Made by a program: the position numbers and the translations under genes. The notes beneath the pieces were generated by a model, which had not been told where the DNA came from, did not search any database, and saw nothing but the letters and a program-made list of their open reading frames with translations. Shown one piece after another: positions 1-43,615 of a DNA stretch of 43,615 bases. Source of the stretch: Myxococcales bacterium (GTDB taxonomy: Bacteria > Myxococcota_A > Polyangia > Haliangiales > Haliangiaceae); assembly GCA_016794525.1 (NCBI GenBank), contig JAEUJY010000152.1, positions 1 to 43,615 on the forward strand, in the 5' to 3' direction. The stretch's first letter is position 1. Every line of letters starts with the position of its first letter.

Positions 1-35
1 TCTCGTCCCTCCCGCGGATCCTTCGAATCCCGATC

Positions 36-59
36 GGGCACGGGCACGGGCACGGGCAC
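36..59. repeat. GGGCAC hexamer tandem repeat
   Basis: Four perfect copies of GGGCAC lie in a row, followed by a degenerate GGGACC. The stretch is non-coding here and sits about 70 bases upstream of the first gene. It looks like a simple microsatellite, and no function can be read from it. Confidence 0.85.
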
Positions 60-69
60 GGGACCGGGG

Positions 70-111
70 CAGGTTGGCCTCGAAACGCCTCGGGCGTTTC
101 GAGGCAACCTG
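70..111. terminator. Long hairpin just before the methyltransferase gene
   Basis: A near-perfect inverted repeat: arms CAGGTT plus GCCTCGAAACGCC, a TCG loop, then the complementary arm, with one bulged G at 76. The 13-bp inner arm is perfect. It ends 16 bases before the ATG at 128. It could be the terminator of a gene left of the window or a leader structure for the gene to the right. There is no T-run after the stem. Confidence 0.6.
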
Positions 112-127
112 CTAGGATGCGCGCCCC

Positions 128-1393
128 ATGCCTACCGCCCCGCCACCGCGCCGTCCGCGCCGCCCGATGGGCGCGCCGATCGTGCGCCGGAACACCATCC
201 GCGTCCCCCACGACGTGGCGCGTTATCTCCGCCTCGGGCACCCGTGGGTGTACCGCGAGGCGGTGGGCTCGCGGCCGCTGCGCGACGCGCCGGGCGAGGT
301 GGTCGAGGTGGTCGACGGCGACGGCGAGCTGGTCGGGCGCGGGCTGTTCGAGGGCGAGGGCAACATCGCGGTGCGGCTGTGGACCCGCGACGAGCAGCCG
401 CTCGACGCCAAGCTGGTGGTCGAGCGCGTCGAGCGCGCGATCGCGCTGCGCCAGCGGTTCTGCGACTTCGACAGGCTGGGCTGCCTGCGGCTGATCAACG
501 GCGAGTCCGACGGGCTGCCGGGCGTGGCGATCGAGCGCTACGGCGACTACCTGGTGGCGCAGCTGTTCTCGCCGGCGCTGGCCGCGGCGTCCGGGCTGCG
601 CGACGCGCTGTACGACACGCTGATGTCGACCCTCGGCAGCAAGTCGATCTACGAGCAGCGGCGCTACCGCTCGCTCGGCGGCGAGGCGCCGCGGCAGGCG
701 GCCGCCGAGCTGGTCCGCGGCGCGGTGGCGCCGGTCGAGTTCGAGGTCGGCGAGGACGACATGCGGTTCGGCGTCGACGTGACCGCGCCGCTGTCGACCG
801 GGCTGTTCGCCGACCTGCGCGAGGGCCGGCGCGCGGTGCGGGCCTACGCCCGCGACCGCCGCGTGCTCAACCTGTTCAGCTACACCGGCGCGATCTCGGT
901 CTACGCCCAGGCCGGCGGCGCCCGCGAGGTGTGCGCGGTCGACGTCGCCGCCAAGTCGCACGCGCGCGCGCGGAAGAACTTCGCGGCCTCGGGCTTCGAC
1001 GCCGAGAAGCCCGAGCACATCGTCGGTGACGCGCTCAAGGTGCTGGCCCGGTTCGCCGAGCGCGGCCGCCAGTTCGATCTGATCGCGCTCGATCCGCCGG
1101 CGTTCGCGTCGGCGGCGGCCCGCGGCGGCAAGCCGTGGAGCGCGATCAAGGACTACGGCGAGCTGGTCGCGGCGAGCCTGGCGGTGCTGGCGCCGGGCGG
1201 GCTGCTCGCGGCGGCGTCGTCGACGCACAAGATCTCGGCCACCGAGTTCGACGCGGCCCTGGCCGAGGGCGCGCTCCTGGCCGGCACCCGGCTGACGATC
1301 CTCGAGCGGCGCGGCCTGCCGGTCGACTTCCCGGTCGCGCCCGGCTTCGCCGACGGCAACTACCTGAAGTTCGCCGTCGCCGTGCGCGATTGA
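128..1393 (+). CDS. Class I SAM-dependent rRNA methyltransferase, RlmI-like
   Basis: This 421-residue protein has the layout of the RlmI/RlmK family: an N-terminal PUA-like RNA-binding domain (about residues 20-100, with HPWVYREAV) and a Rossmann methyltransferase domain. Motif I reads VLNLFSYTGAIS and motif IV is LIALDPPAF. The family methylates 23S rRNA cytosine C5 in the cytoplasm. An oddity is that the motif VI stretch, which carries the catalytic cysteine in E. coli RlmI (TCSCSG), reads AAASSTHK here (S364, S365), so the usual cysteine is absent. The exact reaction is therefore uncertain. The ATG at 128 is preceded by TAGGAT at 113-118. An in-frame ATG at 167 is an alternative start, because the first 13 residues are Pro/Arg-rich and may not be conserved. 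Confidence 0.85.
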   Translation: MPTAPPPRRPRRPMGAPIVRRNTIRVPHDVARYLRLGHPWVYREAVGSRPLRDAPGEVVEVVDGDGELVGRGLFEGEGNIAVRLWTRDEQPLDAKLVVERVERAIALRQRFCDFDRLGCLRLINGESDGLPGVAIERYGDYLVAQLFSPALAAASGLRDALYDTLMSTLGSKSIYEQRRYRSLGGEAPRQAAAELVRGAVAPVEFEVGEDDMRFGVDVTAPLSTGLFADLREGRRAVRAYARDRRVLNLFSYTGAISVYAQAGGAREVCAVDVAAKSHARARKNFAASGFDAEKPEHIVGDALKVLARFAERGRQFDLIALDPPAFASAAARGGKPWSAIKDYGELVAASLAVLAPGGLLAAASSTHKISATEFDAALAEGALLAGTRLTILERRGLPVDFPVAPGFADGNYLKFAVAVRD

Positions 1394-1416
1394 CCGATCG
1401 CGGCCACACTCGACCC

Positions 1417-2136
1417 ATGTGGCGCCGGTCGCTCGCCTTGATCGCGCTCGGGGCGATCGGGCTGGCCGCGGCGTGCGAGCGCGGCCGCGAGCCGCCCGCC
1501 GTCGACCGCGCGCTGATCGCGATCGCCGATCGGCCGACCTTGCGCACCGACACGATCGGCGTCGATCGCTTCGCGTCGCAGGCGACGTTCGTGCTGGCCG
1601 ACGCCAAGAACCTGGCCGACGTCGACGCCGAGGTGACGATCGGCGGCATCCTGGTCGACGCCGACGGCCGCGAGGTGGCGCCGCTGCGGCCGGAGTCGCT
1701 GCGCATCCCCGCCCACGGCCGGCGGACGTTCGCGCTGATCGATCGCGGCCGCGCCGCGCGCCCGACCGCGGTGGCGGCGCGGCTCGACGTGCGCGGCGCC
1801 CGGCAGCCGCGCTTCCCCGAGCCGGTGACGATCGGCGACGGCCACATCTACAAGGACGGCGACCGCGCCGTCGTCACCGGCATGGTCACCAACACCACCG
1901 ATCGCGCGCTGGTCGCGATCGTGCTGGCCGGCTTCCACGACGCCAGCGGCGCGCCGATGACCCGGCCGTTCGCGGCGTTCGAACTGGGCGCCGGCGCGTC
2001 GCGGCCCACCCGCTTCGTCGGCCCCGACGGCTCGCGCGCGGCCTACATCTTCCTCGGCGACGTGACCTTCTGCCCGCGCAGCGGCTGCGAGGTCACCCGC
2101 GCCGCCCCGGCGTTCCCGGCCCCGCCGCCTAATTGA
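1417..2136 (+). CDS. Putative lipoprotein, FxLYD-like
   Basis: The 239-residue product starts with a lipoprotein signal peptide, a basic MWRR followed by a hydrophobic stretch ending in LAAAC (lipid cysteine C20). The mature part looks all-beta. Its second half contains VVTGMVTNTTDRALVAIVL, which resembles the FxLYD-type domain of secreted bacterial proteins, but this is a weak match. The start is the ATG directly before the signal peptide. The longer open frame upstream overlaps the methyltransferase gene and is not credible. The last 8 bases overlap the convergent gene on the other strand. The function is unknown and the protein is probably attached to an envelope membrane. Confidence 0.7.
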   Translation: MWRRSLALIALGAIGLAAACERGREPPAVDRALIAIADRPTLRTDTIGVDRFASQATFVLADAKNLADVDAEVTIGGILVDADGREVAPLRPESLRIPAHGRRTFALIDRGRAARPTAVAARLDVRGARQPRFPEPVTIGDGHIYKDGDRAVVTGMVTNTTDRALVAIVLAGFHDASGAPMTRPFAAFELGAGASRPTRFVGPDGSRAAYIFLGDVTFCPRSGCEVTRAAPAFPAPPPN

Positions 2137-5100
2137 ACGTGGCGGTCACGGTGCGCGCCGCGGTCATCGACACCACGCACATCAGCGCCGTGCCCGAGCA
2201 GACGCCGCCGCTCCAGCCGGCGAACGTCGAGCCGGCCATCGGCGCGGCGGTGAGCGTGACCGACGTGTTGTAGACGTAGGCCTCGGTGCAGTCGGCGCCG
2301 CAGCTGATGCCCGCCGGGGTCGAGGTGACGGTGCCGCTGCCGGTGCCGGCGAGGGTCACGTCGAGCGACAGCGTCAGCGCGTTGAAGGTCGCGGTGACCG
2401 TCGTCGCCGCGGCCAGCGTCACGACGCAGGTCCCGGTGCCGCTGCAGCCGCCGCCGCTCCAGCCCGCGAACGTCGCGCCGACCGCCGGCGCCGCCGACAG
2501 CGTGATCACCGTGCCGGCGTTGTAGTCCTCGAGGCAGTCGGTGCCGCAGCTGATGCCGAGCGGCGACGAGGTGACGGTCCCCGCGCCGGTGCCGTTCTTG
2601 ACCACGTTGAGGCGGTACACCGCGAGGTTGAAGGTCGCGGTCACCGTCGCCGCGGCGCTGATCGTGACGTTGCAGGTGGGCACGGTGCCGGAGCAGCCGC
2701 CGCCGCTCCAGCCGGCGAAGACGGTGTTGGCGTCGGGCACCGCCGTCAGCGCGACCACCGTCGCCGCCTGGTAGGTCTCGGAGCAGTCGACGCCGCAGTC
2801 GATGCCCGGCGGGTTGGACGAGACGGTGCCGGTGCTCGAGCCGTTCTTGGCGACGGTCAGCAGGTACGAGTTGAGCGTGAAGTTGGCGCTGACCGACGTC
2901 GCCGCGGTGAGCGTCACGGTGCAGGGCCCGGTGCCGCTGCAGCCGCCGCCGGTCCACCCGGTGAACGTCGACGTGGCGCCGCTGAGCACGTTGAGCGTGA
3001 CCAGCGTGCCGTAGTCGAACGCGGCGGTGCAGGTCGTGCCGCAGTTGATGCCGGCGGGCGTCGAGGTGATCGTACCGGTGCCGGTGCCGGTGCGGCTGAC
3101 CGTGAGGTTGGGCCGCACCAGGTTGAAGGTCGCGGTCACCGTCGCCGCCGCCGAGCCGATCGTGACGGTGCACGCGCCGGTGCCGGTGCAGCCGCCGGCC
3201 CAGCCGGCGAACACCGCGTTGGGGCCGGGCACCGGCGTCAGCGTGACCGGCGTGGTGGCGAGGTAGACCTCGGTGCAGTCGACGCCGCAGTCGATGCCGG
3301 GCGGGTTCGACGAGACCGTCCCGGTGGCGTTGCCGCCGAGCGTGACGGTCAGCGGGTACGAGTTGAGCGTGAAGCCGGCGGTGACGCTGGCCGCCGCGGT
3401 CATCGTGACGGTGCACGGCGCGGTGCCGCTGCAGCCGCCGCCGGTCCACCCGGTGAACGTCGAGTTGGCCGCCGGCGCCGCGGTCAGCGTCACCATCGTG
3501 CCGTGATCGTAGGTGCCGGTCTGGGTGGCGCAGGTGGCGTTGCAGCTGATGCCGGTCGGCGCCGAGGTCACGGTGCCGGTGCCGTTGCCGCTCTTGGTGA
3601 CCGTGAGGCCGTAGCGGTTGAGGTTGAACGCGGCGGTGATCGTCGTCGCGGCGGCGATCGTCACCGTGCAGGTGCCGGTGCCGGTGCAGCCGGTGCTCCA
3701 GCCGGTGAACGTGGTGTTGGCGTCGGGCACCGCGGTCAGCACCACCGGCGTGGTCGCCAGGTAGCTCTCGCTGCAGTCGGCGCCGCAGTCGATGCCGGGC
3801 GGGTTGGAGCTGACGGTGCCGGTCGAGTTGCCGATCTTGGCCACGCTCAGTGTGTACGAGTTGAGCGTGAACGTCGCGGTGATCGTGGCGGCGGCGGTCA
3901 CCGTCGTCATGCACGGGCCGGTGCCGGTGCAGCCGCCGCCGCTCCAGCCGGCGAAGGTGGCGTTGGCGGCGGGCGCGGCGGTGAGCGTGACGGTGGTGCC
4001 GTGGTCGAAGCCGGCGGTCTGGGTGGCGCAGGTGGCGGTGCAGCTGATGCCGGTCGGCGCCGAGGTCACGGTGCCGGTGCCGTTGCCGGCCTTGGTCAGG
4101 GTCAGGTTGTAGCGGTTGGTCGTGAAGTTCGCGGTGACCGTGACGGCCGCGGCGATCGTCACCGAGCAGGTGCCGGTGCCCGAGCAGCCGCCGCCGCTCC
4201 AGCCGGCGAACGTGGTGTTGGCGTCGGGCACCGCGGTCAGCACCACCGGCGTGGTCGCGAGGTAGCTCTCGCTGCAGTCGACGCCGCAGTCGATGCCCGG
4301 CGGGTTCGAGGTGACGGTGCCGGTCGAGTTGCCGATCTTGGCGACGGTGAGCGTGTACGAGTTCAGCGCGAACCCGGCGCTGATCGTGCTGGCGCCGGCG
4401 ATCGTCGTCGTGCACGGGCCGGTGCCGGTGCAGCCGCCGCCGCTCCAGCCGGTGAAGGTCGAGGTGGCGCCGGCGGTCGCGGTCAGGATCACCGTCGCGC
4501 CGGTGTTGAAGTTCGCGGTGCAGGTGGCGCCGCAGTTGATGCCGGCCGGGTTCGACACGATCGTGCCGGTGCCCGAGCCGGTGCGGGTGATCGTCAGCGG
4601 GTAGGTGACCAGGTTGAAGCGCGCCTGCACCGACTTGGCGGCGTCGATCGTCAGGTTGCACAGCGCGGCGCCGGTGCAGTTGCCGCTCCAGCCGGCGAAC
4701 ACCGAGTCGGGGCCGGCGGTGGCGGTCAGCACCACCGGCGTGCCGGCCAGGTAGGTCTCGGTGCAGTCGGTGCCGCAGTCGATGCCGGCCGGCATCGAGC
4801 TGACGGTGCCCACGCCGTTGCCGGCGGTGTTCATCGCGACCGTGACCGAGTAGCTGTTGGCGGCGAACGTGGCGGTGACGGTCTGGATCGCGTCCATCGT
4901 GACCGTGCACTGGCCGGTGCCGGTGCAGCCGCCGCCGCTCCAGCCGGTGAACGTCGACGTGGTGTTGCCGACGGCGGTCAGCACGACGACCGTGCCGGCG
5001 AGGTAGTCCTCGGTGCAGTCGGTGCCGCAGTTGATGCCGGCCGGCAGCGACGTGACGGTGCCAGCGCCGGTGCCGGCCTTGACGACGGTCAGGCGGTTGC

Positions 5101-6961
5101 GCTGCACGCCGAAGGTCGCGGTGACGGTGAGGTTGTTGGAGACGGTCACGGTGCACGGGCCGGTGCCGGTGCAGCCGCCGCCGGTCCAGCCGGTGAACGC
5201 CGACGCGGGGCCGGGCACCGGCGTCAGGACGACCATCGTGCCGGTGGCGTAGTCCTCGGTGCAGTCGGCGCCGCAGGTGATGCCGCCCGGGGCCGAGGTC
5301 ACGACGCCGGCGCCGGCGCCCGCGATCGCGGTGGTCAGCGTGTACGCCGTCTGGTCGAACGTCGCGGTGACGGTGATCGCCGTGGTCATCGTGACCGTGC
5401 ACGGCGCGGTGCCGGCGCAGCCGCCGCCGCTCCAGCCGGTGAAGATCGACCCGCCGGTGGCGGCCGCGGTCAGCGTGACGGTGGCCCCGGCCGCGTACGA
5501 CTCCGAGCAGTCGGTGCCGCAGTTGATGCCGGTCGGGCTCGACGTGACGGTGCCGGTGCCGCCGCCGGCGCGCAGCACGAACAGCGTCGTCGGGGTGGTG
5601 GCGAAGTTGGCGGTGACCGTGGTCGCGGCGCCGATCGAGACGACGCACGGGCCGGTGCCGGCGCAGCCGCCGCCGCTCCAGCCGGCGAACGTCGAGCCCG
5701 GGTCGGCGACCGCGGTCAGCGCGACCAGCGACGTCGCGGGGTAGACCTCGGTGCAGTCGGCGCCGCAGTCGATGCCGGCCGGCGACGACGTCACGGTGCC
5801 GCTGCCGGCGCCGCCCTTGGCGATCGTCAGCGGGTAGCTGTTGATCGTGAAGGTCGCGGTGACCGTCGCGGCGGCGTTCATCGTCACGACGCACGGCGCG
5901 GTGCCGGTGCAGGCGCCGCTCCAGCCGGTGAACGTCGACAGGCCGGTGGGCGCGGCCGACAGCGTGACCATCGTGCCCGCGGCGTAGCTCTGGCTGCAGT
6001 CGGCGCCGCAGTTGATGCCCGACGGCAACGACGTGACGACGCCGGCGCCGGTGCCGGCGCGGGCGACGTTGAGCGGGTACTGCCGGGCGTCGAACTGCGC
6101 GTTGACCAGGATCGCGTTGTTGACGTTGACGGTGCACGGGCCGGTGCCGACGCAGCCGCCGCCGCTCCAGCCGGCGAACAGCGAGGTCGCGTCGGCGACC
6201 GCGGTCAGCGTGACCTGGGTGTTGCCGCTGTAGATCTGATCGCAGTCGGTGCCGCAGTCGATGCCGGCCGGCGTCGAGGTGACCGTGCCGGTGCCGAAGC
6301 CCGACCGGGTCACGACCAGCGTCTGATCGCGGGCGAACGCCGCGGTCAGGTTGACCGGCGCGGTCACCGTCAGCGTGCACGGGCCGGTGCCGCTGCAGCC
6401 GCCGCCGCTCCAGCCCAGGAAGCTGGAGCCGGCGGTGGTGGTCGGCGTCAGCGTGACCGTCGTGCCGTGGCGGAACGTCGAGGTGCAGGTGCCGGGGCAA
6501 TCGAGGCCGGCGGGCGCCGAGACGATCCGTCCGGCGCCGTTGCCGCCGAGCGCGATCACGACCGGGTAGGTCGCGACGTCGAAGCCGGCCATCACCGTGG
6601 TGTCGGCGCTGAGCGTGAAGGTGCACGCGCCGGTGCCGGTGCACGGCCCGCTCCAGCCGGTGAACGCCGAGTCCGAGGTCGGCGTGGCGATCAGCGCCAC
6701 CAGCGACCCCACCGGGAACGCGGCGGTGCAGGTCGCGCCGCAGTCGATGCCGGCCGGGCTCGAGCGGATGCCGCCGGTGCCGGTGCCGCCGGCGACGATC
6801 GTCAGCGTCGCGGTGGGGCCGGGGGCGTCGATCGGCGCGTCGATGCCGGCGTCGCCGGTGCGGCCGTCGATCACCGGCGCGTCGATCGTGGTGTCGGCTT
6901 CCTCGCCGCACGCGGCGACGGTGAGCGCCAGCGCGAGGGCGAGCAGGGGGCGGATGGTCAT
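2129..6961 (-). CDS. Giant lipoprotein with 19 InlB B-like repeats
   Basis: A 1610-residue surface protein. Residues 1-18 are a lipoprotein signal (LTVAAC, C18), followed by a short Asp-Ala-Pro linker and then 19 tandem repeats of about 82 residues that fill the rest. Each repeat follows the pattern GTGTVTS.P.GI.CG.DC...Y..GT.V.LTA, then F.GWSGGGC.GT.PC, then V.A.F. This matches the divergent InlB B-repeat / bacterial repeat domain family. Nearly every repeat has four cysteines, suggesting two disulfides per domain and export. Repeats 11-12 and 13-14 are near-duplicates. GGAG lies 7 bases before the ATG. It is downstream of, and 59 bases from, the TSP3 protein on the same strand, so they are probably cotranscribed. 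The likely role is a long stalk or adhesin; its partner is unknown. Confidence 0.85.
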   Translation of the reverse strand: MTIRPLLALALALTVAACGEEADTTIDAPVIDGRTGDAGIDAPIDAPGPTATLTIVAGGTGTGGIRSSPAGIDCGATCTAAFPVGSLVALIATPTSDSAFTGWSGPCTGTGACTFTLSADTTVMAGFDVATYPVVIALGGNGAGRIVSAPAGLDCPGTCTSTFRHGTTVTLTPTTTAGSSFLGWSGGGCSGTGPCTLTVTAPVNLTAAFARDQTLVVTRSGFGTGTVTSTPAGIDCGTDCDQIYSGNTQVTLTAVADATSLFAGWSGGGCVGTGPCTVNVNNAILVNAQFDARQYPLNVARAGTGAGVVTSLPSGINCGADCSQSYAAGTMVTLSAAPTGLSTFTGWSGACTGTAPCVVTMNAAATVTATFTINSYPLTIAKGGAGSGTVTSSPAGIDCGADCTEVYPATSLVALTAVADPGSTFAGWSGGGCAGTGPCVVSIGAATTVTANFATTPTTLFVLRAGGGTGTVTSSPTGINCGTDCSESYAAGATVTLTAAATGGSIFTGWSGGGCAGTAPCTVTMTTAITVTATFDQTAYTLTTAIAGAGAGVVTSAPGGITCGADCTEDYATGTMVVLTPVPGPASAFTGWTGGGCTGTGPCTVTVSNNLTVTATFGVQRNRLTVVKAGTGAGTVTSLPAGINCGTDCTEDYLAGTVVVLTAVGNTTSTFTGWSGGGCTGTGQCTVTMDAIQTVTATFAANSYSVTVAMNTAGNGVGTVSSMPAGIDCGTDCTETYLAGTPVVLTATAGPDSVFAGWSGNCTGAALCNLTIDAAKSVQARFNLVTYPLTITRTGSGTGTIVSNPAGINCGATCTANFNTGATVILTATAGATSTFTGWSGGGCTGTGPCTTTIAGASTISAGFALNSYTLTVAKIGNSTGTVTSNPPGIDCGVDCSESYLATTPVVLTAVPDANTTFAGWSGGGCSGTGTCSVTIAAAVTVTANFTTNRYNLTLTKAGNGTGTVTSAPTGISCTATCATQTAGFDHGTTVTLTAAPAANATFAGWSGGGCTGTGPCMTTVTAAATITATFTLNSYTLSVAKIGNSTGTVSSNPPGIDCGADCSESYLATTPVVLTAVPDANTTFTGWSTGCTGTGTCTVTIAAATTITAAFNLNRYGLTVTKSGNGTGTVTSAPTGISCNATCATQTGTYDHGTMVTLTAAPAANSTFTGWTGGGCSGTAPCTVTMTAAASVTAGFTLNSYPLTVTLGGNATGTVSSNPPGIDCGVDCTEVYLATTPVTLTPVPGPNAVFAGWAGGCTGTGACTVTIGSAAATVTATFNLVRPNLTVSRTGTGTGTITSTPAGINCGTTCTAAFDYGTLVTLNVLSGATSTFTGWTGGGCSGTGPCTVTLTAATSVSANFTLNSYLLTVAKNGSSTGTVSSNPPGIDCGVDCSETYQAATVVALTAVPDANTVFAGWSGGGCSGTVPTCNVTISAAATVTATFNLAVYRLNVVKNGTGAGTVTSSPLGISCGTDCLEDYNAGTVITLSAAPAVGATFAGWSGGGCSGTGTCVVTLAAATTVTATFNALTLSLDVTLAGTGSGTVTSTPAGISCGADCTEAYVYNTSVTLTAAPMAGSTFAGWSGGVCSGTALMCVVSMTAARTVTATFN

Positions 6962-7020
6962 GGCGGCTCCAGCGGCGAGGGCGTGCGAGGGACGGCGCGC
7001 GGCGGCGCGCGCGCGAGCGA

Positions 7021-9726
<2,706 letters not shown>

Positions 9727-9888
9727 GGCGCCTCGATCGGTGAATGGACGCGACCCCCCCCGCGCAGCATCCCCCAGGACGCGGTCGATCTCTCGGATGA
9801 TGGCGGGCCGGGCGGCCGCGCGTCAAGCCGGCCCTGACCCCACCCGATCGCGACCGCCACCCATCTCGCGCGCCCTCGCACGATCTCC

Positions 9889-9911
9889 GAGGGGCTTTGC
9901 GAAAGACCCTC
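9889..9911 (-). terminator. 3'-end GAGGG hairpin, copy 1
   Basis: In the sense of the minus-strand PEGA gene, a hairpin GAGGGTCTTT / CGC / AAAGCCCCTC starts 7 bases after the stop codon, with one mismatch in the stem. It has no T-run after it. The same element follows the kinase gene, the tRNA and rpoZ. The rest of 9727-9918 shows nothing else recognisable. Confidence 0.65.
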
Positions 9912-9918
9912 TCAAGTC

Positions 9919-11208
9919 TCAGAACCGGAAGACGACGGTCCCGCAGGACTGACCGGTCGGACACGTGATCGGCGCCGGCCCGTCGGTGATCTTCATCACG
10001 ACCGGCACGGCGATCCCGGCGGCCACGACCGTGCCCACGCCGGCCCAGAACCACCAGCGGGTGACGATCGACGGCCCGCGCGGCCCGGCCGGCTTGCGCT
10101 TCTTGGGCTTGACCACGACCTTCGCGGCCGCGACCTGGCGGTACAGCTCGACCGCGGCGGTCGCGAACGCCTCCTCGAGCTCGCGGTCGCCGACCTTCAC
10201 GTCGGTGGCCCCGAGGCGGGCGCCGCCATCGACCGCGTAGGCGTACAGCCGGTACTGGCCCTCGCCCGGCTGCACGTCGACGATGACCACCTGCTCGACG
10301 CCGAGCAGGTCGCCCATCGTGGCCAGCCCGGCCTGGGCCTGGGCCTTGGCGATCGGATCGCCGACGCCGTCCTCGAGCAGCTCGGCGCCCTGCGCCAGGT
10401 CGGCGGCGCCGGTCGATGGCTCGAGCACCGCCGCCAGCGACGCCGGGGCCTTGGCCGACACCTTGACCGGCTCGACCCGGCGCACCGAGCCAGCGCGGCG
10501 CAGCGTGACGTAGTGGGTGCCCTCGGCGAGGCCGTCGACGGTCGTCGGGGTGAACCCGACCATGCGGCCGTCGACGTACGCCAGCGCGCCGGCCGGCGAG
10601 GTCGCGATCTCGATCGACCCCTGCGGCAGCTTCTTGGCCTGGCCCTGGGCCTTCTCCCACAGCGGCAGCACGACCGTCGGCTCGAGGTCGGGATCCGGCA
10701 GCTGCTCGGGGCGCCAGGCCAGCAGGCCGACGAACGTCGCGACCGCGGCCTTGCTGTCGCCGGCGATCGCCTGCGCGGTGCCGAGGTAGAGCTGCGCGCG
10801 GGCCAGGTCTTGCTTCTGGGTCCAGGCCAGCACCGTCGCGAGCTGCGTCGTCGCGCCCTGCAGCTTGAGGATGGCCGGCTTGGCCTGGCCGCGGCGCAGC
10901 ATGGCCTCGCCGGTGGTGAGCAGCGCCCGGGCCTCGCCGACCGCGTCCTCGGGGATCGCCTTCGAGCGCGCCGCCAGCCGATCGTCTTGATCGAGCACCG
11001 CGAGGCGGCGGTCGCGGCGCAGCGCGCGCTCCATCGACACCGCGACCGTGGCCTTGCGCGCCGCGCCGAGCTTGACGCCCTCGGCGGCGGTGACGACCAC
11101 CGCCAGCTCGACCTCCGGCTTGCCCGCGACCTGCGCGTCGCCGTCGTCGGCGCGGGCCGTCGGCGCCGCGACCAGCGCGGCGATCGCCACGATCGCGGCC
11201 AGCTTCAC
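9919..11208 (-). CDS. PEGA-domain membrane protein
   Basis: A 429-residue protein with a cleavable-looking signal peptide (ending TARADD), an alpha-helical region (about 85-190, resembling a TPR), and a PEGA domain around 195-255 (SPAGALAYVDGRMVGFTP). A mixed region follows, then a transmembrane helix at about 383-406 (WWFWAGVGTVVAAG) after a basic KPKKRKP stretch, and a short tail. PEGA proteins are common in Myxococcota, and this one resembles the extracytoplasmic half of the Ser/Thr kinase at 15724. Its start overlaps the stop of the small upstream gene by 4 bases, so translation is coupled. The function is unknown; envelope sensing or scaffolding is an inference. Confidence 0.75.
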   Translation of the reverse strand: MKLAAIVAIAALVAAPTARADDGDAQVAGKPEVELAVVVTAAEGVKLGAARKATVAVSMERALRRDRRLAVLDQDDRLAARSKAIPEDAVGEARALLTTGEAMLRRGQAKPAILKLQGATTQLATVLAWTQKQDLARAQLYLGTAQAIAGDSKAAVATFVGLLAWRPEQLPDPDLEPTVVLPLWEKAQGQAKKLPQGSIEIATSPAGALAYVDGRMVGFTPTTVDGLAEGTHYVTLRRAGSVRRVEPVKVSAKAPASLAAVLEPSTGAADLAQGAELLEDGVGDPIAKAQAQAGLATMGDLLGVEQVVIVDVQPGEGQYRLYAYAVDGGARLGATDVKVGDRELEEAFATAAVELYRQVAAAKVVVKPKKRKPAGPRGPSIVTRWWFWAGVGTVVAAGIAVPVVMKITDGPAPITCPTGQSCGTVVFRF

Positions 11209-11528
11209 TCGCTGCCTCCGACGTCGGCCGCGCCGAGATCGCGCGCCAGGCCGGCCAGGTACGGATCGGACGCCAGCGCGTCGGCCAGGAGCGCCCGCAG
11301 CTCGGCGGCCTCGTCGGGGGGCAGCCCGGCCACGGCGTCGTCGACCAGCTGGGCCAGCGCCGCGTCGGGCGGGAGCTGGCCGGCGTCGAGCGCGGCGGCC
11401 AGGGCGGCCGCGCGATCGGCGGGCGCGGCGTCGCCGGCGGTGGTGGGGCCGGTCAGCGCGTCCGGATCGTCGGGGCCGCTGGGGCCGCCGGGACCGGTGG
11501 GGCCACCGGGACGCTGGATGCTGGTCAT
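11205..11528 (-). CDS. Small Gly-Pro-rich hypothetical protein
   Basis: A 107-residue protein with a collagen-like N-terminal stretch (GGPTGPGGPSGPDDP, residues 8-22) and an acidic, alanine-rich helical C-terminal half. There is no signal peptide or membrane segment. The ATG has CGGAG 8 bases upstream. The stop codon overlaps the start of the PEGA gene (ATGA). I do not recognise a family. Its tight coupling suggests that it acts with the PEGA protein, possibly from the cytoplasmic side. Confidence 0.65.
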   Translation of the reverse strand: MTSIQRPGGPTGPGGPSGPDDPDALTGPTTAGDAAPADRAAALAAALDAGQLPPDAALAQLVDDAVAGLPPDEAAELRALLADALASDPYLAGLARDLGAADVGGSE

Positions 11529-11725
11529 CGGCGGCTCCGCACGGTGGACGCCTCAGACGATACTCGATGGGCCAGGCAAATTCGACCTCTGGGCACGGTG
11601 ACCTCGGCTTTCATGCAAGGCCTATCGACCACCCGGCGCCGCGGTTGCGTACGACCTGCGGCGCGCGCCGCGATTCGCGACCGCGTGGGTCGCGTGGGGG
11701 GCCGCCGCGCGGCATGCTGGCCGAC
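11529..11725. other. Divergent intergenic region
   Basis: 197 bases separate the minus-strand PEGA operon from the plus-strand lipoprotein gene. It must hold promoters for both. A locally AT-richer patch (GCAAATTCGACC, 11575-11586) is the only compositional feature I see. No convincing -35/-10 pair was found. Confidence 0.4.
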
Positions 11726-13207
11726 ATGTCGCGTCGCGCGCTCGCGTTCATCTTCGTGCTGGTGGCGGCCTGCGGGCCCAAGGGCGCGCGCGGCCCCGGC
11801 GGCGCGCCCGGCGAGTACCCCGCGCTCGGGTTCGTCGCCGCCGACGCCGCCTACGTCGTCACCGCGACCCGGGTCGGCGACGCGGTGGCCGTGCTCGACG
11901 ACCTCGCCGACGCGCTGGGCATGCTCGACGCCACCGACGCCCAGGCGGTCGGCCAGGACCTGGCCCGCGAGTTCGGCTTCGATCCGCTGTCGCTCGACAG
12001 CGTCGTCGCGCAGGGGATCGACCCCGGCCGCGGGATCGCGCTGTGGGGGCGCGGCGATCTCGGGCCGACGCTGGCGCTGCCGATCGCCGATCCGGCGCCG
12101 ATCGCCGCGCGCATCGACGCCTACCGGCAGAGCGGCGCGGTGGTGCAGGTGGGCCGGATCGCCGGGCGCGAGGTGTCGACCTGGCGGCCCGATCGCGAGG
12201 TCGCGGTCCACTGGAGCTTCGTCGACGACTGGCTGCTGGTCCACGTCGAGTTCGCGGCGGCGCACGAGCCGGCCGAGGCGTGGCTGACCCAGGCCCTGGC
12301 CGCGCGCGGGGCCTTCGCCGGGACGCCGGACTTCGCCGCGGCGCGGGCGGCGGCGGTCGCGCAGCTCGGTGCGCCGCCGGCGGTGCTGGCGGTCGCGCAG
12401 ATGCCGGCGATCCTGGCCTCGCGGCTGTGGCGCGAGGCCGGCGGCTGCGCCCACCCGCTGACCCAGCTGGGCCGGGTGACGCTGGCCGCGACCACCGACG
12501 GCGCCGTGGCCCGGGGCGCGCTGGTGCTCGAGGTGCCGGGCGGCCTCGACGCGGTGCGCGCGATGCAGTTCGGGGCGCCGGCCGGCTGGGCCGCGGCCCG
12601 GGGCGCGCCGCCGCTGGCGGTCGAGGTCGGCGTCGACCTGCGGCCGGTCCAGGCGGCGCTGGCGCCGTGCTTCGGCGACGATCTGACCCACCAGCCGATC
12701 GGCGCCGGCGTGTTCGGCGGGCGCGGCTTCGCCTACCAGCTCGACCTCGACGACCGCGAGGTGCGCGCCGCGTTCGCGGGCCGGGTCGACCCCCGGGTCG
12801 TGGCCGAGGCCGTCGACGAGATCCCGGGCTTCGACTTCCTCAAGCGCGGCCGCACCGTGGCCGGCCGCGCGGTCACCGAGGTCGACGTGCCGATGATCCC
12901 GACCTTGGCCTTCACCCAGGCCGGCGAGGAGCTGATCGGCGCGGTCGGCATGGCGATCGACCCGATCCTGACCGGCGCCACCGATCCCGGCACCGAGCGG
13001 GTCCCCGCCGAGCTCGGCCGCTTCGAGGTGCGTCCGCTGGCGTGGACCGCGGCGCAGTGGGACGCGCTCCTCGCCGACGTCATCACCCGCGACCGGGCGC
13101 GGGCCCGGACGATCGCCAGCCTGCGCCGGTGGCAGCTCGGCCTGATCGAGGCCCACACCGAAGATCGCGCGATCGTCGTCACCGCCCGCGGCGAGCGCGC
13201 GCGATAG
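11726..13207 (+). CDS. Hypothetical lipoprotein
   Basis: A 493-residue protein with a lipoprotein signal peptide (MSRRALAFIFVLVAAC, C16). The mature protein is a large alpha/beta domain without a motif I can assign. Features include LGFVAADAAYVVTATR near the N-terminus and a repeated pattern of hydrophobic strands, and it resembles proteins annotated as hypothetical in Myxococcota. An in-frame ATG at 11714 adds MLAD, but the start at 11726 gives a clean signal peptide. Fifty-four bases separate it from the ABC transporter genes on the same strand, so it may be part of that operon. Confidence 0.7.
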   Translation: MSRRALAFIFVLVAACGPKGARGPGGAPGEYPALGFVAADAAYVVTATRVGDAVAVLDDLADALGMLDATDAQAVGQDLAREFGFDPLSLDSVVAQGIDPGRGIALWGRGDLGPTLALPIADPAPIAARIDAYRQSGAVVQVGRIAGREVSTWRPDREVAVHWSFVDDWLLVHVEFAAAHEPAEAWLTQALAARGAFAGTPDFAAARAAAVAQLGAPPAVLAVAQMPAILASRLWREAGGCAHPLTQLGRVTLAATTDGAVARGALVLEVPGGLDAVRAMQFGAPAGWAAARGAPPLAVEVGVDLRPVQAALAPCFGDDLTHQPIGAGVFGGRGFAYQLDLDDREVRAAFAGRVDPRVVAEAVDEIPGFDFLKRGRTVAGRAVTEVDVPMIPTLAFTQAGEELIGAVGMAIDPILTGATDPGTERVPAELGRFEVRPLAWTAAQWDALLADVITRDRARARTIASLRRWQLGLIEAHTEDRAIVVTARGERAR

Positions 13208-13261
13208 CGGCGCCGCGGCGCCTTCCAACCCGCGCCGGATGTGATATCGACCGGGGGTCCC

Positions 13262-13993
13262 GTGGTCAGCCCCGTCATCTCGTTGCGCGACGTCACCAAG
13301 AGCTACGGCCAGGGCTCTGCCCGGACTCCGGTCCTGCGCGGAGTCTCGCTCGACATCGCCCCCGGCGAGCTGGTCGCGCTGGTCGGGCAGTCCGGCTCCG
13401 GCAAGTCGACCTTGCTCAACATCGTCGGCGGCCTCGACAAGGCCGACGGCGGTGAGATCAAGGTGCTCGACCACGACTACGGCAAGACCGGCGAGCGCGA
13501 GCTGGCCCGGCTGCGCAACACGTCGATCGGGTTCGTCTTCCAGGCCTTCAACCTGCTCGATCACCTGACCTGCCTCGGCAACGTCACCCTGCCCGCGGCG
13601 TTCGCCGCCGGCGGCAAGGACGCGCCGGCCCGGGGCCGCGAGGCCCTCGACCGCGTCGGGCTGTCGGCCTACGCCGATCGCCGGCCGTCGGAGCTGTCGG
13701 GCGGTCAGAAGCAGCGCGTCGCCATCGCCCGGGCGCTGTTCGGCCGGCCCAAGCTGCTCCTGTGCGACGAGCCGACCGGCAACCTCGACTCGGCCACCGG
13801 CCACGAGGTCATCGAGTTCTTCCAGAAGATCAACAAGGACGACGGCGTCACGCTGGTGATCGTCACCCACGAGCGCCGCGTCTCGAACATCGCGCAGCGG
13901 GTGATCGCGATGCGCGACGGCAACATCGTCGAGGGCGCCGGCACCGACGTCCACACCGCCGGCACCGGCGACGACCTGGGAGGTCCGGCATGA
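13262..13993 (+). CDS. ABC transporter ATP-binding protein, LolD/MacB type
   Basis: A 243-residue nucleotide-binding subunit. Walker A is GQSGSGKST (42-50), the Q-loop glutamine is Q94, the signature is LSGGQ (145-149), Walker B is LLLCDEPT (165-172) and the switch histidine is H203. The sequence fits the LolD/MacB/FtsE group, which drives mechanotransmission or lipoprotein/efflux export with FtsX-like permeases. I chose the GTG at 13262 because GGGGG lies 4 bases upstream; an in-frame GTG at 13241 would add seven residues. The stop overlaps the permease start (ATGA), so the two form one transporter. Confidence 0.9.
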   Translation: MVSPVISLRDVTKSYGQGSARTPVLRGVSLDIAPGELVALVGQSGSGKSTLLNIVGGLDKADGGEIKVLDHDYGKTGERELARLRNTSIGFVFQAFNLLDHLTCLGNVTLPAAFAAGGKDAPARGREALDRVGLSAYADRRPSELSGGQKQRVAIARALFGRPKLLLCDEPTGNLDSATGHEVIEFFQKINKDDGVTLVIVTHERRVSNIAQRVIAMRDGNIVEGAGTDVHTAGTGDDLGGPA

Positions 13994-15396
13994 TGCCCTC
14001 CGGCAAGCTGGCGCGGATGGTGGTGGCCAACGCCACCCGCAGCCCCAAGCACTTCGTCCTGTCGGCGTTCGGCATCGTCATCGGCATCGCCGCGTTCGTG
14101 TTCTTCCTGGCCGGCACGCTCGGCGTGTCCGACGTGCTGCTCGGCAAGGTGTTCCCGCTCGACCAGGTCGAGGTGATCGCGCCGCACACGTCGATCGCCG
14201 GCAAGAACCTGTCGCAGAAGATGAACGCCGAGACCGTCGCCAAGATCAAGGCGCGGCCCGAGGTCAAGGACGCGCTGCCGCGCATGACGCTGCAGTTCCC
14301 GGCCACCGGCTACGGCAAGTTCGAGGGCCAGGCGATCAACTTCGAGGTCGGCGGCTTCACCGACGGCATCCCCGACGCCCACGTCGCCGGCGATCCCAAG
14401 CTCGAGCCGGTGTTCAAGGACTGGGAGCCCGACGGCAAGGCGATGGGGCCGACCTGCGTGCCCAACACGCCCAACAACTGCCCGGACAAGGCGTGGCAGT
14501 ACTGCGACGCCAGCGACAACATGTGCCACCACCGGGTGCCGGTGATCATCTCGCCGACGGTGCTCGAGCTGTACAACACCCAGGTCGCCGACTCCCACGG
14601 CCTGCCGCACATCGGCGTGATGGAGCAGTTCATCGCCGAGCGCGGCCGCGAGCGGATGCACTTCTGGATGGGGCTCGGCTCGACGATGATGGCCGGCTCC
14701 AACGTCACGATCGACGCCAGCAAGCACCGCGAGGTCGGCGCGATCCTGGTCGGCGTGTCCGACAAGGCGCGCCGGGTCGGCCTGACCATCCCGATCGGCT
14801 ACGTCGAGCGCTGGAACCGCACCTTCGTCGGCGACAAGGCCGCCAGCGAGTACTCGTCGATCATCGTGACCCTGCGCAACAAGGACAAGCTGGCGACGTT
14901 CTCGCAGTGGCTGCAGGACGAGCCCAAGCTCAAGCTCGAGGATCAGCTGGGCGCCAGCTTCGCGACCGCGATGTTCGTCATCACGTTCGTGCTGCTGGGC
15001 ATCGCCTTCGTCATCGTGATCATCAGCGCCATCAACATCGCCCACAACTTCTTCATGCAGGTCACCGAGCGCCGCCGCGAGATCGGCGTGCTGCGCGCGA
15101 TCGGCGCGACCCGGGCCGACGTCATGGCGATCATCGTCGGCGAGTCGGCGATCATCGGCGTCGTGTCGGGCACGCTCGGCAGCCTGTTCGCGTGGCTGGC
15201 GTCGCTCGGCGTCGACTGGGCGCTCAAGCACGTCGCGCCCAAGTTCCCGTTCAAGCCCGACTCGCTGTTCAACTTCGAGTGGTGGATCTTCGCGTCGGCG
15301 GTGGGCCTGTCGATCCTGTTCTGCGTGCTGGGCGGCCTCTTGCCCGCGCTGCGCGCGTCGCGCCTCGAGCCGGCCGCCGCGCTCGCGCAGAACTAG
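13990..15396 (+). CDS. FtsX-like ABC transporter permease
   Basis: A 468-residue MacB/FtsX-family permease: TM1 at about 22-45, a large periplasmic domain (about 46-322), then three helices (about 326-350, 378-405, 430-455). The cytoplasmic motif ERRREIGVLRAIGATRADV between TM2 and TM3 and the end LPALRASRLEPAAAL are typical of the family. It pairs with the ATPase in front by a 4-base overlap. It is unusual in having four closely spaced cysteines in the periplasmic domain (C156, C164, C172, C179), probably a disulfide knot, not found in the standard MacB or LolC/E that I know. The substrate cannot be read from the sequence; lipoprotein or peptide export is possible. Confidence 0.88.
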   Translation: MMPSGKLARMVVANATRSPKHFVLSAFGIVIGIAAFVFFLAGTLGVSDVLLGKVFPLDQVEVIAPHTSIAGKNLSQKMNAETVAKIKARPEVKDALPRMTLQFPATGYGKFEGQAINFEVGGFTDGIPDAHVAGDPKLEPVFKDWEPDGKAMGPTCVPNTPNNCPDKAWQYCDASDNMCHHRVPVIISPTVLELYNTQVADSHGLPHIGVMEQFIAERGRERMHFWMGLGSTMMAGSNVTIDASKHREVGAILVGVSDKARRVGLTIPIGYVERWNRTFVGDKAASEYSSIIVTLRNKDKLATFSQWLQDEPKLKLEDQLGASFATAMFVITFVLLGIAFVIVIISAINIAHNFFMQVTERRREIGVLRAIGATRADVMAIIVGESAIIGVVSGTLGSLFAWLASLGVDWALKHVAPKFPFKPDSLFNFEWWIFASAVGLSILFCVLGGLLPALRASRLEPAAALAQN

Positions 15397-15401
15397 TTCC
15401 A

Positions 15402-15450
15402 GGGGGCTCGTCGCCGAGCCCCCCTCGATCCCGGCAAAGCCGGGATCGAG
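15402..15450 (+). terminator. Double hairpin after the ABC transporter operon
   Basis: Two adjacent perfect hairpins start 6 bases after the permease stop. The first (15402-15423) has arms GGGGGCTCG/CGAGCCCCC. The second (15424-15450) has 12-bp arms CTCGATCCCGGC with an AAA loop. There is no T-run, but position and stability fit a transcription end. Confidence 0.75.
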
Positions 15451-15650
15451 CCTCCCCCCGCGACGCGAGACTCCCGGCGCATCGACCGGTGCTCGACCGA
15501 ACTCGTCCGCGACTCGCGGCATGCCTCGGCTGCGCCCACGCCGCGGCGTGTCAGGCGGGCTGGGGCGTGGGTCGGGCCGACCCGCTAACTCGGCGAATCA
15601 TCCCGGGCGGGGTTTGGAGATCGTCGGCCAACTGTGGCGCCGGTTTCACT

Positions 15651-15677
15651 TTGCCCAAGGATTTCAGTTGGTATACG
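15651..15677 (+). promoter_or_regulatory. Possible promoter of the kinase gene
   Basis: The 273 bases between the double hairpin and the kinase start must hold its promoter. The best candidate is TTGCCC (15651-15656) and TATACG (15672-15677), separated by 15 bases, which is shorter than usual. This is the most AT-rich spot in the gap. Nothing else stands out. Confidence 0.35.
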
Positions 15678-15723
15678 GTCCCACGCTAGGCGGGGGTCGT
15701 TCCCGCTCAGGCTGGTCAGCACC

Positions 15724-18525
15724 GTGAAGAAGCCCGTTCCATTCGGCAAGTACTACTTGCTCGAGCGCATCAATGTCGGCGGCATGGCGGAGGTCTTCCG
15801 GTCGAAGGCCTATGGCGTGGAGGGCTTCGAGCGGCTGGTGGCCGTGAAGCGGATCCTTCCGAACATCGCGGAGGACAAAGAGTTCATCAAGATGTTCATC
15901 GACGAGGCGAAGATCGCGGTTCAGCTGAACCACGCGAACATCGCCCAGATCTTCGACCTCGGCGTCGTCGACGGCGCGTACTACATCGCCCTCGAGCACG
16001 TCCACGGTCGCGATCTCCGCAACATCTTCGATCGCTGCCGGACGGTCAACGAGCCGATGCCGGTGGCCCAGGCCTGCTTCGTGATCATGAAGATCTGCGA
16101 GGGCCTGGACTACGCGCACAACAAGCGCGACCAGGGCGGCCGCGACCTCAACCTCGTCCACCGAGATGTTTCGCCGCAGAACATCCTCGTGTCGTTCGAG
16201 GGCGAGGTGAAGCTCATCGACTTCGGCATCGCCAAGGCGGCCGGCAAGGGCCAGAAGACCCAGGCCGGCATCCTCAAGGGCAAGTTCGGCTACATGTCGC
16301 CGGAGCAGGTCCGCGGCCTGCCGATCGATCGCAAGAGCGACATCTTCTCGTGCGGCATCGTGCTGTACGAGCTGCTGACCGGCGAGCGGCTGTTCGTCGG
16401 CGAGAGCGACTTCTCGACGCTCGAGAAGGTCCGCAACGTCGAGATCCTCCCGCCGTCGACCTACAACCGCAAGATCCCCGACGAGCTCGAGCGCATCGTC
16501 CTCAAGGCGCTGGCCAAGGACACCGAGGATCGCTACCAGAACGCGATCGACCTCCACGACGAGCTGCAGGCGTTCGTCTACACCGCCGGCGAGTTCTACT
16601 CGCGCAAGGACCTGGCGGCGTGGATGAAGAAGACCTTCGGCAAGGAGATCGAGGAGGAGACCGCGAAGCTCGACAGCTACCGCCAGCTCAAGCCGCCGCC
16701 CGAGCTCCTCGCCGGTGGGGGCCGCGCGCCGTCGGCCTCGACGCCGCCGCCCGCCGCGGCGCGTCCGCCCGCGGTGCCGCCCGGCGCCCGGCGCACGACC
16801 TCGATGCCCGCCGTCCCGCCGCCCAGCCCGGGCGCTGGCGGCGCGCCGGTCACGCGGCCACCGCCGCCGCCGGCGAACCCGCGCTCGACCCAGGGCATGC
16901 CGGTGGTGCCGCCGCCGGCCTCGATGACGATGCCGTCGATGTCGGCCGCCGCCAACGCCGCCGCCGCGTCGATCGGCCCGCCCAAGGCCGACCTCAACTG
17001 GGACGACGACGAGCTCGAGACCCAGATCTACGACAACCCCGAGGAGGAGGCCGCGGCCAAGGCGGCCAAGGCCGGCCTCGCCGCCGCGCCGGTCGCCGCG
17101 ATCGCGGCGGCGTCCTCGCCGGGCCTGGTCCCGCCGCCGCCCGCCGACGAGCCCGACCTGTCGTCGCTGGTGCGGACGTCGAAGGGCTGGGGCGCGACCA
17201 AGCCCAACGGCGCCAACGGCACCAACGGCCACGCCGCGGTCGCCGCAGCCTCGACCCCGGCCTTCGCCGCGACCCCGAGCGCGCCCCCGGCGCCGGTCCC
17301 GGGGCCGCCGCCCCCGCGCCACGCGTCGCCGTTCTTCGACGACCGCATGGAGTCGTCGGCGTCGATGCCCAGCGCGCGCGCCGAGTCCTTCGACGCGATG
17401 GCGTCGTTCGGCGCCGGCGTCGTCCAGCCCAAGAAGTCGCGCACGATGCTGTGGGCCGCGCTCGGCGGCGTCGCGCTGATCGGCGCCGCGGTCGCGATCG
17501 TCATCATCACCTCGGGCGGCAGCGGCAAGGCCAAGGAGCCGACGCCGGCCGCGGGCACCGCCCCGGTCGCCGCCGGCACCGCCACCGCGCCGCCCGGCGA
17601 CGCCAACACCGGCTTCGACCTGTTCGTGACGCCGGCGACGGTCACCGGCTGGCGCATCGACGACAAGCCGCAGTCGACGTCGCTGCCGGCGCAGATCCGC
17701 CAGGTCTCGATCGGCAAGCACCGCGTGTCGATCGACGCGCCGCCCGGCTTCATGAGCGTCAGCCAGGACGTCGAGGTCAAGGCCGGCACCGTCGACAAGG
17801 TCGTCATCACGCTGCAGCCGCTGGAGATCGTCGCCAGCTTCGAGTCGACGCCGCCGGGCGCCAAGGTGTTCCTGGTCGCCGACGGCAACCGCACCGAGGT
17901 CGGCCCGACGCCGACCAACGCCAAGATCGATCCGCGGCTGCGCTACGACGTGGTCTTCGAGAAGGACGGCTACGTGCCGGTGACCAAGCCGCTGACGATC
18001 TCGGGCTCGCCCGAGGAGAAGGTGGTGGTCAACCTCGAGAAGGGCAGCCAGGTCGCGACGGGCCCCGGCTCGGGCAGCACCGGCCCGGTCACGGTCCCCG
18101 ACGGCGGCTCGGGCAAGAAGCCGGGCGGCGGTTCGTCGAAGCCGCCGGGCGGGGACAAGCCGCCGGGTGGCGACAAGCCGCCGGGCGGTGGCTCGGACAC
18201 CGGCGACAAGCCGCCGGGTGGCGACAAGCCGCCGGGTGGTGACAAGCCGCCGGGCGGGGACAAGCCGCCGGGTGGCGACAAGCCGCCGACGCCGAAGGGC
18301 GAGGGCACGCTGCTGCTCGGCGCCAAGCCGCCGTGCGAGATCTTCATCGACGGCCGCAACACCGGCCTGAAGACCCCGCAGCGCGACCTCAAGCTGTCGG
18401 CCGGCAAGCACAAGATCACGCTGCTCAACAACGAGTTCGGCATCAAGGAGTCGTTCTCGATCGAGATCAAGCCCGACGAGCAGACCAAGGTCACGAAGGA
18501 CTTCTCCGACCGCCTGCCGCAGTGA
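15724..18525 (+). CDS. Ser/Thr protein kinase with PEGA domains
   Basis: A 933-residue Pkn-type receptor-like kinase. The kinase domain covers about 8-275: glycine loop INVGGMAEV (16-24), lysine K42, catalytic HRDVSPQN (146-153) and DFG (166-168), all intact, so it should be active. A Pro/Ala-rich cytoplasmic linker (about 330-570) leads to one transmembrane helix (about 575-598, LWAALGGVALIGAAVAIV). The outer part has PEGA-like domains, then a GGDKPP repeat linker, and a final PEGA-like domain (EIFIDGRNTGLKTPQ). I chose the GTG at 15724 because the kinase fold begins there; an upstream in-frame ATG at 15634 adds an unlikely leader. It likely phosphorylates proteins in response to an envelope signal. 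The substrate is unknown. Confidence 0.92.
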   Translation: MKKPVPFGKYYLLERINVGGMAEVFRSKAYGVEGFERLVAVKRILPNIAEDKEFIKMFIDEAKIAVQLNHANIAQIFDLGVVDGAYYIALEHVHGRDLRNIFDRCRTVNEPMPVAQACFVIMKICEGLDYAHNKRDQGGRDLNLVHRDVSPQNILVSFEGEVKLIDFGIAKAAGKGQKTQAGILKGKFGYMSPEQVRGLPIDRKSDIFSCGIVLYELLTGERLFVGESDFSTLEKVRNVEILPPSTYNRKIPDELERIVLKALAKDTEDRYQNAIDLHDELQAFVYTAGEFYSRKDLAAWMKKTFGKEIEEETAKLDSYRQLKPPPELLAGGGRAPSASTPPPAAARPPAVPPGARRTTSMPAVPPPSPGAGGAPVTRPPPPPANPRSTQGMPVVPPPASMTMPSMSAAANAAAASIGPPKADLNWDDDELETQIYDNPEEEAAAKAAKAGLAAAPVAAIAAASSPGLVPPPPADEPDLSSLVRTSKGWGATKPNGANGTNGHAAVAAASTPAFAATPSAPPAPVPGPPPPRHASPFFDDRMESSASMPSARAESFDAMASFGAGVVQPKKSRTMLWAALGGVALIGAAVAIVIITSGGSGKAKEPTPAAGTAPVAAGTATAPPGDANTGFDLFVTPATVTGWRIDDKPQSTSLPAQIRQVSIGKHRVSIDAPPGFMSVSQDVEVKAGTVDKVVITLQPLEIVASFESTPPGAKVFLVADGNRTEVGPTPTNAKIDPRLRYDVVFEKDGYVPVTKPLTISGSPEEKVVVNLEKGSQVATGPGSGSTGPVTVPDGGSGKKPGGGSSKPPGGDKPPGGDKPPGGGSDTGDKPPGGDKPPGGDKPPGGDKPPGGDKPPTPKGEGTLLLGAKPPCEIFIDGRNTGLKTPQRDLKLSAGKHKITLLNNEFGIKESFSIEIKPDEQTKVTKDFSDRLPQ
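18141..18288 (+). repeat. GGDKPP-coding tandem repeat inside the kinase gene
   Basis: An 18-bp unit (coding PPGGDK) repeats with small changes, giving seven GDKPP motifs interrupted once by GGGSDT. It encodes a flexible linker between PEGA-like domains and is likely variable in length between strains. Confidence 0.8.
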
Positions 18526-18531
18526 CAAAGA

Positions 18532-18573
18532 GAGGGTCTTTCGAAAAGACCCTCCCCCGGCATGCGCCGGGGG
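18532..18573 (+). terminator. 3'-end GAGGG hairpin module, copy 2
   Basis: Six bases after the kinase stop lies a perfect hairpin GAGGGTCTTT / CGA / AAAGACCCTC (18532-18554), directly joined to a second perfect hairpin CCCCCGGC / ATGC / GCCGGGGG (18554-18573). Further on, CCCGAAACGGCCCAGAGCG (18641-18659) is also found after rpoZ. The rest of 18574-18771 shows no gene. Confidence 0.75.
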
Positions 18574-18771
18574 CCCAGGTGGCGGCAGGGGACTCACGGT
18601 CCCACATGTTCCGCCAGCGGTGGTCGGGGAGGTTGGCCGCCCCGAAACGGCCCAGAGCGAGGCCCCGACTGCTCCGAAGCCCGTGGTGGTTTCTGCCGGG
18701 CGGGGTGGCGAGGCGCGAGGGGCTCGCGGCCGCACCGCGCACTTCCTCGCGCTTGCGTTCCTGCCGGGTGG

Positions 18772-19692
18772 CTACGGGGCGGTGACCTCGCCGACGTCGT
18801 CGGCGAGGGGCGGCAAGAGCGGCGTGGGCTCGACGAGGGGGATCGAGGGATCGTCGGCGAGCGTGGCCGGATCGAAGTAGGCCGGGCGGGGGGGACCGAC
18901 CAGGACGAACATCGAGGGCGGCAGCTCGGGGCGGTCGCGATCCCACGCCTCGTTGAACTTGCGGCGCTCGGAGTCGATCTCCGCCGTCAGTTCCTCGGTC
19001 GACGTGTTGGAGAGCTTGGCCAGCTTCTCGACCAGGCGCCGCCGCGACTCGCGATCGGTGGTGTACAGGAGCAGCTCGCGCAGATCGCGGATCGCGGTGT
19101 CGCGCTGGCCGAGCTCGGTCTGCAGGTGCGCGACCCACGTGCCCAGCGACTTGGGCGCGCCTGGTATCCGGATCGCCCGCGCCAGGAGCGCGGCGCCCTT
19201 GGCCTTCCACGCGCGCACCTGCGCCGGGTCATCCGACTTCAGGCGCATGGCGTAGATCTCGCCGGCGCGCTGGGGCAGGTGGTAGTTCTTGGGGAAGCGC
19301 GCCATCGCCTCGTCGAGCACGCGCAGCACCTGCAGGTAGTCGTCCTGGGTGAGCGCCATCGTGAAGCTCTGCATCGCCAGCGCGCCCCACTCCATCGGCT
19401 CCTCGAACGCGGGGTCGAGCGCGGCGATGGCCTCGACCAGCCCGCGGATCGAGCGCGCGCTGGGGTCGACCTCGCCGCCGAACGCGACCAGCGCGCGGAC
19501 CCACAGCAGATCGGCCATCGCCTCGCGGTAGCCGAGCGAGGCGATGCGCGCCGCCCCGGGCGACGGCGCGTAGGGCTCGGTGGTCTGCTTGGCGGTGGCC
19601 TTGCGCTCGGCGTTGGCCGCGCTGCCCACCGCCTGCGCGCCGGCGATCAGCGCCAGCGCGACCACCGGTCCGGCGAGGCTTCCGAGTCGCAC
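18772..19692 (-). CDS. Exported helical-repeat (TPR-like) protein near pilins
   Basis: A 306-residue protein with an N-terminal hydrophobic signal or anchor (MRLGSLAGPVVALALIAGA) and a helical repeat body. Motifs such as GYREAMADLLWVRALVAFGG and repeated helix pairs suggest TPR-like units. The C-terminus is Pro-rich and acidic. The GTG at 19692 was chosen because TACACT lies exactly 6 bases upstream, as at several other starts in this window; an in-frame ATG at 19707 would add MYTRG. It is the last gene after two pilin genes on the same strand, 84 bases downstream, so it may act in pilus assembly or be an accessory. No precise family was recognised. Confidence 0.7.
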   Translation of the reverse strand: MRLGSLAGPVVALALIAGAQAVGSAANAERKATAKQTTEPYAPSPGAARIASLGYREAMADLLWVRALVAFGGEVDPSARSIRGLVEAIAALDPAFEEPMEWGALAMQSFTMALTQDDYLQVLRVLDEAMARFPKNYHLPQRAGEIYAMRLKSDDPAQVRAWKAKGAALLARAIRIPGAPKSLGTWVAHLQTELGQRDTAIRDLRELLLYTTDRESRRRLVEKLAKLSNTSTEELTAEIDSERRKFNEAWDRDRPELPPSMFVLVGPPRPAYFDPATLADDPSIPLVEPTPLLPPLADDVGEVTAP

Positions 19693-19698
19693 GCCACG

Positions 19699-19704
19699 AG
19701 TGTA
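19699..19704 (-). promoter_or_regulatory. -10-like TACACT before the TPR-like gene
   Basis: TACACT on the minus strand ends 6 bases before the GTG start at 19692. Transcription from it would begin at or next to the start codon. The same box with the same spacing precedes the genes starting at 21693 and 41793. Confidence 0.5.
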
Positions 19705-19776
19705 CATGGGCCCCGCCGAAAATGGCGACGGCCACCCGAGGTGGCCGCGTCGCGCGTCAGTCAGGCTGCCAGCGAA

Positions 19777-20292
19777 TCAGTCACCACGCGCCGGCTTCTG
19801 GATGGCGTAGGCCGGGTTGCCGCCGGTCGTGGTGGCGGTGAGCGTGTAGTCGACCGTCGTGGTGTCGCAGTCGAGGTCGCCGCGGGCGCGTGCGACGAAG
19901 CCCGCGCCACCACCGTTCGGAGTGTAGTCATACTGGAACAGGAACGGCTTCACCATCTCGAAGTTGAGCTCGTCCCACGCGGTCGGCGTACCGGCCGGGC
20001 CGACCCAGTCGGTCTGCACCACCGCGCACTTCTTGCCCGCCTGGTTGCAGCACGCCGTGCCCGGCGTGAATCCCGCGGTGAGGTTCGGGAAGGCCGAATC
20101 CTCGGCGAAGCGGGCGCCGGCGCCCTTCTCGATCGAGTTCAGGTTCAACATCGCCTCGCTGCGCTTGCTCGACTTCATGTAGTCGAGGAACTGCGGGATC
20201 GCGACGGCCGCCAGGATGCCGATGATGGCGACGACGATCATGAGCTCGATGAGGGTGAAGCCGCGCTGCGCCTTGCGAGAGATCTTGATCAT
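19777..20292 (-). CDS. pilA: Type IV pilin-like protein (first of a tandem pair by position)
   Basis: A 171-residue prepilin. After a short basic leader, the class III signal QRG/FTLIELMIVVAIIG is cut after G11 by prepilin peptidase; phenylalanine is +1 and glutamate +5 (E16). The hydrophobic alpha-1 helix continues to IPQFLDYMKSS. The C-terminal domain carries cysteines (ACCNQAGKKC and DLDC), fitting the usual pilin disulfide loop. A ribosome site AAAGGA lies 8 bases before the ATG. It is downstream of a second pilin gene and upstream of the TPR-like gene. It could be the main pilin or a minor pseudopilin. No pilB/pilT/pilQ genes are in the window. Confidence 0.88.
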   Translation of the reverse strand: MIKISRKAQRGFTLIELMIVVAIIGILAAVAIPQFLDYMKSSKRSEAMLNLNSIEKGAGARFAEDSAFPNLTAGFTPGTACCNQAGKKCAVVQTDWVGPAGTPTAWDELNFEMVKPFLFQYDYTPNGGGAGFVARARGDLDCDTTTVDYTLTATTTGGNPAYAIQKPARGD

Positions 20293-20373
20293 GGTGAGAG
20301 TCCTTTCGTGCGTGGTGGCCTGTGGCCGGTTGGATTGCCCGGGCCACACGCGTGGCTGCCGGTTCGAAATCGC

Positions 20374-20392
20374 GAGCGCGGATCCCGCGCTC
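20374..20392 (-). terminator. Hairpin between the two pilin genes
   Basis: GAGCGCGG / ATC / CCGCGCTC, perfect 8-bp arms, overlaps the stop codon of the upstream pilin by two bases. It may act as a partial terminator or as an mRNA-stability element that sets unequal expression of the two pilins. Confidence 0.5.
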
Positions 20393-20909
20393 AAAAGCCT
20401 TCGTTCTGCTTCTTCACCGCGGTGTCGCCGCTCCAGCTGAAGTAGTAGCTGTCGCGGGTGGCGTTGCCGTCGAGGTCGCAGTGCGCGAGCAGGTAGTACC
20501 AGTCGGTCGTCGGGGCGTTGACCAGGCCGAACTCGCCGGCCTTGGTGCCGAGGCCGGTCGCGCTGCCGGCGGCGCCGGCGATGACGACGTAGCCGCAGTA
20601 GAGCTTCTCGTTGGTGAGCCGCACCTTGAGCGAGGTCCACGACGCGGGCGGCGTGGTGGCCACCTGGGCGGTGCGGCCCGGCGTGGCGGGGTAGGTGTCG
20701 GTCTCGCCGGTGCCGGTCGAGAAGTACACGCCGTTGGCGAGGTGGTACTCCTCCTGGCGCTGCCGGAGCTCGGCGAAGACCGCGTTGACTTCGGCGCCGC
20801 GCGCCTTGCGAGTGGTCTTGGTGAACTGCGGGATGGCGACCGCCGCGAGGATGCCGACGATCGCCACGGCGATCATGAGCTCCACCAGCGTGAATCCGCG
20901 ATCCCTCAC
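20391..20909 (-). CDS. Type IV pilin-like protein, sigma-54-type promoter
   Basis: A 172-residue prepilin with a very short leader, MRDRG/FTLVELMIAVAIVG: cleavage after G5, +5 glutamate E10. The alpha-1 helix ends IPQFTKTTRKARG. The globular part has two cysteines (YCGY and AHCDLDG) and a DSYYFSWSGD end. It differs clearly from the neighbouring pilin outside the N-terminus. The start is a GTG with AAGGG 6 bases upstream. A sigma-54-type promoter match lies at 20923-20938 and paired palindromes at 21101-21156. It is the first gene of the pilin group, so it is probably the regulated one. Confidence 0.88.
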   Translation of the reverse strand: MRDRGFTLVELMIAVAIVGILAAVAIPQFTKTTRKARGAEVNAVFAELRQRQEEYHLANGVYFSTGTGETDTYPATPGRTAQVATTPPASWTSLKVRLTNEKLYCGYVVIAGAAGSATGLGTKAGEFGLVNAPTTDWYYLLAHCDLDGNATRDSYYFSWSGDTAVKKQNEGF

Positions 20910-20922
20910 GCCAGACCCTTAG

Positions 20923-20938
20923 TGCAGCGGATGTGCCA
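20923..20938 (-). promoter_or_regulatory. Sigma-54 promoter match (-24/-12)
   Basis: On the minus strand the sequence TGGCACATCCGCTGCA fits the sigma-54 consensus TGGCACG-N4-TTGCA. The invariant GG (20937-20936) and GC (20925-20924) are separated by exactly 10 bases. Type IV pilin genes are classically transcribed by sigma-54 with PilR. The predicted start of transcription (near 20912) leaves only about 3 bases before the GTG. Confidence 0.6.
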
Positions 20939-21100
20939 TGCCTTACCCGCCGCCAACTCGTTGATCTCTGGCGACCGACCGCTCACCCCGGCGCGGCGAG
21001 CGACGAATCGCGGCGCGCGCGGTGCCCAAAAACGTCACCCGATTCGCGTTTCGTCCCGAGGGGTTGCGGTCGGGTAGCGGTTCCTCACGGTGGCCAGCTC

Positions 21101-21156
21101 TGACGATCCCCATCCGATCGTCAGGCAGGTCTGACGATCCCCATCCGATCGTCAGG
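21101..21156. repeat. Two phased palindromes upstream of the pilin promoter
   Basis: Two identical 25-bp palindromes, CTGACGAT-N9-ATCGTCAG, at 21101-21125 and 21132-21156, start 31 bases apart, or about three helical turns. They lie about 200-230 bases upstream of the predicted pilin transcript start and 31 bases after the stop of the lipoprotein gene at 21187. They could be activator binding sites or a double terminator. Confidence 0.75.
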
Positions 21157-21186
21157 CCTCGGCGGGGGCGCCCCTCGCCCACACGC

Positions 21187-21693
21187 TCAGGGGCCGGCGA
21201 CGCGGAGGGCGGTGACGGGGGAGAGGTGCGGCTGCTGATCGCCGGGGCGGCGGAGGCGGCCGCCCTGGCCGTGGTACTCGGGGAACGGCTGCGCGGGGTC
21301 GAGCACGGTGACGACGATGTCGCCGCGGCGGGTGAGGAACAGGACGGGCGCGGTGGCGGTGGCCGAGGTCGGCGCGTCCAGCTTGAGCGTCATGCCGCTC
21401 GGGCCGACCGCCTCGATGGTGCGGCCGGGGGCGTTGAACGCCGGCACCAGCGAGGTCAGGCGCCACGCCTTGCGCTCGGCGTCGGCGAAGTCGGGTGGCA
21501 GCGCGAGCAGGCGCGCGGCGTCGACGGCCGGCGCGGGCGCGCCGTCGATGCTCACCTCGATCTTCAGGGTGGCCGGGATCTCGACGGTGGGCGGCGGCGG
21601 CGCCGTCGGGGCGCGCTTGGTGCGGCTCTCGTCGGACGCCTTCGAGCACCCGACCAGCGCCAGGACCACGAACACGAGCGCGCGCCGGTGCAC
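21187..21693 (-). CDS. Small hypothetical lipoprotein
   Basis: 168 residues with a lipoprotein signal (MHRRALVFVVLALVGC, C16), a Pro-rich spacer (APTAPPPPTVEIP), and a compact beta-rich domain ending SPVTALRVAGP. I do not recognise a family. The GTG start at 21693 is supported by the signal peptide and by TACACT 6 bases upstream. It lies 26 bases downstream of another lipoprotein gene on the same strand. Confidence 0.7.
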   Translation of the reverse strand: MHRRALVFVVLALVGCSKASDESRTKRAPTAPPPPTVEIPATLKIEVSIDGAPAPAVDAARLLALPPDFADAERKAWRLTSLVPAFNAPGRTIEAVGPSGMTLKLDAPTSATATAPVLFLTRRGDIVVTVLDPAQPFPEYHGQGGRLRRPGDQQPHLSPVTALRVAGP

Positions 21694-21699
21694 GCCGTC

Positions 21700-21705
21700 A
21701 GTGTA
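21700..21705 (-). promoter_or_regulatory. -10-like TACACT before the lipoprotein gene
   Basis: TACACT on the minus strand is followed by 6 bases (GACGGC) and the GTG start at 21693. The spacing predicts a leaderless transcript. It lies in the 26-base gap after the upstream lipoprotein gene. Confidence 0.5.
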
Positions 21706-21719
21706 GCGCGGGAGGCGCG

Positions 21720-22523
21720 CTACTGGCAGACCGTCGCGTCGAGGGCGAGGGTGTCGAAGAAGAACGACGTCTCCAGCGAGAAGTCGTTGGTCGACCGGAA
21801 CCGGATCTTCACGGTCTGGCCGGCGTGCGGCGTGGCGAACGTGAACGTGAAGTTGGTCCACGCCGTCAGCGCGCCCTGGTTGGTCAGCGACATCGCGGTC
21901 TCGAGCACCGCGTCGGTCGACGACAGCATCTCGACCGCGGCGGTGTCGTAGACGCCGCCGGTCTCGCTGGTGCGCACGTCGTACTTGCCGCGCAGCACCA
22001 GCGCGGTGGTGCCGGCGGGGATGGTCACGGTCTGGACCGCCGCGTCGGAGCCGCTGGTGAGGCCGCCCAGCCACATCCGGTTGGGGGCGGTGTCGGCGGC
22101 GACGCCGCCGGTGTCGGCGGTGATCGGCGGGTACAGCGGGTCGATCACGGTCTCGACCCAGCCGGTCGCGCGCGGCGTCGCGTCGAGGTTGGCGTTGACC
22201 AGCAGCTGCTGCGTGGTGGTCGTGCACCCGGGCGCGTCGATCGGCGTCGGCGCGTCGATCGGCGTCGGCGCGTCGATCGGCGTCGGCGCGTCGATGGGCG
22301 TGGGCGCATCCACGGTGCCCGCGTCGATGCTCGCCGCGTCGACGCTCGCCGCGTCGACGTTCGCGGCGTCGATGCTCGGCGCATCGACGTCGGGCGCGTC
22401 GGTCACGCCCACGGCGTCGATCCGCGCCGCGTCGGTGCGCGCGTCGATCGGGCCGTCGTCGCCGCTGCCCGCCGAGGCACACGCACCGACCAGGACCAGC
22501 GCGATCGATCCGAAGGACTTCAT
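21720..22523 (-). CDS. Lipoprotein with Asp-Ala-Pro linker and jelly-roll-like domain
   Basis: 267 residues. Lipoprotein signal MKSFGSIALVLVGAC (C15), then a low-complexity linker (about 20-100) of IDA-type units including four copies of PTPIDA encoded by an 18-bp DNA repeat. The C-terminal domain (about 105-267) looks like a carbohydrate-binding or jelly-roll beta-sandwich: LLVNANLDATPRATGW at its start, and YDVRTSET and VKIRFRSTNDFSLETSFF later. This pattern is common in proteins that bind glycans or act as accessory domains of surface proteins. The ATG at 22523 gives the clean signal peptide; the frame is open further upstream. It is anchored in an envelope membrane. Its partner is unknown. 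Confidence 0.72.
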   Translation of the reverse strand: MKSFGSIALVLVGACASAGSGDDGPIDARTDAARIDAVGVTDAPDVDAPSIDAANVDAASVDAASIDAGTVDAPTPIDAPTPIDAPTPIDAPTPIDAPGCTTTTQQLLVNANLDATPRATGWVETVIDPLYPPITADTGGVAADTAPNRMWLGGLTSGSDAAVQTVTIPAGTTALVLRGKYDVRTSETGGVYDTAAVEMLSSTDAVLETAMSLTNQGALTAWTNFTFTFATPHAGQTVKIRFRSTNDFSLETSFFFDTLALDATVCQ

Positions 22524-22624
22524 GGACGCGAATTGTCCCGCCGCCCGTCCGCGCACGCAACAAGCCCCGCACCGATGTGCCATCGCGCACGAGGTTGGGG
22601 GCTCCGCATTGCGGCCCCTCCGCA

Positions 22625-22688
22625 GAACGCTCTCGCGTTCGGATGGCGGTCATCCCCCCAACTCCGCTGAACGCTCTCGCGTTTCGGG
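22625..22688. repeat. Repeated palindrome GAACGC-TCTC-GCGTT(T)C
   Basis: Two copies of GAACGCTCTCGCGTTCGG-like sequence (22625-22642 and 22669-22688), starting 44 bases apart, each self-complementary around TCTC. They belong to the repeat-rich intergenic stretch 22540-22780. On the minus strand they follow the hairpin module and share CCCGAAACG with the copies at 18641 and 26771. Confidence 0.65.
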
Positions 22689-22694
22689 TGGGGG

Positions 22695-22735
22695 CCCCAC
22701 GTCTTGTGGGGGAGGGGCTTTGCGAAAGCCCCTCC
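22695..22735 (-). terminator. GAGGG-family hairpin, copy 3, with second hairpin
   Basis: In the minus-strand sense a perfect 11-bp hairpin GGAGGGGCTTT / CGC / AAAGCCCCTCC (22735-22711) is followed by a second hairpin CCCCAC / AAGAC / GTGGGG (22711-22695). It is the second of two such hairpins after the tRNA gene. Confidence 0.7.
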
Positions 22736-22750
22736 AAGTAACAGGCGGGG

Positions 22751-22773
22751 GAGGGTTTTTGCGAAAAACCCTC
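22751..22773 (-). terminator. GAGGG-family hairpin, copy 4, after tRNA-Leu
   Basis: A perfect hairpin GAGGGTTTTT / CGC / AAAAACCCTC (minus-strand sense) starts 11 bases after the tRNA 3' end. It is followed by a C-rich run and not by T's. It is a probable transcript end for the tRNA. Confidence 0.75.
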
Positions 22774-22784
22774 TCTTAAACACG

Positions 22785-22867
22785 TGCCGGGGGTCGGACT
22801 CGAACCGACACTCCCGCGAGGGAAGGGGCTTTTGAGACCCCCGAGTCTACCATTTCTCCACCCCGGC
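22785..22867 (-). tRNA. tRNA-Leu, anticodon CAA
   Basis: An 83-base cloverleaf. The acceptor stem is GCCGGGG paired with CCCCGGC, with discriminator A. The D-stem is GAG/CTC with GG in the loop. The anticodon loop is CTCAAAA, giving anticodon CAA (reads UUG), with a T-G pair closing the stem. A long class II variable arm with a CCCTCGCGGGA stem is typical of leucine tRNAs. The T-arm is GTCGG-TTCGAGT-CCGAC. The CCA end is not encoded. Confidence 0.95.
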
Positions 22868-22952
22868 TCCGACGACAAGGCCGCCTTGCGGCGGCCCGAT
22901 GCCGTCACGTGCGAGCGCGCCTGCCGCGATCGGCGCAGCGCGCTCTAGCGGC

Positions 22953-23156
22953 TCACATGCCGCAGGGGTTGGCGCCCTCGCAGGGGTTCGCCGCGCCGCC
23001 GTAGGCGTCGCCGCCGTAGGCGTCGCCGCCCATCGAGCCGCCGCCGGTCTCGGTGGTGGTGTCGGGAGCCGGGGTGGTCGCAGCCTTCTTCTTCGAGCAG
23101 GCGGCGGTACCGACGGCGAGGGCGCAAGCAACAACGAGGATCGCGAACTTCTTCAT
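22953..23156 (-). CDS. Small lipoprotein with GGDAYGG repeats
   Basis: 67 residues: lipoprotein signal [20 protein letters not shown] (C20), then [16 protein letters not shown] and a tail of [12 protein letters not shown] and [12 protein letters not shown] ribosome site GGAGA sits 5 bases before the ATG. It resembles the next gene upstream (shared SK-x-AATTPA and YGGD motifs), so the two are probable paralogues. It lies 59 bases downstream of that gene in the same operon. No known family; probably a small envelope protein. Confidence 0.72.
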
Positions 23157-23215
23157 GGGATTCTCCTTACAAGACTGCGCGGAAGTCCGCGCCAAGACCG
23201 GCGATCGCCGGAAGG

Positions 23216-23413
23216 TCAGTACCCGTCCGGGTCACTCCCAGACGGGTCAGGTCGCGGCTCGCCGGCTGGCTCGCTCGCGCCATACGTATCGCCGCCATAG
23301 GCGGCGCCACCGGCGGGATCCGCCGGGGTGGTGGCGGCGCGCTTGCTGCCGCAGCCCGCGGCGACCAGCGCCAGGAGCAGGGCCACGAGCGCCGCGATAG
23401 CGGGGCGGGTCAC
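23216..23413 (-). CDS. Small lipoprotein, YGGD paralogue
   Basis: 65 residues starting at a GTG: signal TRPAIAALVALLLALVAAGC (C21), then GSKRAATTPADPAGGAAYGGDTYGASEPAG and an acidic Pro-rich tail ending PSGSDPDGY. The GTG overlaps the TGA of the TPR gene in front (GTGA), which fixes the start and shows translational coupling. It shares the AATTPA and YGGD elements with the neighbouring 67-residue lipoprotein. Confidence 0.7.
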   Translation of the reverse strand: MTRPAIAALVALLLALVAAGCGSKRAATTPADPAGGAAYGGDTYGASEPAGEPRPDPSGSDPDGY

Positions 23414-23724
23414 GCGACCTCCGCGAGCGCCGACTGCAGCTCGCCCCGCGCGTGCGAGTCGCCGCGCGCCGTCGCGACCTCGATCCCGCGCTGGAACAGG
23501 GTGCGCGCCTGGTCGGTGCGACCGAGCTTGCTCGCCACCCCACCCGCCATCAGGTAGCTCGGGACGTAGTCCGGGAACGCCGCGATCAGCTCCTCGAACG
23601 AGGCGGCCGCGGCCTCGAGCTCGCCGCGGCTCCGGAACTCCATGGCCAGGCCGTACCGCGGGAATGGATCCTGCGGAGCCTTGGCGATGAGCGCCCGGAA
23701 CGAGGCGATGCGGTCGATGGCCAT
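23410..23724 (-). CDS. Small TPR protein
   Basis: 104 residues without a signal peptide, made of helix pairs with TPR spacing. DPFPRYGLAMEFRSRGELEAA and VPSYLMAGGVASKLGRTDQA each match the TPR consensus (small residues at positions 8, 20 and 27 of the unit). It probably mediates protein-protein contact in the cytoplasm. It is the first gene of a three-gene operon with the two small lipoproteins and overlaps the second by 4 bases. The 148 bases upstream (23725-23872) separate it from the divergent DUF429 gene; I see nothing definite there. Confidence 0.75.
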   Translation of the reverse strand: MAIDRIASFRALIAKAPQDPFPRYGLAMEFRSRGELEAAAASFEELIAAFPDYVPSYLMAGGVASKLGRTDQARTLFQRGIEVATARGDSHARGELQSALAEVA

Positions 23725-23872
23725 GCAAAGCGGCGGACGTAGAACGTCGACCCCGGACCGTGCTTACACCGGGAATGCAGGTTTTGTCACGCCGCGGCGT
23801 GCCCCTTGTGATCCCGCGGATCTCGAAAGCGAACGCATGGCCAGCTGCCGCCAAACCGGCTAGAAACGATCC

Positions 23873-24742
23873 ATGGCGCGGCGCTTCACCGGCTTCGTCG
23901 GCGTCGACCTCGGGGGGGCCCGGGGCAAGACGACGGCGGTGACTCACCTGGTCGCCAGCGCGGCCGGGGGCGAGCCCCGCGCCCGGGTCCTGGCGGTCTC
24001 GACCCGCCATCGCGGCGAGCCGTGGATCGACGCGACATTGCTCGAGTTCGTGGCGTCGCTGGGCGACGATCTGGTGGTCGCGATCAACGCGCCGCTCACG
24101 GCTCCCGCGTGCGCCCGGTGCGTCGTGCCGGCGTGCCCCGGGGTCGAGGCCTGCGTCGACCCGGCGGTGGTGTGGCAGCGGACCGAGGGGCGGGCGATGG
24201 TCGAGGGGGCCGCGGTGGCCGCGGTGGTGGGCGCCCAGAATCGGGCGCTGCCCGAGCCGCCGCGCGGCCGCTGGCGGGTGCAGCCCTACGCCCACCGCGC
24301 CACCGAGCTGGTGCTCTGCTACGAGCGCGGCCTGTTGCCGGCGAGCCAGGTCGGCCACGCGGTCGGCCTGGTCGCGGCGCGCGCGGCCCACCTGCGCCGC
24401 CGGCTGGTGCGGGCCGGCTTCGCGTTGCATCAAAACCTGCTCGAGGTCTCGCCGGCCGCCACGATCGCCGCGCTGTTCGACCGGCGGCGGGCCCGGGGCT
24501 ACAAGCGCGACGCCGACCCCTGGGAGACCCGGGCGGCGCTGGTCGAGGCGCTGGGCGACCTCGAGTTCGCGCCGGCCAGCCGGCTGGCGCGCGAGGACGC
24601 GCTGTCCAACGACCACTGCTTCGACTCGCTGATCGCCGCGTACACCGCGTACCTGTGGGCGCGCGACGAGTGGACGATGCCCGAGGCCGGCGCGCCGTTC
24701 GTCGAGGACGGCTGGATCTGGGCGCCGCCGCCGCGCGACTAG
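23873..24742 (+). CDS. DUF429-family protein, predicted RNase H-like fold
   Basis: 289 residues. The N-terminus [18 protein letters not shown], the strand VVAINAPLT and the C-terminal [17 protein letters not shown] with conserved aspartates match the DUF429 family (predicted RNase H-like nuclease fold). A cysteine cluster, [15 protein letters not shown] (about 80-95), may bind a metal; it is conserved in some members. The role of the family is not established. ATG start with TAGAAA 6 bases upstream. It is convergent with the next gene, only 7 bases apart, without a terminator. Confidence 0.75.
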
Positions 24743-24749
24743 CGCGCGG

Positions 24750-25511
24750 CTACTGGATGCGGACCAGGAGCGAGTACGGCCCGGCGACGCCCGGGTTGTA
24801 GCCGTCGACGACCACGTAGACCGTCGTGGCCGCGGTCGCGGTGTAGCTGGCGGTCTCGGCGCCCGAGATCGAGGAGTCGGAGCCGGCGAGGCAGGCCGGC
24901 GAGGTCGAGCACGGCGTGACCAGCTCGAGCGAGATGTCCCACGACGTGGTCGGCGTCGCGGTGGCGGTGACCATCTGGCCGGCGTTGAGCGTGACCATGT
25001 AGACGTGGTCGGGGCCGTCGGGCACGTAGCCGGTGCAGGTGCCGGTCGGGCTCGACACGTCGTCCGCCGCACCGGTGGTGTTGCCGGTGACGGTGGTCCC
25101 CGACGGCGTCGCGGCGGCGGCGGTGATGTTCTGCGCCTGGGCGCAGGTGTCGGGCACGGTCGTGGTGCCGCCGTCGATCGGCATGGCGTCGATCGGCAGC
25201 GCGGCGTCGATCGGCGTCGCCGCGTCGATGGGCGTCGCGGCGTCGACCGGCGGGGCGGCGTCGGTGGCGGCGGCGTCGGTGGCGGCGGCGTCGGTGGCGG
25301 CGGCGTCGACCGGCGTCGGCGGGGCGTCGATCGGTTGATCCGGCGCGTCGACCGGCTGGTCGGCCGCGTCGACCGGGCGCGCGTCGATGCGCGCGGCGTC
25401 GATGTTCACGTCGTCGCCGGTGCTGCTGCCGGAGGCGCAGGCGCCGAAGGCGACCAGCGCGAGGGCCGACGCGATGGTGGACGACAGGGGCGAGCGAACA
25501 GGCGAGCGCAT
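24750..25511 (-). CDS. Lipoprotein with Asp-Ala linker and PPC-like domain
   Basis: 253 residues. Signal with lipid cysteine C25 (LVAFGAC), a long acidic Asp-Ala linker (about 33-125, including TDAAA repeats encoded by a 15-bp DNA unit), then a beta domain (about 130-253). In it [16 protein letters not shown] and [20 protein letters not shown] match the bacterial pre-peptidase C-terminal (PPC) domain, a beta-sandwich found on secreted proteins. The linker is of the same kind as in the lipoproteins at 21720 and 2129. The start at 25511 gives the best signal peptide, with TAGCGT 8 bases upstream; an earlier start at 25565 is possible. The role is unknown. Confidence 0.72.
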
Positions 25512-25619
25512 GGGCCGCGACGCTACGACCGGCGCGCGCGCATGGCAACGCCGATCGAGCCTCACCGACGGTGCGCGGTGTGCGCAGATGTCGGAGACGG
25601 CATCACCGCCGCCGCGCGG

Positions 25620-26339
<720 letters not shown>

Positions 26340-26437
26340 AGATAGGCTACGCGCTTCCAACGCCCGGTGACACGCGATCCCTCGCGCGTGGCGTCAGAGA
26401 TGAGCCTACCCTCGCGGCGGCCGGGTGTCGAGCCGGC

Positions 26438-26465
26438 TTGACACCGACGGACCGACCGCTACTAT
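26438..26465 (+). promoter_or_regulatory. Strong sigma-70-type promoter of rpoZ
   Basis: TTGACA (26438-26443), a 16-base spacer, and TACTAT (26460-26465). It is the best housekeeping promoter in the window. The start codon follows only 9 bases after the -10 box, so the mRNA should have almost no leader. Confidence 0.85.
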
Positions 26466-26474
26466 GCGCCCCCC

Positions 26475-26717
26475 ATGGCCCGCGTTACCGTCGAAGACTG
26501 TCTCGAGAAGGTCCCCAACCGCTTCGCGCTGGTGGTGCTGGCCGCCGAGCGCGCCCGGCAGCTGTCGCGCGGCGCGACCTCGCTCGTCGAGTGCGACAAC
26601 AAGCCGGCCGTGACCTCGCTGCGCGAGATCGCCGAGGGCTTCGTCTCGTTCCGCGAGGACGTGAAGGGCACCGTCACCGAGTTCATCAACGAGCGGCGCA
26701 AGACCGGTTACATGTGA
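26475..26717 (+). CDS. rpoZ: DNA-directed RNA polymerase subunit omega
   Basis: 80 residues, the normal size for omega. The N-terminus [20 protein letters not shown] and the following [13 protein letters not shown] are the conserved RpoZ core. Omega binds the C-terminal part of beta-prime and helps RNA polymerase assembly; in many bacteria it forms part of a ppGpp site. It stands alone here, with its own promoter and no ribosome site, only CGCCCCCC before the ATG. It is followed 6 bases after the stop by a hairpin module. In many bacteria rpoZ follows gmk; here it does not. Confidence 0.96.
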
Positions 26718-26723
26718 TTCAGA

Positions 26724-26764
26724 GAGGGTTTTTCGCAAGAACCCTCCCCCGGCATTCGCCGGGG
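26724..26764 (+). terminator. GAGGG-family hairpin module, copy 5, after rpoZ
   Basis: GAGGGTTTTT / CGC / AAGAACCCTC (one T-G pair) at 26724-26746, then a perfect second hairpin CCCCGGC / ATTC / GCCGGGG at 26747-26764-ish, then CCCCCACCCGAAACGG. It is the same two-hairpin layout as after the kinase gene at 18532. Confidence 0.75.
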
Positions 26765-26787
26765 CCCCCACCCGAAACGGCCCAGAG

Positions 26788-26873
26788 CGTGCTGCGCGGG
26801 TGAGGTGGAGAACACGGAGATCGTGCTGCGCGGGTGAGTGAAGACTACGCACAGCGCGTGCTGCGCGGGTGAG
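26788..26873. repeat. Three copies of a 17-bp repeat
   Basis: CGTGCTGCGCGGGTGAG occurs perfectly at 26788-26804, 26822-26838 and 26857-26873, separated by unrelated 17- and 18-base spacers. It is non-coding and lies between rpoZ and the J-domain gene. Too short for a CRISPR. Confidence 0.85.
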
Positions 26874-26941
26874 GGCGTGAGGTAGCGGGGGCGGGGGCGA
26901 AAAGTTGCCCGGGCGGGGGAGGCGCCCCTACATGGGGGGCG

Positions 26942-27721
26942 ATGACTGCGGCTGGCGAGCGCATCGAGCGCGGCGAGTTCGCGCGGCTGGTGTACCGGCT
27001 CGGGCGCAACGAGGCGACCGGGATCCTGACGCTGACCGACGATCGCGATCGGTCGGAGGTGCTGGTGCTGCGGCGCGGGGCGCTGTGCGCCGACGACGCG
27101 CGCGCGGGGCTGGTGCGGCTGGCGCGGCTGGCGGTGCTGGGGCCGGGCGTGGCGCGCTTCGACGGCGGCGTCGCGGCGGCCCCGCCGGTGCCGGCGTCGC
27201 GCACCGTGCCGCTGGCGGCGTGGGCCCGGCGCCACCTCGAGTCGCAGGTCGACGCGACCCGCGCCGAGGCGCTGACCGCGCAGCTGGCCGGCGCGCGGCT
27301 GTCGATCCGCCCCGAGCTGGCGCCGCCGGCGGCGATGCTCGACGAGGCCGACCGCCGCATCCTGGCGGCGATGGCGCAGCCGCGGCGCCTCGATCAGATC
27401 TGGCCGCTGGCGCGCACGCCGCGGTTCCGGCTGCTGGCGTTCCTGCACTTCATGCGACAGGTCGGCGGGCTGGTCGAGGCCGGCATCGGCGCGTTCGACT
27501 CGGGGCCGCACCGCGCGCCGATCGATCCGCGCAAGGCGGCCGCGGCCCGGGTGCTGGGCGTCGAGGAGGCCGCGGATCGCGAGGCGATCAAGCGCGCGTA
27601 CCGCCGGCTGGCGCGGGCGCTGCACCCCGACCTGCAGCCGCAGCTGGTGGCGGAGCGCCGCCGCGAGCTCGAGGGGCGGCTGGCCGAGGTCACCGCGGCG
27701 GCCGCGACGCTGCTAGGCTGA
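26942..27721 (+). CDS. DUF4388-like protein with C-terminal J domain
   Basis: 259 residues, cytoplasmic. The N-terminal part (about 10-80) has the DUF4388 style ([16 protein letters not shown], then VLVLRRGAL). A middle helical region follows. The C-terminal 55 residues form a J domain: [20 protein letters not shown] and the HPD motif at 228-230, the residues that stimulate Hsp70 ATPase. DUF4388 with a J-like domain is a myxobacterial pattern; the partner DnaK and the client are unknown. No DnaK or GrpE gene is nearby. The start codon has a G-run upstream but no clear ribosome site. Confidence 0.75.
27714..27719 (+). promoter_or_regulatory. -10-like TAGGCT before the 129-residue protein
   Basis: TAGGCT lies exactly 6 bases before the GTG at 27726, within the last codons of the preceding gene. 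It may give the downstream gene its own leaderless transcript. Confidence 0.4.
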
Positions 27722-27725
27722 CCGC

Positions 27726-28115
27726 GTGGATGTCGCCGCCCGCGCGCAGCTGATCGACACCGAGGCCACCGCGCTGGTGGCGACCTTGCCGGACCTGCCG
27801 CCGGCGCGGCTGGCGGCGCTCGAGGCCGAGGCCGCGGCGCTGGCGGTCGTCCTCGACGGCGCGCCGGCGGCGGTCGCGGCCGCGCTGGCGGCGGTGATCG
27901 CCGAGTACCGCGCCGGCCGCGCCGCCCTCGAGGGCTGGGGCGTGGTCGCGTCGGCGGCCCACGCCCTGGCGCGCGCGGCGGCGGTGCCGACGGCCGGCGC
28001 GGGGCTGGCGGCGGTGGTGTTCGAGCTGGAGACGCTCTTGCCGCCGCGGGCCGCGGCCCCGGCGCGCACCGCGTCGCCCGACGTGCCGCTGACCGCGCTG
28101 GTGCGGCGTCCGTAG
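27726..28115 (+). CDS. Alanine-rich hypothetical protein
   Basis: 129 residues, over a third alanine, with long helices (LVATLPDLPPARLAALEAEA; VIAEYRAGRAALEGWGVV). No signal peptide or family motif. It starts at a GTG 4 bases after the stop of the J-domain gene, so the two may be in one operon. Codon use is the same as in the neighbours, which supports a real gene, but the strongly biased composition leaves some doubt. Confidence 0.55.
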   Translation: MDVAARAQLIDTEATALVATLPDLPPARLAALEAEAAALAVVLDGAPAAVAAALAAVIAEYRAGRAALEGWGVVASAAHALARAAAVPTAGAGLAAVVFELETLLPPRAAAPARTASPDVPLTALVRRP

Positions 28116-28150
28116 CCGCGGCGCCGCGCCGCGTGCTAAGCACCGCCGCG

Positions 28151-28867
28151 ATGGCCGCGCTCGACAACCGCACCTACTACGACGACTTCGCTGGCTGGTA
28201 CGAGCGCGAGCGCGGCAAGGGCTACCACCGCATGCTCGACGATCTCGAGGTCGAGCTGGTCGAGCGCTACGGCCGCGACAAGGACGTCCTCGAGGTCGGC
28301 TGCGGCACCGGCCTCATCCTCGGCCGGGTCGCGCAGTTCGCGCGCTCGGCGGTCGGCGTCGATCTGTCGGGCGGCATGCTGGCCAAGGCGGTCGCGCGCG
28401 GCCTGCCGGTGGTGCAGGCGTCGGCGACCGTGCTGCCGGTGGCGACCGCGTCGGTCGACGTCGCCTACTCGTACAAGGTGCTGGCCCACATCGTCGACAT
28501 CGGCGCGGCGATGCGCGAGATGGCGCGCGTCGTCCGCCCCGGCGGCTGGGTGCTGGCCGAGTTCTACAACGCGCGCTCGATCCGCCGCCTGGTCAAGGCG
28601 CTCAAGCCGGCCACCGCGGTGTCGACCGCGACCAACGACGAGGCGGTCTACACCCGCTACGACACCAAGGCCGACATCGCCAGCTACCTGCCGCCCGAGC
28701 TCGAGTGGGTCACGTCGCGCGGCATCCGCATCGTCACGCCGGTGTCCTACGTCCACCAGATCCCGGTGGTCGGCGCGGTGGTGCGCAAGGCCGAGGGCCT
28801 GCTGGCCGACCGACCGATCGCCCGCGACCTGGGCGGCTTCCTGGTCGTCGTCGCGCGCCGCCGCTAG
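28151..28867 (+). CDS. Class I SAM-dependent methyltransferase
   Basis: 238 residues with the standard Rossmann methyltransferase motifs: motif I VLEVGCGTG (about 47-55), acidic end of strand 2 in VGVDLSGGML, and post-motif REMARVVRPGGWVLAEF. It belongs to the Methyltransf_11 type (small-molecule, ubiquinone/lipid-like methylation). The substrate cannot be read. I used the ATG at 28151; an in-frame GTG at 28133 would add six residues. It lies 35 bases after the previous gene and 65 bases before the regulator gene, all on the same strand. Confidence 0.85.
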   Translation: MAALDNRTYYDDFAGWYERERGKGYHRMLDDLEVELVERYGRDKDVLEVGCGTGLILGRVAQFARSAVGVDLSGGMLAKAVARGLPVVQASATVLPVATASVDVAYSYKVLAHIVDIGAAMREMARVVRPGGWVLAEFYNARSIRRLVKALKPATAVSTATNDEAVYTRYDTKADIASYLPPELEWVTSRGIRIVTPVSYVHQIPVVGAVVRKAEGLLADRPIARDLGGFLVVVARRR

Positions 28868-28920
28868 CCGCGCGTCAGCGATTGTCGGCCGCGTCGGCCG
28901 TCAGCCACCGGGGACCTTGG

Positions 28921-28926
28921 TACAGT
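28921..28926 (+). promoter_or_regulatory. Extended -10 (TGGTACAGT) before the PilR-like regulator
   Basis: TACAGT with an upstream TG at the extended -10 position, then 6 bases to the ATG at 28933. No good -35 box. The spacing again predicts transcription starting at the start codon. Confidence 0.5.
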
Positions 28927-28932
28927 GGTGCC

Positions 28933-30348
<1,416 letters not shown>

Positions 30349-31423
30349 GCCCAGGCCGCGGGGCTGCCGTCGGGCGCCGCGACCAGCGCGCGAGCGCCGG
30401 GCGGCGGCGGGCCGCCGAGGCCGAGCAGCAGCGGCTGGTCGACGTGCTCGGCCCACGCCCGCGCCACCAGCCCGAACGTCAGCCGCGGGTTGATCTCGCC
30501 CAGCGGGTGGAAGCCGTCGGCGTGGGCGAAGGCGTCGACGACGAACGGCCCGCGGTAGCCGAGCGCGCCCAGCCGCGCCGCGACCGCGGCGGTGGCCGCG
30601 GCCAGGGCGCGGGCGTGGGCCGGCGGCAGCGCGGCGGCGTCGTCGATCAGCAGCGCGCGCACCACGCCGGCGCTGTCGCAGACGCCGCGGTGCGGCGGCA
30701 ACACCAGCGCGCGATCGGCGGCGAGCACGACGCCGGCCTGGCCGACGTCGAGCGTGCGCGCCATCCACGGCTCGACGACCAGCGCGCCGTGCACGGCCAG
30801 CAAGCGGGTCAGCCGGGTCGCGGTGGCGGCGTCGACGTCGGGGCCGACGCGGCGCACCCGATCACGGCCGGCTGCGGTGAGCGGCGCCTTGGCCACCCAC
30901 GCGCCGGTCGGGCTGGCGGCGGCGCCGCCGGCGGCCAGGTGCTCGCGCAGCTCGTCGACGCTGGCCACCGCGCGCGCGCCGGGCAGGGCGACGCCGAGCT
31001 CGGCGGCGAGCGCCAGCGCGAGGCGGCGATCGCTGGCCGCCCGGGCGATCGCCGCGGGCGGCGGCGGCAGCGCGCGCACCAGCTCGCGCCAGCTGGCGTC
31101 GGCGGGCGGCGGCGCGTGATCGTGAGCGTGCGCGTGATCGTGATCGCGATCGTGCGCGGGCGCGGCCAGCGCGCCCCACGCGGTCAGGCGGCGCGCGCCG
31201 GCCAGGCGCAGCGGCCCGTGCTCGAGCCGCGGCCGCGGCGCGCCGTCGACCGGCACCGCGGTCGGCGCGACCGGCGCCGGCAGCCACAGCCGATCGTCGT
31301 CGTGGTCGGCGAACACCCGCAGCGTCGTCGCCAGCAGCGCCAGCCGCGCGGTCACCGCCGCCGGCAGCGCCGGCCCGCCGGCCCAGGCCACCTCGCAGTC
31401 GAGGTTGCCGACGATCAGCCGGG

Positions 31424-32254
31424 TCATGAGCGCCGCGGCGTCCGGGCCCGCGGCGCGCCGCCCGGGCGGGTCGGCTCGGCGGCGGCCAGCCCGGCGATGA
31501 ACTCGTCGTCGAGCCCGGCCCGCCGGCGGGCGGCGACGTCGAGCTCGACGCCGCGGGCGCGGCTGGCCCCGAGCGGGAACGTCACTACCCGCTGGTAGGT
31601 GGCCCACGCCGACGCGTCGGGCGCCAGCTTGCCGACCCAGGTGGCGGCGAACCGCACGTGGTCGACCTCGTCGGCGGCCACCTCGTCGAGGATCGCCGCG
31701 GTCTCGGGATCGCCGGCGGCGCGCGCGGCCGCGGCGTATGCCGCCGCCAGGTCGAGGTTGGCGTTCTCGAACGTCAGCCCCATCGTGCACACGAACGCCA
31801 GCGGCGAGGTCAGCCGCTCGCGGTAGTTCCAGAAGTGTCCGGTGACCGGACAGTCGAAGGGGCCGCGGCCCAGCGCCTCGGCCCGGGCGAAGTAGGCGCG
31901 GGCGTGGCGCTGCTCGTCGGCCAGGATCGTCCACAGCCCGGTGCGGAACCCGCGCGGCGCGTCGGCGAAGCCGCACAGCGCCCACGCGAACAGCTCGGCC
32001 GCCTGCAGCTCGTGGTTGGCCATCGCGTGGAGGATGCGCGCCCGCTGATCGCGATCGCGCATGCCCTCGATCGGCGGCACCGACACCTCGCGGCCGCGGC
32101 GCGGCTCGAGGCCGGGCGGCCGGCCGGGGCCCGGCAGCCACTCCGGCGTGCCCGGCTCGGCGTCGACGGTGAGCCCGGCCGGCGCCGGCGCCAGCTTGGT
32201 CGCGAGGTCGGTGGTCAGCACCACCTCGCGGGCGAAGGCGTGGGCGGTGGTCAC
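31424..32254 (-). CDS. DUF455 ferritin-like diiron protein
   Basis: 276 residues. The four-helix diiron pattern is visible: E82 in ANHELQAAEL, the ExxH pair E114-H117 in LADEQRHARAYF, E163 in TFENANLDL, and the pair E196-H199 in ADEVDHVRF. This matches DUF455 (COG2833), ferritin-like proteins related in fold to the tRNA hydroxylase MiaE. It probably binds two iron atoms and performs an oxidation, but no substrate is known. The GTG start overlaps the stop of the membrane protein gene in front (GTGA) and its stop overlaps the ATP-grasp gene, so all three are translated together. Confidence 0.85.
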   Translation of the reverse strand: MTTAHAFAREVVLTTDLATKLAPAPAGLTVDAEPGTPEWLPGPGRPPGLEPRRGREVSVPPIEGMRDRDQRARILHAMANHELQAAELFAWALCGFADAPRGFRTGLWTILADEQRHARAYFARAEALGRGPFDCPVTGHFWNYRERLTSPLAFVCTMGLTFENANLDLAAAYAAAARAAGDPETAAILDEVAADEVDHVRFAATWVGKLAPDASAWATYQRVVTFPLGASRARGVELDVAARRRAGLDDEFIAGLAAAEPTRPGGAPRARTPRRS

Positions 32255-32901
32255 GCCACGCCGACGCTGGGCGCCGGGAACCAGTGCGTCGCCCCGTCGC
32301 CCAGCGTGCACTGGTACTGGCCCTGCGCGAAGGTCACGACGGTGGCCGGGTAGCGGCTGCCGTCGGGCGCGGTGATCGTCACCCGGGTGCCCGGCGCGAA
32401 CGGGCCGGCCGCCAGCTGCGGCGGCGCGGGCGGCATCGGCGCCGGCCCCGCCGCCATCGCCAGCTGCTGCAGCTGGCCGCTGTTGATCAGGCCCGGCACC
32501 TGCGCGAGGAACTCCGGCGTCCCGTAGACCTTGCGGTTCCACGGCGAGATCCGCAGCGTGTCCTTGCGGCCGTCGTGCATCTGGAAGGTCATCGAGCGGT
32601 TGTTGGCGAAGCCGCTGGTGGTGCAGCCGCGCAGGTTGCGCACGTCCCACTGCTCGACGCCGAGGTTCATCAGCTTCGGGCCGCCGCTCCAGAAGCTCAT
32701 CTTGGTGCGGATCAAGATCAGCCGGCGGTTGGTGAGCACGACGAAGTACGCGCTGGTGATCAGGAACAGCAGCAGGCCGCCGATGAACAGCATCTGCACC
32801 AGCAGGCCGGGCTGGCGGCGCATGTACGCGGTGTGCAGCACCTGCTCCCCGGGCTGGAGCATCGGCATGAGCTGCGATTGCAGGTACTGGTCGGGCGTCA
32901 T
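32251..32901 (-). CDS. Membrane protein with PH-like and SH3-like domains
   Basis: 216 residues. A transmembrane helix at about 31-55 (LLVQMLFIGGLLLFLITSAYF) is followed by VVLTNRRLILIRTK, the signature of bacterial PH-like membrane domains. After a Pro-rich linker the C-terminal 50 residues (PGTRVTITAPDGSRYPATVV) look like a small SH3/Tudor-type barrel. It is the first gene of the operon with the DUF455 and ATP-grasp genes and overlaps the second. TATGCT lies 9 bases before the ATG. It may anchor the complex to the membrane; this is an inference. Confidence 0.72.
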   Translation of the reverse strand: MTPDQYLQSQLMPMLQPGEQVLHTAYMRRQPGLLVQMLFIGGLLLFLITSAYFVVLTNRRLILIRTKMSFWSGGPKLMNLGVEQWDVRNLRGCTTSGFANNRSMTFQMHDGRKDTLRISPWNRKVYGTPEFLAQVPGLINSGQLQQLAMAAGPAPMPPAPPQLAAGPFAPGTRVTITAPDGSRYPATVVTFAQGQYQCTLGDGATHWFPAPSVGVA

Positions 32902-32937
32902 CGCGGCGGCAGCATACGCCGTCCCGCCGCGGGTGGA

Positions 32938-32993
32938 CGGGTGACATGCCGGTCGTGACATGACTGTCGCGACACGCCTGTCGCGATCGGCCG
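32938..32993. repeat. Iterated 14-bp repeat in a divergent promoter region
   Basis: Three clear 14-base units, GTCGTGACATGACT (32952), GTCGCGACACGCCT (32966) and GTCGCGATCGGCCG (32980), preceded by a degenerate fourth at 32938. A further GTCGCGAC is at 33006. The core GTCGCGAC is a palindrome. It lies in the 172-base gap between the minus-strand operon and the plus-strand gene at 33074. Confidence 0.6.
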
Positions 32994-33073
32994 CGTCGGC
33001 GGCGAGTCGCGACGCGCAACCCCGCGACGCGCCACGGACGGCGCTGGCCGCGCCCTTGCTGAAGTGACCCCGC

Positions 33074-33694
33074 GTGTCTGGCGCGTCACGCCTGCTGCTG
33101 CTCCTCGGATGGCTCGCCGGCGTCGCCGCGCCCGCGCGCGCCGGCGATCTCGACGGCGGCTCGCTCGTCGCGATCGGCTCGGGCCCGGCGCCGAGCATCA
33201 CCGGCGACCTCGGCGCGCGCCTGCACGCCAGCGGCGGCGGCTGCCGGATCCGCATGGGCGGCTGGTTCGGGCGGCTCGGGGCCGAGCTGGTGCTGAGCTG
33301 CGCCGGCGTCGACACCGCCGACGGCCACCACGACAGCCTGCTGCTCACCGGACCCAGCGTCGCGTGGCTGCCGGTGGCGACCCGGTGGTTCCAGCTCGGC
33401 GCCCGCGGCGGGCTCATGGCCGGGACGATCAGCGGCGACCGCACCGCCACCGTGCCGTGCGATCGCGACGAGGACTGCGCCTCCAAGCAGGTCGACGAGC
33501 GGGTCAGCGTCCACGGCTTCGCCGTGACCGTCGGCCTGACCGCGCAGCTCACGCTCGGCGCGCGCCGCGGCGGGCGGTTCGTGCTGTGGGCCGACGTCGG
33601 CACCCAGCTCGCGCGCTTCCAGTTCGCCGACGCGGTCGTCGCCGGACGCCTCACCCAGCTCACGATCGGGATCGGCCATGCCCACGCGTTCTAG
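33074..33694 (+). CDS. Putative outer-membrane beta-barrel protein
   Basis: 206 residues with a signal peptide (LLLLLGWLAGVAAPARAGD, cut near residue 24). The rest alternates hydrophobic and polar residues as in a small beta-barrel: ARLHASGGGCRIRMGGWFG, SVAWLPVATRWFQLGARGGL, GFAVTVGLTAQLTLGARRGG. The last residues form a strand rather than a clear terminal phenylalanine signal, although the protein does end in HAF. A disulfide loop CDRDEDC is likely. GTG start. It overlaps the next gene by 17 bases. Confidence 0.7.
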   Translation: MSGASRLLLLLGWLAGVAAPARAGDLDGGSLVAIGSGPAPSITGDLGARLHASGGGCRIRMGGWFGRLGAELVLSCAGVDTADGHHDSLLLTGPSVAWLPVATRWFQLGARGGLMAGTISGDRTATVPCDRDEDCASKQVDERVSVHGFAVTVGLTAQLTLGARRGGRFVLWADVGTQLARFQFADAVVAGRLTQLTIGIGHAHAF

Positions 33695-34424
33695 CCGCGT
33701 CGCGGCGGCGGTGGGCCTGGCGGCGGCCCTCGCCGCGGCGCGCCCGGCGGCGGCCTGCCCCGACGGCGGGCTCGAGCTCGCGATCATGACGTCGCGGTTC
33801 ACGATCGCGCCGACCGCGTCGGACCGCCTCGGGCTCGACCTCCTGAGCCGCGGGCCCCGCGCCGCCTGGGGCTGCGCCGAGCTGCGCCACCACGTCACGT
33901 CGATCGAGCTCGAGGCGCCCGACGCCGGCGACGACGATCGCCAGATCCTGCGGGTCGCCGGCTACCGCGCCGAGCTGCCGCTGGGCGACGGCGCCGTCGA
34001 GCTGGGGCTGCACCTGCTGGTGCGGTGGGGCGACGTCACCCGCTTCGCGACCCCGACGATCGCGGTGCGGGCGGCGCCGACGCCCGACCTGCGGCTGCGC
34101 GTCGAGCTCGACGCCGCCGGCGCGTACCTCCTGGCCTACGACCCCGCGCCGCGCCACCTCACCGACGACCTCGCGCTCGACGCCAGCGCCGCCTGGCCGG
34201 CCCGGGCCGCCACCCGCGGCGAGGTCCGGCTGCGCGCCCGCCGCTACACGCTGGCCGCCGAGCCGCGGCGCGACGTCACGCTGACCGTCGGGCTCGGCCT
34301 GGCGCTGGGCGCTCGCGACGGCGCCCGCGCGCTGCCCGGCTTCCTCGGCGTCGCCGCCCGCCTCGGCGACGATCCCGCGGCGCTGCTGGTGGCCGAGCTG
34401 GCCTACGGGGTGGCCGGGCCGTGA
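33678..34424 (+). CDS. Exported hypothetical envelope protein
   Basis: 248 residues with an alanine-rich signal peptide cut after ARPAAA. The mature part has alternating strands (LRLRVELDAAGAYLLAYD; EVRLRARRYTLAAEP; VTLTVGLGLALGARDG) suggesting a beta-barrel or beta-rich periplasmic protein. No family recognised. It starts inside the end of the previous gene, so the two are probably cotranslated and act together. Confidence 0.68.
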   Translation: MPTRSSRVAAAVGLAAALAAARPAAACPDGGLELAIMTSRFTIAPTASDRLGLDLLSRGPRAAWGCAELRHHVTSIELEAPDAGDDDRQILRVAGYRAELPLGDGAVELGLHLLVRWGDVTRFATPTIAVRAAPTPDLRLRVELDAAGAYLLAYDPAPRHLTDDLALDASAAWPARAATRGEVRLRARRYTLAAEPRRDVTLTVGLGLALGARDGARALPGFLGVAARLGDDPAALLVAELAYGVAGP

Positions 34425-34449
34425 CCGCCGCCGGCCGCGCCGCGACCGG

Positions 34450-34478
34450 TTGACCGTCGGGCGCGCGCGCCCTACCTT
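34450..34478 (+). promoter_or_regulatory. Sigma-70-type promoter of the ACP-luxEC operon
   Basis: TTGACC (34450-34455), a 17-base spacer, and TACCTT (34473-34478), then 8 bases to the ATG of the acyl carrier protein gene. The spacing is ideal and the layout matches the rpoZ promoter, giving a nearly leaderless mRNA. Confidence 0.75.
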
Positions 34479-34486
34479 CCGCCGCC

Positions 34487-34729
34487 ATGAGCCAACCACG
34501 CGATCGGCTGCGCGCGGCGTTCCGCACCGCGCTCGGGCTGGCCGGCGACGCCGCCGTCGACGACCTCGCCTACCGGGCGGTGCCGCAGTGGGACTCGGTG
34601 GCCCACATGCAGCTGGTGGCGACCATCGAGGCCGAGTTCGACATCATGCTCGACACCGACGACGTGATCGCGATGTCGAGCTTCGCGGTGGCGTGTACGA
34701 TCGTCGGCAAGCATGGCGTGGCGATCTGA
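34487..34729 (+). CDS. Dedicated acyl carrier protein
   Basis: 80 residues, the normal size of a free ACP. The phosphopantetheine serine is S37 in the motif WDSVAHMQLV, followed by the helix-II/III pattern ATIEAEFDIMLDTDDV. It is the carrier on which an acyl group is likely built, reduced or handed over. It is the first gene of a five-gene operon and overlaps the reductase gene by 17 bases. It is not the housekeeping fatty-acid ACP, since no fab genes surround it. Confidence 0.88.
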   Translation: MSQPRDRLRAAFRTALGLAGDAAVDDLAYRAVPQWDSVAHMQLVATIEAEFDIMLDTDDVIAMSSFAVACTIVGKHGVAI

Positions 34730-35480
34730 GCCTCCGCTCCTGGCCGGCCGCGCCGCGCTGGTCACCGGCTCGTCGCGCGGCATCGGCGAGGCGATCGCGC
34801 GCGCGCTGGCCGCCCACGGCGCCGACGTCGCGCTGCACGGCCTGCACGATCCCGAGGCGCTGACCGCGCAGGCGGCGGCGCTGGCCGCCGAGTTCGGCGT
34901 GCGCACGCTGGCGCTGGTCGGCGACGTCGCCGATCCGGCCGCGGTGAAGGGCTGGTTCCAGACGCTGTTCGCGCAGTGGAAGCGCCTCGACGTGCTGGTC
35001 AACAACGCCGGGGTCATGGAGGGCGCGCTGCTCGGCATGGCGACGCCGGCGATGATCGATCGGGTGATCGACGTCAACACCAAGGGCGCGATCCACGTGC
35101 TGCAGGCCGGCGCGCGGCTGATGACCCGCCACCACCGCGGCAGCATCATCAACGTCACGTCGATCCTCGGCACCCAGGGCGGCGCTGGCCAGGCGGTCTA
35201 CGCCGCCAGCAAGGCCGCGCTGCTCGGCCTGACCTGGTCGGCGGCCAAGGAGCTGGCGCCCCAGGGCGTGCGGGTCAACGCGATCGCGCCCGGCTACATC
35301 GACACCGACCTGGTGCGGGCGCTGCCGCCGGCGGTGCAGGCCGAGCGCGCCGCCGCGATCGCGATGGGCCGGGTCGGCACGCCCGCCGACGTCGCCGGCG
35401 TGGCGCTGTTCCTGGCCTCGGATCTGGCGGCCTACGTCACCGGCCAGGTGATCGGCTGCGACGGCGGGCTGCGGGCGTGA
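34713..35480 (+). CDS. SDR-family oxidoreductase, FabG-like
   Basis: 255 residues. NAD(P)-binding TGSSRGIG (18-25), NNAG (97-100), catalytic S150, Y163 and K167 (YAASK), and the end YVTGQVIGCDGGL are standard for 3-oxoacyl-ACP reductase-type SDRs. With the neighbouring ACP it probably reduces a beta-keto or similar acyl-ACP. The stop overlaps the GTG of the ligase gene (GTGA). Confidence 0.9.
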   Translation: MAWRSEPPLLAGRAALVTGSSRGIGEAIARALAAHGADVALHGLHDPEALTAQAAALAAEFGVRTLALVGDVADPAAVKGWFQTLFAQWKRLDVLVNNAGVMEGALLGMATPAMIDRVIDVNTKGAIHVLQAGARLMTRHHRGSIINVTSILGTQGGAGQAVYAASKAALLGLTWSAAKELAPQGVRVNAIAPGYIDTDLVRALPPAVQAERAAAIAMGRVGTPADVAGVALFLASDLAAYVTGQVIGCDGGLRA

Positions 35481-36838
35481 GCGCGGCCGCGCTGCTGGCG
35501 GGCGCCGACGACGCGGTGGCGCTGATCGACGCGCGCGACGATCGCGCGATCACCTACGCCGCGCTGCGCGCCGAGGTGGCGGCGGCGGGCGCGGCGCTGG
35601 CGGCGGCGGCCGGGCCCGGCGGGCTGGCGTTCGTCTTCGCCGGCAACGACGTGGCGTCGATCGTCGACGTGCTGGCCGCGCTGCACGCCGGCGTGCCGGT
35701 GGCGCTGTTCGATCGCCGGCTGGCCGACGATCTCGCGCAGGCGCTGGTCGCGGCGTACCGGCCCGAGGTGATCCGCGGTCGCGCGCTGGCGGCGCCGGGC
35801 GGCGGCGCGCCGGCGCACCCCGACCTCGCGCTCCTGCTGTCGACGTCGGGCTCGACCGGCAGCCACAAGCTGGTGCGGCTGAGCGGCGGCGCGGTCGTCG
35901 CCAACGCGACGGCGATCGCCGCGGCGCTCGGGATCGGGCCCGGCGAGGTCGCGCCGACCAGCCTGCCCATCCACTACTCGTACGGATGGTCGGTGGTGGC
36001 CAGCCACCTGGCCGCCGGCGCCACCGTGCTGGTCACCGACGACGGCCTGGTCGGCGACGGCTTCTGGGCCGCGTGCCGCCGCCACCGCGTGACGTCGCTC
36101 GCCGGCGTGCCATACAGCTACCAGATGCTCGCGCGGCTCGACCTCGACAAGCTGGCGCCGCCGTCGCTGACCACGCTGACCCAGGCGGGCGGCGCGCTGG
36201 CGCCGGCGCTGATCGAGCGCTTCCACCGCGTCGCCGTCGCGCGCGGCGGCCGGCTGTTCGTGATGTACGGCCAGACCGAGGCCTGCGCGCGCATCGCGGT
36301 GCTGCCGCCGGCCGAGCTGCCGGCGCGGGTGGGCTCGGTCGGGCGCGCGGTGCCGGGCAGCGCGCTGCGGGTCGAGGTCGACGGCCGCGCCGCCGCGCCC
36401 GACGAGGTCGGCGACGTCGTCTTCACCGGCCCCAGCGTGATGATGGGCTACGCGACCGCGCGCGCCGATCTCGCCCGCGGCGACGAGCTGGGCGGCGTGC
36501 TGGCCACCGGCGATCGCGGCCGCGTCGACGCCGACGGCTTCCTGTGGCTGGCCGGCCGGGCCGCGCGGTTCGCGAAGCTGTTCGGCGTGCGGGTCAACCT
36601 CGACGAGCTCGAGGCGCTGGCGGCGGCGGCGCTGCCGGCCGGCGCGGCGGTGGCGGCGGTGCCGGCCGGCGAGCGCATCCGGCTGTGCGTCGAGGGCGCG
36701 GTCGACGCCGCGGCGCTGCGCGCGCACCTGGCCGCGCGCACCGGCCTGCACGGCTCGGGCTTCGTGGTCGAGGCGATCGCCGCGCTGCCGCGGCTGCCCA
36801 GCGGCAAGCCCGACTACCGTACCCTCGAGGCGCCATGA
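35477..36838 (+). CDS. AMP-dependent acyl-ligase
   Basis: 453 residues, an ANL-superfamily adenylating enzyme. The P-loop is STSGSTGSHK (122-131), the motif MYGQTEA is at 263-269, TGDRG at 344-348, and the catalytic lysine K444 is in LPSGKPDY. It should activate a carboxylic acid as acyl-AMP and pass it to CoA or to the phosphopantetheine of the ACP encoded two genes earlier. Somewhat shorter than usual acyl-CoA ligases. The GTG start and ATGA stop overlaps with both neighbours show tight coupling. Confidence 0.88.
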   Translation: MSAAALLAGADDAVALIDARDDRAITYAALRAEVAAAGAALAAAAGPGGLAFVFAGNDVASIVDVLAALHAGVPVALFDRRLADDLAQALVAAYRPEVIRGRALAAPGGGAPAHPDLALLLSTSGSTGSHKLVRLSGGAVVANATAIAAALGIGPGEVAPTSLPIHYSYGWSVVASHLAAGATVLVTDDGLVGDGFWAACRRHRVTSLAGVPYSYQMLARLDLDKLAPPSLTTLTQAGGALAPALIERFHRVAVARGGRLFVMYGQTEACARIAVLPPAELPARVGSVGRAVPGSALRVEVDGRAAAPDEVGDVVFTGPSVMMGYATARADLARGDELGGVLATGDRGRVDADGFLWLAGRAARFAKLFGVRVNLDELEALAAAALPAGAAVAAVPAGERIRLCVEGAVDAAALRAHLAARTGLHGSGFVVEAIAALPRLPSGKPDYRTLEAP

Positions 36839-37938
36839 GCGACGACCTCGACCTCGCCGCGCGCATCGACGCCGTGATCGAGGCGCCGCTGTACGCGCAG
36901 CCGCAGGCCGACAAGGCCGCGCGGTTGATCCCGGTGCTCGACGCGCTGACCCGCCACCACCGCGCCGCGTGCCCGGCCTACAAGCGGCTGACCGACGTGC
37001 TCGGCCCCGGCGACCGCCGCGCCGACGCGCTGGCCGCGGTGCCGTGGCTGCCGGTCGGGCTGTGGAAGAGCCACCGGCTGGTGTCGGTGCCCGACGACCA
37101 GGTGACGACCACGCTGACCTCGAGCGGCACCACCGGCCAGGTGCCGAGCCGGATCTACCTCGATCGCGACACCGCGCGTCGCCAGGCCCGCGGGCTGGCG
37201 CGGATCATGACCCACGTGCTCGGCCCCAAGCGGATCCCGATGCTGGTGATCGATCACGCCGCGGTGCTGTCCGATCGCACGTCGTTCTCGGCGCGCGGCG
37301 CCGGCGTGCTGGGGATGATGACGTTCGGCGCCCAGCCCAAGTTCGCGCTCGACGCCGAGCTGCGGCTCGATCGCGCCGTCGTCGACGAGTTCCTGGCCCG
37401 CCACGGCGGCGCGCCGTTCCTGCTGTTCGGCTTCACGTACATGGTGTGGGCCTACTTCTACGAGCAGGTGAAGGCGGCCGGCCTCGACCTGCGCCACGGC
37501 ACGCTGATCCACTCCGGCGGCTGGAAGAAGCTGGTCGAGCGCCAGGTCGACAACGCGACGTTCAAGGCCGGGCTGGCCGCCGCCACCGGCCTGGCCCACG
37601 TCCACAACTTCTACGGCATGGTCGAGCAGGTCGGCTCGGTGTTCCTCGAGGGCGACGACGGCCTCCTGTACCCGCCGGCGTTCGCCGACGTGATCATCCG
37701 CGATCCGCTGACGCTGGCGCCGGTGCCGACCGGCACGCCGGGCGTGATCCAGTGCCTGAGCGCGCTGCCGACCAGCTACCCCGGCCACTCGATCCTCACC
37801 GAGGACCTCGGCGTGATCGAGCGCGTCGACGGCGGCCCCGGCGATCGCCATGGCAACGCGCTGCGCATCCTCGGCCGGTTGCCGCGCGCCGAGCTGCGCG
37901 GCTGCAGCGACACCCACGCCGCCGAGGTGATGCGATGA
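36835..37938 (+). CDS. LuxE-type acyl-protein synthetase
   Basis: 367 residues matching the LuxE family: TSSGTTG (95-101), HSGGWKKL (227-234), YGMVEQVGS (260-268), and a C-terminal RGCSD with C357 near the end, in the place of the acyl-accepting cysteine of bioluminescent LuxE. In Lux systems LuxE activates fatty acid as acyl-AMP and passes the acyl group by its cysteine to the reductase LuxC. Here it lies directly before the luxC-like gene (4-base overlap). No luciferase (luxAB) or thioesterase (luxD) is present. Confidence 0.87.
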   Translation: MSDDLDLAARIDAVIEAPLYAQPQADKAARLIPVLDALTRHHRAACPAYKRLTDVLGPGDRRADALAAVPWLPVGLWKSHRLVSVPDDQVTTTLTSSGTTGQVPSRIYLDRDTARRQARGLARIMTHVLGPKRIPMLVIDHAAVLSDRTSFSARGAGVLGMMTFGAQPKFALDAELRLDRAVVDEFLARHGGAPFLLFGFTYMVWAYFYEQVKAAGLDLRHGTLIHSGGWKKLVERQVDNATFKAGLAAATGLAHVHNFYGMVEQVGSVFLEGDDGLLYPPAFADVIIRDPLTLAPVPTGTPGVIQCLSALPTSYPGHSILTEDLGVIERVDGGPGDRHGNALRILGRLPRAELRGCSDTHAAEVMR

Positions 37939-39164
37939 AGGTGCTGTGCCGGGTGCCGGCGCGCGGCGAGGTCGACCTCGACGAGCTGCTGGCCGGGCTG
38001 ACCGCGGCGCCGCCGGGCCAGCCCCACGCCGAGGACGTGCTCGAGCTGTGCCACCAGTTCTCGACCCGGCTGATGGCCGACCCGGTGGCGCGGGTCCACC
38101 CCGAGCTGATGACGCTGGGCTTCTTCATGCGCAAGGCCGAGCTGGCGCGCATGCGGCGCGAGCTCGAGGCGCTGGCCCGCCCCGACGTCGTCCAGGTGCC
38201 GGCCGGGCTGGTGTTCCACGTGCCGCCCGGCAACGTCGACACGATCTTCATGTACTCGTGGCTGCTGTCGGTGCTGGCCGGCAACACCAACCTGGTGCGG
38301 CTGTCGAGCCGGGCCTCGCCGGTGGTCGATCACCTGTGCGCGCTGCTCGACGAGCTGCTGGCGCGGCCGGGGCTGGCCGACGCGCGGGCGCGGGTCGCGA
38401 TGATCCAGTACGGCCACGACGACGCGATCACCGCCGCGTGCTCGGCGCAGGCCGCGGTGCGCATCATCTGGGGCGGCGACGCCACCGTGGCCGCGGTGCG
38501 GCGCGCGCCGCTGCCGCCGTTCGGGCGCGACCTCACCTTCGCCGATCGCTGGTCGCTGCTGGCGCTCGCCGCGGACGGCGTGGCCGAGCTCGACGACGCC
38601 GGCCTGACCCGGCTGGCCGAGCAGCTGCACAACGACATCTACTGGTTCGATCAGGGCGCGTGCTCGTCGCCGCGGCTGTGCCTGTGGGTCGGCACCGCCG
38701 CCGAGGTCGCCGAGGTGCGCGATCGGCTGTGGACCGCGGTCGCGGCGGTCGCCACCGCGCGCGGCCACCGGCCCGAGATGGCGGTGCGGATGGCCCGCGA
38801 GCTGTTCGCGCACCAGGCGGTGCTCGACGGGCCGGTCGTCGGCCGCGCCGACTTCGGGCCCGGCCTGACCGTGCTGCGGGTCGATCGGCTCGACGGCCTG
38901 GCCCGCGCGCACCCCGGCGGCGGCCTGCTGTTCGAGGCGGTCGCGCCGTCGCTGGCCAGCCTCGATCGCTGGATCTCGCGCCGCGATCAGACGCTCACCC
39001 ACTTCGGCTTCGCGCGCCACGAGCTGATCGAGCTGGCGCAGCGGCTGGCCGGCCGCGGCATCGACCGGCTGGTGCCGGTGGGCCAGGCGCTGGCGCTGGC
39101 GCGGTTCTGGGACGGCTACGACCTGATGGCGCAGCTGGTGCGCAACGTCCACGTCGTCGTCTAG
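37935..39164 (+). CDS. LuxC-type acyl reductase
   Basis: 409 residues of the LuxC family (aldehyde-dehydrogenase fold). Motifs: HVPPGNVDTIF (95-105), LAGNTNLVRLSSR (114-126), IIWGGD (177-182) and the nucleophile C243 in FDQGACSSP. LuxC reduces an acyl thioester with NADPH to an aldehyde, accepting the acyl group from LuxE. It is the last gene of the operon and is slightly shorter than luminous LuxC (about 480). With ACP, ketoreductase and ligase upstream, the product is probably an aldehyde or alcohol other than the tetradecanal of luminescence. Confidence 0.88.
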   Translation: MKVLCRVPARGEVDLDELLAGLTAAPPGQPHAEDVLELCHQFSTRLMADPVARVHPELMTLGFFMRKAELARMRRELEALARPDVVQVPAGLVFHVPPGNVDTIFMYSWLLSVLAGNTNLVRLSSRASPVVDHLCALLDELLARPGLADARARVAMIQYGHDDAITAACSAQAAVRIIWGGDATVAAVRRAPLPPFGRDLTFADRWSLLALAADGVAELDDAGLTRLAEQLHNDIYWFDQGACSSPRLCLWVGTAAEVAEVRDRLWTAVAAVATARGHRPEMAVRMARELFAHQAVLDGPVVGRADFGPGLTVLRVDRLDGLARAHPGGGLLFEAVAPSLASLDRWISRRDQTLTHFGFARHELIELAQRLAGRGIDRLVPVGQALALARFWDGYDLMAQLVRNVHVVV

Positions 39165-39218
39165 CCCAGCGCCAGCGAGGCTATTCCTCTGGGGCTACGC
39201 GGTACGAGCTGCGAGGCG

Positions 39219-39695
39219 TCAGCCCCCGTGGCAGCGCTTGTACTTGGCGCCGCCGCCGCACGGGCACGGCTCGTTGCGGCCGGGCGGCGTGGCGGGGCGG
39301 GCGACGCCGTCGACGTAGACCCAGCGCCCGTCGAGCCTGCGGAACCGCGAGCGCTCGCGCTGCGCGAACGCGCGGCCGCGGTGGTGGCCGTGGGCGACGA
39401 ACTCGACCTCGCCGGCGGTGTCGGTCGGGCCGCCGGCGCGCGTCTCGACGATCTCCAGCCCGGCCCAGGTGGTGTCGCGCGCCCACGCGGTCAGCGCGGC
39501 GCGATCGACGGTCGCGACCGTCGCCGGATCGTGGGTGGCGAGCAGGTAGTCGATCGCCTGGCGCACGTAGCCGACGTAGCGCGAGCGCATCAGCGCCAGC
39601 GCGGTCGGCGCCGGCGCGCCGGCCAGGAGCGGGTCACAGCACGCGGCGGCCGGCTGGCGCGATCCGCACGGGCAGGGGGGCGCGGTCGCGCTCAT
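39219..39695 (-). CDS. YchJ-like protein with SEC-C zinc motifs
   Basis: 158 residues of the YchJ/UPF0225 type: an N-terminal cysteine motif CPCGSRQPAAACC and a C-terminal SEC-C zinc motif NEPCPCGGGAKYKRCHG, with an NTF2-like middle (ALALMRSRYVGYVRQAIDYL). The C-terminal motif resembles that of SecA and of many zinc-binding proteins. The function of the family is unclear. Start at the ATG 39695 with TACCAT 7 bases upstream; 28 bases separate it from the divergent OmpA gene. Confidence 0.85.
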   Translation of the reverse strand: MSATAPPCPCGSRQPAAACCDPLLAGAPAPTALALMRSRYVGYVRQAIDYLLATHDPATVATVDRAALTAWARDTTWAGLEIVETRAGGPTDTAGEVEFVAHGHHRGRAFAQRERSRFRRLDGRWVYVDGVARPATPPGRNEPCPCGGGAKYKRCHGG

Positions 39696-39723
39696 CGCGG
39701 CGATGGTATGCGACGATGGGACG

Positions 39724-40293
39724 ATGCGCCGCTCCGCTCTCGTCATCGCGCCCGCGCTGCTGGCGCTCGCCTGTGGTCCCACCGCCAAGCCCGCGCCGAC
39801 GCCGCCCGGTCCGCCCGTCGGTGATCCCGCGCCGCCCAGCGGCGAGCGCGTGCCCGCCACCGACTTCGCGATGACCGACCGCGGCACGCTCGCGCTGCCC
39901 GGCCCGATCGTCTTCGCCACCGGCTCGGCCGACCTCGACCTCACGACCAGCGAGCCGGCGCTGTGGCACATCCGCGACTACCTCGTCGCCAAGGACGCGG
40001 TGACGCTGGCGCGCATCGAGGGCCACGGCGACGAGCCGGGGCAGGACGCGCTGATGCTGACCGGCGACCGCGCGCTGGCGGTCGGGCGCTGGCTGGTCGC
40101 CCACGACATCGCGTGCGAGCGCCTGCTCGCGGCGGCGTTCGGCGACTCCAAGCCGATCGCCGACCCCTCGACCGCCGAGGGCCGCGCGGCCAACCGGCGC
40201 ATCGAGATCGTCAACGCGGAGCTGCGCGGGCGGCCGATCGGCGGCATGCCGGTCGACGGCAGCGCGCCGGCGGCGGCGCCGGTCTGCGACTGA
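39724..40293 (+). CDS. OmpA-family lipoprotein
   Basis: 189 residues with a lipoprotein signal (MRRSALVIAPALLALAC, C17), a Pro-rich spacer, and an OmpA C-terminal domain (about 60-165): IVFATGSADLDL, IEGHGDEPGQD, DRALAVGRWLV and AANRRIEIV. This domain binds peptidoglycan, so the protein should tether the outer membrane to the cell wall, like Pal. The final tail is Pro/Gly-rich. An in-frame ATG at 39703 would add seven residues, but the start at 39724 gives the clean signal. It is convergent with the GNAT gene, 7 bases apart. Confidence 0.85.
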   Translation: MRRSALVIAPALLALACGPTAKPAPTPPGPPVGDPAPPSGERVPATDFAMTDRGTLALPGPIVFATGSADLDLTTSEPALWHIRDYLVAKDAVTLARIEGHGDEPGQDALMLTGDRALAVGRWLVAHDIACERLLAAAFGDSKPIADPSTAEGRAANRRIEIVNAELRGRPIGGMPVDGSAPAAAPVCD

Positions 40294-40300
40294 CCGCGCG

Positions 40301-41125
40301 CTACGGCGCCGGGCGCAGCCACACCGCGCGGGCGTACCCGAGGGCGAAGCCGACCCGCATCACGTTGGCCTGCGACTGCGAGGCCGGCGACGTCGTGACC
40401 ACGGCGAGCTCGCAGCCGGCCGCGACCGCGTGGGCCAGGCGCGCCGTGAGCAACGCCCGCTGCACGCCGCGGCGGCGGAACGCCGGGGCGGTGGCGGCGC
40501 CGCACAGCTGGACGACGCCGTCGGCGTAGCGGGCGCTGGCGATGCCGGCGGGCACGCCGGCGACGCGCGCCAGGTAGCGCGGCAGCGCCGCGGCGGCGAG
40601 GTCGGTGAAGATCGTCGCCAGCACGTCGGTCGGGATCGGCGCGTCGAGGGGGCTGGCCCCGTCGGGGTGGCCGAAGCCGTCGACCGACACCCGCAGCCAG
40701 TCGGCGGCGGTCGCCGGCGTGACCTCCTCGACGGTGACGCCGGCGGCGGCCTCGGCGTGGGCGTCGGCCGGCCCCAGCCGCCGCACCAGCACGTGCTCGA
40801 ACCCGTCGAGCAGGTAGCCGCGGCCGGCCAGCGCGCGGTGCATGCTCGGCGCCGCCAGCGTCGCCAGCTCGAAGCGCACCGGCTCGCCGCGGGCCCACCA
40901 CGTCGCCTCGATCGCGGCCAGCGCGTCGAGGTCGAGCGGGTCGGCGAAGCCGCAGCCCGCGACCTTGTTGGTCGGCAGGCCGGGGCGCGCCAGCACCGCG
41001 TAGCCGCCGGCGATCGGATCGACCGCGACCACGCCGCCGCCGGCGGCGACGCCATCGGCCACGGCCCGCGCCAGCGCCGCCTCACCCTGCTCGATGCGCG
41101 CCGCCCGCGCCAGGTCGATGAACAT
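40301..41125 (-). CDS. GNAT-family acetyltransferase
   Basis: 274 residues. The C-terminal half is a GNAT domain: the acetyl-CoA loop is in APAFRRRGVQRALLTARLAH, and the following AAGCELAVVTTSPASQSQANVMRVGF has the usual substrate-side pattern. The N-terminal half (1-130) may be a second, degenerate GNAT fold. The acceptor is unknown. I chose the ATG at 41125; the frame is open upstream without a better start. Regulation not visible. The 122 bases to the next gene hold no feature I can name. Confidence 0.75.
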   Translation of the reverse strand: MFIDLARAARIEQGEAALARAVADGVAAGGGVVAVDPIAGGYAVLARPGLPTNKVAGCGFADPLDLDALAAIEATWWARGEPVRFELATLAAPSMHRALAGRGYLLDGFEHVLVRRLGPADAHAEAAAGVTVEEVTPATAADWLRVSVDGFGHPDGASPLDAPIPTDVLATIFTDLAAAALPRYLARVAGVPAGIASARYADGVVQLCGAATAPAFRRRGVQRALLTARLAHAVAAGCELAVVTTSPASQSQANVMRVGFALGYARAVWLRPAP

Positions 41126-41247
41126 CGGCGCAGCGTCGTCGATGCGCGGGCCGGGCGCAACCGCGCCGCGGGCCCGGCGTGGCGCCCCGCACGCCGCGCC
41201 GCCCACGGCGCGACCGTCCGCGGCGGCGGGCTCGCCCCGCTGGGACC

Positions 41248-41793
41248 TCAGCGGTACGGCGTGCGCTCGGCGGTCGGCAGATCGAGCCGGCGCATCCCGA
41301 GCGCGCGCGCCATCGTGCGCACCGCGCCGTCGCGGGCCTGCAGCCGGATGAGCCCGCAGTTGCCGCACACCACCAGCCGCACGCCCAGCGACGCGTAGGT
41401 GGCGGCGCGCACGCCCAGCTCGAGGTTGTCGTCGAGGTACAGCTCGCCGCCGCCGCAGTGCGGGCACGGCGTCAGCGTGCGGTCGAGCGCCTGGAAGCGC
41501 GCGGCGCCGGCGGCGTCGATCGCCAGCTGGTACTCCTCGCCGTAGCCGTCGGCGCGCCGCTTCAGCGCCTCGAACATCGCGTCGGCGTCGTCGATCGTCG
41601 CGGTGACCACCTCGGGTACGTCGCGCTCGGTCTCGGCCCAGCCGCGCAGGTTCTCGGTCAGCGCCTTCAGCATCACCCGCATGTCGACCAGCTCGGCGTA
41701 GCTGGTGGCGAGGGGCTCGGTGATCAGCAGGCGCTGCGCTCGGTCCAGGCAGGTCTCGAGCTGCGTCAGCTTGTTGGCGTAGGGCGTCGACAT
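41248..41793 (-). CDS. Zinc-ribbon hypothetical protein
   Basis: 181 residues. A helical N-terminal half (YAELVDMRVMLKALTENLRG; DDADAMFEALKRRADG) is followed by a zinc ribbon formed by CPHC and CGNC about 38 residues apart (TPCPHCGGGELYL, VVCGNCGLIRLQ). It is likely a cytoplasmic nucleic-acid or protein binder, with no known family. TACACT stands exactly 6 bases before the ATG. Confidence 0.7.
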   Translation of the reverse strand: MSTPYANKLTQLETCLDRAQRLLITEPLATSYAELVDMRVMLKALTENLRGWAETERDVPEVVTATIDDADAMFEALKRRADGYGEEYQLAIDAAGAARFQALDRTLTPCPHCGGGELYLDDNLELGVRAATYASLGVRLVVCGNCGLIRLQARDGAVRTMARALGMRRLDLPTAERTPYR

Positions 41794-41799
41794 GCCGCG

Positions 41800-41805
41800 A
41801 GTGTA
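41800..41805 (-). promoter_or_regulatory. -10-like TACACT before the zinc-ribbon gene
   Basis: TACACT on the minus strand, then CGCGGC, then the ATG at 41793. The spacing is identical to the genes starting at 19692 and 21693. It predicts a leaderless mRNA. Confidence 0.5.
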
Positions 41806-41828
41806 GGCGAGGCGGCGCCGCCGCGGGC

Positions 41829-42086
41829 TCAGCGGCCGAACGCCGCGCGCAGCTCGCACTCCTTGGCGTCGACCAGCGTCGTGGCCTTCATCACGCAGCG
41901 GCGCATCGCCCGGTTGCTCGACGCCTCGGCCTGGCAGTTGCGGATCAGCGCCGCGCGATCGGCGACCGTGACCGTCGAGCCGCGGTCCTTGGCGGCCAGC
42001 GCGGCGACGTGGTCGGCGAGCGCTTCGCAGGTCGGATCGTCGTCGCACGCCATCAACAGGAGACAGAGGGCGATCGCCGCGCGCAT
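41829..42086 (-). CDS. Small cysteine-containing lipoprotein
   Basis: 85 residues: lipoprotein signal MRAAIALCLLLMAC (C14) followed by DDDPTCEALADHVAALA and more cysteines (NCQAEA, RRCVMK, KECELR), four in the mature chain after C14. It is helical, with probable disulfides. The three aspartates directly after the lipid cysteine might keep it in the inner membrane by the E. coli rule; whether this holds here is unknown. TACGCT lies 6 bases before the ATG. Confidence 0.7.
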   Translation of the reverse strand: MRAAIALCLLLMACDDDPTCEALADHVAALAAKDRGSTVTVADRAALIRNCQAEASSNRAMRRCVMKATTLVDAKECELRAAFGR

Positions 42087-42092
42087 CGCGCC

Positions 42093-42098
42093 AGCGTA
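42093..42098 (-). promoter_or_regulatory. -10-like TACGCT before the small lipoprotein gene
   Basis: TACGCT on the minus strand is followed by 6 bases (GGCGCG) and the ATG at 42086. The divergent gene at 42187 has the same TACGCT box (42173-42178), 8 bases before its GTG. Confidence 0.5.
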
Positions 42099-42186
42099 GC
42101 GCGCCGCGCCGGCCGCCGGAAGCCGCGCCGGTGCGGCGCCACGTCCAGCTACCGCCGCGCGCCGAGGTGCCGTACGCTGGCGCCGC

Positions 42187-42852
42187 GTGGGCCTCATCCT
42201 GATGCTGCTGTCGCTGGTCGCCGCCGCGGGCGCGGTGACGCGGTTCGGCCGTCAAGCCGACGCGCGCCGCGGCCTGGCCGGCGCGGTGCGGGCGTCGATG
42301 GCGACGGCGCCCGAGGGCGCGCGGGTCCACCTGGTCGGCACGATCGCCGACGGCGAGCACCTGCTGGCGCCGATCAGCCGGCGGCCGTGCGTCTACTACG
42401 CGGTCGCGATCGAGGAGGAGGTCGGGACGACGTGGCAGGTGGTCTACACCGACCAGCGCGCCGTACCGTTCGTCGTCAGCGACGGCACCGGCCGCGCGCT
42501 GATCGACGCCGCCGGCGCCGAGATCGAGGTCGACGCCGGGCGCCGGACCGGCACGCTCGATCGCGCGGCGCTCGAGGCGCTAGGGGCGGCCGCGCCGATC
42601 CGGCTGCACGGCAACAGCGCGCTGCGCGGCCCGCGGCTGCGCTACCGCGAGGTGGCGTTCCCGCTCGGCGCGACGCTGGCGGTGATCGGCGCCGCGGTGC
42701 GCGAGCCCGACCCCGACGCGATCAAGGCGGTGACCGGCTACCGCGAGGGCCCGCCCACCCGGCTGCGCCTCGGGCGCTCGGCCGCCCACGCGCTGTGGCT
42801 CAGCGACGCGACCGACGCGATGCCAGCGGCGCCGGCGGCGACCCCGACGTGA
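42187..42852 (+). CDS. GIDE-domain membrane protein
   Basis: 221 residues. One N-terminal transmembrane helix (LILMLLSLVAAAGAVTRF) is followed by a GIDE-like domain (PF12483 type): LLAPISRRPCVYYAVAIEEE is the diagnostic stretch, then VSDGTGRALIDAAGAEIEV and a second half RLRYREVAFPLGATLAVIG. In eukaryotes this domain occurs in the mitochondrial E3 ligase MUL1; in bacteria it lacks a RING finger, as here, and its role is unknown. The GTG start has TACGCT 8 bases upstream. It lies 18 bases before the RIO kinase gene, so the two may be cotranscribed. Confidence 0.78.
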   Translation: MGLILMLLSLVAAAGAVTRFGRQADARRGLAGAVRASMATAPEGARVHLVGTIADGEHLLAPISRRPCVYYAVAIEEEVGTTWQVVYTDQRAVPFVVSDGTGRALIDAAGAEIEVDAGRRTGTLDRAALEALGAAAPIRLHGNSALRGPRLRYREVAFPLGATLAVIGAAVREPDPDAIKAVTGYREGPPTRLRLGRSAAHALWLSDATDAMPAAPAATPT

Positions 42853-42870
42853 TACTAGTAGCGGCGCCCG

Positions 42871-43615
42871 ATGAGCTCGCCGCTCGATGTCCTGCTCGCC
42901 GATGGCGTGATCGACGAGGTGCTCGGTCGCCTGAAGAGCGGCAAGGAGGCCGACATCTCGCTGGTCGTGCACCGCGGCGAGGTGGTCGCGGCCAAGATCT
43001 ACAAGGATCGCGCGACCCGCTCGTTCAAGAACAACGCCGAGTACAAGGAAGGCCGCAAGACCCGCAACACCCGCACCCAGCGGGCCATGGATCGCGGCGG
43101 CAAGTTCGGGCGCGAGGCCGCCGAGCAGGCGTGGAAGTCGGCCGAGGCCACCGCGCTGGGCCGGCTGGCCGCCGCCGGCGTGCGGGTGCCGCGGCCGATC
43201 ATGTTCTACGAGGGCGTGCTGCTGATGGAGCTGGTGCGCGGCGCCGACGGCGAGGCCGCGCGCCGGCTGATCGACGTCGCGCTCGAGCCCGCGGCCGCGG
43301 CGCGGGTGTTCGCCGATCTGCGCGGCCAGATCATCACGATGCTGTGCTGCGACCTGATCCACGGCGATCTGTCGCCCTACAACATCCTCGCCGGCGCCGC
43401 CGGGCCGACCATCATCGACTTCCCGCAGGCGCTGTCGGCGGCCCACGCCTCGCGCGCGCAGCACTTCTTCCAGCGCGACTTCGACAACGTGCTGCGTTAC
43501 TGCGCCGCCGCCGATCCCGCGCTGGCGATCCGCGCCGCCGACGCCGGCGCGATCTGGCGCGCGTACGTCGGGCGCTACCTCACCCCCGACTTCGTGCCGC
43601 CGCCGCCGCGCCCCG
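42871..43615 (+). CDS. RIO-type protein kinase (incomplete at window end)
   Basis: 248 codons are present and the gene runs off the right edge. It shows the RIO kinase pattern and not that of ordinary Ser/Thr kinases: GRLKSGKEADISLV (the RIO ATP motif), lysine K42 in AAKIYKD, the catalytic loop IHGDLSPYNIL with D166 and N171, and the metal-binding IIDFPQA with D183. The flexible loop after K42 (FKNNAEYKEGRKTRN) is as in RIO1. RIO kinases act in ribosome maturation in archaea and eukaryotes; the bacterial ones are little studied. The ATG start follows TACTAG (42853-42858). The translation is continuous over the whole stretch. Confidence 0.9.
   Translation, partial: MSSPLDVLLADGVIDEVLGRLKSGKEADISLVVHRGEVVAAKIYKDRATRSFKNNAEYKEGRKTRNTRTQRAMDRGGKFGREAAEQAWKSAEATALGRLAAAGVRVPRPIMFYEGVLLMELVRGADGEAARRLIDVALEPAAAARVFADLRGQIITMLCCDLIHGDLSPYNILAGAAGPTIIDFPQALSAAHASRAQHFFQRDFDNVLRYCAAADPALAIRAADAGAIWRAYVGRYLTPDFVPPPPRP

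Follow-up and report, generated by a model that had tools for sequence, protein, structure and literature searches.

What does an operon make when it joins a LuxE/LuxC acid-reductase pair to its own acyl carrier protein (ACP), a short-chain dehydrogenase/reductase (SDR) and an AMP-forming ligase, with no luciferase genes among them? The operon lies in a window, the whole stretch of DNA analysed here, that is one entire contig (C89, 43,615 bases) of a 9.8 Mb genome in 177 contigs. Five complete genes occupy positions 34487-39164 of one strand in the order ACP-SDR-ligase-LuxE-LuxC, with successive overlaps of 17, 4, 4 and 4 bases, and these coordinates agree exactly with an earlier, sequence-only reading of the locus:

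34487..34729, + strand: dedicated acyl carrier protein, 80 aa, with the phosphopantetheine Ser37 in DSVAH
34713..35480, + strand: short-chain dehydrogenase/reductase of 255 aa, FabG-like, which would reduce a semialdehyde (Pfam adh_short_C2 PF13561, 2.5e-66)
35477..36838, + strand: AMP-forming ligase of 453 aa, starting with GTG, which would load a hydroxy acid onto the ACP (Pfam AMP-binding PF00501, 2.4e-39)
36835..37938, + strand: LuxE-family acyl-protein synthetase, 367 aa, with Cys357 (Pfam PF04443, 9.6e-55)
37935..39164, + strand: LuxC-family acyl reductase, 409 aa, with Cys243 (Pfam PF05893, 3.3e-25)

Family comparison placed the SDR nearest to FabG families, and the window LuxE aligned with the LuxE of PDB entry 7xc6, its cysteine matched; the LuxC sequence had no match in the PDB. 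No Pfam model matched the ACP, which had one weak NCBIfam ACP match. This protein is small and divergent, yet it retains its serine. A sigma-70-type promoter had also been placed in front of the operon, which our scan did not support: no site ahead of the operon reached 9/12, and the promoter-like site before the ATG, TTGACC-17-TACCTT, scored 8/12, with 3/6 in the second hexamer.

Scanning one genome per species with a pattern built from four sequences, we found at least 572 LuxE relatives. Among the best 80 of these, the exact ACP-SDR-ligase-LuxE-LuxC order was kept in 70 of 80 loci, far beyond chance, with cassettes in Actinomycetota, Pseudomonadota, Acidobacteriota, Myxococcota and other phyla. 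The other 10 loci showed contig-end cuts, a swap or a loss. This five-gene block, annotated as fatty-acid or luminescence genes, is present in hundreds of genomes, and the search for its order and flanks, which the sequence-only reading had proposed, returned amino-sugar and acyltransferase genes alongside it. In the filled alignment columns of homologous cassettes, the catalytic residues are invariant: ACP S37 (74/74), SDR S150 (73/73), Y163 (74/74) and K167 (74/74), ligase K444 (81/81), LuxE C357 (84/84) and LuxC C243 (81/81). All the key residues first named from the window are thus present and kept across homologues, and loss of the active-site cysteines, set out beforehand as grounds for giving up that reading, was not seen.

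The window LuxE and LuxC are not luminescence proteins. None of luxA, luxB and luxD was seen among the genes of the window, as had been noted before. The LuxD family, PF02273, had no match in the window genome, and control genomes gave no match either. This genome has only one strong LuxC, the second place scoring 24.5 bits. The NCBIfam equivalog models for the luminous proteins were missed widely (63.9 bits against a cut-off of 550 for LuxE, 20.6 bits against 750 for LuxC), so the two are members of these families rather than luminescence proteins. Identity of the window LuxE to luminous-type loci is 28-29%, and a tree separated glycan-type from luminous LuxE with 100/100 support and a long-branch warning; there, the window LuxE groups with a Myxococcota record. 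LuxE proteins of SDR-type cassettes, and of a variant with an iron alcohol dehydrogenase (Fe-ADH), share the polar residues R154, H226, Q265 and H318, at which luminous LuxE differ (two to four luminous sequences). LuxC R176 and D182 differ likewise, R176 being Ile in luminous LuxC (again two to four luminous sequences). Judged from the alignment, these polar residues would fit a small polar substrate. The earlier view of LuxE and LuxC as a pair that reduces acids outside luminescence, served by a dedicated ACP, SDR and ligase, was right.

We examined 84 cassette contexts, calling genes by codon usage and then clustering those within nine genes of the cassette. A DegT/DnrJ/EryC1 sugar aminotransferase lay near the cassette in 56/84 contexts, hexapeptide acyltransferases in 46/84, a GnnA-like dehydrogenase together with DegT in 27/84 and pse genes in 22/84; an LpxA-like acyltransferase stood immediately before the ACP in 23/84. 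Linkage to amino-sugar, acyltransferase or glycosyltransferase genes was found in 73 of the 84, and the families identified among the neighbours were PseB, PseC, PseG, PseI, UDP-GlcNAc 3-dehydrogenase, LpxA and NeuD/VioB. Actinobacterial cassettes have two main settings, one with pse genes and one with a GnnA-like UDP-GlcNAc 3-dehydrogenase, an aminotransferase and an LpxA-like acyl-ACP acyltransferase. Other loci carry a NeuD/PglD/VioB sugar acyltransferase, and a Deinococcus plasmid has the five genes in a single run that also includes glycosyltransferases and a sugar transferase before them and an acetyltransferase after them. What recurs is a trio of functions: making an amine, making an acyl-ACP, and transferring the acyl group to a sugar. 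The comparative evidence points to a glycan substituent, which was one of several products suggested at the outset. We conclude that the operon probably (about 0.6) builds a short hydroxyacyl thioester on the ACP it encodes, for N-acylation of an amino sugar in a surface or flagellar glycan.

We recognised no glycan gene anywhere on the 43.6 kb window contig, which would suit a self-contained pathway to a signal or lipid that has nothing to do with glycans in this organism. We regard such a pathway as highly doubtful, given the glycan-related linkage in most contexts and the sugar genes that accompany orthologous cassettes within the same family. In the same-family genome G011, the cassette lies within a sugar cluster, next to genes for a methyltransferase and for the transaminase of dTDP-4-amino-4,6-dideoxygalactose (Fuc4N) as well as heptose genes, several of these names coming from our reading of the sequences. 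In the same-genus genome G006, ACP-SDR-ligase is followed on one contig by a PglD/NeuD sugar acyltransferase, and LuxE-LuxC lies on another contig; retention of both halves suggests that the five genes act together and are more than neighbours. Two further genomes of the genus, G002 and G003, have the order ligase-ACP-Fe-ADH-LuxE-LuxC, with the Fe-ADH replacing the SDR. Of eight family genomes searched, close ACP homologues occurred only in the three that have SDR-type cassettes. All five LuxE genomes of the family have RffA (12/30, p 0.006) and PseI (17/30, p 0.04), both associations being confounded by kinship. The flanks of the window cassette are not syntenic in G006: their counterparts there sit on unrelated contigs, and the location of the cassette is therefore uninformative about its partners. 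The window feature is a known cassette in an unlinked position, and we do not file it as a glycan island.

Elsewhere in the window genome, contig C137 encodes PseB, PseC, PseG, PseI, a Maf-type MptE-like protein and flagellin. Contig C41 encodes RmlA-like and RmlB-like proteins and a Fuc4N transaminase orthologous to that of the G011 cluster. Clear DegT-family genes number only three in this genome, and a search of it for a NeuD-type acyltransferase gave a weak partial match only. A divergent ORF in L157 (8048-8857), presumably RffC-like by its motif, matched nothing in Pfam or NCBIfam. The glycan served in the window organism would be pseudaminic acid or dTDP-Fuc4N.

The operon itself is not new: it is a published kind of block in flagellin-glycosylation islands. 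Among 98 Aeromonas strains with Group II polar-flagellin islands, genes for an acyl carrier protein, a 3-oxoacyl-ACP reductase, an AMP-dependent synthetase, luxE and luxC lie among the pse genes (PMC7874193), and acp, fabG, caiC, luxE and luxC occur in flagellin islands of about 70 Enterobacteriaceae strains (PMC4875605). Occurrence of these genes in a known cluster of relatives had been named in advance as counting against the sequence-only reading; the flagellin and surface-glycan islands do remove its novelty, and its account of the enzymes stands. We found no published enzyme assay or functional proof for the cassette in the literature and no luxE or luxC mutant in the papers we consulted; the lux genes of A. 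piscicola AH-3 fell outside the published deletion (PMC7874193). The cassette genes also go unmentioned in a paper on an Actinoplanes exopolysaccharide.

In the cassette-bearing strain AH-3, the linking sugar is a pseudaminic-acid derivative of 376.14 Da and the glycan ends in a 102 Da moiety. We computed 376.148 for a pseudaminic diamine residue plus acetyl plus C4H6O3, and 102.032 for C4H6O3. Both observed masses fit a dihydroxybutyryl group, as a mass match and not a proof; the isomeric O-methylglyceroyl group and two lactyl groups fit too. When the glycan beyond the 376 Da sugar is lost, the 102 Da unit goes with it and that sugar remains, so there may be no relation between them. A. hydrophila AH-1, for which a single Pse-type sugar and no glycosyltransferase genes between the pse genes are described, bears a 403 Da group.

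The authors of both island surveys propose a "liposugar component" (PMC7874193, PMC4875605). On that proposal the cassette would make a long-chain fatty aldehyde, alcohol or acyl group for a lipo-sugar, as the homology to Lux proteins and the LpxA-like acyltransferase before the ACP in 23 loci might suggest. However, the operon contains neither a condensing enzyme nor a LuxD that could provide free fatty acid, hydrophobic residues have given way to polar ones in LuxE and LuxC, the Aeromonas glycan masses include no long acyl chain, and the Fe-ADH variant matches a C4 precedent, the tetronate pathway discussed below. A long-chain product is therefore unlikely.

For a short hydroxyacyl product, we propose the following route. 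LuxE would adenylate a small dicarboxylic acid, similar to succinate or malate, at one of its carboxyls and hold the acyl group of the resulting acyl-AMP on Cys357. LuxC would take it on Cys243 and reduce it with NAD(P)H to a semialdehyde, which the SDR would convert to a hydroxy acid (4-hydroxy- or dihydroxybutyrate-like). The AMP-ligase would then activate the remaining carboxyl and load Ser37 of the ACP, and a sugar N-acyltransferase encoded elsewhere would move the acyl group to the amine that a DegT-family aminotransferase supplies. The substrate and the order of steps are our inference. The two adenylating enzymes, at first attributed to two different acids, are better explained by the two carboxyls of one diacid.

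A different order was proposed originally, in which an acid is loaded on the ACP, its beta-ketone is reduced by the SDR, and LuxE/LuxC then receive the acyl-ACP and turn it into an aldehyde or alcohol end product. The SDR is indeed FabG-like and adjoins the ACP, so it may yet act on beta-ketoacyl-ACP, but the operon has no ketosynthase to make a beta-ketoacyl group and LuxE activates free acids. R129 and R172 of the SDR, which we take to be the FabG docking arginines and hence a test for an ACP-bound substrate, vary among cassette SDRs (R at 172 in 13/75), which is weak evidence against this order. Fe-ADHs act on small aldehydes, and the form that replaces the SDR in same-genus cassettes thus supports a semialdehyde-reductase step. 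Because Fe-ADHs reduce aldehydes and not beta-ketoacyl-ACP, the earlier order is probably wrong, and we consider an aldehyde or alcohol end product reached in this way quite unlikely. The aldehyde could instead be a building block that adds carbon chain to a branched or extended sugar, for instance by acting as the acceptor of a transketolase, and transketolase halves do adjoin the cassette in Rhizobium anhuiense and in G112 (the latter by our own reading of the sequence). However, transketolase is not among the recurrent neighbours of the clustered contexts and is absent from the window, and a building-block role leaves the ligase-ACP pair unexplained, making it the least probable of the alternatives.

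A more general form of our preferred reading, the short hydroxyacyl-ACP route, is tentative. The cassette may be a general bacterial route from dicarboxylates to omega-hydroxy or dihydroxy C4 acyl-ACP that caps pseudaminic acid and other amino sugars, which would explain the 376 and 102 Da masses of Aeromonas flagellin; in the window genome it would serve the distant pse flagellar island or a Fuc4N glycan in trans. The pathway itself, from dicarboxylate through hydroxyacyl-ACP to N-acyl amino sugar, would, if it holds, give LuxE/LuxC a function in non-luminous bacteria, and its genes would mark unusual acyl groups on flagellins, O-antigens and actinobacterial cell-wall glycans.

Among known systems, the luxCDABE fatty-acid reductase (LuxC/LuxE/LuxD) has in common with the window cassette the LuxE and LuxC families with their catalytic cysteines, whereas no LuxA, LuxB or LuxD was seen in the window and its LuxE falls in a separate clade. 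The Aeromonas Group II block, orf1-orf2-orf3-luxE-luxC, has the same five activities in the same order inside pse islands (PMC7874193). There, the block adjoins pse genes and the glycosyltransferase fgi-1; the window cassette, in contrast, is unlinked, and the pse island of its genome is on a different contig. The enterobacterial gene set is that of the window, described there only as fatty-acid synthesis with a possible liposugar (PMC4875605).

In V. cholerae O1, perosamine is N-acylated with 3-deoxy-L-glycero-tetronate; tetronate synthesis is assigned to VC0248-0252, with a demonstrated need for WbeL, and a LuxE domain is present in RfbN (PMC3441752, PMC4772473). The rfbK-O genes (VC0248-VC0252) thus place a LuxE-domain protein in a pathway to a C4 dihydroxy acid that N-acylates an amino sugar. 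Of the parts expected for a pathway of this type, the window has LuxE/LuxC, a ligase and an ACP. We take rfbK, rfbL, rfbM and rfbO to encode the ACP, ligase, Fe-ADH and acyltransferase, respectively. The window differs in that no acyltransferase adjoins the cassette and its reductase is an SDR, where the tetronate pathway presumably has the Fe-ADH RfbM, the form of reductase also found in the two same-genus relatives, G002 and G003.

Lux-like sets are present in two genomes of the window's class, G072 (locus L038, contig C226:61000-80000, at 7154-11864) and G107 (locus L004). Besides LuxC and LuxE, the set includes an acyl transferase of the LuxD family and a monooxygenase that resembles luciferase and matches Pfam Bac_luciferase (7.7e-65); it adjoins genes that read as putative sugar aminotransferases. 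The class possibly contains luminescence genes.

A variant cassette in G112 (locus L033, contig C504) has two SDRs and lies between a NeuD-like acyltransferase gene upstream and split transketolase genes downstream; a Rhizobium anhuiense plasmid (L143) likewise has transketolase halves adjoining its LuxE/LuxC genes. This variant may yield a chain-extended product.

The window's own genome carries, on another contig, a flagellin glycosylation island of the pseudaminic-acid type, next to flagellin and hook genes:

L155 (G000:C137:43000-62000), PseB, PseC, PseG, PseI, Maf-like

Elsewhere in the window are two repeat proteins:

2129-6961 (-), 1610-aa secreted-looking repeat protein
7021-9726 (-), 901-aa Asp-rich repeat protein

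The former has many ~75-residue repeats with paired cysteines (DCG..C...GWSGGGC.GTGPC); the terminal tail of the latter, which includes GC and is hydrophobic and rich in arginine, resembles a MYXO-CTERM sorting signal.

Two same-genus genomes encode a ligase-ACP-Fe-ADH-LuxE-LuxC cassette:

L035, 12485-16458, first genome
L036, 4232-9515, second genome

These cassettes closely parallel the tetronate genes of V. cholerae.
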